A DNA stretch of 64,000 nt, taken from the IMG/VR virus record IMGVR_UViG_3300025133_000049, positions 1-64,000 of that record. One strand, given 5' to 3'. Below the pieces are notes generated by a model. That model had not been told where the DNA came from, ran no database searches, and saw only the letters and a list, made by a program, of their open reading frames with translations. Position 1 is the stretch's first letter. Each line of letters starts with the position of its first letter. This DNA is from a virus. The position numbers and the translations under genes were made by a program. This document shows positions 1-64,000 of the stretch, one piece after another.

Positions 1-98
1 CATTTGGTGCTGATACTTTCCCTAACATAGTAGGTTTAAAGGGTGTTGTTAGTGGTGCTTTAGTAGGTGGTAATGAAAATGATTTTGTAAATATTTAA
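1..98 (+). CDS. 3' end of an unidentified gene (partial)
   Basis: The frame starting at base 3 is open from the window edge to a TAA at 96-98 and gives about 31 residues, rich in Gly, Val and Asn, ending in NDFVNI. The next + strand gene starts 10 bp downstream in the same A-rich leader context, so the two are probably co-transcribed. The Gly/Val-rich stretch could be part of a membrane or beta-structured virion protein, but too little is present to name a family. The upstream part lies outside the window. Confidence 0.6.
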   Translation, partial: FGADTFPNIVGLKGVVSGALVGGNENDFVNI

Positions 99-107
99 AA
101 TAATAAA

Positions 108-584
108 ATGAAAAATTTATTCATAGTAAAAAATATAAGTTCAGGGGAAACAAACAATCCATCAACTTATAGAAAAGACGCAAGTTTAAACGGAGATACT
201 TATTCTTTAATTAAAAAAAATGGCACAGTAATTCCAACAGGAGATTATGTGTTTCAGCTAAGTGAAAATGAATTTAAAGCTGCTTACAGTCTGCCTATTT
301 TTACAAACGTTTTTAATGGAATAAGAGAGTATAAAAGATTAGATAAAGAGTTTTGTCGTGAAGTAGAATTACAATTTGAATCAGATGCAGGTAGTCTGTC
401 TAAAAGTGATACAGACACTTTGATTAGCTTATTGGATAAAGTTACTATTTACTTAGACAGAAATAGTCCTCAGCACGTTTACTCAGAATTACAAACTATT
501 ACACCAACAGTTCTGTTTCCTCAATCTTTAAAAGACAAGTATTTACTAATCTTAGAAACATACTTGAATAAATTTCCAAGATAA
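108..584 (+). CDS. hypothetical phage protein, 158 aa
   Basis: ATG start in an A-rich leader (AATAATAAAATG) 10 bp after the preceding stop, as is usual in this genome. The product is soluble-looking, mixed alpha/beta, with no signal peptide, membrane segment or catalytic motif that I recognise. The first ~60 residues are basic and Asn/Thr-rich; the C-terminal half looks helical. It is on the + strand like the late genes at the other side of the window, so on a circularly permuted genome it could be the tail end of the late region. That is inference. No function is assigned. Confidence 0.8.
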   Translation: MKNLFIVKNISSGETNNPSTYRKDASLNGDTYSLIKKNGTVIPTGDYVFQLSENEFKAAYSLPIFTNVFNGIREYKRLDKEFCREVELQFESDAGSLSKSDTDTLISLLDKVTIYLDRNSPQHVYSELQTITPTVLFPQSLKDKYLLILETYLNKFPR

Positions 585-634
585 TATAATGGTAAAATTT
601 ATATCAAATTAATTTATAAAGGTTAAATAAAATA

Positions 635-727
635 ATGAAAGGAGCTGCAGGAGAACTTACTACGTATCATGCTTCGATTACATCTAGTTTTGGATGCTTT
701 GCTCAAGGATCAGGATGTAGCGGATAA
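635..727 (+). CDS. possible 30-aa Gly/Ser/Cys-rich peptide
   Basis: ATG at 635 in an A-rich leader like the gene upstream, and TAA at 725. The 30-residue product has a Thr/Ser-rich centre and a C-terminal half with two cysteines among Gly and Ser. The TAA runs straight into an A tract and the hairpin at 736-755. A downstream U tract forms only for - strand transcripts, so the hairpin is not evidence of termination for this ORF. It may be a chance ORF; short length, good start context and position between two transcription units are the only support. Confidence 0.3.
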   Translation: MKGAAGELTTYHASITSSFGCFAQGSGCSG

Positions 728-755
728 AAAAAAACCCCCTACATTTCTGTAGGGG
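726..755 (-). terminator. rho-independent terminator for the leftward gene at 795-1019
   Basis: Perfect 8-bp stem (736-743 with 748-755, loop TTTC). On the - strand the stem is followed by a run of nine or more T residues (complement of the A tract at 726-734), the layout of an intrinsic terminator for leftward transcription. It lies 40 bp past the stop of the - strand gene 795-1019, between convergent genes. Confidence 0.8.
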
Positions 756-794
756 ATTCTCGGGTGCAACTAATTAAATAAATCAGAATAATAA

Positions 795-1019
795 TTATCC
801 TTTTTTGGCTTCTTCCCGAAACTGAGGTAGAGCTACCTCATTGATGCATGTGATAATTGCTATCTTTGCATATTTCCCTAAATTAACTTGTTCTAGGCAT
901 TCACCTAGTTCTTTCATTCCCTCTAAAGAGATCTCAAAATTACTTGGTTGTGGTTGTGGTTGTGGTTGTGGGGCCGGTTGTTGTTGCGGAGCCTTTACTG
1001 TTTCTTTTTTCTTTGTCAT
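795..1019 (-). CDS. small protein with Gln-Pro repeat, 74 aa
   Basis: Residues ~10-26 are a proline/glutamine tract containing four QP dipeptide repeats, encoded by a GGTTGT hexanucleotide-type repeat on the + strand. A probably folded ~45-aa segment with Phe-Glu-Ile-Ser and a Cys-containing helix follows, ending in a basic tail. The basic N-terminus plus flexible linker suggests a small structural or adaptor protein, but no family is recognised. It is the last gene of the leftward block and is followed by a strong terminator. The overlapping + strand frame is Cys/Gly/Ile-rich and looks like a shadow. Confidence 0.65.
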   Translation of the reverse strand: MTKKKETVKAPQQQPAPQPQPQPQPSNFEISLEGMKELGECLEQVNLGKYAKIAIITCINEVALPQFREEAKKG

Positions 1020-1104
1020 GATTATAATTATTATTACGTTACTAATATGATGTAAAAATACACATTTATATTATCATAACAAAATTTATTATGAAAAACT
1101 TTTA

Positions 1105-1136
1105 TTTGTGTATATTAAAAATAGGTTGTATATTTG
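1105..1136 (+). promoter_or_regulatory. Bacteroidota-type promoter
   Basis: TTTG at 1105-1108, 20 bp spacer, then TATATTTG at 1129-1136, an exact match to the Bacteroidota sigma consensus TTTG/~20/TAnnTTTG. It points rightward into a stretch with no coding sequence and a terminator only ~60 bp further on, so the likely product is a short untranslated RNA. Confidence 0.6.
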
Positions 1137-1142
1137 CTTCAG

Positions 1143-1224
1143 AATCAGGCTTGATACACCTGTTTGGAACACTTGATTATAATATATGCGAAACCCGGAC
1201 TCACTAGGCCCGGGTTTCTTTTTG
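1143..1224 (+). ncRNA. candidate ~80-nt small RNA
   Basis: The interval is bounded by a consensus promoter (1105-1136) and an intrinsic terminator hairpin (1190-1218 plus T tract). It has no start codon with a meaningful reading frame and lies antisense to any readthrough past the spike gene. Its ends are inferred from the usual start distance and the terminator. It might be a regulatory RNA, or a terminator that protects the convergent spike transcript with a fortuitous promoter upstream. I know no family that matches it. Confidence 0.4.
1190..1223 (+). terminator. intrinsic terminator, + strand
   Basis: Nine-bp perfect stem GAAACCCGG (1190-1198) with CCGGGTTTC (1210-1218), 11-nt loop, followed by a T-rich tract to 1223. 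The T tract lies only on the + side. No + strand coding gene ends here, which is why a short non-coding transcript from 1105-1136 is proposed. Confidence 0.7.
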
Positions 1225-1274
1225 TCCTCGAAATAGGTAGCGATTCTGCCCGACGACGCAATATTGTATAAAAT

Positions 1275-4200
1275 CTATGTTATAGAATATAATATCTTAC
1301 CTGTAAATGGTTGTAATATTATAGAACTGGTATAAGGAGTTCCATCTAAACCATACCAGGTACCTGTTAAACTTACACTACTCACAACCTTAGTATTATT
1401 ATAAACACACTGATGATCTGTTACTGTTACAGCACTATCATCAGTTGAATTAGCATCTTGTGAGGATTTAGTTCTCCATTGCGCCAATGTATTGTCAGAT
1501 GAATCACCTGTAACATTTAATCTTACTACTTCTGTATCTCCTATATTCCAATAATTATTATTATCAGAAGTCAGCATAGAGTAATCAGCACCATCATTAT
1601 TTGTGATGTATAGGTTAGGGGTGGCATCATTTTTAAACATATCATTTTGTGATACCTCTATATTAGCGTATGTTTGACCTATTGTGTCATTCTTTAGATA
1701 AACAGAACCTACACCACTTAAATAGAATGAATTACCAGAGTAAACCATATTGATGTTATTATGTGAGTAAGCACCCCACTTACCTCCAATAGTTACGTTA
1801 TCTTGAACAGTTATATCATGAGCATCATCATCGTTGTAGATACCATGAAAATCTCTGTCAGATTCAATGTAGTCATAATGCTTAACAATATTATTAGTTA
1901 CAGTTCCTGCTGAACCATCTCCCAACTTATTGTAAACATAGATAGCTGCTCCATCTTGTAATGACAGACCACAGTTTTCTAAGTAGTTCATATCAACATC
2001 AAAGTCTTTAGAACCTGCACTGTAAATACCATTGAATCCACAATTCAATAATTTATTATATCTTACAACTGGCCTTAAAGAATGATAAGACATATATATT
2101 CCTGACCCACTACTTCCTGATGTTGGTAAGTAGTTTTTAACCAGCCATTGATTCTCAATAACATTATCTTCAACTAAATTATCATCAGCATTTACGAGTT
2201 GTATTGCTGTTCCAACATTATTCTTGAAATGATTATTCTTGTAAACAGAATCATCACCTGATAAATTATAAAGTGCATTTCCAATACAGCCCTCAAGATT
2301 ACAATTGCTCAATGTCCCAGCTGATGAATGGAACTGAACGCCATAATTAGCGTAATCCCTTATAATTAGATTATCTAAGGTGTTGGTAGAGTACTTCATA
2401 TAGAATCCAATATCACTATTGACACAAGCACTTATCCCTGTTGGAGAACTTGTTGAGTACATATATAACTTATTAGCTGTTGAATCATAAAACCACTCGT
2501 CTTGAGTAGTCAATAAATCATAAGCATTTTGAATCCAATACTCACCTCCAACAACAATATTATAAGTTGCGTTAATATCAGCCGTTAGAGTCACTTGACC
2601 TGTTGAATTATTAAATGCTGATATTGTTTGTTTAGACCTTGTATGAGGGTTCATAGTCATCCATACAGTTGCACCAACTAAATCACCAGAACCGATCAAA
2701 GCAGCATCTGTGAATTGAGTGCTTGTGTTTTGAACTGAATCAACATGATGATAAGTTAATGGATCATCTTCTCCAGTAGCATCACTCCAGCTTGGAGTTC
2801 TTGCGTTACTTACTGGTATGTTATTTTTATACACATTGTAAATGGTATTACCCCCGTCAGAACATTCCCAAATATTACCAGATGTATTAGTCCATCCTGT
2901 CATCCCAGTACTACCTTTTAATGTAGCTTGACCTGTTCCGTAACTTGTGAATGTAATACCGTTTCTTTGTTCAAAATTTATATTACCTTCAAATTCGTCA
3001 CCACCTTTGAAACCGACTATACTGTTATCTAAAGCTGGTCCTATTTCAGATTGTAATGAAGCAAGACTGTTCCATGCCGTCGCTTCTGTTAGTCCATCTG
3101 AGTTATCCCCAGATAATGCCACATAGAAATCAGGAATTACTGGTACTTCAACCACTTCATCATCATGTTTGACACTTCCAGCAGTTGTAAGATCAGCACG
3201 TTCATTTCCGTTATAATCATCGAGAACAGTTCCTATTTTACCAAACTGAATTGAAGCGAATGCTGCTTGTGGTTCATATGATGCGTTTAAATCTGGATTA
3301 ACATCTACATAAGTATCTCCGTAAGAAGCAAAGGAGTTATTCCAAAATACTGTGTTCTTCCATGTGCCATCTTCACCTGTTGTTAATCCACCTTCAACGA
3401 TATTATTTTTAAATATGTTTCCTGTAAATGTAGTTGTGACAGTTGAAATATCATCAACATTTAATAGTGTGTTATTATAGAAATCATTATCATTTGATGA
3501 CGTTCCAGAATCGGCAGTAACAAAGTTAAGCATTGTGTCAAACACATTATTTCTAACAGTATTATTAAATCCACCTTTAGCACCGTCTGCTGAAGCATCT
3601 TCACCAGCATTATGGAATCTTACTCCCATGTTACCATTCTTCACTAAGTTGCGTTCAAATGTATTATATGAAGCTCCATCTCTGAAGTGAGTACCTATAA
3701 CCTTTACAGATTCATTAATACCTTCCATTAAATTATTACGGCCCACACAGTATCTTGTTTGAGAATGTCTAAACTCAACACCACCACGGTTATCAATGAT
3801 ATGATTACCTTCAGCTAATGAATATTCTATTACTGATGTAGGCTCGTCGTCTGCATTTGCTTTGAAAGATACCCCATGACCATTATGTGCCATCGTTGGA
3901 AATCTTCTGATATAATTATCAAGCACTGCATTATTAGTTCCTACTTCACCACCATTGATTGATATGTAATAATCAGTTCCATTGTTAGCTGTTTGTAATG
4001 TTGTAACAGCCCAAGTATCTTCTACCAAGTTATTACCGTTTCTTAGCCTCACACATGATTGATAAGGGTCTTGAGTGTAACATCTAACCACTTTTGAGTT
4101 AGAACCAAGTATGGGATCAAAGTTGTAAATACTATGTGACCCTCCTTTTATATAACAGTTTTCAATCCTTGAACCAAAGGTTCTCGCTATTTCAATACCA

Positions 4201-6932
4201 TACCCTTGAGTAGCACCTTCAATTTGAATGTTCTTCAGTATGTAGTAATCTTTTTTATTTAGTTTAATGCCTTGACCATCAAACAACGGCATGATAGTAC
4301 TATCAAACGTCATTCCGTAGGTACGTGTTCTTAGAACGTCCTTAGCGTTATTGTTATAACCCTCAATCCATATAGGCTTAGTTGCTGAACCGTCAGCACC
4401 TCCTAATTCAAGGTAGCTTGTATAGGCACCATTAAGTAACATTACTTTAGTTCCTGCTGATACCCCATTTTGAATTTGTGTTATATCCCATGCGTTAGCT
4501 TCATCGGCACCACTCTTAGAACCGGATCCACTCATTGAAGCATATTTAGTTTCAGTAGGTGTTGGTTCTGATATATTGTTTGTAATACGTTGTACAAGAA
4601 AATCATTTACCACATCGTTATTACCACCATCTTTCCTTATAAGTATCTGAGAGAAATATGTCAAGTCTGCTGACAGTGTGAAATAATTACTGGTCGTATT
4701 GACTGAATTAATTGTCACGTTATCAATCACGAAATCAGTGTGACTTATCCCATCAACAGATCCTAAAGGAGTATCAAAGTATATTCTATCTTTGTTTGAA
4801 TCACCAAACCTAAAATTGGTCATCAAAGGCTTTAATCCAGAAACTGGCACTTCAATAGCTTCATTATCATGTTTAATACTACCTACAGTTGTAGGATTAG
4901 TACGCTCACTGCTATTATAGTCATATAAAGCATCGATAGAACGCTCTACATCTATATCAGTAAAAGTAGCTTGAGGTTGATATGATGCATCTAGTTGTGG
5001 ATCAATACCTGTTATTGCACCGGTACCTTCACCAGTAAACCCATTATAAAACAAACTGTTTGTGAATATGAATGATCCTTGTCCGGATCCTATTTTGTCA
5101 TTGCAATCATTTACAATACAGTTTATAAATTCGTTAGATGAATCAAAATAATCTGGTGTAGTTCCTGACTTATAAAAATCAGGAGCATTGTCAAATGTAC
5201 AGTTGATAAATTTATTCCTTTCGTTTGGCAAGGTCACACCTCCATCGACATTAATAAATGAAGTATCAGCGTTAGAAAATATTGTGTTTATCACAGTATT
5301 GTCAGAACCTCCATTTTGATTAAGCCCTCCATCCTCAGTTGAATCAAGAAAACGCACAGAGTACTCAGCGTTATTTACATGACTATTTTCAACACGATTA
5401 AATGAAGTACCATCACGAAACATTATCGCACGATTATTTACTCCTTTTGTGTCAGAATCAATAGTAATATTTCTACCTATATTATATTTAATTGTTGAAT
5501 GTCTGAACTCAAAACCACCATTACCACAATTATTAATTGAGCAATTCTCAACTAAACTGTGTTCTAAAATACCACCAGAACCCTTAAAACCAATACCATG
5601 ACCCGTATGTGTTGCATTTATATTCCTATCGGCTGTTGAATTTCTAACACATTGACTATGCCCATCAGTACCTCCGTATAACGATATGTAGTAATCCATT
5701 GATACTGCCCCACTTGTACAAGCGTAGAAATTGTCAATCAAGTGGTGTTTGTTATATAATCTAACTCCTGAATTTGTCATATCCTTAGCGTAGCAATCTA
5801 TTAGCCTTATGCTTGTGTGAGAGTTATTGTTGGCTCTAAACCCATAATCTCCTGTCCATGTATAACAATTTTCATAAACTTGATAGCTGTTCATAGCAAA
5901 ACCAACTTCCTGTGCCCCATTAGGAACATTTACTTGAAGGTTTTTAAAGATGACATATTGGTCGTTTGTAGCGACAAACTTTCCATTAATCAATGGCAAT
6001 TCATTTGCATCCGCGTTTAAGTCTGGTGCTCTTGTCGGCATATAACTTGAACCATCACCGTGAGTTGTTTTATATCCTATTATTTTAATTGGGTTGGTTA
6101 CTGTACCACTATTTGATAAAGTAAATGTACCTGAATAAGTTCCTTCCTTGATCCATATAGTATCACCAGCAACAGCAGAACTCATCGCTGTTGTTAGTTC
6201 AGTAGCATCTGTAGTATCCCACTCAGTTCCGGTTATCGATTCTTCATTGATCGTATTGTTGATATATTGTAATGTGAAATCATGACAACCTACTGAATTA
6301 TTTGCTTCTTTTCTAATTAATATATTATCCCAATAAGTTAAAGGAGCTGACAATGTAAAATATCCTCCAACATCACTTATTTTAGTAACACTTGAAACCG
6401 TTTTACCTTGAACTTTGAAATCACTTGCAACAATCCCATCCGGATAACCTAACGGGGTGTCAAAATTAATATAAGTTTTATCAGCATTAGTGATATTAAA
6501 ATTAGTCATGATTGGCTTCAGTATTTCATTAGAAATACCTGTAGTCTGTACTTGAAATGTTGGGTAAGTATAAACCTCTCCATTATCCTGTGCAGTAATC
6601 TGCACAACAACATCATTCAAAATACCGCTAGGGACACCAGTTAAAGTTCTAGTATGCCTAAATACACCAGGCTCTGGCTCACCAGCATTATAATCATCAT
6701 TAGAAGCAGCATTCAAAACACCATTAACCCAATAACTAATCTTACACTGCTTAGTCATATAACACCTCAACTTAAATGAAGTATCAGTAATCTCAGAAAC
6801 CTCATGAGAAGTGATTTCGAACAATACACCACTACTACCAAATACTATAGTATTACCTAAATAAATTCTATTTATCTGTGTAGAACCTAAGTAAAGTCTG
6901 TTAATTCCAGTGCTACCTAATTTTATTGCCAT
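1275..6932 (-). CDS. tail spike/receptor-binding protein with three beta-helix modules, 1885 aa
   Basis: The start at 6932 forms TAATG with the upstream stop; a longer frame to 6968 exists but its first 12 codons overlap that gene. Residues ~1-35 carry two GST.(I)NR(L/I)YLG repeats, an N-terminal motif common in phage fibres that probably docks to the virion. The rest consists of three long, Asn/Gly-rich parallel beta-helix (pectate-lyase-like) modules at ~140-690, ~700-1260 and ~1270-1885. The first two each start with a matching ~95-residue beta domain (KP(I/L)MTNF, DTPLG, FTLSA.LTY, ILIRK). The first two modules end with similar linkers (DYN..ER, GS(I/V)KHD). The third starts with an ALSGDNSDG..EATAW segment, resembling the start of the second module's helix. 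It probably binds or degrades host surface glycan; no catalytic residues could be assigned. It is the last large gene of the leftward block. Confidence 0.8.
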   Translation of the reverse strand: MAIKLGSTGINRLYLGSTQINRIYLGNTIVFGSSGVLFEITSHEVSEITDTSFKLRCYMTKQCKISYWVNGVLNAASNDDYNAGEPEPGVFRHTRTLTGVPSGILNDVVVQITAQDNGEVYTYPTFQVQTTGISNEILKPIMTNFNITNADKTYINFDTPLGYPDGIVASDFKVQGKTVSSVTKISDVGGYFTLSAPLTYWDNILIRKEANNSVGCHDFTLQYINNTINEESITGTEWDTTDATELTTAMSSAVAGDTIWIKEGTYSGTFTLSNSGTVTNPIKIIGYKTTHGDGSSYMPTRAPDLNADANELPLINGKFVATNDQYVIFKNLQVNVPNGAQEVGFAMNSYQVYENCYTWTGDYGFRANNNSHTSIRLIDCYAKDMTNSGVRLYNKHHLIDNFYACTSGAVSMDYYISLYGGTDGHSQCVRNSTADRNINATHTGHGIGFKGSGGILEHSLVENCSINNCGNGGFEFRHSTIKYNIGRNITIDSDTKGVNNRAIMFRDGTSFNRVENSHVNNAEYSVRFLDSTEDGGLNQNGGSDNTVINTIFSNADTSFINVDGGVTLPNERNKFINCTFDNAPDFYKSGTTPDYFDSSNEFINCIVNDCNDKIGSGQGSFIFTNSLFYNGFTGEGTGAITGIDPQLDASYQPQATFTDIDVERSIDALYDYNSSERTNPTTVGSIKHDNEAIEVPVSGLKPLMTNFRFGDSNKDRIYFDTPLGSVDGISHTDFVIDNVTINSVNTTSNYFTLSADLTYFSQILIRKDGGNNDVVNDFLVQRITNNISEPTPTETKYASMSGSGSKSGADEANAWDITQIQNGVSAGTKVMLLNGAYTSYLELGGADGSATKPIWIEGYNNNAKDVLRTRTYGMTFDSTIMPLFDGQGIKLNKKDYYILKNIQIEGATQGYGIEIARTFGSRIENCYIKGGSHSIYNFDPILGSNSKVVRCYTQDPYQSCVRLRNGNNLVEDTWAVTTLQTANNGTDYYISINGGEVGTNNAVLDNYIRRFPTMAHNGHGVSFKANADDEPTSVIEYSLAEGNHIIDNRGGVEFRHSQTRYCVGRNNLMEGINESVKVIGTHFRDGASYNTFERNLVKNGNMGVRFHNAGEDASADGAKGGFNNTVRNNVFDTMLNFVTADSGTSSNDNDFYNNTLLNVDDISTVTTTFTGNIFKNNIVEGGLTTGEDGTWKNTVFWNNSFASYGDTYVDVNPDLNASYEPQAAFASIQFGKIGTVLDDYNGNERADLTTAGSVKHDDEVVEVPVIPDFYVALSGDNSDGLTEATAWNSLASLQSEIGPALDNSIVGFKGGDEFEGNINFEQRNGITFTSYGTGQATLKGSTGMTGWTNTSGNIWECSDGGNTIYNVYKNNIPVSNARTPSWSDATGEDDPLTYHHVDSVQNTSTQFTDAALIGSGDLVGATVWMTMNPHTRSKQTISAFNNSTGQVTLTADINATYNIVVGGEYWIQNAYDLLTTQDEWFYDSTANKLYMYSTSSPTGISACVNSDIGFYMKYSTNTLDNLIIRDYANYGVQFHSSAGTLSNCNLEGCIGNALYNLSGDDSVYKNNHFKNNVGTAIQLVNADDNLVEDNVIENQWLVKNYLPTSGSSGSGIYMSYHSLRPVVRYNKLLNCGFNGIYSAGSKDFDVDMNYLENCGLSLQDGAAIYVYNKLGDGSAGTVTNNIVKHYDYIESDRDFHGIYNDDDAHDITVQDNVTIGGKWGAYSHNNINMVYSGNSFYLSGVGSVYLKNDTIGQTYANIEVSQNDMFKNDATPNLYITNNDGADYSMLTSDNNNYWNIGDTEVVRLNVTGDSSDNTLAQWRTKSSQDANSTDDSAVTVTDHQCVYNNTKVVSSVSLTGTWYGLDGTPYTSSIILQPFTGKILYSIT

Positions 6933-7228
6933 TATTTTTCGAGTATTAAATCTTCTATATATCCCCAACCATTATTCGCGTTTCTACGAATAACAGCATG
7001 TCTTGAAGGTTCTGCGTGGTTACCGCCACAAGCAGCAAATCTCTTTGATTGTTCATCAAATATAGATTTAATTTCTGTAGAAGATTTCTTGACTCCATCT
7101 TTAATAGCTAATTCAACAGCTAGTTCTTGGAAAGATGAAGCAGGAATTATACGAGCACCCGCACATGTCAAAAGCGGATCCTCGTACAACTCACACTCCT
7201 CTTGTATATTATAATAAAGTTCCTCCAT
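6932..7228 (-). CDS. hypothetical protein, 98 aa, upstream of the tail spike
   Basis: ATG at 7228 is preferred over an in-frame TTG three codons earlier. The product is acidic at its N-terminus (MEELYYN, EECELYED) with a central helical stretch and a C-terminal Cys-Gly-Gly-Asn-His segment. Its stop overlaps the spike start as TAATG, so the two are translationally coupled. The position next to the spike suggests a spike chaperone or attachment protein, but this is inference from context only. Confidence 0.7.
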   Translation of the reverse strand: MEELYYNIQEECELYEDPLLTCAGARIIPASSFQELAVELAIKDGVKKSSTEIKSIFDEQSKRFAACGGNHAEPSRHAVIRRNANNGWGYIEDLILEK

Positions 7229-7249
7229 AATCCACAAAGTTACTAATTA

Positions 7250-7903
7250 TTATTTTAATACAAGGTCATTTACTGATTTTGTATTCCATTTACTTATAGT
7301 ACGTTTGGCTGTTAAACCATCGGTCCAGAAATACCTGGAAGGAGTAAATGTACTGGGCCATAAATATAGCCCTTGACTCTTTTTAAATTTTATAGGATAA
7401 TTTATAACCTCATTGATATAAATCTTATACCTCTGCCATATCCACTTACGTTTAACACCAAAGGATACATCAGATCTATTGATTCCTTTGAAAGGTGACT
7501 TGACATCTATATGAGATATCCACATCACTTGATTACCTTTAGTATAGCGCTTAGCTTTAAAGTAACATTTATTAGATTTAAAGTCATTTTGATCATCAAA
7601 CAGAACTCCTTTGTATTGAGTATTCCATATGATAAATCGATCAGCAGTATATGTACAAGGCTTGTACAATATATGTTTCTTAGTTTCTAACTTTTTTTGT
7701 TCTCTCTTGGTTCCTTTATAGATAGTTCTATAAAACCTAGATTCCTCGTAGATTTCATCTGAGAGAACTATAGCTACAGGTTTATCACACTTCTTGATAA
7801 TGCCTGCTCTCAAAGCATCGGCCGCCCATAAGTCAAAGAATTGCTCCTGACTGTATGATTGGCCGATCTTGAAATTGTTGTATGACTCTAGTCCTCGTAC
7901 CAT
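7250..7903 (-). CDS. hypothetical protein, 217 aa, aromatic and basic
   Basis: ATG at 7903 lies inside the last codons of the upstream gene (16-bp overlap), so it is translationally coupled to the putative nucleotide hydrolase. The protein is rich in Lys, Tyr and Trp. Residues ~125-165 contain a striking block, DVKSPFKGINRSDVSFG followed by VKRKWIWQRY, that looks like a conserved catalytic or nucleic-acid-binding core, but I cannot match it to a family. The Asp-x-Lys could be read as a PD-(D/E)xK-like signature, but that is weak. No membrane segment. Confidence 0.7.
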   Translation of the reverse strand: MVRGLESYNNFKIGQSYSQEQFFDLWAADALRAGIIKKCDKPVAIVLSDEIYEESRFYRTIYKGTKREQKKLETKKHILYKPCTYTADRFIIWNTQYKGVLFDDQNDFKSNKCYFKAKRYTKGNQVMWISHIDVKSPFKGINRSDVSFGVKRKWIWQRYKIYINEVINYPIKFKKSQGLYLWPSTFTPSRYFWTDGLTAKRTISKWNTKSVNDLVLK

Positions 7904-8271
7904 TTGATTATAGCTCCTCCATACGAATCTATACGCTCTTTACCTAGTTCGTGGATAAGTCCATCTACATTGAACTTAAGTGCACATAAATTAGTTATTT
8001 GATCTTTTTCTGTGATTAATTCCTCTCTTCTAGCCATTACATCTTGGTAATGTCTATCTAAAGAATCATAATACACATCTATCGGGATACCTTTCTTCCA
8101 GTTGGCACCATCACGGGTACTACCATCGGATTGTTTACGATTATCATGCATGTACTGTGCATAAAACCAGCGTATGACAGCTGAACCAAACTTCCACGGT
8201 GTATATTTGTTCTGTCCGGTATCTCTCGTCGCCCCTCCTTCGAAGCTTCTGATTGTTCCATTGTCTTCCAT
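7888..8271 (-). CDS. dATP/dGTP diphosphohydrolase N-terminal-domain-like protein (DUF5664 type), 127 aa
   Basis: The N-terminal ~95 residues follow the pattern I know from the phage family DUF5664, named in Pfam for the N-terminus of dATP/dGTP diphosphohydrolase: (F)E.GATRD at residues ~10-17, a Y/W-hydrophobic helix, YMHDNR, a DGS.RD..NW.KGIP block, then a Y..SL.RH...VMARRE helix. Such proteins hydrolyse or sense purine dNTPs and appear in phages that alter nucleotide pools. The length suits the N-terminal domain alone; the rest (residues ~95-127) is unassigned. No PurZ-like succinoaminodeoxyadenylate synthase is visible in the window. The assignment rests on motif memory, so the catalytic role is tentative. 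Confidence 0.55.
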   Translation of the reverse strand: MEDNGTIRSFEGGATRDTGQNKYTPWKFGSAVIRWFYAQYMHDNRKQSDGSTRDGANWKKGIPIDVYYDSLDRHYQDVMARREELITEKDQITNLCALKFNVDGLIHELGKERIDSYGGAIIKWYED

Positions 8272-8280
8272 ATTGTTATT

Positions 8281-8424
8281 TTATTGACTTAATATTACTT
8301 CTGATTGATTCACACTATCTTCTACTACTTCCAGTATATCATAGTTATCCTCTCCGTCCCAGAAAATAACATCATGTTCTGGTGGCATTTTCTGTAATTC
8401 TAAAATTAATTCTTTTGCTGTCAT
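8281..8424 (-). CDS. small acidic protein, 47 aa
   Basis: Translated by hand: starts MTAKELILELQKMPPEHDV, continues with an IFWDGED segment and an acidic tail ending ILSQ. The 'TAKELI..LQ.(L/M)PP..(D/E)V.(I/V)' opening is typical of small phage proteins that follow regulatory or metabolic genes. It begins just past the terminator of the metallophosphoesterase gene and ends 9 bp before the start of the diphosphohydrolase-like gene. Function unknown. Confidence 0.75.
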   Translation of the reverse strand: MTAKELILELQKMPPEHDVIFWDGEDNYDILEVVEDSVNQSEVILSQ

Positions 8425-8429
8425 CTTAT

Positions 8430-8454
8430 AAAATTAAAAACCCTCCGAAGAGGG
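8430..8454 (-). terminator. UUCG-tetraloop terminator after the metallophosphoesterase gene
   Basis: On the - strand: stem CCCTC-TTCG-GAGGG (complement of 8441-8454) followed by TTTTTAATTTT. This is a stable C(UUCG)G hairpin plus U tract, 8 bp after the stop at 8463. The same tetraloop design recurs at 17052-17073 and 34821-34836. It should partly separate the replication block from the downstream nucleotide/spike genes. Confidence 0.85.
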
Positions 8455-8462
8455 CTTAGTTA

Positions 8463-9827
8463 TTATTTCTTTTTTAATCCTTTCTTATCAAACCAAACCA
8501 CCTGTCGGGTAAAGTCATCGATACCTACTGTATGATGTTCTAATACAAAACCGGATCTACCTTTCTTGAAGTTCGTTTGAACCCACTCAGAACTAGGTGA
8601 GAATGCTGGATAGTTATTATAATCGAAATCATCAGAAGCAGCTGCATCAAATAAACATTGATGTGAGTCACCTTTACAGAATTGGATTTCTCCTTTACTA
8701 TATAGCTCCTCATACTTCAAGAACTGGTCAATCTTCTCAATATGTGCTGGTTTGATGTGTGGAGTAAATCCAAATTTCAAAGCTTCACCATCTTTACCAT
8801 GACATAAGACAAATACCTTATGATCGTGGAGATAATAATCCATAAACTTACGCATGTTCTTGATGTATACCTTCTTTCCATACTTTACCTCTAGTATTCT
8901 TTTAGCGGCTTCATTAACCATCCAACCAAAATCACCTGAATGATTGTCATCAGTTACATTGTAGCTAGCAATGTACTCATAATGAGCTACTAAAGCATCA
9001 ATTACCCAAACCTTAAAATTTACACCACATGTGAAAGCTTCTTGATTTGTCATTAGTTGCGGTAGTTTATGCCCTTTACGAACAGTCTCACCATTCAAAC
9101 CATCCATGAGATCTCCCAGGTCTTCTATATATAATATAGGCCCTGTTTGTTTCTCAATGATCTTTCTAGCCATAGTTAAAGCTCGAGCATAAATAGCACT
9201 ATCACTCCAATCAACTGGATACAAAGCTTTGCCTTTAGAATTAGGATCCATTCCAACATGAACATCCGTATAGGTTGCCCTATCCCAGTTATCCTCATGG
9301 AAAGTTTCATTAATCGTAGTAGGTACAACCTGTGCTATGGGTATATACTCAATATGACTTTTGACTAGCTCTTCCAGATACTCCTCAGTTAAATCTTCTC
9401 CTATAATAAGCTTGATTTCCTTAAACACAGTATTATAAAACGGTTTCCCAGTGTGGGTTACAGCTTTATAAGAAGTTAAATGTTTGTAAGGTAAATTAAA
9501 TTTGGTACAGTAAGCTTCAATATCTAAGTTCTGCCCAGATTCATAATCCCAAGAACTCATAAGCACTTGTCTTGCATCAGGATCTGATTCAGACGTATGC
9601 TTGGGTTTCTTAGAATACTCATTGGACGACGTGATAGTATCAGATGATACTTCAACTCCTGTCCTGTCAACTCCTCTCATGTTTACTACAGTAGCCCATT
9701 CTTCGGGGGTAATAGTATAACGTGGATTACCTGAATTATGCGCTAAGTCATACGACTCCACAGGTTTCACTGGGAGACCTAACCCCACAGCCTCCGATGG
9801 AGATAACCTTTTAGTTAATTTCTTCAT
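8463..9827 (-). CDS. calcineurin-like metallophosphoesterase, 454 aa
   Basis: The two-metal phosphoesterase signature is present in order: DVH at ~190 (D-x-H), GDLMD at ~239 (GD-x2-D), DDNHSGD at ~291 (variant of GNHD), CHGKD at ~341, and GDSHQ at ~387 (in place of the usual GHTH). The ~180 residues before the core are mostly polar and include a stretch that could be an HTH-like or protein-binding region. Phage relatives act as nucleases or phosphatases on nucleic acids or nucleotides; position beside the ligase and 5'-3' exonuclease suggests DNA processing. It has its own promoter (9854-9861) and terminator (8430-8454), so it may be expressed as a single-gene unit. Confidence 0.75.
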   Translation of the reverse strand: MKKLTKRLSPSEAVGLGLPVKPVESYDLAHNSGNPRYTITPEEWATVVNMRGVDRTGVEVSSDTITSSNEYSKKPKHTSESDPDARQVLMSSWDYESGQNLDIEAYCTKFNLPYKHLTSYKAVTHTGKPFYNTVFKEIKLIIGEDLTEEYLEELVKSHIEYIPIAQVVPTTINETFHEDNWDRATYTDVHVGMDPNSKGKALYPVDWSDSAIYARALTMARKIIEKQTGPILYIEDLGDLMDGLNGETVRKGHKLPQLMTNQEAFTCGVNFKVWVIDALVAHYEYIASYNVTDDNHSGDFGWMVNEAAKRILEVKYGKKVYIKNMRKFMDYYLHDHKVFVLCHGKDGEALKFGFTPHIKPAHIEKIDQFLKYEELYSKGEIQFCKGDSHQCLFDAAASDDFDYNNYPAFSPSSEWVQTNFKKGRSGFVLEHHTVGIDDFTRQVVWFDKKGLKKK

Positions 9828-9853
9828 AAATTTATTTTTTAATTACACTAGCA

Positions 9854-9861
9854 CAAATATA
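9854..9861 (-). promoter_or_regulatory. -7 promoter element for the metallophosphoesterase gene
   Basis: On the - strand this reads TATATTTG, an exact TAnnTTTG, 27 bp upstream of the ATG at 9827 in the gap after the ligase stop. No clear TTTG is seen ~20 bp upstream, so the -33 part is weak. It would allow expression separate from the replication operon. Confidence 0.5.
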
Positions 9862-9864
9862 CGA

Positions 9865-10944
9865 CTATTTTTCATCTCTTATACATTGTCCTTTAGTTAC
9901 TTGGGCATGTCTGGGCATACCACCCTCTTTTACTGGTTTCATACCTGTGAACCGCACCCATTGCCCTACATAATCTGAAGGATCATTAAGCAGTTCTTCC
10001 TTTTCAGGATGACTCCATCCATTTAGTGATACTATAAGTTCTCTCCCGTCTTCCATTCGAACTCTAAATCCTTTACAAAACCCTCCTGGGATACGATCCT
10101 CTGCGAGTTTACTTGTAACAGATCTACCAAGTTCATTAGTAGTTTTGGGTGCACCAGGTCTAGCTACAGTGCCTTCTTCAGCATACATAACTTTACCATC
10201 AAACTCAAGCTTATTTTCTTTAGCTTTAAATGATGTCCCTGATTTCAGTGTATGTCTACCGTTCTTATAAGGTGTATCCTTATGAACACATACAAGTCCT
10301 TCATGACCATCCATAATAGCTTGATCATATGCTTGATAAAATGCATCGATATGATTTAACTTGAATTGCTTTACAGCTACAGCTACCTCAGTAGCTCCTT
10401 CTATCTCTGGGTCGGTACTAAGCGGCCACTGATCTGTAGGACGGATATCTCTAATTGCTTCATTGTACATCATATACCTATCAGCTTTACTAGCCGCAGT
10501 TGCATAATCAAATACATAAAACTTCAAGTCATCGTGCCAAGTACATAACCATTCTGGAGTTCTTCCAGGAAATGGCCATTCTTTAGTTGGATGTTGAAAT
10601 AGCTTCATCCACTTAGTATAATGCTTAGGGTCATCGATGTCTTCTACTTTAAAGAAGTGCATGATTTCACTAAACGTCATATTAGGTGAGTAAAACTCAG
10701 CTTCAAAACAACCTCCAAAGAGACCCATGTGTTGGTTGAACTCTGTAGCCATCTCTTGAATTTTAACAGATTTAAGTACTTTCATACTTCTACCTCTTGC
10801 AGGCTCCCCAGAGAACAACTCAACTCGAGCTCCATCTAGTTTGGTGGAGAACATAAATTCTTCTATAGGTTGTAACCTAGATTCCCAATCAGGTGCTTCA
10901 CCTGCTGGTTCATTAGGTAACAACTGTGGTTTAAATTTTTCCAT
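9865..10944 (-). CDS. ATP-dependent DNA ligase, 359 aa
   Basis: Nucleotidyltransferase motif I is KLDGAR at residues ~35-40 (Lys is the adenylated residue); FEAEF at ~80 fits motif III, EGLVC at ~217 motif IV, and SFKAKENK at ~236 motif V. The C-terminal ~100 residues (EELIVSLNGW...GQWVRF) fit the OB-fold domain. Length suits a small phage ATP ligase. It seals nicks left after Okazaki-fragment processing, working with the 5'-3' exonuclease two genes upstream. It is preceded by a 174-aa unknown gene with no gap, so probably in one operon. The N-terminus (~25 residues, Pro/Glu-rich) lacks any extra domain. Confidence 0.92.
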   Translation of the reverse strand: MEKFKPQLLPNEPAGEAPDWESRLQPIEEFMFSTKLDGARVELFSGEPARGRSMKVLKSVKIQEMATEFNQHMGLFGGCFEAEFYSPNMTFSEIMHFFKVEDIDDPKHYTKWMKLFQHPTKEWPFPGRTPEWLCTWHDDLKFYVFDYATAASKADRYMMYNEAIRDIRPTDQWPLSTDPEIEGATEVAVAVKQFKLNHIDAFYQAYDQAIMDGHEGLVCVHKDTPYKNGRHTLKSGTSFKAKENKLEFDGKVMYAEEGTVARPGAPKTTNELGRSVTSKLAEDRIPGGFCKGFRVRMEDGRELIVSLNGWSHPEKEELLNDPSDYVGQWVRFTGMKPVKEGGMPRHAQVTKGQCIRDEK

Positions 10945-10945
10945 A

Positions 10946-11470
10946 TTATATTTTTATAATTCTGTGTTCTATAAACCAATCAGCATGTGGCGCGTCAATT
11001 AACTCAGCGTCATCAGCAACCCAGTCGCCTATTAAACCCTGTAACAGGTTTCTTACTTGAGATGTTCTATCTAAGGCCTGTAATATAGGACTAGATAAGG
11101 TAAACACCCTGGATTTCTTATTGAATGGTAATGTAGAACTTTTATAAATCTTTTGTTTTGCCTCTTTACTCATATGTGAATATTTTCCTTTCACAAATAG
11201 CCTAGAGTCCTTGATGTGCTCCGACGGTATAGTAAATATTACGTATAGCTGTTCTTTTAATTCTAGTTCAGATATATAATATTTATTATGCCGATACGTT
11301 GGAGTAAGCATCTTTCTTCTGAGATGTACATATAACTTTAACCCATCCTTAGAGACCAATGTAGTTTTAAACGGTCTCCCGAATGTTTTCTTATTGATCC
11401 CTAATAATGGGAGTAAGTAGTATGTACATAAATTATCTCCTTTCGGAATAAATAAAGACATATTAATCAT
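10946..11470 (-). CDS. hypothetical protein, 174 aa, between exonuclease and ligase
   Basis: Begins MINMSLFIPKGD; Met4 is an equally good start. The first 100 residues alternate hydrophobic and basic (LYVHLRRK, YYISELELKEQLYVIF), suggesting a beta-rich domain. The second half contains a basic Lys/Ser-rich stretch (KQKIYKSS, FNKKSR) and an amphipathic helix (LQALDRTSQVRNLLQGLIGDW). It is sandwiched between 5'-3' exonuclease and ligase with 5-bp and 1-bp gaps, so a DNA-repair or replication accessory role is plausible. No family recognised. Confidence 0.75.
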   Translation of the reverse strand: MINMSLFIPKGDNLCTYYLLPLLGINKKTFGRPFKTTLVSKDGLKLYVHLRRKMLTPTYRHNKYYISELELKEQLYVIFTIPSEHIKDSRLFVKGKYSHMSKEAKQKIYKSSTLPFNKKSRVFTLSSPILQALDRTSQVRNLLQGLIGDWVADDAELIDAPHADWFIEHRIIKI

Positions 11471-11475
11471 GATTT

Positions 11476-12345
11476 TTAATTTAAACCGAATAGATCAGCA
11501 GCTGAAGGGCTACTCTCTTTGAATAACGAAGCTGTATCATCTACCGGTGCAACCAAGTGATTTGCATATTGATTCATGATAGTAAGGAGTTCTTTTGAAG
11601 CCTCTGCAGGCGCATAAGAATCATTTTTACCATTCAATAATCTAACCATTTGATAAGTTCGTATTGCTCGTTCTTTACCTATACGTAAACCATAGGCATC
11701 ACCATATGCTTGCATAACTACCTCAACCATCTCTTGTCTGGTTTTACAGTTTGCTAACATTTTCAATGCAGTTTTATCACCTACTCGTTGTATACCACAT
11801 AGTTCTCCTGGCATATCCGTGGGATCTCCAGTAAGAACTTGTCTGTATAAACAAAGGTCACCATAATATGGTGAAGACACTTGCCATCTATCCTCATTTT
11901 TCATATGAGCTTTAAATGGGTTATAGTGTGTACAAGGTATTTGTACCATATCCTTATCAGCAGAGACTACAACTACTTTGTCGTATCCTACATATCTGGC
12001 AAGGAATGCACATGCATCATCAGACTCTACGTGCTTGAGACCATACAACCCTGCTTCAATAAAAGCATCTATGATTGTAGGTTTCCAGCATTCTATAGCT
12101 TCTGATCGTTTTCTATGGCCTTTATACTCAGGTAAGATTTTATTTCTAAAGTTATCAAAGCCTTCTATTTGATAGAATCCTATGGTTGTTTTAGCTCTAG
12201 ATTGTTTTCTTACCTGATTTATAAAGGAGTGAACGTTACTCTTTGTTGCTTTAATGTTATCCCTGTTCCCGGCGCTAAATTGCTTATTGGCGACAATATG
12301 CAAAATAGAATCGAGATCAAGGATAGCAAGTTCATAATTAATCAT
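11476..12345 (-). CDS. 5'-3' exonuclease (flap-endonuclease/RNase H-like PIN domain), 289 aa
   Basis: Acidic metal-binding residues fall in the FEN/T4 RNase H order: LDLDS at ~10, ESDDACAF at ~109, SADKDM at ~131, GDPTDMPG at ~175. The last is followed by a helix-hairpin-helix-like GIQRVGDKTALKML that binds DNA. It removes RNA primers and flaps during replication. ATG at 12345 is used, not the TTG just before it. The C-terminus is a flexible Ser/Pro/Asp tail ending SPSAADLFGLN, similar to the end of the putative ssDNA-binding protein at 17092-17937 (PAADFFGAQG), perhaps a shared partner-binding motif. It overlaps the rIIB-like gene by 8 bp. Confidence 0.9.
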   Translation of the reverse strand: MINYELAILDLDSILHIVANKQFSAGNRDNIKATKSNVHSFINQVRKQSRAKTTIGFYQIEGFDNFRNKILPEYKGHRKRSEAIECWKPTIIDAFIEAGLYGLKHVESDDACAFLARYVGYDKVVVVSADKDMVQIPCTHYNPFKAHMKNEDRWQVSSPYYGDLCLYRQVLTGDPTDMPGELCGIQRVGDKTALKMLANCKTRQEMVEVVMQAYGDAYGLRIGKERAIRTYQMVRLLNGKNDSYAPAEASKELLTIMNQYANHLVAPVDDTASLFKESSPSAADLFGLN

Positions 12346-13480
12346 CAATAAGGTCTTCTAATTCATCCTCAAGTTTGCTAATAACTTCAGCTTTTTTATC
12401 GATAGCTTTTTTCATTAACTCTTTAAGTCTCTCTTCAGAAAGTTTACCATAATCAGAAGAATGATATTTACCTCTTAATTCAATGTCAGAATCCAAAATA
12501 TTATTTGGGAATAATGCATCTACTCTAATGGCTGATCCTTCACTCTGGAATGACAAGATATCAGATGGATTTACAAAACAAGTAAGTACGTGAGTACCAC
12601 ACTGTCTATAACAGTCAATATAACTTTGACCTCCAATATATAAACCACCACCACCAAAGCTATTGCTTAGGTTACGTGGAGCTTCTTCAGGAAGATATTG
12701 CATCTCACCTACTTTGTAAACATAACCTAACTGAGAACCTGAAAAGAATTTATGTCCACCACTCCAAATAGCTGGAGTAAATACCATATCTTCTTTAAAA
12801 TCAGCTTCTGGAAGTTTAGCTTCTTCAAGAATTTCACCTGTAACAGAATCCACTACTGGAGCGTGTTTAGGTAAATCTTTCTTAACTTTTGTCCAGTTCC
12901 CATATTCGTCTTCTTCCATTACATATTCCCAAGTTACTTGTTCTGCAACTTTATAGGTAGCCAATAGACCCTCATCCGTGATAGCGATATCATCAAATGT
13001 AGCTAATTCCTTAGCTGCTTCTTGAGTATATCCATCTTCTGCTACTATTTTCTCTGCCAACTCCCTATCTACGAATTTAGCATTAATATAAGTATCAAAA
13101 TAATTACCCATAACCTCGTTATATCTAGGGTTAGATAATAATCTAGCCCAAGCTTTCAATACTGGCATGAAGTCAATATCCATATCATAACTATCTTCAA
13201 TATACTTTACTAAAGCGGGAATGATTGGATGTTTAGATCTTTTATCACCTAGTTCTAGGAAATACTCCTTAGTTGATGGATTGTAGGATAGATACTCATT
13301 AGTACCTGCAATGATAGTACCTCTACTACCTTCTACATAAGCAAGAACTTCTTCTGCTGATGAGTCTTCTTCTTTAAAAGTTGATAAGGCTTTCAAAGTT
13401 TCTTCAGTTTTGGCAACGCTAAAAGGTTTCCCGTCTACTGATCCTGTAATTGTGTTTTCTAATTTTCGATAAATTAACAT
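12338..13480 (-). CDS. rIIB-like protein, 380 aa
   Basis: Contains the features I associate with phage rIIB proteins: a central LSNPRYNEV / helical block, then TDEGLLATYKVAEQV (the 'G.L..YK.V' strand), DEYG.W, a long loop, and a GSQLGYVYKVGEMQYL segment. The Cys/His positions near ~285-295 (DCYRQCGTHVL) and FVNPSDILSF correspond to the rIIB C-terminal core. A charged coiled-coil ends the protein. It directly follows a GHKL ATPase of rIIA type, overlapping it by 7 bp, so the pair is translated together. In T4 the rII proteins are membrane-associated and guard against superinfecting prophages; the function here is unproven. Confidence 0.7.
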   Translation of the reverse strand: MLIYRKLENTITGSVDGKPFSVAKTEETLKALSTFKEEDSSAEEVLAYVEGSRGTIIAGTNEYLSYNPSTKEYFLELGDKRSKHPIIPALVKYIEDSYDMDIDFMPVLKAWARLLSNPRYNEVMGNYFDTYINAKFVDRELAEKIVAEDGYTQEAAKELATFDDIAITDEGLLATYKVAEQVTWEYVMEEDEYGNWTKVKKDLPKHAPVVDSVTGEILEEAKLPEADFKEDMVFTPAIWSGGHKFFSGSQLGYVYKVGEMQYLPEEAPRNLSNSFGGGGLYIGGQSYIDCYRQCGTHVLTCFVNPSDILSFQSEGSAIRVDALFPNNILDSDIELRGKYHSSDYGKLSEERLKELMKKAIDKKAEVISKLEDELEDLIDD

Positions 13481-15996
13481 GTCTCTTGATTTTTAAATAT
13501 GATAAATTCTTTTAATAATTCTATTGCTTTTTCATTTACACCCTGATAATGGCTAATGTCCAGCTGATTTAACAACGGTTCTATTTTGTCGAATCGTTTA
13601 AGTTCCGCTTCCAATGTATCTATGAACTCCTTGTCATAGGCTTCTACACTTAAAACGTCCTCTGTATTAAAGCATTCTTTTGCTTTAGCTGCAATTTCTT
13701 CTGGACTACCATCCGCTACTACATCTTGGAATACAGCTAATTTTTCCAAGTATGTTCTAATTTCCTCAGACACATCTGATTTCAATGCTTTCGAGAATAC
13801 CTCATCTAAATTACTATTACGCCCCTCTAAACGAGCTTTATAGTCATCTACATTAGTATTTTCTAATAACTTTTTCATCAATTGCATTTTATTAGCATAA
13901 TGTCCTCGTCCTTTTAGTAGCTTATAAAATCGATCCATTGTATTCAAGGATCTAAGCTCTTGTCCTAACATAACTTCTTTTGTTTCAGGGTTAAAGGTAT
14001 TAAAATAATCTGTAATAAATGTACAGTAAGGCGCAAAATGTTTAACAATTGGTTCAGCAACATAAATAACTCTAGTGTTAACTTTTTTATGGGTACCACT
14101 ATAATATTTACCTGCTTCAACTATCAATCCAAGATCTTTATATTTAGAGGTACATAGAACTGTTTCTATATCTTCCTTATCAAATGTTTCTCGAATATCA
14201 GCAATCTTAACTGTCAAATTACTATTCTCTCTAGAGTCTACACCATAGCTATCCATTCCAGTAATATATTTCTGACGATAGAATACCTCTTTATTCAATC
14301 TACGTAACTTAGCTAAAGCATTACCACTGGTAACACTAGCACCATCCAGGTTATCCTCATCATCAACATCTTCAACAAACTCAAATGTCATAGTATCAAG
14401 CTGTAAAGCTCTTGTATATAATAATTTATGAGTCCAAACCCCTACTTTAAATGTATTAAATTCTACATCGTTAAAAGTGACCTCATCCCTAAGTCTAGTA
14501 TTATTAGGTCTGATATATACGAAAGATTCAATATCATTATTATCCATGATACTTTGTGCTTTCTTTGGACCTAATGCAGAAGTATTAGCCTGAACTAATA
14601 TGGAATTAGCTATATTATTAAAGCTCTTTACACGGTTCTTAGAGATCCTTTTACCGTTTAATGAAACAGTATAAACATCATGCTTATAAAAGATAAGTTC
14701 AAATAACTCATCAGTTAATTCATGATTCATTTCTACGTCATCAATTGTAAACTTAGCTTTAGGCTTAATGTCTGACATATCCAAGAACTCAGAAAAGATA
14801 CGAGTAACTTTATCTGCACTTGATTTACGTAATTTAGCATACCTGTTATTGATCGATAATAAATCCTTTGCATCATCATCCTCACCTTCTAAGGCTTTCT
14901 TAGATACATGCGCTTTGGCTTCATTTTTCGCTCTTTTGATAGCTTCTTTAATAGTATCCTTAGTCTTTGAGGTCCATTTTAATGTCTCTCTAGATTGAGT
15001 AATATCTACATCAGTAGCCCTAACTCTAATAGCTAATTCACCTCGTCTTCTTTCCATTTCAAGTTCATCCCAAGAGATGTTCCCGTAACATATGCCGTCC
15101 ACTAAAATATGTGGTGCATAATATGGAGAGGATTCAGGTATAATGATATTGTCAGATTCATAATAAGGATTAGCATTCAACATTTCTGTTTTAACTGTCT
15201 TATCATAATACCCTTGAGGGTAAGTAAATCTAACTCTATCTTTAAAGTATAGGAACTGTTCTTTTACAGCACTAATAAAAGCTTGAGAATTATGCTTCTT
15301 TACTTCTAGAGTAATAGTAACTCCATTAGACTCTATAGTAGGCTCCCAGAAAATACTCCTTACTTGAGTTTCTCCATTAGCCATTTGTACTGTCCACCTT
15401 TCTTCTTTACCATCAGACTTCTCCATAGTTACTGGTTCATAATCTGTCTTATAGATCATGAATTTAGTACGGTATCCCTCATAGGTAGTTTCCATAGTGA
15501 AAAACTCTACACCTGTTGCTAGACCTGCTTTGGCACCTGCGCCAAATTTACCAATAACATCTTTCATGTTACGTTTAGAAGAGAACCCTAATTTAAAGAA
15601 TCCTTTTAATCTGGATCCACCTAGGCCAACACCTCTATCAGTCACACTAATTGTGTCTCTGTTATTCCCTTCTTTATACTTTACGTCGATAAAGTCTCTA
15701 CTTGACAAGTAGTCTCTATCGTAATACTCAACATTAAATCCCGAGTCTTTCAATAGTTTACCATCCTGTCTTTGCTCATAGTAATTCTCTTCAGGTTCTC
15801 CGTCAAGAATTTTTAGTGCAATATTCCTTTCAGTAACAGCGTCAAGGCCATTACTTATAGTTTCTCTTACGAAACTTTTAATCGGATAGGAGTACATATC
15901 CTCCTGGATAGCCTGGAAGACTAAGTCAATAGCCCCTTCGTCTATTTCCTTTTTAATCCCAACATCTCCGTTGTTAATTTGTTCTAATACTGCCAT
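13474..15996 (-). CDS. rIIA-like GHKL-fold ATPase, 840 aa
   Basis: The N-terminal ~230 residues form a GHKL (Hsp90/MutL/histidine kinase) ATP-binding domain: N box ETISNGLDAV at ~46, G1 box DRGVGLGG at ~118, G2 box GKFGAGAKAG at ~149, the residues that bind Mg-ATP. A beta-rich transducer-like region follows (TRFTYP, HILVDG, DIDITQSRE-like), then long charged helices. Length and domain order match phage rIIA-type proteins, and a rIIB-like gene follows with overlapping ends. Likely roles are exclusion or DNA/membrane organisation during replication; this is by analogy with T4 rIIA. It lies between the primase and rIIB genes in one operon. Confidence 0.8.
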   Translation of the reverse strand: MAVLEQINNGDVGIKKEIDEGAIDLVFQAIQEDMYSYPIKSFVRETISNGLDAVTERNIALKILDGEPEENYYEQRQDGKLLKDSGFNVEYYDRDYLSSRDFIDVKYKEGNNRDTISVTDRGVGLGGSRLKGFFKLGFSSKRNMKDVIGKFGAGAKAGLATGVEFFTMETTYEGYRTKFMIYKTDYEPVTMEKSDGKEERWTVQMANGETQVRSIFWEPTIESNGVTITLEVKKHNSQAFISAVKEQFLYFKDRVRFTYPQGYYDKTVKTEMLNANPYYESDNIIIPESSPYYAPHILVDGICYGNISWDELEMERRRGELAIRVRATDVDITQSRETLKWTSKTKDTIKEAIKRAKNEAKAHVSKKALEGEDDDAKDLLSINNRYAKLRKSSADKVTRIFSEFLDMSDIKPKAKFTIDDVEMNHELTDELFELIFYKHDVYTVSLNGKRISKNRVKSFNNIANSILVQANTSALGPKKAQSIMDNNDIESFVYIRPNNTRLRDEVTFNDVEFNTFKVGVWTHKLLYTRALQLDTMTFEFVEDVDDEDNLDGASVTSGNALAKLRRLNKEVFYRQKYITGMDSYGVDSRENSNLTVKIADIRETFDKEDIETVLCTSKYKDLGLIVEAGKYYSGTHKKVNTRVIYVAEPIVKHFAPYCTFITDYFNTFNPETKEVMLGQELRSLNTMDRFYKLLKGRGHYANKMQLMKKLLENTNVDDYKARLEGRNSNLDEVFSKALKSDVSEEIRTYLEKLAVFQDVVADGSPEEIAAKAKECFNTEDVLSVEAYDKEFIDTLEAELKRFDKIEPLLNQLDISHYQGVNEKAIELLKEFIIFKNQETC

Positions 15997-17035
15997 TTTC
16001 GTAATTATTAATTAATTGCTTTATATATTCAAGCACCCTAGCTTGTTGACCTAACTGTTTACCCGCTGAGTAAAAGTCTGTCGGATCTTTTTGTTTAATA
16101 TTTTCATCAAAGACGATCGGAATTAGCCAGGGATACAAATCTGTATAGCGCTTCTGTGCATTAATTCCTGCTTCGTCATTATCTAACCATATATAAACTC
16201 TCTTATACTTTTTGAATAGAACTTCCTTCATGAAATGATCACTTATATATGAGTTCTCGGAGGGTCCTGCTACGCATTCCCAACCAAAGTGTTCATATAA
16301 AAACATGATTTCCTTCATTGATTTAGTAATAATACAAAAGTCTTGTTCAAAACGCAGTTGCAATGCGCCTTCCACATAACCAGTTGCATAGTTATTTCGG
16401 AATTTGAACTTCTTATCTTCGAATGGATGATATATCTTATAGGTACCTAGAATTTCATAACTTATCGTTAAGGTTCTAGGGACTATAGTTACATGATCTG
16501 TTCCGATATAGTGCACTGCTTTAGGATTTTTACACTTATAGTACTGTCTGGTCTCAAAAGAGATATCCAGGTAATCCCAGTAGTTTAAGTAATCCTTTTT
16601 AGTTGCACCATCTGTTGTAATTGATATTGTAATAGGTTCCTTTCTAACCGGCGGCTTCTTAAGAAGATGTGGTTTGAAAGCTGCTACGTCTGCATCACCA
16701 AATCCTAAACCAAAATCAGAGTTTATCTGAAGTAAGGTTTCTCTTGGGTATGCGGGTTCTGCAACTCCACCTATCATTTGTGCGACAAAAGTAAATACAT
16801 CTCCAAAGTTACCAGTAGACTGGTCCTTGAACATGAGTTTATCTTCTTTAAATTTACTGTAAAACATAGAAAAACTAGGATCTGCATCACCTTGTCGCAG
16901 TGGGCTACTATACTTAGTATTTAGTTCTAACTCTTCTCCAATGTAAAAACTGAATATAGAGTAAGCATCTACATACTTGAGAATATTCGCCTGGGTCAGC
17001 TGGTTTTCTTCTACAAATTGTTTTAATATGTCCAT
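15974..17035 (-). CDS. DnaG-like primase (TOPRIM), 353 aa
   Basis: Residues ~30-110 resemble the N-terminal zinc-binding domain of DnaG in layout (SPLRQGDADPSFSMFY, FKDQSTGNFGDVFTFV), but the metal-binding cysteines are absent. The TOPRIM domain is visible at ~228-330: CIITKSMKE (acidic first strand), then YIWLDNDEAG with the D-x-D pair at ~280-285. Phage primases with this fold make RNA primers for DnaB-coupled forks; the DnaB gene is two genes upstream. A UUCG terminator sits immediately upstream (17052-17073), so primase and rII genes may be made at a lower level than the genes before it. The stop overlaps rIIA by 23 bp. Confidence 0.85.
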   Translation of the reverse strand: MDILKQFVEENQLTQANILKYVDAYSIFSFYIGEELELNTKYSSPLRQGDADPSFSMFYSKFKEDKLMFKDQSTGNFGDVFTFVAQMIGGVAEPAYPRETLLQINSDFGLGFGDADVAAFKPHLLKKPPVRKEPITISITTDGATKKDYLNYWDYLDISFETRQYYKCKNPKAVHYIGTDHVTIVPRTLTISYEILGTYKIYHPFEDKKFKFRNNYATGYVEGALQLRFEQDFCIITKSMKEIMFLYEHFGWECVAGPSENSYISDHFMKEVLFKKYKRVYIWLDNDEAGINAQKRYTDLYPWLIPIVFDENIKQKDPTDFYSAGKQLGQQARVLEYIKQLINNYENGSIRTN

Positions 17036-17044
17036 GTTTATTTG

Positions 17045-17073
17045 GGTTAAAAGCCCCTACCGAAGTAAGGGCT
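17045..17073 (-). terminator. internal UUCG hairpin terminator/attenuator in the replication operon
   Basis: In the - strand RNA: stem AGCCCUUAC-UUCG-GUAGGGGCU (9 bp, one U-G pair; 17052-17073) followed by UUUUAA. It lies 19 bp past the stop of the putative ssDNA-binding gene and 17 bp before the primase start. The imperfect pair is G-U only when transcribed leftward. It probably reduces readthrough, making the upstream protein more abundant than the primase. Confidence 0.8.
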
Positions 17074-17091
17074 CATTCATAACTATTCTCC

Positions 17092-17937
17092 CTATCCTTG
17101 TGCGCCGAAGAAGTCAGCTGCTGGGCCAGGGGCCGGAGCTGTCAAATCAGGTTGTGCAGTTGTAGGTTGTACAGGTGCTGCAGTAACAGGCGGTGTAATG
17201 CTCACTGCAGGTTCTACCGGAGCAGGTGTTTCTGCAACACCAAACAACTCAGCACCTTTTACGGCTTCTTCTGTGGTTGTTGTTGCTTCATCACCAGCTG
17301 CTGGATTAGGATCGTTTTTACCATTGTCAATTTCGTACTTGGTAAATGCAATCTTACTTGCTGCTTTAGGGATAGACATAGGTTCAATCCAAGTATCGAA
17401 AGAACTACGCGATATAACTGCATAATTCTTAAGTTTAGATTGTCTTAGAAACTTCATTCTAAAAGTTATACCTCCATTGTACGCATTAGCTTTAGCTAAA
17501 AAGTCTACAAACTTGTTACCAAGATTGGTTACTACTTTACCTAAAAATTCTTTATTAGTTAAAGCATTTACAGCTTTAGCCATTTGTTCAGGTGCAATAC
17601 CTAATCCGTCGAACATCTTAGTCCCACCGATGTATGAATCTACAGTTGCTTCAGGAGCATATAGCTTAGCTATAGTCATGAACTGATCTTTCATACGTAG
17701 TAAGTCTCCAGCAATATCAGCTGCAGTTCTTGGGTTGTTATTGAAATCTGTCAAGTTTGGGGGATAAAATCTAAAAGAAGACTTCATTACATCAGCAGTA
17801 GCATTAGATTGGAATGCGGCCAATAGAGCTGAATCATCCTGAATAGACTCAATAGCCAATTCCAAGGTTCCGTGCTCGTTTACTTTGGTATCACTTGATA
17901 ATTTCAAATTTTCGTGAATTCCTACTTGTATTAACAT
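17092..17937 (-). CDS. putative ssDNA-binding or annealing protein with Ala/Pro tail, 281 aa
   Basis: Residues ~1-205 form a compact domain containing KFLRQSKLKNYAVISRSSF and a Trp near ~190; the remaining ~75 residues are a disordered Pro/Ala/Thr linker ending PAADFFGAQG. A folded core plus disordered tail with a conserved tip is the layout of single-stranded DNA-binding proteins, and the gene lies between primase and Sak4-like ATPase. The linker also contains GAELFGV, a second copy of the tail motif. It is followed by a terminator, which fits a highly expressed protein. No OB-fold sequence signature could be confirmed, so the function is inferred from architecture and context. Confidence 0.55.
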   Translation of the reverse strand: MLIQVGIHENLKLSSDTKVNEHGTLELAIESIQDDSALLAAFQSNATADVMKSSFRFYPPNLTDFNNNPRTAADIAGDLLRMKDQFMTIAKLYAPEATVDSYIGGTKMFDGLGIAPEQMAKAVNALTNKEFLGKVVTNLGNKFVDFLAKANAYNGGITFRMKFLRQSKLKNYAVISRSSFDTWIEPMSIPKAASKIAFTKYEIDNGKNDPNPAAGDEATTTTEEAVKGAELFGVAETPAPVEPAVSITPPVTAAPVQPTTAQPDLTAPAPGPAADFFGAQG

Positions 17938-17959
17938 ATATTATTATTTATTTAATTAA

Positions 17960-18676
17960 TTAATTTCCTTTATACTCGTTAATTGCATCCATTGCGGGTT
18001 TCAAATCATTCGGAATATGAATGTCATCAAAACAACCCAGTGGAGATTTAGCATGATATATACTGTTCTTGTTGGTTTGGAATACATACTCCGTACCTGA
18101 CTCAGTATCTTTCGTTAATGTATGAAAGATATACGTAAAGTAACTAGGTATATTGATAGTGTTTTCTAACAATTTACCAGGTGTTTTCAATGCGTGATAT
18201 CCTTGATCATTAATTGTAGTATGAGCAATCAAAATGACATTCAAATCCTCTCTTAGGTTTTGTAAGTCTTTAAAGATTGTGTCATATACATCTGCACCAA
18301 ACTGATTCCATCTCTGGAATGCAGCATTACCTGAATTCTGTCCCATAAACTGATTAGAGAATATACGAGCTGAAAAGTAATGAGTGAAGTCTTCAATAAC
18401 CAAATACTTGACATGTGGAACGCCTTCGGCTACTGCACGGATGAACTGCTTAATACCTACTTTCTCTTGTGGTAGTGCATTAGGGTCATCTGAGCCTCCT
18501 GTCAATTGGTTATTAATAAAGAGATTTGTTCCTCTCTTATAGTTCTTCGCATACCCTGGAAAAGGTAACGACTTCGCATTAGGACTAACTATAATAGTCT
18601 CTTGCGGTGGTAAATTTCTAAGGGAGCTTGATTTTCCTGTCCCAGATTTACCCATAATTAAAATTGGTTCTGCCAT
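17960..18676 (-). CDS. Sak4-like RecA-fold ATPase, 238 aa
   Basis: Walker A GKSGTGKSS at residues 9-17; Walker B KYLVIEDFTHY near 88-98; then DLNVILIAHTT (sensor/L1 region) near ~150. The order matches the short RecA-core single-strand annealing ATPases (Sak4/AAA_24) found with phage SSB-like proteins. It probably promotes recombination or annealing of ssDNA. The adjacent downstream gene (17092-17937) is the likely ssDNA-binding partner; the DnaB helicase lies upstream. Gaps of 20-22 bp on both sides fit an operon. Confidence 0.82.
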   Translation of the reverse strand: MAEPILIMGKSGTGKSSSLRNLPPQETIIVSPNAKSLPFPGYAKNYKRGTNLFINNQLTGGSDDPNALPQEKVGIKQFIRAVAEGVPHVKYLVIEDFTHYFSARIFSNQFMGQNSGNAAFQRWNQFGADVYDTIFKDLQNLREDLNVILIAHTTINDQGYHALKTPGKLLENTINIPSYFTYIFHTLTKDTESGTEYVFQTNKNSIYHAKSPLGCFDDIHIPNDLKPAMDAINEYKGN

Positions 18677-18696
18677 TTATTTTGATTATAATTATT

Positions 18697-19932
18697 TTAT
18701 TTTCCTTGTGCTATCTCTGCATATACTTGCATTAACTCTGGTGTATCTGGAAGAGGTAGTGTAGTAAAGTTATTCACTTCACCCATAAACTTCATACCAA
18801 AATACTTACCATCGATACCGAAAGTATTCTTCAATACATGGTAACTCCTGAATCTATTAAATCCGGAAGGTGCCATCATACCACCTGTAGTTTGATTAGC
18901 CATTATCTGATAACCACCATACAACCCTTCGGCTGAATAAGCTTTATATCTAAATGGATCAAACAAAGCAGCTACTACATCAGCATCATGTGACATCTGA
19001 CTGGAGCCTTGGAAGTCCTCTAGTTGGGGAGATAAATCTCCTCCGTGCATCTTTTGACGCGTTGAGTCTCCTAAACCTCTATTCAATTGTGACACTACTA
19101 CTGGACTAAATCCATACAGGTCTCGCGACTCTGCCAAGAACACACTAAGCTCATCAAGCTTGGATTTGTTCTCAGAGAAATTGGTTCCACCTATTAATCC
19201 TATACCATCAATTACTATAAACACAAATGTCTTAGGTTTATGTGGAAAATACATATGATCATTTTTATATAATCGATATGTCTTCTCTTTATACGTAAAC
19301 TCTAAGTACTCACGCTTACCTGTTTTAGTATCCTCCATTTGTCCGGAGAACTCTACAGTCAGTAAAGGTGAATCATCTATTAACAAGCCTTCGTCGTTAG
19401 TGTGGAAATAAGTTCCAAGCTCTCGAGCACGGGCATGTACTGTTTGTTTAATGTTCTCAATAGATTGCTTACCATCATGTATGTCTACGTATTGTAAGAG
19501 TTCGTCAATTTCCTCATCATATGAACGGATTATATTGTATCCTGTTTCATTGATAGGCCGTTTACCCCAACCCATTAGATCATCAGCTGATAACTGGTAT
19601 CCATGGTCTCGGTATAACATCCAACTTACAAACTTAGCATGCTTGAACATCTTCTTTCTCTCTAAGGAATAGTATATTACTTCCCAATGAAAGTCAGAGT
19701 CCTCTTTGTGATCTTTTACAAAACCACTCCACGGCGCCAATACATAACTGTAATCAACAAATGATGTCTTACCAGATCCAGTTGCTCCACCAATTAAATG
19801 GTAACGCGATTGCATTAGGTTATAGATATCATCTATCCTGTCTAACGGATTAGGAATGTATGTAACATCACCTCTCAGTGCTGCATCTACCTGAGTTAGA
19901 AACCCAGCTTTATATCCTTGGTTTAACCCCAT
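18697..19932 (-). CDS. DnaB-family replicative helicase, 411 aa
   Basis: RecA-like ATPase with Walker A GGATGSGKTSF at ~46-56, Walker B FVFIVIDGIGLI at ~235-246, motif H3-like VVVSQLNRG at ~276-284 and a SSQMSHDADVV segment (~308). A catalytic Glu-like residue is in YYSLERKK near ~91. There is no N-terminal primase or DnaB N-domain beyond ~40 residues, as is common in phage DnaB versions. An inserted ~100-residue segment between Walker A and B contains DDLMGWGKRP. It unwinds duplex DNA at the fork together with the TOPRIM primase. It overlaps the upstream gene by 10 bp. Confidence 0.88.
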   Translation of the reverse strand: MGLNQGYKAGFLTQVDAALRGDVTYIPNPLDRIDDIYNLMQSRYHLIGGATGSGKTSFVDYSYVLAPWSGFVKDHKEDSDFHWEVIYYSLERKKMFKHAKFVSWMLYRDHGYQLSADDLMGWGKRPINETGYNIIRSYDEEIDELLQYVDIHDGKQSIENIKQTVHARARELGTYFHTNDEGLLIDDSPLLTVEFSGQMEDTKTGKREYLEFTYKEKTYRLYKNDHMYFPHKPKTFVFIVIDGIGLIGGTNFSENKSKLDELSVFLAESRDLYGFSPVVVSQLNRGLGDSTRQKMHGGDLSPQLEDFQGSSQMSHDADVVAALFDPFRYKAYSAEGLYGGYQIMANQTTGGMMAPSGFNRFRSYHVLKNTFGIDGKYFGMKFMGEVNNFTTLPLPDTPELMQVYAEIAQGK

Positions 19933-20450
19933 GATCCATTAGATTTACTTTGATTAGTATTTTTAAACCCTCCTGTTTGATACAAAGTATACGCCTCTAC
20001 AATCAATCCTTCGTTAACAAAGTTCTTGAATGCTTTAGGTCTCTCTGTAGTTTTATAGTAATGTTTAATAGAATTAATCAAATCTACTGGTATAATATCA
20101 TCAGAGTCAACTAGGTTACCTATAATATTTATAGATTCTTTATCCATACCACGTAGCATATATGCTCCATCCGGTGATTGCGCAGGAACTTCACATATAT
20201 TCATGAATGCTAGTCCTCGAGCTCTACCTTTGGCATCGATTATTTCAGAAGGCCAACCAGCGCCGGCTGTAGTGGGATCCATAAGCTCCTCTATATTTAG
20301 CTTAGCTTGCTTTTTCTCCTCTACTTTGACAACTGGAATTACTTCCTCCTGTTCTAGATGTTTATACTTCTCGGTTATAAAGAAACCACCTCCAATGTTG
20401 ACAATGATATTCTTGTCTTCCATTAATTGTACTATTTCATCTTTTGTCAT
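19923..20450 (-). CDS. hypothetical replication-associated protein, 175 aa
   Basis: N-terminal ~35 residues (MTKDEIVQLMEDKNI...GGGFFITEKYKHL) look like a small helix-strand module, followed by a Glu/Lys-rich linker and a globular C-terminal part (GWPSEIIDAKGRARGLAFMNI, SIKHYYKTTERPKAFKNF). It overlaps the DnaB helicase gene by 10 bp and follows the SF2 helicase gene by 2 bp. Tight coupling to the helicase makes a loader or accessory role attractive, but no helicase-loader motif is visible. Function unknown. Confidence 0.72.
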   Translation of the reverse strand: MTKDEIVQLMEDKNIIVNIGGGFFITEKYKHLEQEEVIPVVKVEEKKQAKLNIEELMDPTTAGAGWPSEIIDAKGRARGLAFMNICEVPAQSPDGAYMLRGMDKESINIIGNLVDSDDIIPVDLINSIKHYYKTTERPKAFKNFVNEGLIVEAYTLYQTGGFKNTNQSKSNGSWG

Positions 20451-20452
20451 TT

Positions 20453-21745
20453 TTAGTTTTCTTTAACTGTTCTATAGTCCCAGACTTGGGTATCGTCGGG
20501 TCTAATATTTGTACTCCTAATCATGTTACGGGCCCACTCAACCTGAGCAGTCTCCTGACATGTATAGGTTCCATCTCTCTCTTTACGCATGTAATAAGGT
20601 AATAGCATATAAATAGTAGCAGTTTTATCGGCTTCTAATCGCATTAACCTACCAAACCTCTGTGTAGCTTTCGTATCAGAACCGTAAAAGGATTCAAATA
20701 TACCAACATTTAGGTTAGGAATGTTAACTCCTCTATTAATTTTATCACAAACTCCTAATAATCTTGAACTTCCAGACATGAATTTTAAGTAGTTCTCTGC
20801 AGCTTTAGTCTTAGATATACCGCCGTGGTATACATAGTCATCACCTACAATTGCTGTACTTTGTTCTGTCCTTTTAGAAAATACTACAACCTTATTATCC
20901 TCATCAGATAATATAAAGTTGAGTAGATTTCTTACAATAACTACTGAAGCTTTGTTATGTAATAAGATTTCCGATCGTGCTTTAACAGCCATTTTCTCCT
21001 GGAAATCTATATGCTTAATTTGTTTTTGATAATTTGACGCGTTCATGGTACCACTCAAGCTAGCAATATTCAGCTGTTCTTTTTGTGTCTTGAACTTATC
21101 AAATTTCTTTTCATTATAATCATATGCATTACATTGTGAATTGGTGAATGATTTCTCAACACCACCTTTTTTATACGTAATTTTAATGTCTTTAGGATCT
21201 CGAGATAAGTCATACTTAATGAAGACAAAATTCATCTTGTTAAGTACTCCATCTCCCTGAGCATCATCTGCATCGTATTTAACTAACACTGGTAAGAATT
21301 CATCAAACCAAGGTTGTTTAGTTTTGGTAATAAAGCCGGTTAATCCAATTGTTCTATGAGTTGGAAATGCATGAAAGAACCTAGAAAACTTCTCGGTACC
21401 TCCTGCAAAATCCACCTCATCAGCAATTACTAATGTATCCGAATACCAATGCTGTGCATTAGTTGTTTCAGTCCACTTGTAAGCTGTTTGATAATTAACC
21501 ATTGTTACTTTATTTTGGTAATACTCCGGCATGCCCCACTCAGTAAACTCATTTCTCCACATGGTATCACGTAGATCGTCTGAGTTTACTAAGATGATGA
21601 CATTCGGTGGATTAAGCCATTTAATTAAATCAATGGCTACTTTACCTTTTCCAAAACCTGTTGATAATACGAGAGTGCATCTATGAGGATTTTTGTCCTT
21701 ATATAGCTGAATTACTTCAGCCTGCTTTTTGTCTCTAAGTGTCAT
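20453..21745 (-). CDS. superfamily 2 DNA helicase, 430 aa
   Basis: Motif I STGFGKGK at ~28-35, motif Ia region NVIILVNSDDLRDTMWRNEF, motif II DEVD at ~110, motif III TGF at ~138. The C-terminal RecA domain has KVVVFSKRTEQS (motif IV) near ~288 and motif VI QRFGRLMR at ~361. This layout fits UvsW/DEAD-type phage helicases that remodel branched DNA or R-loops. Motif I lacks the usual first Gly-x4 spacing seen in DnaB but is typical of SF2. It starts 1 bp after the upstream small gene. Confidence 0.87.
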   Translation of the reverse strand: MTLRDKKQAEVIQLYKDKNPHRCTLVLSTGFGKGKVAIDLIKWLNPPNVIILVNSDDLRDTMWRNEFTEWGMPEYYQNKVTMVNYQTAYKWTETTNAQHWYSDTLVIADEVDFAGGTEKFSRFFHAFPTHRTIGLTGFITKTKQPWFDEFLPVLVKYDADDAQGDGVLNKMNFVFIKYDLSRDPKDIKITYKKGGVEKSFTNSQCNAYDYNEKKFDKFKTQKEQLNIASLSGTMNASNYQKQIKHIDFQEKMAVKARSEILLHNKASVVIVRNLLNFILSDEDNKVVVFSKRTEQSTAIVGDDYVYHGGISKTKAAENYLKFMSGSSRLLGVCDKINRGVNIPNLNVGIFESFYGSDTKATQRFGRLMRLEADKTATIYMLLPYYMRKERDGTYTCQETAQVEWARNMIRSTNIRPDDTQVWDYRTVKEN

Positions 21746-21746
21746 A

Positions 21747-21938
21747 TCAATCTTCGTCTAACATAAATTGCAGAGAAGATTTATCAAACTTCTTAACAAA
21801 ATCGGGAAATGCTTTCATAATCTTTTCTTGATCTCCCCAACTAGCAGAAGCTAAAGCTTTACCTAAATAGTTTTCAAAACCACTTCCGTATTGCTCAGAC
21901 ATCTCTTTGACTCTCTCAATTTGTTTAAAATTTACCAT
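21747..21938 (-). CDS. small hypothetical protein, 63 aa
   Basis: Compact helical protein with central GSGFENYLGKALASASWGDQ and an acidic, Asp-rich end (FMLDED). It starts inside the HAD gene (14-bp overlap) and its stop is 1 bp before the SF2 helicase start, so it is part of the replication operon. The length and charge resemble small phage inhibitors or adaptor proteins, but nothing specific is recognised. Confidence 0.7.
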   Translation of the reverse strand: MVNFKQIERVKEMSEQYGSGFENYLGKALASASWGDQEKIMKAFPDFVKKFDKSSLQFMLDED

Positions 21939-22350
21939 CGTTAGTCATTTTAGGTCTCAAATCTTCTATATGTCTACCGTGTTCTTTTACTATTTGAGTA
22001 AAGATATCATCCCAGTGAGGTAAACCTCCCAGGTTTCTATCATCTACATAAATAGTAGCAGAAATTTTACGGGCGTCTGATTTGAACTTCTCAACTAGAT
22101 GTGGGAAATTACAATTAACCCAATCATATTTTAATCCGTTCTCATTCATCCACTCGATAGCATTACCTAATGTAACACCTTCACGTAGCGTATTAATTAC
22201 AATACCGTATCCCATATCATATAATCGATTTATCTGATATATAGCATTATCTCTTTGATTAGCTACATTCGGGTAGGCATCCTGTTCAGTAATCGTCCCA
22301 TCGAAATCTACTCCAATGATGACGCTTGGTTCTCTATAATGTCCTTGCAT
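21925..22350 (-). CDS. HAD-superfamily phosphatase, 141 aa
   Basis: Motif I GVDFDGTITEQD at ~12-24 (nucleophile Asp and general acid Asp), motif II-like VINTLREG near ~51, a Lys in the helix after it, and motif IV YVDDRNLGG near ~103 (Asp pair that holds Mg2+). No cap domain is evident from the length. Phage members of this type act on nucleotides or on DNA/RNA 3' or 5' phosphates; position among replication genes fits end-processing or nucleotide salvage. The start overlaps the presumed end of the upstream gene by ~17 bp if the reading in the next entry is right. Confidence 0.8.
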   Translation of the reverse strand: MQGHYREPSVIIGVDFDGTITEQDAYPNVANQRDNAIYQINRLYDMGYGIVINTLREGVTLGNAIEWMNENGLKYDWVNCNFPHLVEKFKSDARKISATIYVDDRNLGGLPHWDDIFTQIVKEHGRHIEDLRPKMTNDGKF

Positions 22351-22548
22351 TCTCTTTTACTTTTGGTGGTTCCTCATGTAAAATCTCATAGTTGTGTCCA
22401 TTAGTACGAAATTTTGTACCTTCAGGCCAACCAAAAGGATGGTAGTTAAACGTGTGAGCTGCTCTACTGAAATGAATTGCGTCACTTCTCCATCTATTTT
22501 TACATTGATTTTACCCGAGGCTCTCCCGGATTTTTCTTTTATGTTCAT
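22334..22548 (-). CDS. small gene with probable internal frameshift
   Basis: ATG at 22548 opens a 63-codon frame (stop at 22357) whose first ~30 residues look protein-like (GKINVKIDGEVTQFISVEQ) but whose second half is poor (runs of Thr/Leu/Met). In another frame, from about 22500 down to a TAG at 22334-22336, there is a far more natural sequence (RWRSDAIHFSRAAHTF, HPFGWPEGTKFRTNGHNYE, EEPPKVKEN) with no start codon. A single frame change near 22480-22500 would join them into one ~70-aa protein. It could be a sequencing error, a recent mutation or programmed shifting. Function unknown. Confidence 0.5.
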
Positions 22549-22550
22549 AA

Positions 22551-24788
22551 TTAATGTACATTACCCCATGAGTCACCTGATGCAGCCTCGGCTCTAAGCA
22601 AAGGAAATCCTGCTAATTTACCAGCTAATTCCATGAAGTGTTCTAATTTCTCTTTAGCTAAAGTTGTATACGCCGGCCTAGATTGTACAAAGTATTCATC
22701 ATGTACAGGAAGCAAAAGCTTAATGTTATCTTGATGATTGTTTTGAATAATCCAACGTCTGAGTAATACTCCAGCTATTTTCAAGATAGAACTACCGGAA
22801 CTTTGAATAGGTGAATTATAACTAGCCCTCTCGATGCTTGCATGCTCTCTCGGGTTGTTAATTTTCCACGTATCAAAATAACGTACTCTACCAAATACCG
22901 GTTCTATGATATAACCGTTCTTAACAGCAAATGAACCAAATCGATCCATCATTGCTTGTATGTTAGGTAACTTCTCGAAGAAGTTTTTCAATATATCAGC
23001 TGCTTCACTCTGATCTATCTTAAGATTAAATGCAAGTTTAGGTGCACTAATCCCATAAATAGAACCAAATGATACTGCTTTAGATTGTCCTCTTAATATC
23101 TTATGATCAGGGCATTTACATTGTCCTTCATCTATCTCATGCTGGCAATCTGGTAATGTAGCATCTATCCAACGTTGGCCAAATATCAGCTTAGCATTAA
23201 TACTATGCAAATCTTTACCTTGAGCTACAGCATCTAACCAAACTTGTTCATCAGATAATGTTGCAGTCACTACTAGCTCTTCACCACTGTAATCTGCACC
23301 AATACAATCAAATCCTTCATCACCGATGAAACATCTTCTATATACATCTGCGTTAGGCATATTCAATAAACTAGGATTAGTAGAACTTAACCTACCTGTC
23401 GCTAGTATTTGTCTAAACCTGGTCCTGAACTTACCATCTACCTCCACATGCTTAGTGTAGAAACTCTTACCAAATGATTTAATCTGATGAGCTACCTCAG
23501 CAAACTTCAAATAGTGTGGAAATATAGGATGAGTATCAATATGTTCTGCTATGATGTCTTTACCTGATGATTCAATACTAGCATCAATTGCTTGAAATAT
23601 TTTCAGCTTTTGAGTAGGACTGGCCCAGTTAATGGTAACTTCATCTTTAGCTCTATAGAACCCGTTATCAGTTAAATAGTACATATAATTATCTATGACA
23701 AATTGATCCAAAGATTTACCAATAGTTGCTTTATTATCCTTATTTTGAGCAATAAGTAACTTAGCTACAGCAAAATGGGTGTCAAATGTTGTAGGATACG
23801 AGTGTGAGTTCCAAGCTTTACCGTTGAGCTTACCCTTAAGTTCACTAGGAAATTCAGGGTCCTTTAACTCTAACCATTGTTTTAAAGCTACTTTAGATGT
23901 GTTCTCAAAAACCTCTGAATACACCATACCTAAGATATGTTTCTTCTCTTTAGTTGATGACCATAATTTTTTAGTAACTTCATCTTCAAGCCCAATCCAA
24001 TCATTGTCTATCAGGATATCCATAAATTCAGCTCTAGCTATACTATTAAGTTCTTCCAGCTCTGCCTCATAAATAGGTCTCACTGTGTCTTCAATATCAA
24101 ACCACCTGTCTTTATTTATACGTACTCCTTCATACTCCATGTCAGCTACAACTTTAACGAACTCATTCTCCCACCACATAGTCTTCATTAGACCCCGGTG
24201 CTTTCCGAGTTTAAGTCGTTTGTCTTCAGCTTTCATTTCAGCTATTTGCATTCTCCTGATTTTACCAGAGAACACTACATCAACTGCAGCATACCTGATT
24301 TGATCATCGTCATAAGGTTCTTCGGTACCAAATGTTGTCTGCTCTTCCTTTGATATGGTATGACCAAAACGACGCTCAATAATAGCAGCTAAGCCATTAT
24401 ATCCTTGTTCCTGTCCTAATCCATTATTCAAAGTTTGTTCAGCTAACATGGTATCCCAGACTCTCTCCAGTTGTACACCTTGCTTCTTGAATACTTGGTA
24501 ATCAAAACTTACATTTTGTATAATACAATACTTCTTTTTAATCACATTTAGTAAAGCTTGTTGTTCTACTTGAGAACATGCTTCCCATTCTATTACCCAC
24601 ACAATAGATCCATCTTCATCGGCTATTGATATGACTTTAAGGTCTCGTTGGAGAATACTATCGACTACATTAGTCTCAGTATCCAGTCCAATTATATCGA
24701 TACCTTTAAGCCATTCAAGGCCGTGTCCTACAGCTACACTATCGTAGCTGCAGGAGTCTGTTCGACCTGTGAATAATATTTTAGACAT
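22551..24788 (-). CDS. DNA polymerase, family A with 3'-5' exonuclease, 745 aa
   Basis: Exonuclease motifs: ExoI GLDTETNV at ~35, ExoII QNVSFDYQVF at ~90, ExoIII YAAVDVVF at ~166. Polymerase motifs: A ADYSGEELV at ~497, B RGQSKAVSFGSIYG at ~567-580, C PVHDEYF at ~692. All catalytic acids are present, so this should be an active proofreading replicase of the T7/Pol I type. There is no N-terminal 5'-3' nuclease; the separate gene at 11476-12345 supplies it. Motif A has Glu-Leu-Val where Pol I has Glu-Leu-Arg. The gene overlaps the upstream putative ssDNA-binding gene by 8 bp. Confidence 0.95.
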   Translation of the reverse strand: MSKILFTGRTDSCSYDSVAVGHGLEWLKGIDIIGLDTETNVVDSILQRDLKVISIADEDGSIVWVIEWEACSQVEQQALLNVIKKKYCIIQNVSFDYQVFKKQGVQLERVWDTMLAEQTLNNGLGQEQGYNGLAAIIERRFGHTISKEEQTTFGTEEPYDDDQIRYAAVDVVFSGKIRRMQIAEMKAEDKRLKLGKHRGLMKTMWWENEFVKVVADMEYEGVRINKDRWFDIEDTVRPIYEAELEELNSIARAEFMDILIDNDWIGLEDEVTKKLWSSTKEKKHILGMVYSEVFENTSKVALKQWLELKDPEFPSELKGKLNGKAWNSHSYPTTFDTHFAVAKLLIAQNKDNKATIGKSLDQFVIDNYMYYLTDNGFYRAKDEVTINWASPTQKLKIFQAIDASIESSGKDIIAEHIDTHPIFPHYLKFAEVAHQIKSFGKSFYTKHVEVDGKFRTRFRQILATGRLSSTNPSLLNMPNADVYRRCFIGDEGFDCIGADYSGEELVVTATLSDEQVWLDAVAQGKDLHSINAKLIFGQRWIDATLPDCQHEIDEGQCKCPDHKILRGQSKAVSFGSIYGISAPKLAFNLKIDQSEAADILKNFFEKLPNIQAMMDRFGSFAVKNGYIIEPVFGRVRYFDTWKINNPREHASIERASYNSPIQSSGSSILKIAGVLLRRWIIQNNHQDNIKLLLPVHDEYFVQSRPAYTTLAKEKLEHFMELAGKLAGFPLLRAEAASGDSWGNVH

Positions 24789-25695
24789 TAGGTGCCCCTA
24801 AAGAGTTAGCCCAATCGTCTCCCGGATCAGCTGCAGGTGCTACATCGGTTGGAATACCTGGAATAGCAAAAGTTTCAGGTGCTTCTGTTGGCGCCTCATC
24901 AAATGTTACCGGTTCCTTAACTTCTTGTACAGGATCAGGAGTAGTAAATGGATTAGGTGTAGTTGGTACTACAACTTCCGATGCTACTACCTCAATTGCA
25001 TTTGCTGTATCAGTGTCTGCTTTATCAACATCAACTTCTCCATACTCAAAGTCAGTTCTTTTTATATCATTAGATCCTACCTCTTCAGCTTTAGCTTCAG
25101 CATTCATTTGAGCATCATCAGCTAGAACTAAAGGACAAATAGAGATATTCTTTCTTGTTACATAAGACATCTCACCTTTACGTGCTCCACCTGATATTAT
25201 TTTAGGTAAATGATATACACCATTATGTGATGTTATTACATTTTCAACAGCAAAGTTTAAGTCAACATAATCTTCAACTACAATACCGTAAGTAGATTCA
25301 ACTAAGGCAAGTAACTCTTTACCACCTTTACCACCACCTTGAGTCATTACATCTGATTTGGGTGTATTATCCTCATTAAAGGTACATGATCCGAATAAGG
25401 ATACCTTTGGGGCACTTTTTGGTACCAATGCTACAAATAATAATTTGGTTGGGATTTCTCCAATCATACCCCAATCATCAGAACTGAAGATATCAAGGCC
25501 ATTGCCCGGAACTTCAGATCCTTTGTTAGCATACTGTAAGTTCTCAGTAGCTACTAAAGTTTGACTTGGATATACTTTTCCATTTTTGTACAGTCTTAAA
25601 TCTGCACTTTCAGGGTTCTTTGATACTGTAGATCTCACAGGAGCTGCTTTAGCTACAGGTGTAAGTTCTATGTTGTTTAAAAAATCTAGATTCAT
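24781..25695 (-). CDS. putative ssDNA-binding protein with acidic tail, 304 aa
   Basis: The first ~195 residues form a beta-rich domain (LRLYKNGKVYPSQTL, LLFVALVPKSAPKVSLFGSC with a Gly/Lys loop GGGKGGKE) compatible with an OB-like fold. The last ~110 are acidic and Pro/Thr/Val-rich and end GDDWANSLGAPNV. The acidic disordered tail with a short aromatic tip, and overlap with the DNA polymerase gene, are what one expects of a phage gp2.5/SSB-like protein. No diagnostic motif is certain. The window has a second candidate (17092-17937), so one of the two may be a different replication factor. Confidence 0.55.
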   Translation of the reverse strand: MNLDFLNNIELTPVAKAAPVRSTVSKNPESADLRLYKNGKVYPSQTLVATENLQYANKGSEVPGNGLDIFSSDDWGMIGEIPTKLLFVALVPKSAPKVSLFGSCTFNEDNTPKSDVMTQGGGKGGKELLALVESTYGIVVEDYVDLNFAVENVITSHNGVYHLPKIISGGARKGEMSYVTRKNISICPLVLADDAQMNAEAKAEEVGSNDIKRTDFEYGEVDVDKADTDTANAIEVVASEVVVPTTPNPFTTPDPVQEVKEPVTFDEAPTEAPETFAIPGIPTDVAPAADPGDDWANSLGAPNV

Positions 25696-25710
25696 AATAT
25701 AGTTATTTAA

Positions 25711-25923
25711 TTATTTTTTTTGTTTAAAAATAGATTTGTTGTGTCTACTTTCTAATAAATTTGTTAATACTTTCTTAAGAGAACTATTTGATTTGACTAA
25801 AACATCCATGCGTTGTCTTGGTACGTGGTACCAACGGCCTACTGTTGTTTTATGCCCTTTCTTAGCCTCTTTCAAGTCTCTGTCTAATTGCTCTTGTAAG
25901 TTATACTTTCCTACTCTATCCAT
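25711..25923 (-). CDS. small basic protein, 70 aa
   Basis: Lys/Arg-rich throughout, with a GRWYHVPRQRMDV core and a basic helical tail ending IFKQKK. Such size and charge suit a nucleic-acid-binding or host-inhibiting early protein. Its ATG abuts the stop of the coiled-coil gene (shared base), and it lies 15 bp before the ssDNA-binding-like gene. Unknown function. Confidence 0.72.
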   Translation of the reverse strand: MDRVGKYNLQEQLDRDLKEAKKGHKTTVGRWYHVPRQRMDVLVKSNSSLKKVLTNLLESRHNKSIFKQKK

Positions 25924-26306
25924 TAGCTAAATATTTTCCTCCACCAAGGTTTACTTTTACAATTCTCATACAACTCTACAGCACTCGAAGCAACCTCTTG
26001 AGCACTCGAAGCAACCTCTTGAGCTTCTTGAGCTGTTCTAACTAATCTAGCAAAATTTTCATTTTTACTATCATTAGACTCCTTAAGGAATTGAATTGTA
26101 TCTTCTAATTCAGCTATATGCATAACTTGCGCACTAATAGTACGGTTTAAAGCTTTAATTTCTGCCTCTAGCTTCAGTGTACTTAAGTTCTTTTTGCCTA
26201 TCTCTTCAATTAACTCGTCGTTTAATTCAAAAGCTTTTGCATTTTTTCTAACCACCTCCTTATGCGAGGTGATTAGATCTTTCTTCAACATTTTTGTGTA
26301 GTTCAT
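25923..26306 (-). CDS. coiled-coil protein, 127 aa, with C-terminal Trp-basic tip
   Basis: Residues ~10-110 are almost entirely predicted helix with heptad-like spacing (ELNDELIEEIGKKN, EAEIKALNRTI, ELEDTIQFLKES), ending in a short basic/aromatic KPWWRKIFS that could associate with membrane. A seven-residue unit (AQEVASS) is repeated twice because of an exact 21-bp tandem duplication at 25981-26022. No family recognised. Confidence 0.75.
   Translation of the reverse strand: MNYTKMLKKDLITSHKEVVRKNAKAFELNDELIEEIGKKNLSTLKLEAEIKALNRTISAQVMHIAELEDTIQFLKESNDSKNENFARLVRTAQEAQEVASSAQEVASSAVELYENCKSKPWWRKIFS
25981..26022. repeat. 21-bp perfect tandem repeat (2 copies) inside a coiled-coil gene
   Basis: Unit GCACTCGAAGCAACCTCTTG + A occurs at 25981-26001 and 26002-26022 without mismatch and keeps the reading frame, adding one heptad to the coiled coil. 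Perfect identity suggests a recent duplication. Confidence 0.9.
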
Positions 26307-26312
26307 CTCTTA

Positions 26313-26597
26313 CTATTTAGTAGGGAACAACTCCTTATTAAGTTCTTTCAAGTCTTTGATAACTTGTTTACGCTCAGCAACCATAGCTTTGCAATCAATA
26401 ATTGCCGGCCCATTGATGATCGGTGAGTTCAGCTGGTCTTCCAGACAGCTTTCTTCTTTTAATAATTGAATCTCGTTGGCGTTTATGTCTGCCTTTAATT
26501 GTAATTGATTCGCATTTGATTGTAGATCGATCTCTTTTGAGGCTACTGATCCGTCCTTCACTGCTTGTTGTCTTTGGATGTACGATTGTTTTTTCAT
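26313..26597 (-). CDS. small charged helical protein, 94 aa
   Basis: ATG at 26597 in an A-rich leader. The product is helical and charged (QRQQAVKDGS, LKADINANEIQLLKEE, EKKQVIKDLKELNKEL-like end), with one Cys in each half. It looks like a natural coding sequence, whereas the other frame over the same DNA (the tail of 26395-27201) is Ser/Arg/Lys-rich and non-natural. Stop lies 7 bp before the next ATG. Function unknown. Confidence 0.72.
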   Translation of the reverse strand: MKKQSYIQRQQAVKDGSVASKEIDLQSNANQLQLKADINANEIQLLKEESCLEDQLNSPIINGPAIIDCKAMVAERKQVIKDLKELNKELFPTK

Positions 26598-27201
26598 TTT
26601 TATTTGATTTAGAATTATTATTATTATTATTTATTATTTCAATATTACTGTTACCATCTAGGTCTGTAAACCCTAAGTCTGTATCTCTTTTGGCATGCAT
26701 TACACTTGATTCGTATTCACACATACTACTCCATAATGTAGTGGACTCCCCTGTTCCGTATCCTACTGTAGGATGCACCTTTGAAAAGGGACTACCATTA
26801 TAATACCCAAACCACTTAGGGTAGCTTATAATCTCATTCTCCCAAGTTTTAGCTACCCTACAATCATGCTTTCGCATAAGTTTAACAAAATCCTGGTAAT
26901 CCTCCTCATCCTCACAACGAACTAAGAAGTTATCCTCGGATAATAGCTTAGGTTTATAAACGTACTCTAAGTAATTGTCTACTTGAGTCCATTTCACTAT
27001 ATTCTTAAAGGCTGAGTTCCATTCTTTATTCACTACAGTATTAAGATGATACTTGAATCTTCCGTCTACTAGTCCTACCCAAAGAGGCTCACCGTGTATA
27101 CGAGCTTCTCCTGAACATCTTTGTAATTCAGGGAAAGTAGCATTTACATTTTGGAGATCTGTAGTAGATACGCATTTTACTAAAAAATCTTTATTTTTCA
27201 T
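26395..27201 (-). CDS. hypothetical protein with duplicated domain and a probably frameshifted C-terminus
   Basis: ATG at 27201 is used. Residues ~1-195 are convincing and hold two copies of a ~75-residue module: each opens with (D/N)FLV(K/R)C followed by an acidic helix, then an aromatic strand (EPLWVGLVDGRFKYH; PKWFGYYNGSPFSKVHP). From ~199 on, the frame enters an AAT microsatellite (poly-Asn) and then a Lys/Arg/Ser-rich tail read through the next gene in the wrong frame. In both other frames stop codons occur right at the microsatellite, so the true protein probably ends at ~199 residues near 26605. Unknown function. Confidence 0.65.
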   Translation of the reverse strand: MKNKDFLVKCVSTTDLQNVNATFPELQRCSGEARIHGEPLWVGLVDGRFKYHLNTVVNKEWNSAFKNIVKWTQVDNYLEYVYKPKLLSEDNFLVRCEDEEDYQDFVKLMRKHDCRVAKTWENEIISYPKWFGYYNGSPFSKVHPTVGYGTGESTTLWSSMCEYESSVMHAKRDTDLGFTDLDGNSNIEIINNNNNNSKSNKNEKTIVHPKTTSSEGRISSLKRDRSTIKCESITIKGRHKRQRDSIIKRRKLSGRPAELTDHQWAGNY

Positions 27202-27216
27202 GTGTATATATTTTAA

Positions 27217-27286
27217 AAGCACCTCGTTTCCCCTCAGAAACTCTATTAATATTTAGTTTTAGTTATTAAAAGATGATGAGGTGCTT
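27217..27286 (-). ncRNA. 5' leader stem-loop upstream of gene 26395-27201
   Basis: Perfect 9-bp inverted repeat, AAGCACCTC (27217-27225) with GAGGTGCTT (27278-27286), enclosing 52 nt, in the untranslated leader between two - strand genes. It is one of a series of such elements in the early region (see findings). It might control translation or mark an RNA-processing site. Confidence 0.5.
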
Positions 27287-27292
27287 AAGTGT

Positions 27293-27352
27293 AAGTTGAC
27301 GCTTGATTAAATTAAATAACCCTAAACCACTTTGAAATACAAGCGCCAACTT
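27293..27352 (-). ncRNA. 13-bp stem with 34-nt loop after gene 27354-27920
   Basis: AAGTTGACGCTTG (27293-27305) pairs with CAAGCGCCAACTT (27340-27352). The single mismatch is A-C on the + strand but G-U in the leftward transcript. It starts 2 nt past the stop codon and has no U tract, so it is not a classical terminator. The loop length equals that of the element at 29422-29489. Confidence 0.6.
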
Positions 27353-27353
27353 G

Positions 27354-27920
27354 TTAATCGTTAAGTATTGGGTGTTTCTCTATTGCTTTGGTAACTTCGT
27401 CTTTACCATGAAACAATATTTCTTTACGAGCTGCTTTGATTGCTCGTTCTGGTGTGTTTATGTTCTTCTCGATTACTGCTATACCTCTTGTATACTCTGA
27501 TACAGTGTAGTAGTCTCCTGAATAGTTCAAATGCACATAGAACTGAAAACCATAGTATTTGAATGCCTGTTTAGCTTTACGTGAGAAGTTCTCTACCTTA
27601 TTACCACTTAATATTATATCTGTAATGAAGGTACTATCTACAACTAATTGTTCTTTGAACTCTTCCCACAAACCACCCACATCTTGCACTGTGATTGACT
27701 CTCCAATATATAGTTCTGTTAACTGGCCTACATCTTTAGCATCACTTAAGCTATCAAAGAACTCCTTAGCTTGCTTTGGTGTCATACCATGTTGTGCAAG
27801 GGTTTTGGATCCTTGTGTAATTACTAAGTATACCCCTATTTGATATAGTTGTGTACTTACAGTGTACATAGTACCATCTGCGGTATATGTAGCTGATTTA
27901 GGGTATGTTATTGTTTTCAC
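27354..27920 (-). CDS. hypothetical protein, 188 aa (GTG start)
   Basis: No in-frame ATG exists before residue 18, so the GTG at 27920, 2 bp from the preceding stop, is the likely start. N-terminal ~55 residues are a beta-rich domain with a Tyr/Thr pattern (MYTVSTQLYQIGVYLVI); a helical part (GMTPKQAKEFFDSL) and a second alpha/beta unit (FKYYGFQFYVHLNYSGDYYTV, then TPERAIKAARKEI) follow. The alternation of short strands and 'PKQAKEF'/'PERAIKAA' helices suggests two related small domains. Unknown function; early operon. Confidence 0.75.
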   Translation of the reverse strand: MKTITYPKSATYTADGTMYTVSTQLYQIGVYLVITQGSKTLAQHGMTPKQAKEFFDSLSDAKDVGQLTELYIGESITVQDVGGLWEEFKEQLVVDSTFITDIILSGNKVENFSRKAKQAFKYYGFQFYVHLNYSGDYYTVSEYTRGIAVIEKNINTPERAIKAARKEILFHGKDEVTKAIEKHPILND

Positions 27921-27921
27921 G

Positions 27922-28227
27922 TCATAAAAATTTATCCTGTGTTAAATATTTATCTCTTGCCCACTGATAGTCTTTATCAGTATCATATATTAGAAATCCT
28001 CTCCATTTTGCATATCTATCACCTCTCCATAAGAATAATGTAGCAGGTCTTTCAAATACTTTAAAGCTATATTGTCCAGGTGATAGATCAAGTTTTTCAC
28101 TAAAACAAAATATGTCATACCCGAGTTGAGTTTCAAGTTCTCCATGAGCATATGTACCTTGTAATCTATTGCCTTCGTGATACATACCAGTATCATCCTG
28201 TGCTGAGTATATTTTTATTGTTTTCAT
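27922..28227 (-). CDS. hypothetical protein, 101 aa
   Basis: Aromatic-rich alpha/beta protein (SAQDDTGMYHEGNRLQGTY, DLSPGQYSFKVFE, FLWRGDRYAKWRGF) ending with a short basic helix. Both ends nearly touch neighbouring genes (1-bp gap and shared base), showing operon organisation. I do not recognise the family. Confidence 0.75.
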   Translation of the reverse strand: MKTIKIYSAQDDTGMYHEGNRLQGTYAHGELETQLGYDIFCFSEKLDLSPGQYSFKVFERPATLFLWRGDRYAKWRGFLIYDTDKDYQWARDKYLTQDKFL

Positions 28228-28571
28228 TATGTTTTAGCTTTAAATCCTTTATAAAGTTCTTCCAATCCTAGATACCCTACACCTGTAAATGAATGACTGG
28301 TACCACTGTCTTCATCAGCTCCGTAATTATATTGGAACCTAATTACAACTTCCCCAGTTTTTCTTGTTTTGAAGTGATTAAACTTACTAAATCCTACAAT
28401 GTTTGGGCTTATGATATTTTCAGCTGTATTAAATGCTTCTATATCTTCTTCTGTCCATTTACTCTTGTCTGGATATTGATACCCTTCATTCTGAAAGGTT
28501 AATGCCGAGAATCCTTTTTGGATTAGCACTAACTGATCATATTGTTCTTTAGTTATTAAATCTATTGTCAT
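28227..28571 (-). CDS. hypothetical protein, 114 aa
   Basis: ATG at 28571 is chosen because it overlaps the TGA of the 49-aa gene upstream (ATGA overlap), typical here; a longer frame to 28610 lies wholly inside that gene. The product has an N-terminal helix (LITKEQYDQLVLIQKGF), a central acidic segment and a beta-rich C-terminal half with GEVVIRFQYNYG. The 'TxEQYD.L..I..G' opening is common among phage early proteins of unknown function. Confidence 0.75.
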   Translation of the reverse strand: MTIDLITKEQYDQLVLIQKGFSALTFQNEGYQYPDKSKWTEEDIEAFNTAENIISPNIVGFSKFNHFKTRKTGEVVIRFQYNYGADEDSGTSHSFTGVGYLGLEELYKGFKAKT

Positions 28572-28717
28572 AATTCCTCTATGTATTTTAAAGTTACCTC
28601 TGCTTGGCACCTAACACCATTCCAATAATGATAATCTGTGCTATGAATATTTAAACTTTTGCATATCTTCTCAGCTTGATCCTTGTCATTTTGTATTTTA
28701 ATTTTTATTTCTTCCAT
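28568..28717 (-). CDS. small hypothetical protein, 49 aa
   Basis: ATG at 28717, TGA at 28568-28570. The sequence starts MEEIKIKIQNDKDQAEKIC and ends with EVTLKYIEEL, a beta-alpha-beta-like pattern. It overlaps the stop of the upstream gene by 20 bp and the start of the downstream gene by 3 bp, so it is translationally coupled on both sides. Function unknown. Confidence 0.72.
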   Translation of the reverse strand: MEEIKIKIQNDKDQAEKICKSLNIHSTDYHYWNGVRCQAEVTLKYIEEL

Positions 28718-28910
28718 CTTTGTTGTTTTTAAATGGACTAAGCCCTATTCGTACAAATTTTCCGCCTTTACACCCAGGAAAGCCTGTGTATTCTACAGAG
28801 CTAACGGTTCCCCATATTTTAGTACCGTCAGGTTTCCAAAAGAACATCTTGTTGGTTAAATCTGGACATCCCATTTTTCTATACACTTCAGTACTAAATT
28901 TTCGTTTCAT
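28698..28910 (-). CDS. small basic protein, 70 aa
   Basis: Contains two cysteines (KMGCPDL, GCKGGKF) and an aromatic strand (MFFWKPDGTKIWGTV), with a Lys/Asn-rich tail. The leader AACCAAAAACAATAGAG directly before the ATG is shared almost exactly with the gene starting at 29051. Unknown early protein. Confidence 0.72.
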   Translation of the reverse strand: MKRKFSTEVYRKMGCPDLTNKMFFWKPDGTKIWGTVSSVEYTGFPGCKGGKFVRIGLSPFKNNKDGRNKN

Positions 28911-28925
28911 CTCTATTGTTTTTGG

Positions 28926-29051
28926 TTATTCAATCCATTCAATGTGATTCCATAAATAAATCAGCAATCTGCCAATCCAATATAAAGCAAAGGCTAATGC
29001 CATGCCTATAATTATAAACCACGAGGCTAAACCTCTTTCACCGTTTGTCAT
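28926..29051 (-). CDS. single-pass membrane peptide, 41 aa
   Basis: Opens MTNGERGLASW, has one hydrophobic segment at ~12-34 (FIIIGMALAFALYWIG and on), then an aromatic tail ending HIEWIE. The start at 29051 is supported by the shared leader repeat; an in-frame ATG at 29081 would add ten residues. It is one of at least seven tiny membrane proteins in this early region, perhaps acting on the host envelope or on exclusion. Confidence 0.7.
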   Translation of the reverse strand: MTNGERGLASWFIIIGMALAFALYWIGRLLIYLWNHIEWIE

Positions 29052-29081
29052 CTCTATTGTTTTTGGTGGTTCTATTATCAT

Positions 29082-29181
29082 AATTCATAATTTTATTTTT
29101 AAAATGTTTAATAATCCGTACTGTTTACAACAAAGTGTATAGCACATTAAAACGATGCCATACACAAACCGTTAGCAAACA
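29082..29181 (-). ncRNA. structured spacer with 10-bp hairpin
   Basis: Untranslated gap between two early genes. GTGTATAGCA (29135-29144) pairs with TGCCATACAC (29156-29165) over 10 bp with one mismatch that becomes U-G in the leftward transcript; loop 11 nt. GTTAGCAAA right after the stop of gene 29182-29397 is the inverse of TTTGCTAAC upstream of that gene's start (~29409-29417), so the gene is bracketed by a 9-bp inverted repeat. No coding sequence seen. Confidence 0.5.
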
Positions 29182-29397
29182 TTACTTAGTCTGCTCTATT
29201 GCTTCAGAAATTATTGTCTGCCAACCTTTACTTAACGATGCAACACATCTAAGTTCTTGACTTTCTGATAGTTTGAATCCGTCAGTATTAATAATTTCTA
29301 CTACTGTTGTATAATGGTAAACTGTATCGTGATGTTCTAATGGCTCATCATTAATATTATCCCATAAAATAAAATCTTCTTTACTAATATTTTTCAT
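29182..29397 (-). CDS. hypothetical early protein, 71 aa
   Basis: ATG at 29397 (the longer frame starts with GTG inside the structured spacer). N-terminal part acidic and aromatic (EDFILWDNINDEPLEHHD), then YHYTTVVEIINTDGF, and a C-terminal helix with one Cys. It is isolated by structured spacers on both sides, unlike its tightly packed neighbours. Unknown function. Confidence 0.7.
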   Translation of the reverse strand: MKNISKEDFILWDNINDEPLEHHDTVYHYTTVVEIINTDGFKLSESQELRCVASLSKGWQTIISEAIEQTK

Positions 29398-29421
29398 TTT
29401 AAAACGATTTGCTAACACAAC

Positions 29422-29489
29422 CTATACACCATAAAGCGTGATATTGAAGTGTTAAGATTAAACATTGTACTACGCTTTACGGTGCATAG
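29422..29489 (-). ncRNA. 17-bp stem with 34-nt loop between early genes
   Basis: CTATACACCATAAAGCG (29422-29438) pairs with CGCTTTACGGTGCATAG (29473-29489). On the + strand there are two A-C mismatches; in the leftward RNA both are G-U pairs, giving an uninterrupted 17-bp helix. This is the clearest single example of strand-specific RNA structure in the window. No U tract follows, so it is not a normal terminator; it may be a processing site, translational switch or part of a small RNA. Confidence 0.7.
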
Positions 29490-29508
29490 CCAAACTGTTA
29501 TAATTCAT
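29470..29508 (-). CDS. possible 12-codon leader peptide in the stem-loop
   Basis: ATG at 29508, TAG at 29470-29472, encoding MNYNSLAMHRKA. Its ATG follows a near copy of the AACCAAAAACAATAG leader that precedes the genes at 28910 and 29051, and its last six codons are exactly the 5' arm of the 17-bp stem. A translating ribosome would open the stem. This is suggestive of leader-peptide control but unproven. Confidence 0.25.
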   Translation of the reverse strand: MNYNSLAMHRKA

Positions 29509-29510
29509 AC

Positions 29511-29708
29511 CTATTGTTTTTTGGTTACTGTTCCTTTTACTGGATCCAGAATAAAACCATCTGCATCGGCATTCATCGATAGTTTTGTCATTTCTTGTTG
29601 AGCTGCATTGAATTTATCCACAATTGCAGTCATTTTGTGGAGGTATTTCTCACCGAGTTCTTCTCGCTTTAATACCCAAGTATTGTCTTTTCTATGAACT
29701 ATTTCCAT
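29511..29708 (-). CDS. small hypothetical protein, 65 aa
   Basis: Mostly helical, with basic N-terminus (IVHRKDNTWVLKREELGEKY) and a central FNAAQQEMTKLSM helix, ending in a GTVTKKQ tail. It sits alone between two structured spacers (29422-29489 and 29709-29951). Unknown function. Confidence 0.7.
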   Translation of the reverse strand: MEIVHRKDNTWVLKREELGEKYLHKMTAIVDKFNAAQQEMTKLSMNADADGFILDPVKGTVTKKQ

Positions 29709-29951
29709 GTGTTTATTTAAATTAAAGTATACACCTCGACTTGTGAGGGTTCATCTATGAGCAGCGACCCGTTATTCCTTCTTACTTGCTGATTTTGACG
29801 AGGTGGTATACTTAATCGGATCCGTCACGGCTCAATCCGAAGATGGCTGGTAGATCCTACATTGCAATGATATTGTTATACTGTATTTAACTGGTACCAG
29901 CTTACTCACGCATTATGCTTTCGGCTGGATTTACCCCTTAACAATATTATT
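29709..29951 (-). ncRNA. 243-bp structured non-coding spacer
   Basis: No convincing reading frame. Inverted repeats: AAGTATACACCTCG (29725-29738) with CGAGGTGGTATACTT (29799-29813; one bulged base), enclosing 60 nt that hold GGGTT/GACCC-like pairing. Further left-to-right on the + strand come TCGGAT/ATCCGA (~29816-29841), GCTGGTA/TACCAGC (~29848-29908), and GATATTGTTA inverse to TAACAATATT (~29871/~29940) spanning the end. The complexity suggests a folded RNA of ~200 nt rather than a simple terminator. No tRNA T-loop signature is present. Confidence 0.55.
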
Positions 29952-30266
29952 TTATTTGTCTAACGATCTAAAGTATCTGATTGATGAGTGTAAATTATTC
30001 TGGTCTTGTAATATACTTATTACTTGAGCAATTGTAAATTTATGACCCATTTCTTCAGTAATTGTCTTAGCTATTGCTACTCCAAACTCTCTTTTATATT
30101 TCTCTGCTTCTTGAAAATTAATATCTCCATCGAGCTTCCGGTAATTATCTTGTATAGCTGACCAGTTGGACAACTTAAGAATATCTCTACCGGAACCATC
30201 GATGAATGTATTACTGTATGAATCAAAGATGAGTTCTTTCTTGATTGTATCCTTGATTATGCTCAT
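29952..30266 (-). CDS. hypothetical protein, 104 aa
   Basis: Alpha-helical, acidic-basic mix (SIIKDTIKKELIFDSY; NWSAIQDNYRKLDGDINFQEAEKY); the C-terminal half has EFGVAIAKTITEEMGHKFTI and a Gln/Asn helix. Stop lies next to the 243-bp structured spacer, and the upstream gene ends 1 bp before its ATG. No family recognised. Confidence 0.72.
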   Translation of the reverse strand: MSIIKDTIKKELIFDSYSNTFIDGSGRDILKLSNWSAIQDNYRKLDGDINFQEAEKYKREFGVAIAKTITEEMGHKFTIAQVISILQDQNNLHSSIRYFRSLDK

Positions 30267-30267
30267 A

Positions 30268-30555
30268 CTATGAAATTATAAATAAGTAACCGGCTATAAA
30301 TGTAATACAAATTGAATACAATACAGCTACAGCTAGTTTATTTGTTGTAGATTTCACCTTTGCTTTATGATGATCAAGTGAATATTTATTCTGAGATGCT
30401 TTTTGTCTTAGGTCGTTGTTTTGTTTTTCTAAACCTTCACTATAGGACCTTAAACTAGAGGAATATACTTCTAATCTATCTCTATCCGTGCGTAACTGGG
30501 ATGCATAATTAAATAAATCTTTCTTTAATAATTTTTTCATTTCTGATGGTGTCAT
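30268..30555 (-). CDS. coiled-coil protein with C-terminal membrane anchor, 95 aa
   Basis: Residues ~5-70 are charged helix with heptad character (RTDRDRLEVYSSSL, GLEKQNNDLRQ). The last ~22 residues are hydrophobic (LAVAVLYSICITFIAGYLFII) with one cysteine, a C-terminal tail anchor. A protein with the same layout but a different sequence lies at 33204-33446. Such proteins often act at the inner membrane as exclusion or lysis-timing factors; that is inference only. Confidence 0.75.
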   Translation of the reverse strand: MTPSEMKKLLKKDLFNYASQLRTDRDRLEVYSSSLRSYSEGLEKQNNDLRQKASQNKYSLDHHKAKVKSTTNKLAVAVLYSICITFIAGYLFIIS

Positions 30556-30573
30556 ATCTTTAATTTTAGGTTA

Positions 30574-31005
30574 TTATTCTTGTTCTCTTCTTGCATCGTA
30601 ATCCAGGTCAAAATCATGTCCGTCAGGATACAAATTTTTATCTGGTAAATGAGTGAACCTAGTTGGTTTAAATACACCCAAATCTACTCTAGTATCACTA
30701 ACATCCTCATCAAATGGACAGCCTTGTACAGGCCTGTTCTTATCAATATCAAAGTCAGATCCTTTAGGTTTTTCTTTACCTAACCCTATTTTTAGATGCA
30801 TTGGTTTAATTATATATACTGCATATCTAGCTAATCCTAGAACTGCTGCAGGTATTAGTAAGAAACATACTATTGCATACAATACTATCTTTAACCCTAA
30901 CATACTATCTAGGGTTATGGCTCCGATCAGTAATCCAATACATACTGAGTTCATTATAACTATGAATGCATAGTCTTTCGCGTATTCTTTATAATCTTTT
31001 TTCAT
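30574..31005 (-). CDS. two-span membrane protein, 143 aa
   Basis: Charged N-terminus (MKKDYKEYAKDY), two hydrophobic segments at ~13-35 and ~39-66 with a short loop, and a soluble ~75-residue acidic C-terminal tail with GCPFDED and many Asp and Pro. No catalytic motif is visible. It follows the 43-aa gene by 2 bp. Probably an early inner-membrane protein of unknown role. Confidence 0.78.
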   Translation of the reverse strand: MKKDYKEYAKDYAFIVIMNSVCIGLLIGAITLDSMLGLKIVLYAIVCFLLIPAAVLGLARYAVYIIKPMHLKIGLGKEKPKGSDFDIDKNRPVQGCPFDEDVSDTRVDLGVFKPTRFTHLPDKNLYPDGHDFDLDYDARREQE

Positions 31006-31007
31006 AA

Positions 31008-31139
31008 TTATACATTTATAGCCATCATAGGCATGGTTAATTTTCTATATCTATTGTAATACTTTGACCATCCTGCTCCATATACTTCTTTATACTTTGC
31101 AATATTACGGTCCTCTTTGTTAATCATTCGTGGTCTCAT
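31008..31139 (-). CDS. small basic protein, 43 aa
   Basis: Opens MRPRMINKEDRNIAKYKEV, aromatic centre (WSKYYNRYRK), and a Met-rich end. Net positive, no membrane segment. ATG lies in a GTGTGTTTTTTT-type spacer on the + strand (A-rich leader on -). Stop is 2 bp before the membrane-protein start. Not long enough for family assignment. Confidence 0.7.
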   Translation of the reverse strand: MRPRMINKEDRNIAKYKEVYGAGWSKYYNRYRKLTMPMMAINV

Positions 31140-31157
31140 GTGTGTTTTTTTAATTAT

Positions 31158-31247
31158 TTAATATTTATTGTGTAATCTAATCCGGTTCAGTAGCCATAGT
31201 GCGAAACATATGACTACTGTTATTAAAAATATATTTATTGCTCCCAT
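31158..31247 (-). CDS. tiny membrane peptide, 29 aa
   Basis: MGAINIFLITVVICFALWLL is one hydrophobic segment, followed by a basic NRIRLHNKY tail, so the N-terminus is probably outside and the C-terminus cytoplasmic. Its ATG overlaps the last codons of the 51-aa gene (13 bp), showing coupling. The second of a series of tiny membrane peptides. Confidence 0.65.
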   Translation of the reverse strand: MGAINIFLITVVICFALWLLNRIRLHNKY

Positions 31248-31390
31248 ATTCTTGTGTTATTTACTTTAGAATGTGTTTCTAATGCCTCTATTCTATTTGT
31301 TATTTCATCATAGATTTCATCAGCATCGTAATGTAAATCCTTTTCAGCACTCTCTTCGAGCCATGCTGCTAGTTTCTTTAGTTCGTCCAT
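31235..31390 (-). CDS. small acidic protein, 51 aa
   Basis: Helical and acidic (DELKKLAAWLEESAEKD, DADEIYDEITNRIEALE), ends IWEQ. The ATG shares its A with the stop of the upstream membrane protein gene (31390), and the gene runs into the 29-aa membrane peptide. Unknown early protein. Confidence 0.7.
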   Translation of the reverse strand: MDELKKLAAWLEESAEKDLHYDADEIYDEITNRIEALETHSKVNNTRIWEQ

Positions 31391-31665
31391 TATTTTTGAA
31401 GTGTTGTTACGATTAAATATTGTTCAGATAGTTTAGCAAGAGCTTTAAGTTCATTAATACTAAATCTAGCATCCTCAGATGCATATAATAATGTATTACC
31501 ATCATCAATAACTTTGACGTATCCTTCAGTTCTTAATACTTTCATTGATCCAGAGTATGAATCAGTTGTTTCAGTGTTCCAAACTGCAAATGCTAGTGAT
31601 ATAATTAGTATAATACCTAGTATTGTACTAAAGTGATCAAATATAAATTGTTTAAATGTTTTCAT
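31390..31665 (-). CDS. membrane-anchored small protein, 91 aa
   Basis: One N-terminal hydrophobic segment at ~11-30 (STILGIILIISLAFAVW) followed by a ~60-residue soluble domain with a beta-hairpin (EGYVKVIDDGNTLLYASED) and a C-terminal helix (NELKALAKLSEQYLIV). The layout suggests a type II membrane protein with the domain outside the cytoplasm. ATG overlaps the upstream gene stop. Confidence 0.75.
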   Translation of the reverse strand: MKTFKQFIFDHFSTILGIILIISLAFAVWNTETTDSYSGSMKVLRTEGYVKVIDDGNTLLYASEDARFSINELKALAKLSEQYLIVTTLQK

Positions 31666-31874
31666 TATCCTAATCTTATGTTGTTAATACTATTAATTGT
31701 TAAGTGTTCTGCTAATCTTGTTGTGTATATTTTACAGCTCACTGTATTGTTAGCCTTTTCAGGTGTCCAAGTTCTAATGTGTTCAGTTATATCTTCGAAT
31801 GAACTAAATGTTTGTTCATCCGTAATAATAAGATTTGCAGGTGTTTGCCATTTATGTATGAGTAAATACTCCAT
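31665..31874 (-). CDS. hypothetical protein, 69 aa
   Basis: Mixed alpha/beta with a Trp-Thr-Pro turn (HIRTWTPEKANNTVSC) and a Thr/Asn-rich end. No membrane segment. ATG overlaps nothing, but stop shares a base with the next start, so it is in the same transcript. Unknown function. Confidence 0.7.
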   Translation of the reverse strand: MEYLLIHKWQTPANLIITDEQTFSSFEDITEHIRTWTPEKANNTVSCKIYTTRLAEHLTINSINNIRLG

Positions 31875-31877
31875 AGT

Positions 31878-32153
31878 TTAACGTGTTATTTGTTCTATTG
31901 AAACTGTTTCCTCATTAAATAGTACTCCATCTTCATTATTATATGACCAAGTGACAGCATAACCTTTATGAATAAAGAAGCCAACATATCTAGTTAACCT
32001 ACGTGTAGGATAATTATCATGATTACTATATTCCCAGGCTTTTGTTTTTTGTTCTGGTGTTTGATTTGGTACTAATAATGCTTTAATTTCAACCACTGCA
32101 TCCTCATCTTGAGGAGCAGTAGTTTTGTTTAGTTCTTCTGTAAGTTTTCTCAT
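31878..32153 (-). CDS. hypothetical protein, 91 aa
   Basis: N-terminal ~30 residues polar, acidic (LNKTTAPQDEDAVVEIKALL), then an aromatic basic strand region (RRLTRYVGFFIHKGYAVTWSY) and an acidic end. The central segment is probably folded, not a membrane segment. Operon position between small genes; function unknown. Confidence 0.7.
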   Translation of the reverse strand: MRKLTEELNKTTAPQDEDAVVEIKALLVPNQTPEQKTKAWEYSNHDNYPTRRLTRYVGFFIHKGYAVTWSYNNEDGVLFNEETVSIEQITR

Positions 32154-32160
32154 TTGTGTG

Positions 32161-32247
32161 TTATTTATAGTTGTCTAGAACATCACTACATGTGCCTACT
32201 ATCCATCCAACTAAAATTATTACTAATATTACTCCAAGTATTATCAT
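32161..32247 (-). CDS. tiny membrane peptide, 28 aa
   Basis: MIILGVILVIILVGWIVG spans the membrane, followed by a short polar tail with one Cys and Asp residues (CSDVLDNYK). The ATG lies 2 bp before the stop of the upstream 48-aa gene. One of a series of tiny membrane peptides in this block. Confidence 0.62.
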   Translation of the reverse strand: MIILGVILVIILVGWIVGTCSDVLDNYK

Positions 32248-32248
32248 A

Positions 32249-32395
32249 TTACTCTTCTTTGTGTACATCGAGAACACTAGGCATACATACCTTGTCCCTT
32301 AATATACTGATTGCTTGTTTTGTTGAATTAGCTTTGATCATTGTTACGTGATGATGAGCTGTACTATCGATGATGTATCTTAATGTGTATACCAT
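32249..32395 (-). CDS. hypothetical protein, 48 aa
   Basis: ATG at 32395 is used because the longer frame's extra N-terminal codons lie in the spacer before the hairpin at 32419-32459. Sequence has MVYTLRYIIDSTAHHH, then a basic helix and a Cys-Met-Pro turn. Two adjacent His residues and one Cys are the only notable residues. Unknown function. Confidence 0.65.
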   Translation of the reverse strand: MVYTLRYIIDSTAHHHVTMIKANSTKQAISILRDKVCMPSVLDVHKEE

Positions 32396-32418
32396 GATTG
32401 TGTTATTTAGTGTGATTT

Positions 32419-32459
32419 GTAAAACCAAGGCCAACACATTACATGTTGACCTGGTTTAC
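32419..32459 (-). ncRNA. ~16-bp hairpin between early genes
   Basis: Arms at 32419-32436 and 32444-32459 (with two single-base bulges) around a 7-nt loop; in the leftward RNA one C-A mismatch becomes a G-U pair. It lies 17 bp past the stop of the 56-aa gene (32476) and lacks a good U tract. Not a standard terminator. Confidence 0.6.
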
Positions 32460-32475
32460 ACACACAAATTATACT

Positions 32476-32646
32476 CTAATCTAATTTATTTAAAATGTCA
32501 TTAATAAACCCACCCTGTTGGGTACGTCTATTTTTACGCTTTACTTGTCGTTCAATCTTGTGGTCTTGTATATCACGGTTAAACTTACTCTCTCTGTATA
32601 GATAGTGAAGTGTTGCTAATACAATTCCAATGGCTAAGGGTGTCAT
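32476..32646 (-). CDS. small membrane-anchored basic protein, 56 aa
   Basis: N-terminal hydrophobic segment (TPLAIGIVLATLHYLY) followed by a strongly basic region (KIERQVKRKNRR) and a short helix ending ILNKLD. A signal-anchor with cytoplasmic basic tail is likely. It lies between two non-coding spacers, one of them 557 bp. Confidence 0.68.
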   Translation of the reverse strand: MTPLAIGIVLATLHYLYRESKFNRDIQDHKIERQVKRKNRRTQQGGFINDILNKLD

Positions 32647-33203
32647 TTGTTTGAAATTTAATTAATAATTCAGTGTGTTATTCGATAACCTAGGTTAATG
32701 TGTGAGCACAACAGTCGCAACTGCCTAGGGTTTACATATTTTAAAAACTCTTCAGCTTTCATGCAGGACTGCTCTGTGTTTGTTTATCTTCAAGCTGAAG
32801 AGTTAAAAGGTAAAGCCCACAACACGCCAAACAGTTGTGGTAGTACTTGGATAATGGTATTGCCTGCTCGATTACCATTGTTTAATACCTGCGTATACAT
32901 AGCAGTCCGAGGTATCCTATTTGAGTACTATTGAGTGATTTAGGCCTACTCAAGCTTTATAGTATTTTACAGTAATACTATACTGTGTGAGTTAGCTAGG
33001 ACTCTTAGAACCACATAATGGTCTTATTTGAATGCCTTTATATGCTTGGCCTAGCTATTAGTTCTCCAGGTGTTATTTAGTTGTCAATCTGCAGTGAGCT
33101 ATATATCATGAGGTGCTATGCTCTTGAGTCTATTACCTGAGAGTTGTGAGTGTTTGTATGATCTTAATTCATGGGCGATAACACTCTAACCCTTACGTGC
33201 AAT
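32647..33203 (-). ncRNA. 557-bp structured non-coding spacer
   Basis: No frame is credible; a 78-codon + frame overlaps inverted repeats. (1) 32718-32837: nested CAACTG/CAGTTG, GGGTTTAC (32728-32735)/GTAAAGCCC (32810-32818), and a perfect 13-bp AACTCTTCAGCTT (32746-32758)/AAGCTGAAGAGTT (32792-32804) with 33-nt loop. (2) 32841-32930: TAGTACT/AGTACTA, GGATA/TATCC, AATGGTA/TACCATT. (3) 32940-33057: TAGGCC/GGCCTA, TAGCTAGG/CCTAGCTA, and 8-bp ATAGTATT/AATACTAT with 7-nt loop. (4) 33070-33184: GTGTTAT/ATAACAC. A 12-nt palindrome TAACCTAGGTTA lies at 32686-32697. This looks like several folded RNAs in series. Not tRNAs: no T-loop motif. Confidence 0.6.
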
Positions 33204-33446
33204 TTACATTGTAATGAATAAGTAGATAGCTCCTAACCATATTGCCAGTGTTATCAATATAACCAGTAGGCAACCAATGTTAGCGCCTACTACTCTATCT
33301 TGATACTCTTGTATTTCGTCTCTTTTATTTTGTAGTTCTTGATACTTATTAGTATGTTCTTGATATTTACTTTCTTGTTCTTGGTATTTATGTACTAGTT
33401 CTGGATCTTTACCAATAAGATCAATTAGTTTATCGTTATTTTTCAT
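33204..33446 (-). CDS. coiled-coil protein with C-terminal membrane anchor, 80 aa
   Basis: Residues ~15-50 contain near repeats of KYQE (KYQEQES, KYQEHTN, KYQELQNK) that form a coiled coil, followed by VVGANIGCLLVILITLAIWL as membrane segment and a short tail. The arrangement is the same as in gene 30268-30555, though the sequences differ. Possibly a membrane-tethered early factor; function unknown. Confidence 0.75.
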   Translation of the reverse strand: MKNNDKLIDLIGKDPELVHKYQEQESKYQEHTNKYQELQNKRDEIQEYQDRVVGANIGCLLVILITLAIWLGAIYLFITM

Positions 33447-33643
33447 GGGTGTGTGTTTAATAAATGATTCATTGCTTGCTCTTTACTATTAAAATATCTT
33501 GACTCTCTTGTGTATGGTCCTTCATCACACATTCTACCAACATAATATCCAGCGTTGGATCTTAATACTTGTAGTTCCGTGATACCTGTTACACCTTCTT
33601 CATCAGTGTAAATGAACGTTGATCTTAATTTATCTAGTTTCAT
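33443..33643 (-). CDS. hypothetical protein, 66 aa
   Basis: Small alpha/beta protein (LRSTFIYTDEEGVTGITELQVL) with a Cys near ~40 and a C-terminal helix (SKEQAMNHLLNTH). It overlaps the next gene by 4 bp. Its start lies inside the stop of the 31-aa membrane peptide (ATGA). Unknown function. Confidence 0.7.
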   Translation of the reverse strand: MKLDKLRSTFIYTDEEGVTGITELQVLRSNAGYYVGRMCDEGPYTRESRYFNSKEQAMNHLLNTHP

Positions 33644-33735
33644 AGTTGTTTAGTGTTATGGTGTTGGTAAACTAAAACTATTACTCCGGATATCATTAAA
33701 GTTATTCCTATGATTAGCATTATTGTAGTTTCCAT
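33640..33735 (-). CDS. tiny membrane peptide, 31 aa
   Basis: METTIMLIIGITLMISGVIV is hydrophobic, tail VYQHHNTKQL is polar with two His. ATG at 33735; stop overlaps the next ATG as ATGA. One of the tiny membrane peptides of the block. Confidence 0.65.
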   Translation of the reverse strand: METTIMLIIGITLMISGVIVLVYQHHNTKQL

Positions 33736-33742
33736 TGTGTAG

Positions 33743-33889
33743 TTATTTATTGTTCTTGTACATCAATACCAGGAATATTACTGCTAATATTGCTACTGGT
33801 ATTAATGCTATTGGTCCAAACATGTATGCTACGATACATGCTAATATGGCTGCTTCGCCTCCTCCTGTTGATCTTATTGGTCCTAACAT
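33743..33889 (-). CDS. small membrane peptide, 48 aa
   Basis: MLGPIRSTGGGEAAILACIV leads into two short hydrophobic stretches (ILACIVAYMFGPIALIPV and AILAVIFLVLM) with a Pro/Gly break, so it may cross the membrane twice or form a re-entrant loop. Ends KNNK. Lies 2 bp from the stop of the upstream gene and 7 bp before the next gene. Confidence 0.65.
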   Translation of the reverse strand: MLGPIRSTGGGEAAILACIVAYMFGPIALIPVAILAVIFLVLMYKNNK

Positions 33890-33891
33890 GA

Positions 33892-34152
33892 TTAGTGTCT
33901 TAAAGCATTTTCACTTACTGTATCATTTACAAATGCAAGTGCATCCCATATTGATACTATGGCTTGATCGTGCATTAGTTCTTTAACACCATTAACTTGC
34001 CTAATGTAAGAATAATATACTAATACTGAAGGACTACCATTGCCCTTATGTCCTTTATACTTTATAGTTCTCCAATATTTAGGCTTTACTTCATTAACTA
34101 AGTATTGATGTAATAGCTTATCCAAGTGGGTTTTAATATTATCTTGTTCCAT
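33892..34152 (-). CDS. hypothetical protein, 86 aa
   Basis: Basic N-terminal half (KTHLDKLLHQYLVNEVKPKYWRTIKYKGHKG is the region; Lys/His/Tyr-rich) and a C-terminal helical part with a WDALAF core. No membrane segment. Stop lies close to the start of the 48-aa membrane gene. Unknown function. Confidence 0.7.
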   Translation of the reverse strand: MEQDNIKTHLDKLLHQYLVNEVKPKYWRTIKYKGHKGNGSPSVLVYYSYIRQVNGVKELMHDQAIVSIWDALAFVNDTVSENALRH

Positions 34153-34162
34153 TGTGTATGAT

Positions 34163-34315
34163 TTAAAATGTTGTTTCTACTGGATGATTACGAGCATCAA
34201 GCTCATCTTCCATATCTAGGTCCATTTGTAGTCTATTCATCATTTGTACAGACTCTTCAGATACTTTTAGGTTATCATATAACCATTGTTTCAAGTGTGA
34301 TTGTTTGTGTTGCAT
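34163..34315 (-). CDS. small helical protein, 50 aa
   Basis: Opens MQHKQSHLKQWLYDNLKV, middle acidic/Met-rich helix, ends HPVETTF. Preceded by a leader of CACACAATG type that recurs before several early genes (34152 is similar). First coding gene after the 526-bp structured spacer. Unknown function. Confidence 0.68.
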   Translation of the reverse strand: MQHKQSHLKQWLYDNLKVSEESVQMMNRLQMDLDMEDELDARNHPVETTF

Positions 34316-34841
34316 TGTGTGTGATTTAATGTTATATTAATAAGACAAGGTAGGCTAGCCTCTGTATACCTAAAACATCGGACGGACTAGCTCTATTAAA
34401 CCTTATCTTGTATTAATGTAATGCTAACTTACGTGCTAGTCAATTAGGCTTACGGTTCATTACCGGATTACAAGCATTACATTATGTACTCTGTTACTGT
34501 TATTAAATATTAATTAACCATAACCTCCGTAAAGGTATCATTCACTCTAAGTAGTATATTCCAAGTCATCATGTGACAAGTTAGATAGTTGGTTGGTGTA
34601 TTCCGCACCTACTCTTAGTGTTAATTAATGTACTTCTGTTATGTATGGTCAAAGTGTACCATGTATTGTTTATGTAATATAAATGAGGCTAAACTAGTGC
34701 TAGCGTACTATCACTAATATGCCTAATATGTGGGTGAGGTGACTGTCACCCTTCCTCCATCTCACTTATCGTACTAATGAGTTAGGCCTGTCGTACTAGG
34801 CTGTTTGGCCTAAACAATAAAGGGTCCGAAGACCCTAATTG
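34316..34841 (-). ncRNA. 526-bp structured non-coding spacer
   Basis: No credible reading frame. Inverted repeats in order: AAGACAAGG (34342-34350)/CCTTATCTT (34401-34409), one C-A mismatch that becomes G-U leftward; perfect 12-bp TAATGTAATGCT (34414-34425)/AGCATTACATTA (34473-34484), enclosing CGGT/ACCG (34453-34456/34462-34465); ATGGT/ACCAT near 34645-34660; GGTGA/TCACC near 34738-34750; TTAGGCC (34782-34788)/GGCCTAA (34807-34813); and the terminator at 34821-34836. Downstream of the first early gene and its terminator, so readthrough or an internal promoter would be needed to make it. Several folded RNAs in series are likely. Confidence 0.6.
34810..34836 (-). terminator. UUCG-tetraloop terminator after the first early gene
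   Basis: In - strand RNA: AGGGUC-UUCG-GACCCU (34821-34836) followed by UUUAUUGUUU, placed 6 bp after the stop at 34842. It isolates the first early gene (34842-35270) from the small-gene array and implies strong expression of that gene. Confidence 0.85.
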
Positions 34842-35270
34842 TTATACTTCATTAACGTTAGTTACCCTAAAGCGACCTTCGCTTTTCTTGACAGCTTGCT
34901 TCCAATTGCTAATGGCTTTGATACCATTATCATTGTCCTTGTAGGCATCCTTGACCTCGTCAAGATCTAATCCAACAGGTTCCTGTTTTGCTAAGTCGAC
35001 AGTAATGTCGTCTTCAGGTGCGTAAGCTCCGCCTGTAATCTCTTCATACAATTCATTGCTTATGGTTCTACCTAAGCGCATACCGTTAGGTGTTTCTACC
35101 ATGATATGAAATCCATTACCACTCTTATTCTCGCGGATGACCGCAGGGAATCCTTCGAGAGTTGCTACTGTTTCCCATAGCTTTAATCCTCCTTGTTCAC
35201 TATTAGTTCCTTCGAAGAACGCTTTGTGTTCTTTCGTGAACACCATTGTTGTTTCTTTTAAATCTGACAT
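34842..35270 (-). CDS. first leftward early protein, 142 aa
   Basis: Soluble, acidic protein: N-terminal part with VFTKEHKAFFEG and GGLKLWETVATL, middle strand-rich with PNGMRLGRTI, acidic mid-region (DDITVDLAKQEP), basic C-terminal part (NWKQAVKKSEGRFRV). It is the first gene of the leftward block, monocistronic by its terminator, and faces the rightward block across a 274-bp control region. Position and isolation suggest a highly expressed early regulator or host-takeover protein; sequence shows no DNA-binding motif. Confidence 0.75.
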   Translation of the reverse strand: MSDLKETTMVFTKEHKAFFEGTNSEQGGLKLWETVATLEGFPAVIRENKSGNGFHIMVETPNGMRLGRTISNELYEEITGGAYAPEDDITVDLAKQEPVGLDLDEVKDAYKDNDNGIKAISNWKQAVKKSEGRFRVTNVNEV

Positions 35271-35544
35271 GATTATTATTATTTAAATTATTAATTTATT
35301 TATAGCCACCCTAGTGTGCCGATATGATACACGGGGGTGGTGTTACTATGTGGTCCCCGCTCAAAATAACCCGGATATATTATTGTGATAAGGGTACAAA
35401 AAAATATAAAAAATTTTGGTACACTAGAGATTTATAGTTATCTTTACCTCATGATAAACAAGTGTACCAATCTAATGCGTAAATGATACTATACTGTATA
35501 TCTTTTACCGATTGAAATGGTACACCTTTAAACCCGCATAGAAT
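35271..35544. promoter_or_regulatory. divergent control region between leftward and rightward blocks
   Basis: 274 bp without coding sequence. It contains a perfect 10-bp inverted repeat, TTGGTACACT (35416-35425) and AGTGTACCAA (35461-35470), with partial copies GGTACA at 35393-35398 and GGTACAC at 35519-35525. There is also a stem CCACCC..GTGT / ACAC..GGGTGG (35306-35340) in the leader of the leftward gene, and A/T tracts at 35399-35415. The repeated GGTACAC is a candidate operator or origin iteron. A leftward TATATTTT near 35405 resembles the -7 element; I see no perfect promoter. Confidence 0.5.
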
Positions 35545-35739
35545 ATGGAAAGTTACACAATAAGCTACAAATACAAAGGAAAGTGGCACAGAGCTATTCA
35601 CTTCGAAGGAGACTTCACTTTAGATAAGGCTAGAGATGACGCAGATGCTATAGCAGAAGAACAACCCGGCAGACCAATACAGTTAAAGCTTAGGTATTAT
35701 CCAGAGCCAAAATTATCACCTAGAAGTAAACTAGTATGA
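35545..35739 (+). CDS. small hypothetical protein, 64 aa
   Basis: N-terminal Tyr-rich beta segment (SYTISYKYKGKWHRAI), a helix with DKARDDADAIAEEQ, and a basic tail. It starts the rightward block. The stop overlaps the next start by 4 bp. The fold resembles small phage modulators, but no family is recognised. Confidence 0.72.
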   Translation: MESYTISYKYKGKWHRAIHFEGDFTLDKARDDADAIAEEQPGRPIQLKLRYYPEPKLSPRSKLV

Positions 35740-36569
35740 AAGTAGCAGCAGGACAAATAAGAGCTAATCAACCAGGTGAATTCCGCACAGGATTTTTCTA
35801 CGAGGATATTGTAGATGGTGCTACGTGGGGTGAAGCAGCAGAGGTTACTACACCTACAGGTACAATAGAAAAAGTATTAATACTAGATCAGGTACCAATT
35901 AAGATCCCGTATATGCAGGTGTACTATGCGCGTAAAATCAAAGGGATTAAAGACCCATTCATAGCAGAGGTTCTTAGGGACTTTATGTTTTTCAATGAAG
36001 GGATAGACCAGGCTGGTATTAGTAAGTTGGTATCTTTTATAGTGAGATACTTGTGCTTACCAGCAGCAGGAATTACATATGAAACTTTATACCCGGTAGC
36101 TTATGAAATGATACCACACTTACCAGACCCAGAACTACTGTATGATCAGGTTATCTTATTTCAACGTGGTAGTTTGTTGCCGGCCAAAGAAAGAAAAAGC
36201 ATGAGCCTGCAAGTACGAGGTATGAGGAACAGTTACCTCTTTGGGGAAATCATTCATAATGCAACCTTAGCTGCAATTGACAAAAGTCACCCTAAATTGA
36301 AGATCACCAAATTTAAGGTTCTGGAAGAAACAGCCTCTAGTGGTAGAGAAATCAAATCTGTCAAAACATTAAACGTCCATATTAAGGAGGAAACAGAGCA
36401 TGTTTTAGACGTGGCTAATTCACACAGGCATTTTACTACAGGAAAGTCTTTGAATAAATATAAAAAATTCTTAGCTTTACCACCTATGTCGGTGCGAGAT
36501 ATGAGCGCTACATTAGGGGTTAGTAAATCAACTGTAATGAAATACCGCGAAGTACATGACCAAGAATGA
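35736..36569 (+). CDS. putative DNA-binding protein with C-terminal HTH, 277 aa
   Basis: A globular N-terminal part of ~240 residues has no recognisable motif, but residues ~252-272 read MSVRDMSATLGVSKSTVMKY, a classical helix-turn-helix (DxSATLGVSxSTV). It could be a transcription regulator for the late genes or a small terminase subunit; TerS often carries an N-terminal HTH, so the C-terminal position favours a regulator. It overlaps the next small gene by 14 bp. Rightward block, upstream of the packaging genes. Confidence 0.7.
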   Translation: MKVAAGQIRANQPGEFRTGFFYEDIVDGATWGEAAEVTTPTGTIEKVLILDQVPIKIPYMQVYYARKIKGIKDPFIAEVLRDFMFFNEGIDQAGISKLVSFIVRYLCLPAAGITYETLYPVAYEMIPHLPDPELLYDQVILFQRGSLLPAKERKSMSLQVRGMRNSYLFGEIIHNATLAAIDKSHPKLKITKFKVLEETASSGREIKSVKTLNVHIKEETEHVLDVANSHRHFTTGKSLNKYKKFLALPPMSVRDMSATLGVSKSTVMKYREVHDQE

Positions 36570-36687
36570 TATAATAGTAACAACATTATGCCACTACCCA
36601 ATGTTCGATGGAGTAGTCGAAGTGGATCAAAACTACAATGGAACAGTAATTAAAATAAAAGTACATAAATACGAAGATTATGAGTAA
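36556..36687 (+). CDS. small hypothetical protein, 43 aa
   Basis: ATG at 36556 (inside the HTH gene, other frame) and TAA at 36685-36687. Starts MTKNDIIVTTLCHYPMFDG and continues as a beta-rich stretch (VVEVDQNYNGTVIKIKVHK), ending in EDYE. The beta-strand periodicity and overlap with both neighbours (14 and 8 bp) support it as a real gene. Function unknown. Confidence 0.68.
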   Translation: MTKNDIIVTTLCHYPMFDGVVEVDQNYNGTVIKIKVHKYEDYE

Positions 36688-36988
36688 AAAAGGAGAAAAG
36701 AAGTTAGTTGATGATAAGCTAACTGAGAAGGACGTTAAAGATGCAACCGCTGAGGTGGGTGCTATTGAGGACAAAGAGGAAGAAGAAAAGCCTGAAAAGG
36801 TATATGTACCCAAAGTTCTTTTTACAAAGAAATGGGGTAAGCACTTTCCAGGCGACACAAAACAGGTTCACATAGAACTTATAAAGGAAGCCAAGCAGTC
36901 AGTTGATCAATACCATTCGGGCCAACTTGGAGTATTCACCAGTAAAGACCAGAAAGGAGGGTTTGTATCTAAGGTTCTAGCGTTGTAG
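36680..36988 (+). CDS. hypothetical protein with charged N-terminus, 102 aa
   Basis: First ~40 residues are Lys/Glu/Asp-rich and disordered; the rest is a small alpha/beta domain (VPKVLFTKKWGKHFPGDTKQ, HSGQLGVFTSKDQKGGF). Followed within 50 bp by a strong terminator, so it ends the first rightward transcript. No family recognised. Confidence 0.72.
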   Translation: MSKKGEKKLVDDKLTEKDVKDATAEVGAIEDKEEEEKPEKVYVPKVLFTKKWGKHFPGDTKQVHIELIKEAKQSVDQYHSGQLGVFTSKDQKGGFVSKVLAL

Positions 36989-37035
36989 TTTCGGTCCCAG
37001 ATGGGGCACGAAAAACAACATATCTTGAAATTGCG

Positions 37036-37056
37036 AGCGCCCTAGCGGGCGCTTTT
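37036..37056 (+). terminator. intrinsic terminator after the first rightward operon
   Basis: Seven-bp stem AGCGCCC (37036-37042) with GGGCGCT (37047-37053), TAGC loop, and a T-rich tail. It separates 35545-36988 from the late operon, which has its own promoter at 37074-37107. Confidence 0.8.
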
Positions 37057-37073
37057 GTATTTAATAACAAAAA

Positions 37074-37107
37074 TTGTTTCGTATTATAATAATTTTTATT
37101 ACCTTTG
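37074..37107 (+). promoter_or_regulatory. late/packaging operon promoter
   Basis: TTG at 37074-37076 and TACCTTTG at 37100-37107 (exact TAnnTTTG) with the ATG 22 bp further. The leader contains AACAACAAAAG (37112-37122), which also follows the promoter at 44119-44126; the shared leader suggests co-regulation of the packaging and capsid operons. The -33 spacing is slightly long. Confidence 0.7.
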
Positions 37108-37129
37108 TCAGAACAACAAAAGATAAAAT

Positions 37130-37729
37130 ATGGACATCCTACAAAACAAGACAGTCGTGATCCCTATACAAGCTGGATCAGGAGAACTGCTCAAGACTTA
37201 CTTGAGGATATTTCTCGCGAAGATACGACTAACAGAAAATCAATTAGATGTCGCAAGTGCTTTAATCCCTAGATACGCTCAGTATGTAAATGATGGGGTA
37301 AGAGAACCTTACGCATCAACCTTATTATTCTCTACCAAAAACAGAAAAGATATAGCTAAGGAGCTTAAAATATCACAGGCCCATATGAACAATACGTTCT
37401 CAGCCCTGTTGGATAAAGGTATCCTAGCTAAAAATACAGATATTGGATACATGTTAGATCCGGGATTAGTCCCATGTAATGAACTTATATTTAGGTTCTC
37501 AACAGAAGAGTATGAAAAACAAAGACAAGATACTCCGAGAAGTGTCGAAGAAGTTGAACCTACCCCTGAACCAAGTAGAGCAAGTAGTATTGAGCCAACT
37601 GAACCTGGCGCGTACAACAATGATGAACAAAACACAGAAGACAGTGTATCTGAGGAAAGTGGGTTATTGGATACCGACATCGATCAAGAAGAATCTTTAC
37701 GCCCAAAGATCACAGACCATTATGAATAA
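37130..37729 (+). CDS. winged-helix DNA-binding protein with acidic tail, 199 aa
   Basis: Residues ~65-110 fit a winged helix-turn-helix (NRKDIAKELKISQAHMNNTFSAL is the HTH region; LLDKGILAKNTDIGYML the wing). It starts with LNKT-like MDILQNKTVVIPIQ. The last ~70 residues are Glu/Pro/Ser-rich and disordered and overlap another reading frame (37512-37775) for 218 bp. The HTH resembles RepL-type or small terminase DNA-binding domains. First gene after the late promoter, upstream of the terminase, so regulator or TerS are both possible. Confidence 0.75.
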   Translation: MDILQNKTVVIPIQAGSGELLKTYLRIFLAKIRLTENQLDVASALIPRYAQYVNDGVREPYASTLLFSTKNRKDIAKELKISQAHMNNTFSALLDKGILAKNTDIGYMLDPGLVPCNELIFRFSTEEYEKQRQDTPRSVEEVEPTPEPSRASSIEPTEPGAYNNDEQNTEDSVSEESGLLDTDIDQEESLRPKITDHYE

Positions 37730-37775
37730 CAAACAACAATCAATTATAAACGAGGATGATCCTCTAGAATTTTAA
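37512..37775 (+). CDS. small HU/IHF-like or virion-associated protein, overprinted, 87 aa
   Basis: This frame starts at ATG 37512 within the acidic tail of the preceding gene and runs 46 bp past its stop. It has a far more globular sequence: KDKILREVSKKLNLPLNQ, VEQVVLSQLNLARTTM, then a strand-like YLRKVGYWIPTSIKKN and an acidic tail ending DDPLEF. The order resembles short HU/IHF-like or 'K..(I/V)...S......(L/I)P...V..(I/V)..SQ' proteins of Bacteroidota phages. The stop is 3 bp before the next ATG, a normal operon gap, whereas the upstream gene would otherwise leave 49 bp. I consider both frames to be translated. Confidence 0.62.
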   Translation: MKNKDKILREVSKKLNLPLNQVEQVVLSQLNLARTTMMNKTQKTVYLRKVGYWIPTSIKKNLYAQRSQTIMNNKQQSIINEDDPLEF

Positions 37776-37778
37776 ATT

Positions 37779-38531
37779 ATGAGTAAAGAAGCTAAATTAG
37801 TATTTGACATTACAAGTTTACCTACAGGATTATCACCAGCAGACTTTGTAAGAATGTATGACCAACATGGGCTGGTGTTTTGGGATAGTGAGAAAAACGG
37901 CATTAAACCCAAACTGTTCACAGGACCTGACCCATCAAAAGGAGAAGAAACAATTATTGTAGATACCAAAGGGAAAGAACTTGATCTAGAAACTTTCAAT
38001 AAAGAGTTCGTTGACCACGAGAAGTGGGATAAGGAATTACACTACTGTTTAAATTCAGCGGTTTATTATTGGAATAATTATGGATCCCCTGCTTACCCGG
38101 TCACTAGAGATAGTGAAGCAGCCTTCCTAAAGTCTCTCAATCTTTCAGACCTGTCCGATGTGAAGGACTCTGATGATGCGGCGAAACTTTGGGAAGCTCA
38201 GAAGGGTAAGGTAAAAGAAGCTCTAAAGCATGTAAACAAAGAACATCTTCAAGAAAGAGCTGTGGTTATGGAAGCTATGAAAGGAGCTTATTATGAAGAG
38301 GTGACTAAGATTGAAAAGGTTCTAGCTGATAAGGTAAAACTTCATGATAAGAATGGAGATAAGCTTATTGAAATTGAAGCTATCCAAAATATTGTAGGGA
38401 AAATTAAAACAGTTTCCCCTATCCCAGAGGAATACAGTAAGTATAGAAATAGAAAAATGAAGTGGGATCACCATATGTTAATAGCTACTGATTATGCAGT
38501 TCTATTAAATATAGCTTATAAATTACTTTAA
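37779..38531 (+). CDS. hypothetical protein upstream of terminase, 250 aa
   Basis: Acidic/aromatic N-terminal half (FDITSLPTGLSPADFVRMYD; HYCLNSAVYYWNNYGSPAYP) and a long helical C-terminal half ending WDHHMLIATDYAVLLNIAYKLL. A gene of this sort directly upstream of the terminase often supplies a packaging factor, but I find no ATPase or HTH motif. Conserved-looking Trp, Tyr and Pro residues suggest a folded globular domain. Position within the packaging cluster is the only functional hint. Confidence 0.75.
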   Translation: MSKEAKLVFDITSLPTGLSPADFVRMYDQHGLVFWDSEKNGIKPKLFTGPDPSKGEETIIVDTKGKELDLETFNKEFVDHEKWDKELHYCLNSAVYYWNNYGSPAYPVTRDSEAAFLKSLNLSDLSDVKDSDDAAKLWEAQKGKVKEALKHVNKEHLQERAVVMEAMKGAYYEEVTKIEKVLADKVKLHDKNGDKLIEIEAIQNIVGKIKTVSPIPEEYSKYRNRKMKWDHHMLIATDYAVLLNIAYKLL

Positions 38532-38532
38532 T

Positions 38533-38634
38533 ATGGTGGTAGTAAAAATTCAAACAGGTATGGATATCTTAGGTATCCAGCCTGTTTATGTAACACATTA
38601 TTTGTATGAGCATTCAACGACATCCGGTAGATAG
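38533..38634 (+). CDS. possible small protein, 33 aa
   Basis: ATG at 38533, TAG at 38632-38634. The start is next to the preceding stop, and the end overlaps the next gene by 29 bp. Sequence MVVVKIQTGMDILGIQPVYV then a short polar tail. It fills what would otherwise be a 74-bp gap in a tightly packed operon. Support is modest. Confidence 0.45.
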   Translation: MVVVKIQTGMDILGIQPVYVTHYLYEHSTTSGR

Positions 38635-39244
38635 CTATGATAAAAAGCTAAATTTTTGGGAGGAATTTCCTGACTATAAAGTTCACCGACAATTCGGCGA
38701 CTTCTGGAGGAACAATAAAAAGGCAGGCCAATTACAAAATAGTTCACTATTTATGTGGGCTTTGTCTTTGTGCTATGATAGGAAGAGTGTATTTTTTGCT
38801 CAACCGGAATTAGATAAATGGGAAGTTGTAGGAGAAGACCTCTTTCAGGATTCAAAATTTCTTCGTAAATTAGCCGAGGATCCAGAAAGTGCTGAACTGG
38901 TATTTGTACCAGGCGGGCACATAAGGGATCTAGTGTTAGCTTTCGAGGAAACAATTGATACTCCTCTTGGGATTTCGTTACGTAATATGGAGAGGAAGTT
39001 TGCAGAAAGAACTAAGTTCATGATGGAAACAGATTATTCCATGGACTATTATGAAACTTCTGAGCAAGGTCGTAAGTTCTTGGTTAAAGGGACAGCGGAT
39101 CAATTGGACAAGATGTTTGTTAACACAGATAAAATAGATAATTTATTAACTAAAGCTCTAGACGCATTACGCGCGGCTGAAGGATCTGGTACTGCTAAAG
39201 GTGGCGCTCAAGAAAGTTTAGCAGACGGAGACGCTGATTTCTAA
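38606..39244 (+). CDS. hypothetical protein upstream of terminase large subunit, 212 aa
   Basis: The stop overlaps the terminase start as TAATG, so it is translationally coupled. Aromatic/basic N-terminal region (SYDKKLNFWEEFPDYKVHRQF; FWRNNKKAGQLQNSSLFMWAL), acidic C-terminal region ending DADF. Genes of this length, with this FWEEFPDYK-like opening, sit immediately before the terminase in some crAss-like and T4-like phages; I cannot name the family. It is a candidate small terminase or terminase accessory. Confidence 0.72.
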   Translation: MSIQRHPVDSYDKKLNFWEEFPDYKVHRQFGDFWRNNKKAGQLQNSSLFMWALSLCYDRKSVFFAQPELDKWEVVGEDLFQDSKFLRKLAEDPESAELVFVPGGHIRDLVLAFEETIDTPLGISLRNMERKFAERTKFMMETDYSMDYYETSEQGRKFLVKGTADQLDKMFVNTDKIDNLLTKALDALRAAEGSGTAKGGAQESLADGDADF

Positions 39245-41550
39245 TGGCTACACCTATCCACGATGACATGTGGATCTTGTATAAAAACAAGATACCAACA
39301 CACCTAGTAAAACTAGCTACGAAGATACCTGTGATGAACCCGCTAGGTATCAAGTATAAGCGTTGGTGGAAAAGAGAAAAACGGAAATGTATTGAGGGTT
39401 TGTGGGTTAATCATGACGGAGTTCACAAACACGTCTCTGGCCCTCTTTACTATTTCGTTAATTTTCATCATATACTTCTAACAGAAAAAGGATCGCGTAC
39501 CATGTCAAAGAGACAAGGGTTACCGATGCTCAGAGATTTAGAATGGATCAAATCCTTTGTATATGAGGAAGCCAGAGGGTTCTCGGGGTTTGAGAATGAT
39601 GATAAATATTCTTGTCATAGAATACTGGGTGAGGTAGATCCAAATAAAAATCCTGAAGAGTTCGAAAGTTTACTCATGGAATATGGGGCACCTAAACTGG
39701 TTAAAACATCTATCACTAGGGCAGACGGGACCTTCAAAAAATATAAACCTGCTCGGGAGTATCTGTATGAATACCAATCGGAAGACTTAGGTAAACCTAT
39801 GTATTTCAATATGATGTCAAATGTAGCTGATATGGAATCCAGGGGTGGAGGTAAATCCTATTGGGGTTCTGCTATGTTAGACCATAACTTCTTATTTGAT
39901 GGAGCCAACAACTACGAGGATTACCTCGAGTACAAAGCAGCAAAAGTTCCACTATCTTCGGAATCTTTAGTTGGTGCAATTGATACAAAATATTCTAATG
40001 ATGTTATAGCCAAAATGAAGCTAGCCTTGGAGAACTTACCAGGTAAAGTGACTATTGGTAAAACAACATATCCTTCCCCTTTCCATAGAGAATATCATGG
40101 TGATTGGAAATCCGGTGGTACTATTATAGCTGGTTACGATAAAAAGATAGGAGGTACTTGGATTAAAGTAGGTACTAAATCTAAAATACAACATAGATCT
40201 TTCAATAGTAATCATACGGCGGCCAATGGTACCAGACCTTCTTTTTCACTTATTGATGAGGTTGGTTTTATGAATAATCTTATTGCAGTTCTAGGACAAA
40301 TGAAAGAAGCTGCAGCCGACGGTACCGTAAAATCCGGGTGTATCTGGATGACAGGTACCGGTGGGGATATGATAGGTGGTGCTACAGAACAGGTAAAAGA
40401 TGTTTTTTATTCTCCGGAATCTTATGATTGCTTAGCATTTGATGATGAATTTGAGGGATATAAAAACAAAATAGGATTCTTTGTACCAACCTGGATGACA
40501 TTAAATCAGTTTAAAGATGATCTAGGAAATACTGATTGGAGAAAATCTACAGCTTATATTGAAAAGAAAAGAGCTATATTGAAGAAAAATGCTAAGAAGA
40601 AAGATGTATATGAAAATGAAATAGTACAGAGACCTACCACGCATAGTGAGGTATTCTTGTTAGCAAATAACAGTATCCTACCTACAGTGGATCTGAAAGA
40701 ACACATGGATCACTTACTTACTATGCAAGATGAACCTGAGATAAAAGGTATGCATGGTTGGATGGTGCTGGATGCAGATGGATCCCCTAAATTTAAGTTT
40801 GATTCTACTACATATAAACCTACAGATTATCCGGTTAAAGCCTCCGATGAAAATACAGGAGCTGTAGTTATTTGGGAGCATCCGGAAGAAGGTAGTCAAT
40901 ATGGGTGGTATGTAGGAGGTAATGACCCGTATGATTTTGATATAGCTCCAAACTCGGTATCATTAGGATCTACATTTATAATAAAAAGAGGTACACCCCT
41001 TAACGGTGGGGCCGATAGAATAGTAGCCGAGTATACAGGAAGACCTCAACTAGCTTCAGATTTCTATGAACAAACCAGAAGACTAGCAGCTTACTTTGGT
41101 AATGCTCCTATATTATATGAAAATGAAAAACAACAAATAAAAGAACACTTCAAAAAGATGCATTCACTTGCATTACTTGCCTATACTCCAGGAGTTCTCA
41201 AAGCAAATGAGACATCTAAGACAGCTGCGACGAGGGTTTACGGTCAACATATGAGTACACAAATAAAAGATGAGTGTGAAATTTATTTGAGAGAATGGCT
41301 TTTATCTCCAATTGGTGACGGAAAATTGCAATTACATACAATAAAATCCATACCTTTGCTAAAAGAACTGATTTCTTACAACGTTGAGGGTAACTTTGAT
41401 AGAGTTATCGCTCTGATGTTGGGTATCATTCAATTAATACAGATGAGGTCAGTAGTAGCAGAAAAGAAAGAAGAGGTTGTTAAACAGGATCCCTTTTTTA
41501 CAAGAAAACTTTTTGCAGGTAATATGCGAAATAATAATTCAATATTTTAA
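39244..41550 (+). CDS. terL: terminase large subunit, 768 aa
   Basis: Walker A-like ESRGGGKSYW at ~199-208, Walker B FSLIDEVGF at ~334-342 with catalytic Glu, and coupling motif MTGTGG at ~373. The C-terminal part includes a nuclease-domain start VGGNDPYDFD at ~558-567 (first acidic residue of the RNase H-like fold). The enlarged N-terminal ~190 residues and length near 770 are typical of crAss-like terminases. The enzyme cuts and pumps DNA into the prohead. It is coupled to the upstream gene and followed 3 bp later by the portal. Confidence 0.92.
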   Translation: MATPIHDDMWILYKNKIPTHLVKLATKIPVMNPLGIKYKRWWKREKRKCIEGLWVNHDGVHKHVSGPLYYFVNFHHILLTEKGSRTMSKRQGLPMLRDLEWIKSFVYEEARGFSGFENDDKYSCHRILGEVDPNKNPEEFESLLMEYGAPKLVKTSITRADGTFKKYKPAREYLYEYQSEDLGKPMYFNMMSNVADMESRGGGKSYWGSAMLDHNFLFDGANNYEDYLEYKAAKVPLSSESLVGAIDTKYSNDVIAKMKLALENLPGKVTIGKTTYPSPFHREYHGDWKSGGTIIAGYDKKIGGTWIKVGTKSKIQHRSFNSNHTAANGTRPSFSLIDEVGFMNNLIAVLGQMKEAAADGTVKSGCIWMTGTGGDMIGGATEQVKDVFYSPESYDCLAFDDEFEGYKNKIGFFVPTWMTLNQFKDDLGNTDWRKSTAYIEKKRAILKKNAKKKDVYENEIVQRPTTHSEVFLLANNSILPTVDLKEHMDHLLTMQDEPEIKGMHGWMVLDADGSPKFKFDSTTYKPTDYPVKASDENTGAVVIWEHPEEGSQYGWYVGGNDPYDFDIAPNSVSLGSTFIIKRGTPLNGGADRIVAEYTGRPQLASDFYEQTRRLAAYFGNAPILYENEKQQIKEHFKKMHSLALLAYTPGVLKANETSKTAATRVYGQHMSTQIKDECEIYLREWLLSPIGDGKLQLHTIKSIPLLKELISYNVEGNFDRVIALMLGIIQLIQMRSVVAEKKEEVVKQDPFFTRKLFAGNMRNNNSIF

Positions 41551-41553
41551 ACG

Positions 41554-44046
41554 ATGGCTTACGACGTATCAATCAATTCAGGAAGTTTAGGCTCTGGCGA
41601 ACACAAGAGTAATTCAATGCCTCCCCAACGTATTCATTCTACGAAGAAAACTCCTAAATGGGGTATTAGGTGTTTAATGGCTATAAAAGGGATGTCTAAT
41701 TCGGTAGATACCCAAGGAAGAAGTTCTAGGGAAAACAAAGAAGAAAATTATGATTTAGTTAATTCAATATTTCAGGAGTCCGATTTTGATTATGTGCTAA
41801 ACCCTATGGGAATTGATATAGGGAAGTATGGAGGGACACCTACTAAAATGCAGAACTATAATATTATACGTTCAAGATTAGAAACCTTAAGAGGTGAAGA
41901 GATGAATTCTCCACTAAACTTCTTTGTATACGCAGCTACGGGAGATGCTGTATCAGCCAAAAAACAAAAGAGAAATGAGATGGTTAAGGAGCTTATGAAA
42001 GCTTCTATTAAAGTTACATTAAATTTAGATGAGCAAGCTACAGCTTTAGAACAACAAATGGCAGAACTTCAACAGGTTATGTCAACTTTAAAAGATCAGC
42101 AACAATACCAGGAGATGCAACAACAAATGCAACAACTCCAACAACAACGTAACTCTATGCCTGATATCCAGGCTGAGATGAAGAAATTCAATTCAAGTTA
42201 TGTTGATCCAACTGAACAAACAAACAATAAAATATTAAAGTATCTCAAACGTAATGATCAATTAGCATTGAAATTTAACCAAGGTTGGTTTCACGCTCTT
42301 GTGAGTTCTGAGGAAATTTATTATACTGGGATTTCCCAAGGGCACCCAACAGTAAGAGTAGTTAATCCTTTGCAGATAGATTATGATAAAGGCGCTAATA
42401 CAACTTTCATTCATGAAGGTAATTGGGTCAAAGAAGAATATTGGTTACCAATTGGTGAATGTATTCAGGAGTATGGAGATGTATTAACAGATGCTCAAGT
42501 AAAGAAAATTGATGAAGGTCACGCGGGAAACACGTATATGATGGGAGGTATGGAGCAAGGTTTTGCCTATTCCAATGATGGAGGACAAAGAAGAAGTTCT
42601 AGACATAATGGAGTTTCTACTCACGCATACATTATGAAAGGATGTTGGAGATCATTTCAGAAAATAGGAACACTCACGTATCCTGACCCAAGAACAGGGA
42701 AGATGGAAACTGTAGAGGTTGATGATACTTTCAAAATGACAGATGAACTTAAAGCTTCCGGGGCACAGATATCTTGGAGTTGGGTTACTGAAATTTGGGA
42801 GGGTACTCAAATAGGTTCTGACATCTTTGTAAATATTAGAAGAAAATCTAACCAAACAGGGAATCTTCCTTATGTTGGTTATGTATATAATAATGTTAAC
42901 TCGATCTCTACCTCAATGGTAGATTTAGTTAAAGCGCACCAGTACACGTATATCATTACTTGGTGGAGATTAGAACAAGAACTTGCCAAAGCTAAAGGTA
43001 AGAAGTTCGTAATGGATATGGCTCAGTTACCTAAATCTCAAGGATGGGATGTAGATACTTGGATGTATTATTTCGAAAATGTAGGGGTTGCTTGGATCAA
43101 CTCAAAGGAAGAAGGTCGCCAAGGAGATCCTAGTTCTGTATCTCAATTCAACCAATTTACAAATATTGATATGTCACTTAGTCAAGTGGTAGGTCAATAT
43201 ATGGAAGTTCTCAACAAGATCGAAGCATTAGTTGAGGATATCATGGGGGTATCCCCACAGAGGATGGGGGATATCAAAGCTAGTGAAACAGCTACAGGAG
43301 CCCAAACATCAATCGCAAGATCTACTAACGTAACTAAACCATGGTACTATTTCCATGATTTAGTTAAGGAAGCAGTTCTTGGAGAGCTTCTAGAACTAGC
43401 CAAGTTGGCCTATATTGATGGTAGAGAACTTGAATTAGTTCTGGATGAAATGGAAGTGGAAACATTGAAGATCAATGGAGATAAGCTTAATGCTTCTCAA
43501 ATGGCTTGCTTTGTAACTAACTCCTTTGAGGATCGAGTTAAAAAAGAAAAAGTTGATGCATTACTTACCATGGCTGTACAGCAAGGTAAAGCAAGTCTTG
43601 TAGATGTTGCAAATGTAATTAACAATGATTCTATGAGTTATACTATTTCTGCCCTTGATGCTGCTGAGAAATCTAATGCTGAAAGAGAGCAAGCTGCCTC
43701 TAAAGCTCAACAAGAAGACAATGCTGCTCAGAGAGAGGAGCTCAGAAAAGAAAAAGAACTTGATAGATCACTTACTAAAGAGATGAATGATGATAATATA
43801 GAGAAAGATATTCTTCTTAAGAAAATGGATATTGGAGCTGCCCCTGGACCACAGGGGGATTCTCCTATCGATTCAATGAGAGCTGTATCTGAAGTATCTG
43901 ATAAAGAAGAAAGGTTAGCTTTAGATAAGGAAAAAGAAGAAAATAGAGCTGCTGAAAAGAACAGAGAGCTAGATATTAAGGAGAAAGAAACAAAAATTAA
44001 ACAACAAGTTGCAAATAAACCTACACCTAAACCTGCGGGTAAATAG
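41554..44046 (+). CDS. portal protein, 830 aa
   Basis: Long portal with a Gln-rich coiled insert at ~165-205 (runs of QQ/QM), a central DYDKGA, GSDIFVNIRR region, and the signature segment VSPQRMGDIKASETATGAQ followed by SIARSTNV near ~567-600, which I recognise from crAss-like portals. The C-terminal ~180 residues are highly charged helix (KAQQEDNAAQREELRKEKE-like). Position directly after the terminase and before the scaffold is standard. It forms the dodecameric vertex ring through which DNA passes. Confidence 0.85.
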   Translation: MAYDVSINSGSLGSGEHKSNSMPPQRIHSTKKTPKWGIRCLMAIKGMSNSVDTQGRSSRENKEENYDLVNSIFQESDFDYVLNPMGIDIGKYGGTPTKMQNYNIIRSRLETLRGEEMNSPLNFFVYAATGDAVSAKKQKRNEMVKELMKASIKVTLNLDEQATALEQQMAELQQVMSTLKDQQQYQEMQQQMQQLQQQRNSMPDIQAEMKKFNSSYVDPTEQTNNKILKYLKRNDQLALKFNQGWFHALVSSEEIYYTGISQGHPTVRVVNPLQIDYDKGANTTFIHEGNWVKEEYWLPIGECIQEYGDVLTDAQVKKIDEGHAGNTYMMGGMEQGFAYSNDGGQRRSSRHNGVSTHAYIMKGCWRSFQKIGTLTYPDPRTGKMETVEVDDTFKMTDELKASGAQISWSWVTEIWEGTQIGSDIFVNIRRKSNQTGNLPYVGYVYNNVNSISTSMVDLVKAHQYTYIITWWRLEQELAKAKGKKFVMDMAQLPKSQGWDVDTWMYYFENVGVAWINSKEEGRQGDPSSVSQFNQFTNIDMSLSQVVGQYMEVLNKIEALVEDIMGVSPQRMGDIKASETATGAQTSIARSTNVTKPWYYFHDLVKEAVLGELLELAKLAYIDGRELELVLDEMEVETLKINGDKLNASQMACFVTNSFEDRVKKEKVDALLTMAVQQGKASLVDVANVINNDSMSYTISALDAAEKSNAEREQAASKAQQEDNAAQREELRKEKELDRSLTKEMNDDNIEKDILLKKMDIGAAPGPQGDSPIDSMRAVSEVSDKEERLALDKEKEENRAAEKNRELDIKEKETKIKQQVANKPTPKPAGK

Positions 44047-44094
44047 TTATGAATCAAGACATTATATTTATTTAAATATTTTTCATAATAATTT

Positions 44095-44126
44095 TTGTTA
44101 TGAGTCATAATTTTGTAGTATATTTG
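44095..44126 (+). promoter_or_regulatory. capsid operon promoter
   Basis: TTG at 44095-44097, 21-bp spacer, TATATTTG at 44119-44126 (exact TAnnTTTG), followed by a leader with AACAACAAAAG identical to the one after the promoter at 37100. It sits in the gap between the portal and scaffold genes, giving extra transcription of scaffold and capsid. Confidence 0.72.
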
Positions 44127-44150
44127 TAGCAACAACAAAAGTATATAGAC

Positions 44151-45302
44151 ATGAGTGAATTTGCCAGTAAAATGTGGGGAGACATTAGTTTTGGAAAGAA
44201 ATCCGATCCTATAAATCCTCCAGAAGAAAAGAAAGAAGAACCTAAACAGGACGAAGATGATCCAAAGCCTATTGATAAAGTTGATGATAAGGCTCCGGAT
44301 TCAGAAGAAGACGATCCTAAAGGTAATTCTAAAGAAGAGGATGATCCAGTTGAAGATCCAAAAGTTGACACCACTGAGAAGAAGGGTGATGACGAGGAAG
44401 ATTCTAAAGGAGATGAAGAAGACGAATACAAGTTTACACAAGACGATGTGGATAAGGCGTTTACCATGTTGGATGACGAAGGGGTGTTAGATATCCCTGA
44501 AGACGCAGAGTTTGATGAAGGAGCCAAAGGGTTAGCAGATGCTATAGCCACAACGGTTCAAAACAAACTAAGGAAGGAAATAGAAAAAATTCCTCCTGTT
44601 GTACAAGAGCTTTATGCTCATGTAATGAGTGGGGAGGATGCAAGTTCTTTTAAAATAACGACCAATGCAACCAGTTGGAAAGATGCTACTCTTGAAACAG
44701 AAGCACAACAACAAGGAGCACTCATGGCCCATTTGAGACTGCAAGGATACAGTGCTGAAGAAGCTCAAGATGAAGTAGATGAAGTTACTTCAGCTGGTAG
44801 GTTAGAAGCCAAAGCTAGAAGAAGTATTGGAGTTCTTGTAAAAACAGAGAAAGCTCAAGAAGAAGCTGCAGCCAGAGATAAAGCTAAGGCTGATAAAGAG
44901 GCTAATGATAGAGCTAAAGCGGAAAGAGCAGAAATGGAAAAACTAATCGATGATTCTAGTGAAATCGCCGGTTTTGTTTTAGATGATAAAAGAAAGAAAG
45001 CTTTCAAGAACTATATCTATAAAGTAGATCCTAGAACCGGGAAGACTCAAATGCAGAAAAATCTATCTAATGCAGATAGAATCAATAGGATTGCCTTTAT
45101 GGATTTCCTTGATTTCAACAAGGAGGATTTCACAAAAGCAGTTACTAGTGAAGTTTCTAAAAAGAATAAAAAGAAAATGTCCAGATATACTAGCAAAAGT
45201 GTTAAAGGAGCTAATGCTTCTCAAAGTGTAAAAACTAAATCAGATGCTAGAAAAGGACCAATTAAGTTCCACTCTATTTTTGGAGCAGGAGACGATGAAT
45301 AA
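44151..45302 (+). CDS. putative scaffolding protein, 383 aa
   Basis: N-terminal ~110 residues are extremely acidic, with Asp/Glu-Lys-Pro repeats and no hydrophobic core; the middle is helical and Ala/Gln/Glu-rich (EEAQDEVDEVTS; AQEEAAARDKAKADKEANDR), and the C-terminal ~60 residues are basic (KKNKKKMSRYTSKS). An acidic disordered, coiled-coil, basic-tailed protein between portal and major capsid genes is the usual scaffolding design; the basic C-terminus typically binds the capsid shell. No protease domain is visible. Driven by the promoter at 44095-44126. Confidence 0.72.
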   Translation: MSEFASKMWGDISFGKKSDPINPPEEKKEEPKQDEDDPKPIDKVDDKAPDSEEDDPKGNSKEEDDPVEDPKVDTTEKKGDDEEDSKGDEEDEYKFTQDDVDKAFTMLDDEGVLDIPEDAEFDEGAKGLADAIATTVQNKLRKEIEKIPPVVQELYAHVMSGEDASSFKITTNATSWKDATLETEAQQQGALMAHLRLQGYSAEEAQDEVDEVTSAGRLEAKARRSIGVLVKTEKAQEEAAARDKAKADKEANDRAKAERAEMEKLIDDSSEIAGFVLDDKRKKAFKNYIYKVDPRTGKTQMQKNLSNADRINRIAFMDFLDFNKEDFTKAVTSEVSKKNKKKMSRYTSKSVKGANASQSVKTKSDARKGPIKFHSIFGAGDDE

Positions 45303-45329
45303 GATAATCATTAAATTAAATTAAATATT

Positions 45330-46781
45330 ATGTTTCAAACAGATGTATCACCATTACAGTTGCACAAATTACGTGCACTTCCTGCGGGTATGACTGAATC
45401 AGATCACCTTTCCCAGGCCTACCTAACCGAGCCTGAAAAGATGGATTCTGTTTTAGCGTATGCCTTTGGGACACAAAACGAAACTGTTCTGTCAATGTTG
45501 ACAGGCGGTATCGGTAACACTAGATTCGTAAGCAACCGAGAATATACTTGGGATCTTCACGGACAAACTGAAAGAGCTATTGTTGTTTCAGGTGCTTTGG
45601 CTAACCCAGCAAGTGCTGGTTTGAATGGCCAACCTTTCCGTTTTAAAATGGAAGAAGGTATTTTCCAGATTTCAGATAACTTAGTTTCTGATGACGGTAC
45701 TCAATGTAGAGTTTCTAATATGGTTTCTAACGGTATTGACTATATCTACACTGCAGTTCTTACAGATCCAGATCCTAAAAAATTCATCGCAGCTAGTCAA
45801 TTAGCAGCCGGTGCACGTTTCTCTAAAGATTTCTCTACTGTTGAGGAGTTCTCTGACAAAGGTGGTGGAACTGATTTCGTTGCTCCTATGACTTTGAAAA
45901 ATCAATTAACTACTTTACGTAAGCATTATGCAGTATCAAGATCTGCAGCTACTGACGTTATGGTTATTGAGCTTTTCTCTGAAGACGGGCAATCTACAAA
46001 ACTTTGGACTAAATTGGCTGAGTGGACTGCACTTGCACAATGGTACAAAGAAATTGACAGATCATTTATCTATACAATCTATAATAAAGATTCTAAAGGT
46101 GAAGTGAGATTACAAGGTAAAAACAAGCGCCCTGTTTATCATGGTGCTGGTATCAGACAACAAATTTCTCCTGCTAATAAGTTATACTTAGCTGAATACA
46201 CTTATGATGTATTGGATGAATACTTGTTAGATTTATCATATAATGCAGACCGTTGGGGTGGAGATTACAATTTTGTAGCCCTTACAGGTAAGATGGGTAT
46301 CAGAGAGTTTAATAAGGCTGTCCTTAAGAAACAAAGTGATATGGGAATTACTGTTACAAATTCAGGTACTTTTATTACCGGTTCAGGTAGTAACTTGACT
46401 TTAACAGGACATTTCAAAAAAGTAGAATTCCTTAATGGTATTTCTCTTACAGTAAAAGAATTTTCTCCTTATGATGATAAGGTGAGAAATAGAACTTTAC
46501 ATCCAGTATCTAAGAAACCTCTTGAGTCATACAGAATGACTATTTTGAATTTCGGTACTGTTAAAGGTAAAGCTAATATTAGAAAGGTAGCGAAGAAAAA
46601 CTCTGAAAACGCCATGTGGTATGTTGCAGGTTCTACTACTCCTTTCGGTGAAGTTGCAAACTCATTGAACGTTTTACGTTCTAATGGTGTTGATGGATAT
46701 GAAGTACATATGCTTGCAGAAGTTGGTATTCAAATCCAAGATCCTACTTCTTGTGGTGAAATCATCATGAGATTAAACTAA
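45330..46781 (+). CDS. major capsid protein (HK97-like), 483 aa
   Basis: Size, position after a scaffold gene, and features such as an N-terminal helix region (LRALPAGMTESDHLSQAYL), an EYTWDLHGQ loop and YNADRWGGDYNFVAL, a strand-rich C-terminal part and a conserved-looking MRLN end match crAss-like major capsid proteins, which adopt the HK97 fold. It is followed at once by a terminator and an extra hairpin, as usual for the most highly expressed structural gene. No cysteine-rich or protease processing site is obvious. Confidence 0.82.
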   Translation: MFQTDVSPLQLHKLRALPAGMTESDHLSQAYLTEPEKMDSVLAYAFGTQNETVLSMLTGGIGNTRFVSNREYTWDLHGQTERAIVVSGALANPASAGLNGQPFRFKMEEGIFQISDNLVSDDGTQCRVSNMVSNGIDYIYTAVLTDPDPKKFIAASQLAAGARFSKDFSTVEEFSDKGGGTDFVAPMTLKNQLTTLRKHYAVSRSAATDVMVIELFSEDGQSTKLWTKLAEWTALAQWYKEIDRSFIYTIYNKDSKGEVRLQGKNKRPVYHGAGIRQQISPANKLYLAEYTYDVLDEYLLDLSYNADRWGGDYNFVALTGKMGIREFNKAVLKKQSDMGITVTNSGTFITGSGSNLTLTGHFKKVEFLNGISLTVKEFSPYDDKVRNRTLHPVSKKPLESYRMTILNFGTVKGKANIRKVAKKNSENAMWYVAGSTTPFGEVANSLNVLRSNGVDGYEVHMLAEVGIQIQDPTSCGEIIMRLN

Positions 46782-46784
46782 TGT

Positions 46785-46850
46785 CCAAGGGGACACGTTT
46801 CCCTTGTCTTTTGGTTGTTGTTGTGGAGGTCCTTAATTGGGCCTTCACTT
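46785..46850 (+). terminator. post-capsid terminator and second hairpin
   Basis: Stem CAAGGGGA (46786-46793) with TTCCCTTG (46799-46806) contains one G-U pair in the + strand RNA, followed by TCTTTTGG. A second hairpin, AGGTCC (46827-46832) with GGGCCT (46839-46844), also with a U-G pair, follows. The gap of 111 bp to the next real start (46893) holds no gene. This would terminate most capsid transcripts and lower expression of downstream genes. Confidence 0.7.
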
Positions 46851-46892
46851 AACCAAAGGAAAAATTTAATTACAACCAAAAAACAATTAAAA

Positions 46893-47780
46893 ATGGAACA
46901 AACATTTAACACACCTATTCAATCTCTAAAAGATGTTGATAGGACTAAACCAGTACAGTTCAAGCAGATTTTTTCTGATGCTTTGATCAAGATGAAAAAG
47001 TATAATGAGGCTTACACTATGATAGGCCCCGGATTATCTAAATCTGGACTCCCAGCTACAGGATTAACTGAAGATAGACAGTATAGGGATGCTAAAGGTA
47101 AAATACAAAACATAATAGGTACTCGTAAGGAGATGGAAAGAGAACTAGATATGACCGAAGGTTCATTAAAACCTAAGTCTGTTTTCTGGTTAACTTTCAA
47201 TGTTAGAGTAGACTCTGATACACGTACCTTAGATTTACAAGATCCACAGGACTTGTTAATATATTTATTCTTGTATGCTCAATCAATAGTGGCAAACAGC
47301 CTTAAAGAGATAGAGACTAACTCCAAAGCTGAATATGTATTGTTCTCAGAAGAACAAGAAGCAGCAATTAAAGTTAAAGCAAGACGTTCATTGAAAGAAG
47401 CTTATAAAGTATCTATGGAATTAGATCTAGAAACTAAAATTAATATTCTATCTATTAAAGGATATAATGCAGATGCTACATCACCTGCTTCTATCGATAA
47501 TAAGTTAGATGAGATTGCAGAAGAGGATCCAGCAGCATTCCTAGAATTAGTTGAGGATAGTAACTTAGTCTATAAATCTTTAATCACAAAGGTTCTGGAT
47601 AAAGGAATCCTAACCATTAAAGATGGAGCTATACATCACGGAGAGGTGATCATAGGTATTGATGTTGAAGAGGCAGCAAAGTCTGTAGCTAATAACAAAA
47701 AGCTTGAAAAAATATTGAAAGCTAAACTTTCAGGTGATTTGGATTTATTAAAAGAATCCTTAGAGTCTGATTATAAATAA
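46893..47780 (+). CDS. hypothetical virion-associated protein, 295 aa
   Basis: ATG at 46893 is used; the upstream codons of the open frame fall in terminator hairpins. It follows the major capsid gene. The protein is mostly helical with strand regions (VFWLTFNVRVDSDTRTLDLQ), an acidic/Ala stretch at ~195-230 and a Lys-rich end. Position between capsid and ring-like genes suggests a head-completion or capsid auxiliary protein. I recognise no family; the N-terminal FNTPIQSLKDVD is distinctive. Confidence 0.75.
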   Translation: MEQTFNTPIQSLKDVDRTKPVQFKQIFSDALIKMKKYNEAYTMIGPGLSKSGLPATGLTEDRQYRDAKGKIQNIIGTRKEMERELDMTEGSLKPKSVFWLTFNVRVDSDTRTLDLQDPQDLLIYLFLYAQSIVANSLKEIETNSKAEYVLFSEEQEAAIKVKARRSLKEAYKVSMELDLETKINILSIKGYNADATSPASIDNKLDEIAEEDPAAFLELVEDSNLVYKSLITKVLDKGILTIKDGAIHHGEVIIGIDVEEAAKSVANNKKLEKILKAKLSGDLDLLKESLESDYK

Positions 47781-47785
47781 AAAGT

Positions 47786-48400
47786 ATGACAGGAGCTGAG
47801 TTTATTACATATATAAAAGCCAAGCTGAACAGGTTAGATACCTCAGCTTATGAGGATATTAGACCAGAGGAGGTTTTATTATTCGCGAACGAGGCACTTA
47901 AAACTTTAGTCCTTGAATTCGATAAGGGTAGATATTCCGCCCTTATCGATGAAAAGGTTATAGGAGGTTATCTAAATACTTTAATTGTAACAGAACCAGA
48001 AGCTGATATAACGAACAATGAATTTACTTATCCTTCAACTGTTCTCAAGTATAGAGATATAGATGCCTATGTTGTTGCAGGTGATGAAGAAGCTTGGAGA
48101 CCAGCTGACGACAAAAGCCGCACAAACAAAGCAGATAAGGAAGACAACCCAATGACAAAATCTTACCCTGATCGTCCTGATTATAGAATTGAGGATGGTA
48201 AGGTAAAGTTCGATGTAGATGATACCTTTAATGTAACTAAGTATGCAAGTACTTATCTTAAATTTCCAGATATAATACTATCTGAAAGTACATTAAGCTA
48301 TCCTTTTATGACGGAGTTAGAAAATAAAACAGTAACTTTGTTGCTAGAAAACTTAGACAGTAGGAGATTAGAAACCCAACCGACTGTATCTAAAATGTGA
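47786..48400 (+). CDS. putative ring/tail-adaptor protein, 204 aa
   Basis: Opens MTGAEFITYIKAKLNRLDTS and has an N-terminal helix bundle (EVLLFANEALKTLVLEFD), a beta segment and C-terminal helices (MTELENKTVTLLLENL). The start, with (E)FI.(Y)(I/L)...L, is like that of the 225-aa protein at 49428-50105 (MKAKEFIYNLRTNF), suggesting the two are related ring or adaptor proteins that stack below the portal in crAss-like tails. Function is inferred from order and this similarity. Confidence 0.65.
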   Translation: MTGAEFITYIKAKLNRLDTSAYEDIRPEEVLLFANEALKTLVLEFDKGRYSALIDEKVIGGYLNTLIVTEPEADITNNEFTYPSTVLKYRDIDAYVVAGDEEAWRPADDKSRTNKADKEDNPMTKSYPDRPDYRIEDGKVKFDVDDTFNVTKYASTYLKFPDIILSESTLSYPFMTELENKTVTLLLENLDSRRLETQPTVSKM

Positions 48401-48426
48401 TTTATTAATAATTAAAATTTAAAAAC

Positions 48427-49359
48427 ATGAGAAATTATGTATCAAAAGTATTAGTTGGTAGCGGATTAGCTAACGCTAATACAACAGATGACGTCCAACC
48501 CGAAGATTTAACGGAAGGGCAAATTATCGTTCTAGATGCAGATACAGGCGATGGCCTTGTAGCTGGTTCAAAGAACATTCAGTTTGCATTAGGTACAGCT
48601 GTATTAGGAGAACCTGTTCTCTCTGCTGTTATTGCAAAATCTGGAATCGAATCTTATAACACTAACGCTTATCAAGCGGCTCAAAAGAAAAAGCAAACTT
48701 TGACAGTAAGTGCTGTTCCTACTGCTGGTGAGACTGTAGTGTTTAAAGCTATTTACCATGATAACCATAGTATTATTCCTAATCAAATTAAGCAAACTGC
48801 AGTATCTGTTACTTGTGCTTTATCTGGGGAAACTACTACTACATTTGCCGCAAAGATTGCTGCAGCCTTTAATCTTCAAGAATTTAAGTTTGTAGCCGTA
48901 ACAAGCGCAGCAGCTGTTGTAACTTTCGAAGGAATTGTCCTTACATCTGAAAGTTCTTATAATAGCATCGACAGACCTGAATCAGTTAATTTTGAAGTTA
49001 ATGCACCAACAGGTGAAAAGTCAGGTACATATGCTGTAGCAACTACAGTAGCGTTACGTCTTGGTCAAGGATCTCCTGCTAAGATTGCATGGATGGAAGA
49101 ACAAGCTCAAGGGCGAAGAGGTTTTTCTGACCGAAGAATGTGGAATGATACTAAGAAATTCCAATCAAGTGCAGATGCCGGATCTACTTATGATGTAGGT
49201 GTTATCAGTGCTCAGGACTTAGTTGCAGGTGAAATGCAAGGAGTAAGAAGTAATCCAATTGGAGTTATTATTGCTGCTAAAGTTGGAACTATTGCTGCTA
49301 TCAATACTAATTTAGCTACTGCTGGAATTAGCCCTGTGGTTATTCCTCCTTCTAGTTAA
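48427..49359 (+). CDS. probable virion beta-rich protein, 310 aa
   Basis: Thr/Ala/Val-rich with regular beta-strand alternation in the middle (QTLTVSAVPTAGETVVFKAI; TFAAKIAAAFNLQEFKFVAVT) and a C-terminal region ending GISPVVIPPSS. This composition is usual for head-decoration, fibre-base or tail-tube-like proteins. The N-terminus (RNYVSKVLVGSGLANANTTD) may be virion docking. A terminator follows at once (49386-49413), a sign of high expression. Role unconfirmed; candidate capsid decoration or auxiliary protein. Confidence 0.72.
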   Translation: MRNYVSKVLVGSGLANANTTDDVQPEDLTEGQIIVLDADTGDGLVAGSKNIQFALGTAVLGEPVLSAVIAKSGIESYNTNAYQAAQKKKQTLTVSAVPTAGETVVFKAIYHDNHSIIPNQIKQTAVSVTCALSGETTTTFAAKIAAAFNLQEFKFVAVTSAAAVVTFEGIVLTSESSYNSIDRPESVNFEVNAPTGEKSGTYAVATTVALRLGQGSPAKIAWMEEQAQGRRGFSDRRMWNDTKKFQSSADAGSTYDVGVISAQDLVAGEMQGVRSNPIGVIIAAKVGTIAAINTNLATAGISPVVIPPSS

Positions 49360-49385
49360 GAAGGACAATAATATAATAATTAAAG

Positions 49386-49413
49386 AAGCCTGGCTATATG
49401 TCAGGCTTTTTTT
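49386..49413 (+). terminator. intrinsic terminator after the virion beta-rich gene
   Basis: Stem AAGCCTG (49386-49392) with CAGGCTT (49402-49408), 9-nt loop, and a T7 tract. The next gene starts 15 bp beyond the T tract. Partial readthrough is needed for the downstream operon unless a promoter lies in the T tract (see rejected items). Confidence 0.85.
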
Positions 49414-49427
49414 ATACCTTTACAGTT

Positions 49428-50105
49428 ATGAAAGCAAAAGAATTTATTTATAACCTACGTACTAACTTTACGTCTGTAAAAAGCCAAATTACAGAGGCTA
49501 CAGACCAGCATGTGTTATTTATGTTAGATGAAGCTAGAGCAATTCTTGCTGCACAAAAAATGGATAATCGCATTAATGTAGAGTTGATGTCCCAACATAT
49601 TGATGTTAAACCGGTAATAGCCGACTCACGCATATACGGGGATGTGGGGGAAACTGAGGTGATGGTAGTGTCCATACCTCCTGTAATTAATTATAATAAT
49701 GGGGCCGGTATCTTTACCGTAGGAACTCAAGATGGAGTAGAGAGTTTCACCAGGATATCTTTCTCACAGATAAGAACAGCACTTAGTAGAAAATATACAT
49801 CACTATCACCAAAATGGTTTTACTTAGAGGGTAAAATATATATCATCAATATACCTATTGAGAGTTCTTCTAAGGTTAGGGTGAGGGGTATATTTGATAA
49901 TCCAGTTGAAATTATTAAATTAAAAGGGGAATATAAAGTATTGGATCCTTTTAATTGGGATTACCCTTTATCTGTAAAAGATGCTAAGACAGTATATCAA
50001 ATAGCAATGTCTGGTGATCTTGGATGGGGTGATAACGCTGTTGGTGCAGTTAATAAAGCAAAAGAAGAAGCTGATGAAAAAGCAGCTAGGAAACGTAAAA
50101 AATAA
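49428..50105 (+). CDS. putative ring/tail-tubular protein, 225 aa
   Basis: ATG at 49428 used (the longer frame starts in the terminator). Sequence opens MKAKEFIYNLRTNFTSVKSQ; helical N-terminus with MLDEARAILAAQKMDN, beta middle (TEVMVVSIPPVINYN), and a Lys/Ala C-terminal tail ending KRKK. Resembles the 204-aa protein at 47786-48400 in its opening and in helix-then-beta order. In crAss-like tails, small ring proteins stack between portal and muzzle. Assignment by analogy. Confidence 0.6.
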   Translation: MKAKEFIYNLRTNFTSVKSQITEATDQHVLFMLDEARAILAAQKMDNRINVELMSQHIDVKPVIADSRIYGDVGETEVMVVSIPPVINYNNGAGIFTVGTQDGVESFTRISFSQIRTALSRKYTSLSPKWFYLEGKIYIINIPIESSSKVRVRGIFDNPVEIIKLKGEYKVLDPFNWDYPLSVKDAKTVYQIAMSGDLGWGDNAVGAVNKAKEEADEKAARKRKK

Positions 50106-50584
50106 TGCCAAAGTATGACAGAAATCAGTATCTACTGAAGGATGTTTACAAGCACTATAAAAGCAGAGTAGATGATCCAGTAGATTATAAAACGCATAAA
50201 CTAATACTAGATACCTGGGGAGATGTAGTTGTAAGGTATTTAATGGAAGGCCGAGACGTACAACTCCAAGAAAGATTGGCCAAAATAGGCATTCGAAAGA
50301 ATGAGTGTAAAGCAGTAGTAGATTACCCGGAGTCTAAAAGACAGCAGAAGAGAGTTCTAAGGTCTAATAGTCATTCGGGCTTTTATGCAGCTAGACTATA
50401 CTGGAACTCACATGGGACTAGATTCAACTCAAAAGGTTGGGTATTCCAGGCTTCCAGGAACTTAAAAGCTGAACTGTTCAAAGTGATGTCAAAAATAGGT
50501 GGGCATAGAACCTTTTTAAAAGTGTCCGGAAAACATAACACTGGTGCTAAAAACGCTATTAGAACTAAACTATTAAAAATATGA
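50105..50584 (+). CDS. putative HU/IHF-like structural protein, 159 aa
   Basis: Residues ~28-65 read like the helix-strand core of HU/IHF (YKTHKLILDTWGDVVVRYLM then EGRDVQLQERLAKIGIRK: 'G..V.L......(I/V)R'), followed by a basic linker and an aromatic block (YWNSHGTRFNSKGWVFQASR) that I associate with crAss-like IHF-type proteins. The gene overlaps both neighbours by 1-4 bp inside the tail module. It could compact or guide DNA at the portal or in the virion. Moderate confidence. Confidence 0.55.
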   Translation: MPKYDRNQYLLKDVYKHYKSRVDDPVDYKTHKLILDTWGDVVVRYLMEGRDVQLQERLAKIGIRKNECKAVVDYPESKRQQKRVLRSNSHSGFYAARLYWNSHGTRFNSKGWVFQASRNLKAELFKVMSKIGGHRTFLKVSGKHNTGAKNAIRTKLLKI

Positions 50585-51207
50585 ACTACGATAATATAGA
50601 AGTTGTACTTGACATGGTAATACGTACATTCAAATTACGAGAATGGCAATATGACATAGAGGATTGGGTAGAAGATGTAGCAGAGGCTTTACGATTTATT
50701 GGAGCATCATCTGTTTATGAGGAAGCTATTTTAGATGTTGAAGTAAATAACTTCGCAGCTAAGATTCCTATTGACTGTATTGCTATAAAATATGTAGATG
50801 AACCTAGTAAACCTTGGAAGAAATCAGGAAGTTTTATTCAAGTAGATGATGTAGACGGTACAATGGTTCAGATAGTTTACACTAAAATGCCGGTAGATGT
50901 TAGAGGATATCCACTAGTTCCGGATAATGAAGTTGTTAGAAAAGCTATAATGTGGTATATAGTGTGTAACTTAGTTCTACAGGGGGAAATAAAAACTATC
51001 AATTATCAATTAGCAGATAAAAAGTGGAACTGGTATTGTGGGTCCGCTAGAGCTGATTTAAATTCACCTTCCCTTAATAGTTGGGCCGGCACTGCTAGAG
51101 ATTTCAGAAGACTTAATCCAAGCAAGGATCAACATAGTTTGAATTATACAGGCGTAGGTAAACGCAACTCCATCAACAGAGATGGTAAAAGACAAGATAT
51201 AAGATGA
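50581..51207 (+). CDS. putative ring/tail accessory protein, 208 aa
   Basis: Has an N-terminal region that includes VVLDMVIRTFKLREWQYDIEDW, a conserved-looking beta core (IDCIAIKYVDEP; FIQVDDVDGTMVQIVYTKMP) and the segment VDVRGYPLVPDNEVVRKAIMW near ~100-125, a 'D..G.P.(I/V)P(D)...' pattern I know from phage tail ring proteins. The C-terminal part is aromatic and basic. Gene is between the HU-like gene and the muzzle-like gene. Likely the ring directly above the muzzle. Confidence 0.68.
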   Translation: MNYDNIEVVLDMVIRTFKLREWQYDIEDWVEDVAEALRFIGASSVYEEAILDVEVNNFAAKIPIDCIAIKYVDEPSKPWKKSGSFIQVDDVDGTMVQIVYTKMPVDVRGYPLVPDNEVVRKAIMWYIVCNLVLQGEIKTINYQLADKKWNWYCGSARADLNSPSLNSWAGTARDFRRLNPSKDQHSLNYTGVGKRNSINRDGKRQDIR

Positions 51208-54200
51208 AATTAGATTTTTCAAAAGGTATATATACGCATGCTAGACCTATAAATACCCCACCTGGGTATTACTCTGATGCAGAAAATATTAGAACTAGTG
51301 GAGCAAGTAGACGATCTGAAGAGGGTACAAGCCTTACATCAGTTCCTTCGAACATAAAAATTTGGGGAACATGTGTTATTGGGGACGAAACCATTATACT
51401 TGGAGAAGCTTCTGGTAAAAGTGTGATAGGATCCCTAACCAGGGAAGGTACTTGGTCTGCGTTAGTTCACAGATTAGGCACTAATGTTTTACAAATTAAT
51501 GGACCTACCCAGGTAGAGGGGAGAAAGAACTGGGCAGGAGAAAGGGTAATCTATTTTGCTAACTCTACAGGTGCCCGTAGAATCAATCTTGATGTAGAGA
51601 TGCCTGCAGGAGATACGGACTTTGATAAGATAACCTCTCTATTTTTAGAGTATGATTTACCTAAAGTAACCTATGTAGGTGAAAGAACTACAGGACAACT
51701 AACCACAGGAGTTTATCAATTAGCCGCTAGATTGCTTACCGACTCAGGTGCAGCTACTTCTTTTGGTATAAATACTAATCCAATACCTGTAGTACAAAGT
51801 AGTTTACAATCAGCTAGACAAGACGTAGTAGGTAATCCTCCTCAAACACAAACCTCAAAATCAGTTGAAGTACAAATATCTAATATCGATACATCCTTTA
51901 AGTATGTTCAGTTAGGTATACTTACATATGTTGGGGATTCTAATACCCCTGTTTTTACAGTTACTAATAGAATAACAACCAATGGAGCATCCTCTCTTAA
52001 CTATACTTATAGAGGTGCCCCAGATGATTCAGAAAATATAACTACCGGAGATTTTGTAGCTTCAGGTATCCAATACTCTACAGGTGAGTTTGTAGCTCAA
52101 AAAGACGGAACCTTACTTTTAGGATCCCCGGCTGAACAAGAACTACCTGATATAGATTGGAATAGGGTAGCCCAAGGTATTACAGCTAAATATACTATAA
52201 AAGAAATACCATATGCTGAAAATATATCTTGTACTGCTGAGAATTTTGATGATATAGAAAATTATAGTTTAATAGAAACCTCATCCAGTTCTATGGATCA
52301 AGGTTATAAAAACCCCGTTACTTGTGAATTATACAAAGGTTATCGAAGGGATGAAGTATATAGTTTTACTTTTACTCCTGTATTTACTTCTGGCGTTCAT
52401 GGGCCTACCGTCCATATTCCTGCCCCTCACTCATCCAACACATCAGCTACCGGAGGAAACTTAGGAACATACATCTCAGAAGAGAAGTATCCGGATGATA
52501 GATACGCTGGATTACAAGGATTAGGTTTGAGACTACATAAGTTTCCAACAGCTGTAGAGGAACCTATAATATCCGGAAATGTTACTACTAGTAATTGTAA
52601 ACTAAGAGTTCTTGGGGTTAAATTTGAAGATATAGCACTACATGCATCCGAGACTCAATATGCTACTCAGATAGCTGGATTCATTATAGGTAGAGTAAAT
52701 AGAAAAGGAAATGAAACACAGTTAGCTCAAGGTATAGTTAGACCTCATACAAACGTTAAGTTTCTGAAGGATAACACGCATGCAAGATGTTCAATGCTTG
52801 GAGATGGTTATGTTACATGGCATACATCAATAAGGGACAGTACAGCTTATTATACCAATGAACCTTCAGGTACCCCTGATATGTCCGACTTTAATTTTAT
52901 TGGTCCAGACCTTATCCATAACTTATATGAACCTGGAGATGCAAGTCATATACATCAACACTCTATATACTCTGCAGATCCATATATAGCTAATGTTCAC
53001 AATACTATTTTAGTAGATGCTAAGTATGATCAGAACAACTTTGGTATGCCGAGAGTATTCTTCAAGAATGTTGAGGGTGCTAATACACAATACATTAACC
53101 AAACTAAAACAGAACTTGATGGATTGAAAGTTGAAGTAACTCCTTTTGGTGTTCCTTTAGCTGATTTTGAACAAGGAGGTCAGAGAGAAACAACTATCCT
53201 TAAAGGATCTAAATCTCTTAAGATGGCCAGCTCAGATGGATTCGTTTGGATGGGTACTGTTAATGATGTCAATATACAATACCACAGAGATCATCAGCAT
53301 TATTATAATTCATATTGCTATGCTGCTAGGGATGATAGTGGGGATACAAAAATATATATGAAACCTAGTTTACCTTTATCTTCTAAGGTTGATTTTGTGT
53401 TACATACTTTATCTAGACAAGACACCAAACAATATGGAGCGTTAGATCAAATGGTATCTATGTTTACACATTACCAGGAATGGCAAGGGTTCACTGGAGA
53501 TGTAGAATTTTATAATGGGGATACCTTTATTTCTAAATATGGATTAACTATTAATGATGAATCTAATCATTCTTGGCCACCTGATGGAGGTAATGTTTCT
53601 TTTGTAGAAAACGTATATCCTTCTTCTGCTAGTGGTGTTGTTAATATGTTTATAGAATCTAGTAATAACTATGATTATAGACATTATATTCAACCTACAT
53701 CTTTCAATGAAGATAACATTGATTCAGTTAGTGGATCAGTTCCATTTTTCCCAGCTTATAAACAATTAGCTAGTACGTCTAGTCCTCTAGGTATACTAAG
53801 TATGAAGGCTCCGGGGTGGACTAGACCAGGTTATGCAAGGCAATATAACAATCAATATTCAGCACAACCTACAATTAAACCCTATGCTATAACTCCACCG
53901 GAGGATGTTGAACGTAAACAATCATTAGTTAACAGAATAGCTTATTCAGTTGGATCTGTACAGGGAGAAAAGAATGATGGGTATCAGATCTTCTTACCTA
54001 ATAACTATTATGATTTACCATTACAATACGGAGAACTGACTGATCTATATGTTAATCAAGAGTTGTTTGCCTCTACTGCACAGGTACAATGGAGGTTATT
54101 CTATAATACATTAGCTACCCAAACAACCTCAGCAGGAGAGATAGTTCTTGGTACAGGTGGTGCATTTAATAGACCGGCGGAGCCTTTAGCTACAGTTGAT

Positions 54201-55064
54201 GGAGGATATGGTGGAACGTCTCACTGGACTCACGCTATTAATACAGTATTCGGTAGGGTTATTTTAGATAAAAGGCAAGGTAAGTTGTTTATGCTGCGGG
54301 AAGGTTTGGAACATATCTCTTCTGATTTAGATGATATGGCTCGAGTAGATATACAAAGTTTAGATGATTCTGTGATTAAAATAGGATCAGAACCTTTGAG
54401 AGAGCGAGCTTACATTAGATTAGGGGATGATATGTATACTTATAAGTTACCAGATAAAACCTTTATAAGTAGACATACATATAAACCTAGATGGTTTTTC
54501 ACCCACGGACCTCTAATGTATTCAAATGTTCAGTCTGCTTTAGAAGGTATAGTAGGAACTCACTTACATAGTAATGGACCTACAGGTATGTTCTATGGAA
54601 ACTTACACCCTTCTAGCATAACATTAGTGGCTAATCAGAAAAATGATATTTCTAAAATATTCAGTAATATAGAACTAATTACAAGAAAGACTACTGAGGC
54701 TGGAACCAACTTACCTTTTGATACATTTGATCAGTTGGAAGTTTGGAATGATGAAAGATATTCAGGTAAAATAAAGCTTACAACTAAAACATCAGCTTTC
54801 CAACAGGCTGGTATTCTGGAAGAACTATCAAATAAGGTATCTGATTCTTTTAGAATTGATATGCCTAGAGATATTGTTATTGATCCAAATATTAGTATCT
54901 TTGACGTTAGTAACCATAAACAAAGATACAGTGATGTAACACCAGCTCTATGGTTGCCTAAGATGAGAGGTAACTTTATAGAATTAAAATTAACAACAAA
55001 TAACACAGATGGCCCATTATACTTACATAGTGCTAAGTTAGGGGTCAAAGAAAATATAAGATAA
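51204..55064 (+). CDS. tail muzzle/stabilisation protein (crAss-like gp44-type), 1286 aa
   Basis: Opens MKLDFSKGIYTHARPINTPP followed by YYSDAENIRTSGA, a beginning I recognise from the large tail protein of crAss-like phages, which forms the muzzle at the tail tip. The first ~330 residues are beta-rich with repeated Gly/Thr turns, compatible with a propeller or jelly-roll. The central ~700 residues have mixed strand and loop with few charged helices; the C-terminal ~120 again beta-rich. The start overlaps the upstream gene by 4 bp and its stop touches the next start. The largest tail gene; it probably gates DNA ejection. Confidence 0.75.
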   Translation: MKLDFSKGIYTHARPINTPPGYYSDAENIRTSGASRRSEEGTSLTSVPSNIKIWGTCVIGDETIILGEASGKSVIGSLTREGTWSALVHRLGTNVLQINGPTQVEGRKNWAGERVIYFANSTGARRINLDVEMPAGDTDFDKITSLFLEYDLPKVTYVGERTTGQLTTGVYQLAARLLTDSGAATSFGINTNPIPVVQSSLQSARQDVVGNPPQTQTSKSVEVQISNIDTSFKYVQLGILTYVGDSNTPVFTVTNRITTNGASSLNYTYRGAPDDSENITTGDFVASGIQYSTGEFVAQKDGTLLLGSPAEQELPDIDWNRVAQGITAKYTIKEIPYAENISCTAENFDDIENYSLIETSSSSMDQGYKNPVTCELYKGYRRDEVYSFTFTPVFTSGVHGPTVHIPAPHSSNTSATGGNLGTYISEEKYPDDRYAGLQGLGLRLHKFPTAVEEPIISGNVTTSNCKLRVLGVKFEDIALHASETQYATQIAGFIIGRVNRKGNETQLAQGIVRPHTNVKFLKDNTHARCSMLGDGYVTWHTSIRDSTAYYTNEPSGTPDMSDFNFIGPDLIHNLYEPGDASHIHQHSIYSADPYIANVHNTILVDAKYDQNNFGMPRVFFKNVEGANTQYINQTKTELDGLKVEVTPFGVPLADFEQGGQRETTILKGSKSLKMASSDGFVWMGTVNDVNIQYHRDHQHYYNSYCYAARDDSGDTKIYMKPSLPLSSKVDFVLHTLSRQDTKQYGALDQMVSMFTHYQEWQGFTGDVEFYNGDTFISKYGLTINDESNHSWPPDGGNVSFVENVYPSSASGVVNMFIESSNNYDYRHYIQPTSFNEDNIDSVSGSVPFFPAYKQLASTSSPLGILSMKAPGWTRPGYARQYNNQYSAQPTIKPYAITPPEDVERKQSLVNRIAYSVGSVQGEKNDGYQIFLPNNYYDLPLQYGELTDLYVNQELFASTAQVQWRLFYNTLATQTTSAGEIVLGTGGAFNRPAEPLATVDGGYGGTSHWTHAINTVFGRVILDKRQGKLFMLREGLEHISSDLDDMARVDIQSLDDSVIKIGSEPLRERAYIRLGDDMYTYKLPDKTFISRHTYKPRWFFTHGPLMYSNVQSALEGIVGTHLHSNGPTGMFYGNLHPSSITLVANQKNDISKIFSNIELITRKTTEAGTNLPFDTFDQLEVWNDERYSGKIKLTTKTSAFQQAGILEELSNKVSDSFRIDMPRDIVIDPNISIFDVSNHKQRYSDVTPALWLPKMRGNFIELKLTTNNTDGPLYLHSAKLGVKENIR

Positions 55065-58000
55065 TGGGTAAATTTGCAGATTTCACAGACAAGACTAAAG
55101 GATTCATAGAAGGTCAAGAAGGAGGTATTGGTGGTATAGCTGATAATGTTATGGGTGTGGTTGGTCAAGCTACTAAAATGATTGATGATGTTAAAACACC
55201 TCTAGGAGAAAGAATGGATCGTAGAGGTAATATTACGCATGAAGTAGACGCAGCTGGTAATGTTATGGGTGGAGCTGCAGCTGGAGCGAAGGCTGGAGGA
55301 ATGTTTGGACCTTGGGGTCAACTTATAGGAGGTGTTGCAGGAGGTATTGGCGGAGGTATTGCAAGTATACTAGATCAAAATGCGCAACCAGATATGTTAG
55401 ATCAGGACTCAAGATATCAGCAGTTCATGTTAGAGAACCAGGTATCTACTATTCGCCCTGAAGCTGCATTTGCTCAACAACAACAAATGGCTGAAAATGG
55501 ATTAGATGTGAAAGGAAACACTAAACAAATAGAAGTAGAAAGAGATGAAATCGTATTACGTAAAGTTGGTAAAACATTTAGAAAAGTTGCAGACTTTAAA
55601 GGAGGTAAACCTCACGAAATGGGAGGCGAGCAATTTGTTGCAGAAGAAGGGGACATTATATTTCCTGGGAAGGATAGGAGACGGATCACTAATCTCGTTA
55701 ACAATAAAAGATGGTCAGCTATTGAATCAGCTAGACAGCAGCTCCCTACAGATGTTCCTACTGGACGGGCTGAATTAGGTTTCGATAATACCGATCCTAT
55801 CAAAAAGAAATACGGTCAAAAGGATGTAGATGATATTAATGCACAAGGAGGGTTAAGTGGTAACATGCTGGCACAAGATGGTGGTTCAGATGTTATGAAT
55901 AGACTACTTAAAAAGAAATATGAGTATGATCCAAATAATGCATACTTAGGTAAGTACGGGGATTCCTATGCGGATGCAGAAGGGTTTGCTACTAAAGGCG
56001 GAGGTATGTATAAAACACAGGATGGATATATTACACCATCAGGTAATCGTACATATAATGCAGCAGACACAAAGAACTATCTCAAAAAGATAGCAGAACT
56101 GCCTGAAAATAAAGATAGAACAATTATGTATAAAGATTCAAAAGGATCCGAACCTTTTAGACAATACTCTAAACAGTATGCAGAAGGAACCAAAGGGATT
56201 AAAACAGGGTCAGCAGGCCCAGCTAAAGATGGGATTGAAGATAAAATTTATAGTAGATTAAGAAAGGAAGGATTCAGCGAGCAATCTGCTCTTGGAGTTA
56301 TAGCTAATTTAGCTTGGGAGACAGATAACTTTACAGCTTGGGAGGAGTATAAAGAGAATATATATGGTACAAAAGGAGGCGGTATTGCTATGTGGACTAA
56401 TAACCCATGGACTAATCGAAGAGACATGTATGATTCTTGGATGAAAGAGAATAATAAAGATGTTTTAAACGTCGACCATCAGCTAGATTACCTCTTGCAT
56501 GAAATATATAATGTAAAGGAAAACATGGCTACTGGAAAGAGGTTCAAAATAGATAAGTTAAAAAAGATGGACTCTATTGCAGGAGCTGCTGATTATTTTA
56601 TGAAAGGTTTTGAAGGACCTACGGACCAAAGTAAAGAGCATTTACAGAAAAGGTTAAATCTTATAGCAAACTTTACACCGGAAAAGTTAACAGAGGCTAA
56701 ATCAGAGTTAGCCCAAATTAAAAAAGATAAACCTCTGGTAACTAAACAGGATGTAAAAGGATTTGTCAAGCAAGCCAAAGATGTAGTAAAAGGTATTTTT
56801 GAAGCTGGAGGTAATTCCAATAAAGAAAGAATCAAAGCAATGCAAAAAGCTGGGTACTCTGAAGAGGAGATTCAACAAGCTGAAGGTCCAGAATCTAAAA
56901 GCATACTAGCAGAGATTAATGAAGCTGGAGGTAATTCAAATAAAGCTAGAATCAAAGGAATGCAAAAGGTAGCCTCAACACCTTATGACGAAGATGGACT
57001 CAACCAAGATTTATTAGGTAGAATGAGAAGAAGTCAGAAGGACGGACTAGCTGCAGATAAAGCTAGAACGTCTGAGAATAGACGTATATTAAGTGACACT
57101 ATTAAAAAGTATATAGTTAATGACGGTACTAAATTAAAGATTCTGAAGGATATACTGGCAGGGGGCCCTATGGGTATAAATGCTGCAAGTGTTCCTACAA
57201 ATATTATTGCGGATATTTATGAAGGAGAGATGAGGAAGGGTAATATAGATAAATCCTTTGATGAAGCTTTTCCAGATGCGGAAGAAACACCAGCTCCAAC
57301 TAATCCACAAAATAGTTGGGAAATCCCTTCAGGTATGAGTACCGGAGATGCTGCGGATGCATTAGGAATAAACTCTATTCCAGAGCGTACGGCTCATGAA
57401 GAACAGTCAGTTATTCCTCACATTAAAAAAGCAGGAACTATTGCAGGATATGAACCAACTACAGGTTCGGGTGCTGAATTGCCAGCAGGCGCTACAACCT
57501 CTACTGGAGAACAGGCAGTAGTTAATGCACAAATAGGAAAGACAACTGAGTCAATTAAATCTGGAGCTAGTATGTTAGGGGGAGCATTCGAAAGCCTTGC
57601 AGCATATGCACCAGCTATTTACAATTTAGCTAAAGGATCAGAAAAAGCAGAGAAGGTTAATAGAAATTATGTTAATCCTATGATGAGATCCTTTCAAGAT
57701 AGAGGTCAAGCAGATAGAAACGAAATAGATAAAGCATTTAGACAATCAATGGCCAGTGCTAGAAACCTATCTGGAGGTTCTCAGGGAAATTATAGAAGTA
57801 ACTTAGAACAAGCATGGGCTAATAAGATAGATAGAAACGCACAGGTTAATACAAGAGAAGCTTCTAGAGCTGATCAAGTTGCTGCAGGTAACGTAGCTGC
57901 TATCAATCAAGCAGATCAGATCAATACACAGATGGAGAACAAAGCAGATATTATGGATATGCAATCTCAATCTGCTACTGATTCTTTCATGGCTCAAGGA

Positions 58001-58123
58001 ATGCAAGATATAGCTAACATCGGAGCGGTTAGACGTAAAGATTCTCAGATGGAAGCTAACCAAAACATGATATTAAAGTACATTAAATCTAACCGTCCGT
58101 TTGATACTGACGATTTAGGATAA
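55064..58123 (+). CDS. ejection/internal virion protein with tail-lysozyme domain, 1019 aa
   Basis: N-terminal ~110 residues are Gly/Ala-rich and hydrophobic (GGAAAGAKAGGMFGPWGQ), a membrane-active segment common in ejected proteins. Residues ~390-535 match the phage tail lysozyme pattern: YSRLRKEGFSEQSALGVIAN, LAWETDNFTA (ES-like catalytic acid), GGGIAMWTNN then NRRDMYDSWM. Two copies of EAGGNSNK.RIK.MQK lie at ~580 and ~620. The C-terminal ~200 residues are helical, Gln/Asn-rich and repetitive. It probably cuts peptidoglycan during DNA entry. It follows the muzzle gene directly, as in crAss-like phages. Confidence 0.78.
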   Translation: MGKFADFTDKTKGFIEGQEGGIGGIADNVMGVVGQATKMIDDVKTPLGERMDRRGNITHEVDAAGNVMGGAAAGAKAGGMFGPWGQLIGGVAGGIGGGIASILDQNAQPDMLDQDSRYQQFMLENQVSTIRPEAAFAQQQQMAENGLDVKGNTKQIEVERDEIVLRKVGKTFRKVADFKGGKPHEMGGEQFVAEEGDIIFPGKDRRRITNLVNNKRWSAIESARQQLPTDVPTGRAELGFDNTDPIKKKYGQKDVDDINAQGGLSGNMLAQDGGSDVMNRLLKKKYEYDPNNAYLGKYGDSYADAEGFATKGGGMYKTQDGYITPSGNRTYNAADTKNYLKKIAELPENKDRTIMYKDSKGSEPFRQYSKQYAEGTKGIKTGSAGPAKDGIEDKIYSRLRKEGFSEQSALGVIANLAWETDNFTAWEEYKENIYGTKGGGIAMWTNNPWTNRRDMYDSWMKENNKDVLNVDHQLDYLLHEIYNVKENMATGKRFKIDKLKKMDSIAGAADYFMKGFEGPTDQSKEHLQKRLNLIANFTPEKLTEAKSELAQIKKDKPLVTKQDVKGFVKQAKDVVKGIFEAGGNSNKERIKAMQKAGYSEEEIQQAEGPESKSILAEINEAGGNSNKARIKGMQKVASTPYDEDGLNQDLLGRMRRSQKDGLAADKARTSENRRILSDTIKKYIVNDGTKLKILKDILAGGPMGINAASVPTNIIADIYEGEMRKGNIDKSFDEAFPDAEETPAPTNPQNSWEIPSGMSTGDAADALGINSIPERTAHEEQSVIPHIKKAGTIAGYEPTTGSGAELPAGATTSTGEQAVVNAQIGKTTESIKSGASMLGGAFESLAAYAPAIYNLAKGSEKAEKVNRNYVNPMMRSFQDRGQADRNEIDKAFRQSMASARNLSGGSQGNYRSNLEQAWANKIDRNAQVNTREASRADQVAAGNVAAINQADQINTQMENKADIMDMQSQSATDSFMAQGMQDIANIGAVRRKDSQMEANQNMILKYIKSNRPFDTDDLG

Positions 58124-58136
58124 AACAATATAAGAT

Positions 58137-59714
58137 ATGGCATCATTATTTGACAAACCAGTAGCAGCTAACCCGCAAAGTACCTTTGCTGCATTACCAT
58201 TACAGTATATATCTCAATCTTTAGATAGGAGACAAGCTCAGTATGAACAAAACAAAGCTCAAGTGGAAGCTCAGAGAGACGAGTTCCTTAGTACTAGAGC
58301 TGTGGCTGGTGATGTAGAAAGACAACAGGCCCTTATATCCGAGTGGGATACTAAGCTAGATGATATGATAGAAGCTGCTGATGGAGATTACTCTAGAATC
58401 AGAGGAGGTATAGATAGAATGACTAGGGATATTAAGCAAGAAAAAGCTTATGGTGAACTAGGAGCTATCGATAGGAACTTCAAAGGTGCTGTTAAAGACA
58501 GAGAAAACTTAGATAAGTTGTATCAAGCAGGTAAGATTAGTGAGGCTGGATACAATAAAGGGCTCAGTGCAATGCAAAACTTTAAAACTACATTGGGGGA
58601 TAACCAACAATGGAGTACGTATAGAGGGTATATGCCAAGTAATATTACAGATGTTCAAAAGAAATTAAGCGATGTAGTAGATGAAATCAATGCTAAGTAT
58701 GATGAATCAGGACAAAAGTATTTAAGTTCTGAGGATGCACAGACAGCACTCACAGGAGCAGTCAAATCTGACCCAGGTATTCTTAAAGCAATGCAAGAGA
58801 ACTGGGAAGCTTTAGGATCTCAAGGAACATTCGGTGAATATTATAATAGTACATTAGGTAATGTTATAGCTAATAAGAAGTATCATCAAGTTCTTACTAA
58901 AAAAGAAGGTGGTGGAGAAGGATCAGGTGTAGGTCAGATACTTACAAATGTAACTATGCCTAGTAGAGGAGGTAGTTCTTATACCGGAGGTAGTGCAAGT
59001 AGCCTTAAAGCAATAGTCCAAAGTGTTTCAGGAAGAGATACTTTCAAAGAATTCAATGATTGGAGAGGATCTGAGCAAGGTAAATTAGATATTAAATGGA
59101 TAGAAGCTAAAACAAAAACTGATATGCCTAAGAATCCTTCTGATGCTATTGATTGGATAGAGGATCATTTAGAAAAAACATACACAGCTAGCGTAGAAAC
59201 AGAGGTAGTACCTAAACATTTACGAGGTAAAGTCATTAGTGACAAAGGTGAGATACTTACTCACGGTGCCTGGTACAATTCAGCAGGTGAACTTATTGAT
59301 GCAGTCGACATTGAGGACCTACAAGGAGAAACTGAGGACGGTAAAGTAACTCAAGTTCTAGGTGTAGTTAAATCAGGTGGGGCATATCCTAAAGGAACCT
59401 ATCATATATTAGGTAAAGATGGTGAGGAGTACTTCCAAGAACCTACAGATGTTAGAACACTTAGTAGTCCTGAATATGTTAAGAGTGTAATCAACACTGC
59501 TAAGCATGCACCAACCGGATCATCCACTGCAAATTTAAGTAGGGGTTTGATAGGTAATGATGGAAGTATGATTATTCAACCTGGAAATTATGAAACAAGA
59601 GCGTCAAGTCAAGGAAAAGGCGTAGCTTTGTATCAAAATGGAGAATTGATGTATGTACTTCATGCAACTCCTGATGCGACTGGTAATGATATTACCGATT
59701 ATACTCAACAATAA
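58137..59714 (+). CDS. internal virion (cargo) protein, 525 aa
   Basis: N-terminal PLQYISQSLDRRQAQYEQNK then a long charged helix (QALISEWDTKLDDMIEAAD) with coiled-coil character, ~170 residues; the middle is Ala/Gln/Ser-rich; the C-terminal ~150 residues are beta-rich (GAYPKGTYHILGKDGEEYFQ). Cargo proteins with this opening precede the giant polymerase-bearing polypeptides in crAss-like phages. It starts 13 bp after the lysozyme gene and ends 11 bp before the giant ORF. Ejected with DNA by inference. Confidence 0.7.
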   Translation: MASLFDKPVAANPQSTFAALPLQYISQSLDRRQAQYEQNKAQVEAQRDEFLSTRAVAGDVERQQALISEWDTKLDDMIEAADGDYSRIRGGIDRMTRDIKQEKAYGELGAIDRNFKGAVKDRENLDKLYQAGKISEAGYNKGLSAMQNFKTTLGDNQQWSTYRGYMPSNITDVQKKLSDVVDEINAKYDESGQKYLSSEDAQTALTGAVKSDPGILKAMQENWEALGSQGTFGEYYNSTLGNVIANKKYHQVLTKKEGGGEGSGVGQILTNVTMPSRGGSSYTGGSASSLKAIVQSVSGRDTFKEFNDWRGSEQGKLDIKWIEAKTKTDMPKNPSDAIDWIEDHLEKTYTASVETEVVPKHLRGKVISDKGEILTHGAWYNSAGELIDAVDIEDLQGETEDGKVTQVLGVVKSGGAYPKGTYHILGKDGEEYFQEPTDVRTLSSPEYVKSVINTAKHAPTGSSTANLSRGLIGNDGSMIIQPGNYETRASSQGKGVALYQNGELMYVLHATPDATGNDITDYTQQ

Positions 59715-59725
59715 AAGATATTACT

Positions 59726-62700
59726 ATGGCCATAGATCAAGATGCTACTAAAGATTTAAAGATGATTAACCCGGAACCGTCTCCAAGTGATTCGGCTTTT
59801 GAGGCCATGTTTGATTCAGCAAAGAGAACAGGAAGTTCTAGACCTGTTCCTACAAGTGCAGCCGCACAACAGAAAGCTATTAAAGGAATGCAAGCAGATA
59901 TCTTCTTTGATCAATCAGTTCAAGAGGGTAGTAGAGATCAGAAGCTAGATAAGTATGCTTCTTCTTTCGAAGATAAGAATGCAACCCGAGCTAGAAACCA
60001 AAATGAAGCTATCAAAGGTATCAAAGCTATTGGTGGAGGTTTAATTCAGGGTGGGCTTATCGTAGGTGAGCAGTTAGGTTATGTAGCAGATCTAAAGAAT
60101 ACTGCCAAGATGTTCAGTGATGCTGAAGATATGTCAGGTAACTGGTGGTCTAACATGTTTAGAGATGCTCAAGATAGTTTGAGAGAATCTGATACGTTTA
60201 AAATTTACGAGAGTGGTACTGACGAGAACAGTATCCTATCTCAGATATTCAAGTGGAGTTCATTAGAGGGAGCTATCTCGTCCGCCGTAGGATTCGGTGT
60301 ATCAGGATTAGGGGCAGCTTCCGTTGTTTCTAAGCTAGGTGCTTTAAAACAATTTGGTAAATTAGCGGCTATGACTGATAAGGTCATGGGTAATGTTGCA
60401 GCTCGAGGTTTAACTGGGGTCAAAGCAGCTAAGGCTATGCAAGGTGCTGTAGGATCAACAAGAGCGTTTACAGGTCCTCTAGCATCTTCAGCTATGTCTA
60501 ACTTCTATATGGGTCAGTTAATGGCTACAGATACATACACTCAATCAATGGATGCCATTAGAGGTAAGATTGATTCAGGTGAGATATCTGAATTAGATGC
60601 TCAGAAGATAGCAAATGAAAATGCAAAGAATGTAGTTGGATTGAACATGGCTTTGGCCACTACTTCTTTCCTACGATTTGGTAGTATATTTAAAAGAGGT
60701 GGTAGACTAAAAGGATTGGTAAAGGATCCTACTGCAATGGCGCAGTTAAAAGATATGGTTATCAAAGGTTCTCCTACAGCATTCGGAGAAAACGTTTACC
60801 AGGAGATGATTCAAATGGAACAGATCTACAAGACTTCATTAGAAGCCGGCGTAGCATCTAAGTATGGTTCTGGTTATTGGGATAGAATGACTCAACTAGC
60901 TTTATCTAATCGAGCAATGCATGCAGGTGCTCTAGGTGTAGTAGGTGGGCCTATCCAATTTGCTATTATCCAAAAGCCTTTGATGAGAGAACAGCACAAA
61001 CAACAAAAAGAAACGTTTGACAATCAACAAGCCTCCCGGAAGTATCACGCTACTATGGTAGAGAATTTAGTTAAAGGTGATATGACTGCTTTCATGGAGT
61101 TCGACAAAGCTAGAAACGAAGCCATCATTGCTGGTGACTTTGAAGCAGCTGCTCTTGCAGAAGATATGGGATTGATTCGTGAAGTAGTTAAGTCAAATGA
61201 ATGGGGAACAATAGATTACCTAAGACGAGATATAGAAAATGAATTAAAGCACAAAGAAACTCCAGAGGGATACGATGCTAACTATAAAGAAAATGGACAG
61301 AGAGCATTAGAGATGTTGGACAAGGTTGAAAGTTATAACTATGCATATAGTCAGTTTGAAACTAAGTCAGATTTAATCTATACAAATTTAGCGATAGATG
61401 CATTGAACTCGAAGAGAGTAGAGAACAATCAGAAACTTGTAGCCTCTGCGCAACAGGTTCAAGCCATGGCTGTACTAGAAGGTGTTGAAGTTAACTTCGA
61501 TACTGACACAGGTAGGTTTACAAAAGTAAAGAGAGATAAGAATAGATTCGAAGGGTTATCAACTAAAGAAGCAGTAGCTCAAAGAAACCTCGAGAAGACT
61601 CAGGACAAAGCTTATGACAAGTTCATGGAGAAGGCTGAGGATATAACCGGATACAAAGATGCAATCAAATCTGATGTTAAGTATACAAACTTAGGTCAGA
61701 AGTTATTAGATAAGTATTCTTATTTAAAAAGTGATAAGGCTCAAGAGAAGGCCCTCAAGATGAAGAAGGATCAGTATGATAATGCTAAAGAGAATATCAA
61801 AAAAGCTGACGCTGAAGATAAAGCTGCAGCTACTGAAAAGAAAAACTCAGGCTTAACTCCTTTCTCAGTTGTTAAAGCAAGAGCTAATAAAGAAACTGCT
61901 GAAGAGAAGGCGGTTAGAACTAAAGCTTGGGATGCTGAGGTGCAAGGTGTTAACACTCCTAGAGAGGGAAACACATTTACATCTAGAGATCAACAAGGTG
62001 TATCTAGACTTTATAGTAAGGGGGATATGTTGAGATCTAATGATGGTAGATATTTTAAAGTAGATACTCAAGCCGGCGCTGCTAAGAATGCTAACCTAGC
62101 ATCTTATGCTATGCCATTGGTATATGAAGTTACAGCTGAAGGTAAGAAACCTGGAGGTAAAGAGGATAGATGGATTAGATTTATTCCAGAAGATAATACA
62201 TTCTTCAGACCAGAGGTTAAACAAGCTCATTATAATAGCAAAACTAAATCTTGGTATCATAAAGGTAACACACCTTTTGCCCCTTACGTAGATGTTGACT
62301 CAGCTTTTAAACCAAACAATGAGTTAGCTCAGGAAGCTAGAAGACAAAAAGCTGCAGATGGTATTGCTTTAAGTGTAAATAATTTTGAGTTAGAAGCTAA
62401 CCAACCAGGTGAGGGTCAACAAATTGTTGAAACAGAAATGGCTGCGGAGTATGACTTGAAGTCTTTGAACAATCCGTTGTTCCCAGGTGAATCCTATGAA
62501 GTTACTTTTAAATTAAATAAGCAACCTAATGGACAAACATTTGTTGATGTTTATAGAGGAGATAGTAAACTTACAAGATTAGATAGACACTCTAACTTAA
62601 ATCATCAAGTGATAGCACAAGCTTTACTTAAAGGTGAAGTTGCGGGATCTGTTATAGGTCACTACAGTAGTTCTAACAATCTGGTTAAACTTAGAAATGA

Positions 62701-64000
62701 AGATGGTACTTTTGTACAAAGTAGTATAGCTGAACTATCTAAAATGGATTCTAAGTATCTAGTTAACGGTAAGGTTCACTTTGCTATCAACCCAGGAGAG
62801 TATGCTCAGAAAGAACCTGTAACGATGGCAGAAGATGGTACTATCATTACAGATAACAGAATAGAGCATACAGATGCAGATGGCGTTAAACATTCATTGA
62901 GCATTCCATATAGTTCTATGAAAAGTCCTGGAGATACTTACATGTTAATCATAGGGCCAGGTGGTCATATTATTCCTATAGCAACTAGAGGTAAGAAGCT
63001 AGCTGAGCTTGATAGTATGTCAGGAGAAGGAACTAGAGCTGATGATATAGTTAAAGAGGTTGCCCAGGTAACAGAAGAATTCATCACAGAGGATATGTTA
63101 GAAGGTATGTCTGAATCTGAGTTCGATACAAACCTCAGAGCTACAATAGCTGTATCAAATAAATCTAGTCATGAACAAGCTCAAGAATTTAGAAATCAAA
63201 AGATAGCTAAGCTTGATGAGCATTGGAGAGATTTCTCTAAGAAGATGGAGGAAACCATTTATCAAACAATTAAAAAGGACGGACGTAAGTGGAACTCTAT
63301 AGGAACTACTCAGTCTGGTGAAAACATTTATCAAGCTACAGAATCCGGAACTAGAATTGTTAATCCTAACATGTTTAAGATTGGATTGTATGTAGATGAA
63401 AATGGAAAGTTCACTCCACAAATTCAAGAAGGAACTGGAACTACTAAAGTAAACTATACAAACCTATCTGAATCTGCTACTGAATTTACATTAGCATTAG
63501 GAGATCGATTTGATAAAATAAGTTATGACAGATTCCTAGATTCGGGAGATGCTGCTACAAACAAAACTAATGCGGAGTATATATTAAATGAATCCGGATT
63601 ATCTACTGATTTAAATATCAGAAGACCTTTTGCTGGATCCTCAGCCACTATTAAAGTAGATGGTATGGATATAGCTGTTGAAGGAGCTGCAGTAGCAGAC
63701 AAACATTTCACTAAGCATGACAGAGGTTCTATCGAAGCTATAACTAAACCTGCAGACGAAGCATTTAAGAAATCAACTATCGAAGAACTAGATACATTTA
63801 CTTCTTTCGAATCTACAGATGCTGACAGTATTGGTCAGTTGATGGGTGAAGAAGCTGGAGATGCTATATCTCATGTACTAGCATTCCTTGGAGATCTTGG
63901 GTTAGCTAACATGCCTAAAGTCAATAAAGAATTTAAAGACTTTATCAATAAAGAAGTTGAGGTAACTGAATATCAAGACAGTTTAAAATATGCTGAGGCC
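59726..64000 (+). CDS. giant virion protein, N-terminal 1425 aa (runs off the window)
   Basis: ATG at 59726 (leader TATTACT) and no in-frame stop to base 64000. Begins MAIDQDATKDLKMINPEPSP; hydrophobic, membrane-like segments at ~105-125 and ~185-215 (SSLEGAISSAVGFGVSGLGA); then long helical, Lys/Glu/Gln-rich regions and later beta-rich regions containing KVDGMDIAVEGAAV. In crAss-like phages a polypeptide of several thousand residues with an RNA-polymerase-like catalytic part lies here. No D-x-D-G-D motif is seen in the visible part, so polymerase identity is not shown. Confidence 0.75.
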   Translation, partial: MAIDQDATKDLKMINPEPSPSDSAFEAMFDSAKRTGSSRPVPTSAAAQQKAIKGMQADIFFDQSVQEGSRDQKLDKYASSFEDKNATRARNQNEAIKGIKAIGGGLIQGGLIVGEQLGYVADLKNTAKMFSDAEDMSGNWWSNMFRDAQDSLRESDTFKIYESGTDENSILSQIFKWSSLEGAISSAVGFGVSGLGAASVVSKLGALKQFGKLAAMTDKVMGNVAARGLTGVKAAKAMQGAVGSTRAFTGPLASSAMSNFYMGQLMATDTYTQSMDAIRGKIDSGEISELDAQKIANENAKNVVGLNMALATTSFLRFGSIFKRGGRLKGLVKDPTAMAQLKDMVIKGSPTAFGENVYQEMIQMEQIYKTSLEAGVASKYGSGYWDRMTQLALSNRAMHAGALGVVGGPIQFAIIQKPLMREQHKQQKETFDNQQASRKYHATMVENLVKGDMTAFMEFDKARNEAIIAGDFEAAALAEDMGLIREVVKSNEWGTIDYLRRDIENELKHKETPEGYDANYKENGQRALEMLDKVESYNYAYSQFETKSDLIYTNLAIDALNSKRVENNQKLVASAQQVQAMAVLEGVEVNFDTDTGRFTKVKRDKNRFEGLSTKEAVAQRNLEKTQDKAYDKFMEKAEDITGYKDAIKSDVKYTNLGQKLLDKYSYLKSDKAQEKALKMKKDQYDNAKENIKKADAEDKAAATEKKNSGLTPFSVVKARANKETAEEKAVRTKAWDAEVQGVNTPREGNTFTSRDQQGVSRLYSKGDMLRSNDGRYFKVDTQAGAAKNANLASYAMPLVYEVTAEGKKPGGKEDRWIRFIPEDNTFFRPEVKQAHYNSKTKSWYHKGNTPFAPYVDVDSAFKPNNELAQEARRQKAADGIALSVNNFELEANQPGEGQQIVETEMAAEYDLKSLNNPLFPGESYEVTFKLNKQPNGQTFVDVYRGDSKLTRLDRHSNLNHQVIAQALLKGEVAGSVIGHYSSSNNLVKLRNEDGTFVQSSIAELSKMDSKYLVNGKVHFAINPGEYAQKEPVTMAEDGTIITDNRIEHTDADGVKHSLSIPYSSMKSPGDTYMLIIGPGGHIIPIATRGKKLAELDSMSGEGTRADDIVKEVAQVTEEFITEDMLEGMSESEFDTNLRATIAVSNKSSHEQAQEFRNQKIAKLDEHWRDFSKKMEETIYQTIKKDGRKWNSIGTTQSGENIYQATESGTRIVNPNMFKIGLYVDENGKFTPQIQEGTGTTKVNYTNLSESATEFTLALGDRFDKISYDRFLDSGDAATNKTNAEYILNESGLSTDLNIRRPFAGSSATIKVDGMDIAVEGAAVADKHFTKHDRGSIEAITKPADEAFKKSTIEELDTFTSFESTDADSIGQLMGEEAGDAISHVLAFLGDLGLANMPKVNKEFKDFINKEVEVTEYQDSLKYAEA

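Follow-up and report, generated by a model that had tools for sequence, protein, structure and literature searches.

A conserved aliphatic-phenylalanine motif on the C-terminal tails of a flap-type exonuclease and a putative single-stranded DNA-binding protein in a clade of crAss-like phages

Introduction

The flap nuclease FEN1 is recruited by a PIP box on its C-terminal tail. In phage T4, hydrophobic motifs at the C-terminus of phage proteins bind the gp45 sliding clamp, and in phage T7 the acidic tail of the SSB gp2.5, with its terminal F, gathers replisome proteins around a family A polymerase. Bacterial polymerases, ligase and repair proteins use the β-clamp motif, in which, according to a paper and a review, the final L/M-F residues are critical and the Gln is helpful yet dispensable, as in the AMSLF of the δ subunit (PMC13254535, PMC11139829). 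The replication of crAss-like phages is described as unknown in a published account (PMC10136315). Judged by titles and the opening lines of abstracts, searches of the open-access literature on phage clamp-binding motifs, crAss-like single-stranded DNA-binding protein (SSB) tails and crAss-like clamps listed no account of the motif reported here; likewise, in word searches of the texts, 'sliding clamp' is absent from a polymerase-swapping study and 'clamp' from a Crassvirales review.

Here we follow up an earlier note, made from one stretch of phage DNA, which had pointed to similar C-terminal tails on a 5'-3' exonuclease and two SSB-like proteins (hereinafter SSB1 and SSB2; Table 1). The tails are there as described, and the motif in its corrected form has firmer support than that first reading could give it.

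Results

The window analysed is a 64 kb stretch out of a 94,787-base virus record. Its major capsid protein is ~34-41% identical to capsid proteins of Suoliviridae crAss-like phages (E down to 8e-101 and below), and by this homology the phage is assigned to the crAss-like phages (Crassvirales); from that kinship its hosts are presumably Bacteroidota. A minus-strand module extending from 9 to 26 kb codes for an ATP-dependent ligase, the 5'-3' exonuclease, rIIB-like and rIIA-like proteins, a primase, SSB1, a Sak4-like protein, a DnaB-like helicase, a UvsW-like helicase (phrog_16 DNA helicase), a family A polymerase and SSB2. The rIIA-like and rIIB-like genes (12338-15996) thus lie within the replication module, with the exonuclease on one side and the primase on the other. 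As relatives we used a clade of related phages from IMG/VR scans, among which 14 SSB1 and 11 exonuclease sequences were compared after removal of near-identical copies (L012, L090, L091, L093, L094 and L096) and of partial rows (L098 and L101 for SSB1; L013 and L096 for the exonuclease). A twelfth, distant exonuclease (from the record of L006) was found later and stands outside the 11-row alignment A7. Searches of phage records with the window DNA and its SSB1 (megablast, tblastn), with the SSB1 of L006 and for further exonucleases yielded nothing useful, and a scan of genome contigs recovered no SSB1 relatives.

Table 1. Features of the replication module and of the related loci discussed in the text
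Feature	Position	Strand	Evidence
174-aa conserved protein, candidate phage-encoded partner	10946..11470	-	adjoins exonuclease in all relatives readable at both ends
5'-3' exonuclease (flap-nuclease family), 290 aa	11476..12348	-	phrog_107, E 1e-34; Pfam 5_3_exonuc_N, E 1.4e-10 (PF02739)
Exonuclease copy 2, AADLF, residues 283-287	11488..11502	-	L286 in 8/8 and F287 in 7/8 aligned rows
Exonuclease copy 1, TASLF, residues 272-276	11521..11535	-	F276 invariant, 11/11 in alignment A7
SSB1, putative ssDNA-binding protein, 281 aa, between Sak4-like and primase genes	17092..17937	-	gut crAss-like homologs
SSB1 C-terminal tail, predicted disordered, residues 213-281	17095..17301	-	low AlphaFold2 pLDDT
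SSB1 extreme C-terminal copy AADFF, residues 273-277	17107..17121	-	no counterpart in 13 other A5 rows
SSB1 putative ancestral tip position QPDLT, residues 262-266	17140..17154	-	P263 in 11/12 and L265 in 9/12 aligned rows
SSB1 linker motif GAELF, residues 228-232	17242..17256	-	F232 invariant, 14/14
SSB2 tip DDWANSLGAPNV, distinct conserved tip DW..[SD]L	24784..24819	-	D294 in 6/6 aligned rows
Gut crAss-like SSB1 homologs (examples)	L115:1369-1974, L116:1174-1785, L160-L172		adjoin Sak4-like gene

The window exonuclease ends SSPSAADLFGLN, while SSB1 ends PAADFFGAQG and carries GAELFGV further in; these tails, and that of SSB2, are present in the sequence as originally quoted. The pattern [AG]A[DE][LF]FG, which was set after the matches had been seen, has three occurrences in the 90 predicted proteins (28,149 aa), all of them in the exonuclease and SSB1 (shuffled mean 0.01). 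The real evidence for a motif is conservation in relatives, where F276 of the exonuclease (11/11) and F232 of SSB1 (14/14) are invariant. The consensus first proposed, A-[ADE]-[DL]-(L/F)-F-G, does not survive this comparison, as its A and G vary; what the alignments show to be conserved is a core of two residues, an aliphatic one and then F ([LIVM]F), usually in two copies per protein. With F also admitted at the first position ([LIVMF]F), the core is found in 13 of 14 SSB1 tails and 11 of 12 exonuclease tails, several of which have V, I or F instead of L/M.

The best conserved exonuclease copy is TASLF, which the earlier note had overlooked. Every one of the 11 rows has L, I, M or V ahead of F276, and pairwise identity in the tail columns other than F276 and L286 is 0.04-0.28, save F287 (0.75) and L275 (0.51), as seen in TASLF..AADLFGLN (window), LAELF..PTSLFK, TKSLF..TIELFTK, IQDLF..LLDLLK and VSELF..VTSVFM. 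The distant twelfth exonuclease is without the motif. In SSB1, the tail columns other than F232 have pairwise identities of 0.08-0.43, save P263 (0.83) and L265 (0.55), with examples such as GAELF (window), KNLF..QPELF, DNLF..KPDLF, SSLF..PPKLF and DNVFGGR; in L010, T precedes F232. The AADFFGAQG end, which the earlier note had taken for the tip, is private to the present phage (alignment A5). In a loosely aligned region further upstream, QPDLT aligns with QPELF, KPDLF and QPDLG of relatives, and on this alignment we read it as the ancestral SSB1 tip position, whose F has been lost in this phage.

Could this conservation reflect chance, or shared ancestry of tails that have no function? The motif is post hoc, the clade is small (11-14 distinct sequences), and the start of the next gene follows closely on exonuclease copy 2, whose conservation may owe something to a translation signal. 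Against this, the invariant F stands among strongly diverged neighbors (columns near F276 and F232 are mostly <40% identical), and the conserved Phe is encoded by both TTT and TTC, i.e., the codon changes synonymously and the residue is kept. Shuffled tails reached the observed motif count in 0 of 20,000 trials for SSB1 (13/14 observed) and in 1 of 20,000 for the exonuclease (11/11), figures that are optimistic because the rows are related. An unbiased search through 13 gene families for residues kept constant amid variable stretches returned F276 and L286 of the exonuclease and F232 and P263 of SSB1, together with a few unrelated residues in these two and in other families; the family A polymerase encoded by these phages yielded no comparable F. 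We consider a functionless origin the most improbable of the readings weighed here.

Another reading is that each conserved Phe docks on its own protein core, in self-inhibition or in competition with ssDNA, so that the two proteins would have come to resemble each other by convergence on something this simple. The loose core [SDEN][LIVMF]F does occur at chance level genome-wide (82 seen against 78.6 expected), as such convergence would allow, and bacterial SSB tails can fold back. However, the same core, usually doubled, recurs across the clade in two unrelated proteins of one module, and it is absent from the last 24 residues of all 73 exonucleases outside the clade (other phages from the same scan plus two named phages, 73 of 75 loci having given a complete protein). 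Further, the AlphaFold2 model of SSB1, in which residues 1-210 mostly have a pLDDT >90, places F232 at the edge of the low-confidence region. Self-docking is, in our view, unlikely. A predicted recruiting motif common to the exonuclease and SSB1 tails is well supported. The disorder that had been ascribed to both tails accords, for SSB1, with tail block means of pLDDT 41-59; the exonuclease tail is presumably disordered, going by its sequence. An exonuclease profile run against nine known crAss-like and Flavobacterium phages, in a search without a positive control, found no match.

The motif does not extend to SSB2, for which a looser version had been suggested. SSB2 (24781-25695, minus strand) has its own, different tip, DW..[SD]L, present in five of the eight aligned sequences and possibly a second docking motif; a single relative has ADSLF in the SSB2 linker. 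No PHROG or Pfam family was found for SSB2. Elsewhere in the module, a 175-aa protein (19923-20450) has an invariant C-terminal W; the helicase gene at 18697-19932 overlaps it, and the W follows from the ATGG of the helicase start and is thus no tip motif.

SSB1 likewise matched no Pfam or PHROG family, and Foldseek returned nothing at E <= 0.001. Its top fold match, a weak one, is PrgE, an OB-fold ssDNA-binding protein (Z 5.2, 108 aligned, rmsd 3.9); SSBs follow at Z 2.2-2.3. An SSB1 profile matched 3 of 10 records searched, namely cr118_1 (E 2.6e-8), cr115_1 (6.7e-4) and, weakly, cr272_1 (0.08). The homologs, annotated as hypothetical, adjoin Sak4-like genes, as SSB1 does in the present phage. 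All 18 gut homologs read, out of 33 phage records with one, end in [DG]LPF; because of this tip we take them for SSBs, and Suoliviridae probably encode their SSB, so far unannotated, as this hypothetical protein beside the Sak4-like gene. The cr118_1 homolog (L115:1369-1974) has, besides the LPF tip, an upstream NPVF, and is a possible intermediate of both tail types.

These gut proteins bear on the notion that the clade's tail is a degenerate bacterial SSB tip, still binding host SSB-interacting proteins. In its favor are the 18/18 gut homologs and an [LI]PF end in 16 of 19 Bacteroidota SSBs read (from 20 loci, L173 left out), the other three being without LPF. Yet the tip, defined as acidic residues followed by [LIVM]PF at the C-terminus, occurs in 0 of 26 tails, including 0 of 14 SSB1 sequences, and we rejected identity with it on this count; the host SSB tip is thus present in the gut proteins and missing from the clade. 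A terminal F is found in only 2 of the 26 tails, and the net charge of the last 10 residues ranges from -4 to +4. Moreover, the copies with the strongest conservation lie inside the tails and cannot offer the terminal carboxylate an SSB tip needs, and such a tip is not expected on an exonuclease tail. A degenerate SSB tip is accordingly very unlikely. The PIP box, Qxx[LIVM]xx[FYW][FYW], was rejected too (0/26 tails).

We next consider the β-clamp motif. None of the 26 tails has its consensus Q[LIVA]x[LM][FL], and a single one has the looser Qxx[LM][FL]. Among the Y-family polymerases of Bacteroidota, motifs such as EPELF, PQDLF, PLDLF and TMSLF resemble QPELF, KPDLF, IQDLF and TSSLF of the phages, and of 22 host pentapeptides assigned by eye 13 have the leading Q and nine have none (ten more are six-residue forms). 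On a profile of host clamp motifs, the phage copies score from -2.6 to 12.2 and those of the hosts, presumed to be Bacteroidota, from 2.7 to 16.0; the same profile ranks SSB1 8th and the exonuclease 9th of 90 genes. V precedes F in distant members, where a review gives L or M. Two further observations count against the clamp: the exonuclease of the L006 record is without the motif, and the family A polymerase shows no F conserved in this way. As the profile scores overlap at the weak end and the consensus is found in none of the tails, we class the motif as one that works like a clamp motif and not as a clamp motif proper.

Because none of the 26 tails has the canonical motif, we rate a partner encoded by the phage almost as probable as the host clamp. 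Here the motif would bind a replisome protein of the phage (a 174-aa neighbor, the family A polymerase, the DnaB-like helicase or the primase), in a private wiring that bypasses the host clamp. We find this reading possible: the Gln that helps clamp binding is nearly absent, the lack of the host-type SSB tip present in homologs fits a phage-internal network, and the 174-aa protein keeps its place beside the exonuclease (Table 1). This protein, the first candidate for a phage-encoded hub, matched no phage record and no family. Its AlphaFold2 model is confident (pLDDT 89.7), but the top fold match is at Z 2.2 and none is clear or informative, and some SSB1 tips, notably QPELF and KPDLF, resemble host clamp motifs, both of which count against a phage partner, although the lack of a fold match carries no information by itself. 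As for a clamp of the phage's own, whose absence favors the host clamp, a bacterial-type one was rejected (PF02768, 0/10 phage records, with a control that worked), no T4-type clamp was recognized in a search that had no working control, and a 380-aa neighbor tried as a clamp proved to be rIIB-like (hhalign probability 89, E 2e-6).

Discussion

The best explanation we can offer, and one we hold tentatively, is that the tails dock both proteins on one partner at the fork, most likely the host β clamp. The flap-type exonuclease and the SSB-like protein of the clade would each carry a disordered tail on which the docking motif mostly occurs twice, and both tails would bring their proteins to the common partner, so that coverage of ssDNA and removal of lagging-strand flaps take place together. 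The likeliest such partner, the host β sliding clamp, would be bound weakly through the paired copies, in the manner of δ through AMSLF, without a leading Gln. The analysis shows the tails, their conservation, the predicted disorder of the SSB1 tail and the lack of the host-type SSB tip seen in homologs; from these we infer that the motif has a protein as its ligand, that the exonuclease and SSB1 share this ligand and that it is the clamp.

A bolder reading starts from the lack, in this clade, of the SSB tip by which its gut relatives mimic the host. A phage-specific docking code common to the SSB and the flap nuclease might take the place of that tip, detach the SSB from the network of host SSB partners and couple the covering of ssDNA to the processing of Okazaki fragments on a single hub, be it the host clamp or a new phage protein; we put this forward as a conjecture with a reasonable prospect of being right, if not the better one. 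If true, the host-type LPF of the gut proteins versus the [LIVM]F of the clade would illustrate how, in nature, a phage SSB can change over between the host partner network and another. The tails lend themselves to a concrete and cheap test, in which peptides are offered to host DnaN and to the neighboring phage proteins.

Set beside the described systems, the clade's tails resemble the bacterial SSB tip (DDLPF in Bacteroidota) in that an SSB-like protein has a disordered tail with a conserved tip, and the gut homologs have exactly that bacterial tip; unlike it, the core in the clade is internal, has no P before F, is not consistently acidic and is shared with an exonuclease. Likewise, the PIP box of FEN1 is placed on the tail of a flap nuclease as here, with a Qxxhxxaa pattern that none of the 26 tails shows. 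T7 gp2.5 differs in that the tails of the clade are not consistently acidic and seldom end in F. T4, with its gp45-binding motifs, brings its own clamp, whereas none was recognized here by a T4-clamp search without a working control. In comparison with the β-clamp motif (QL[SD]LF; AMSLF in δ), the phage copies nearly all lack the leading Gln, have V, I, M or F before the final F, and are known from sequence only; like it, they are short, sit on flexible tails and close with an aliphatic residue and F.
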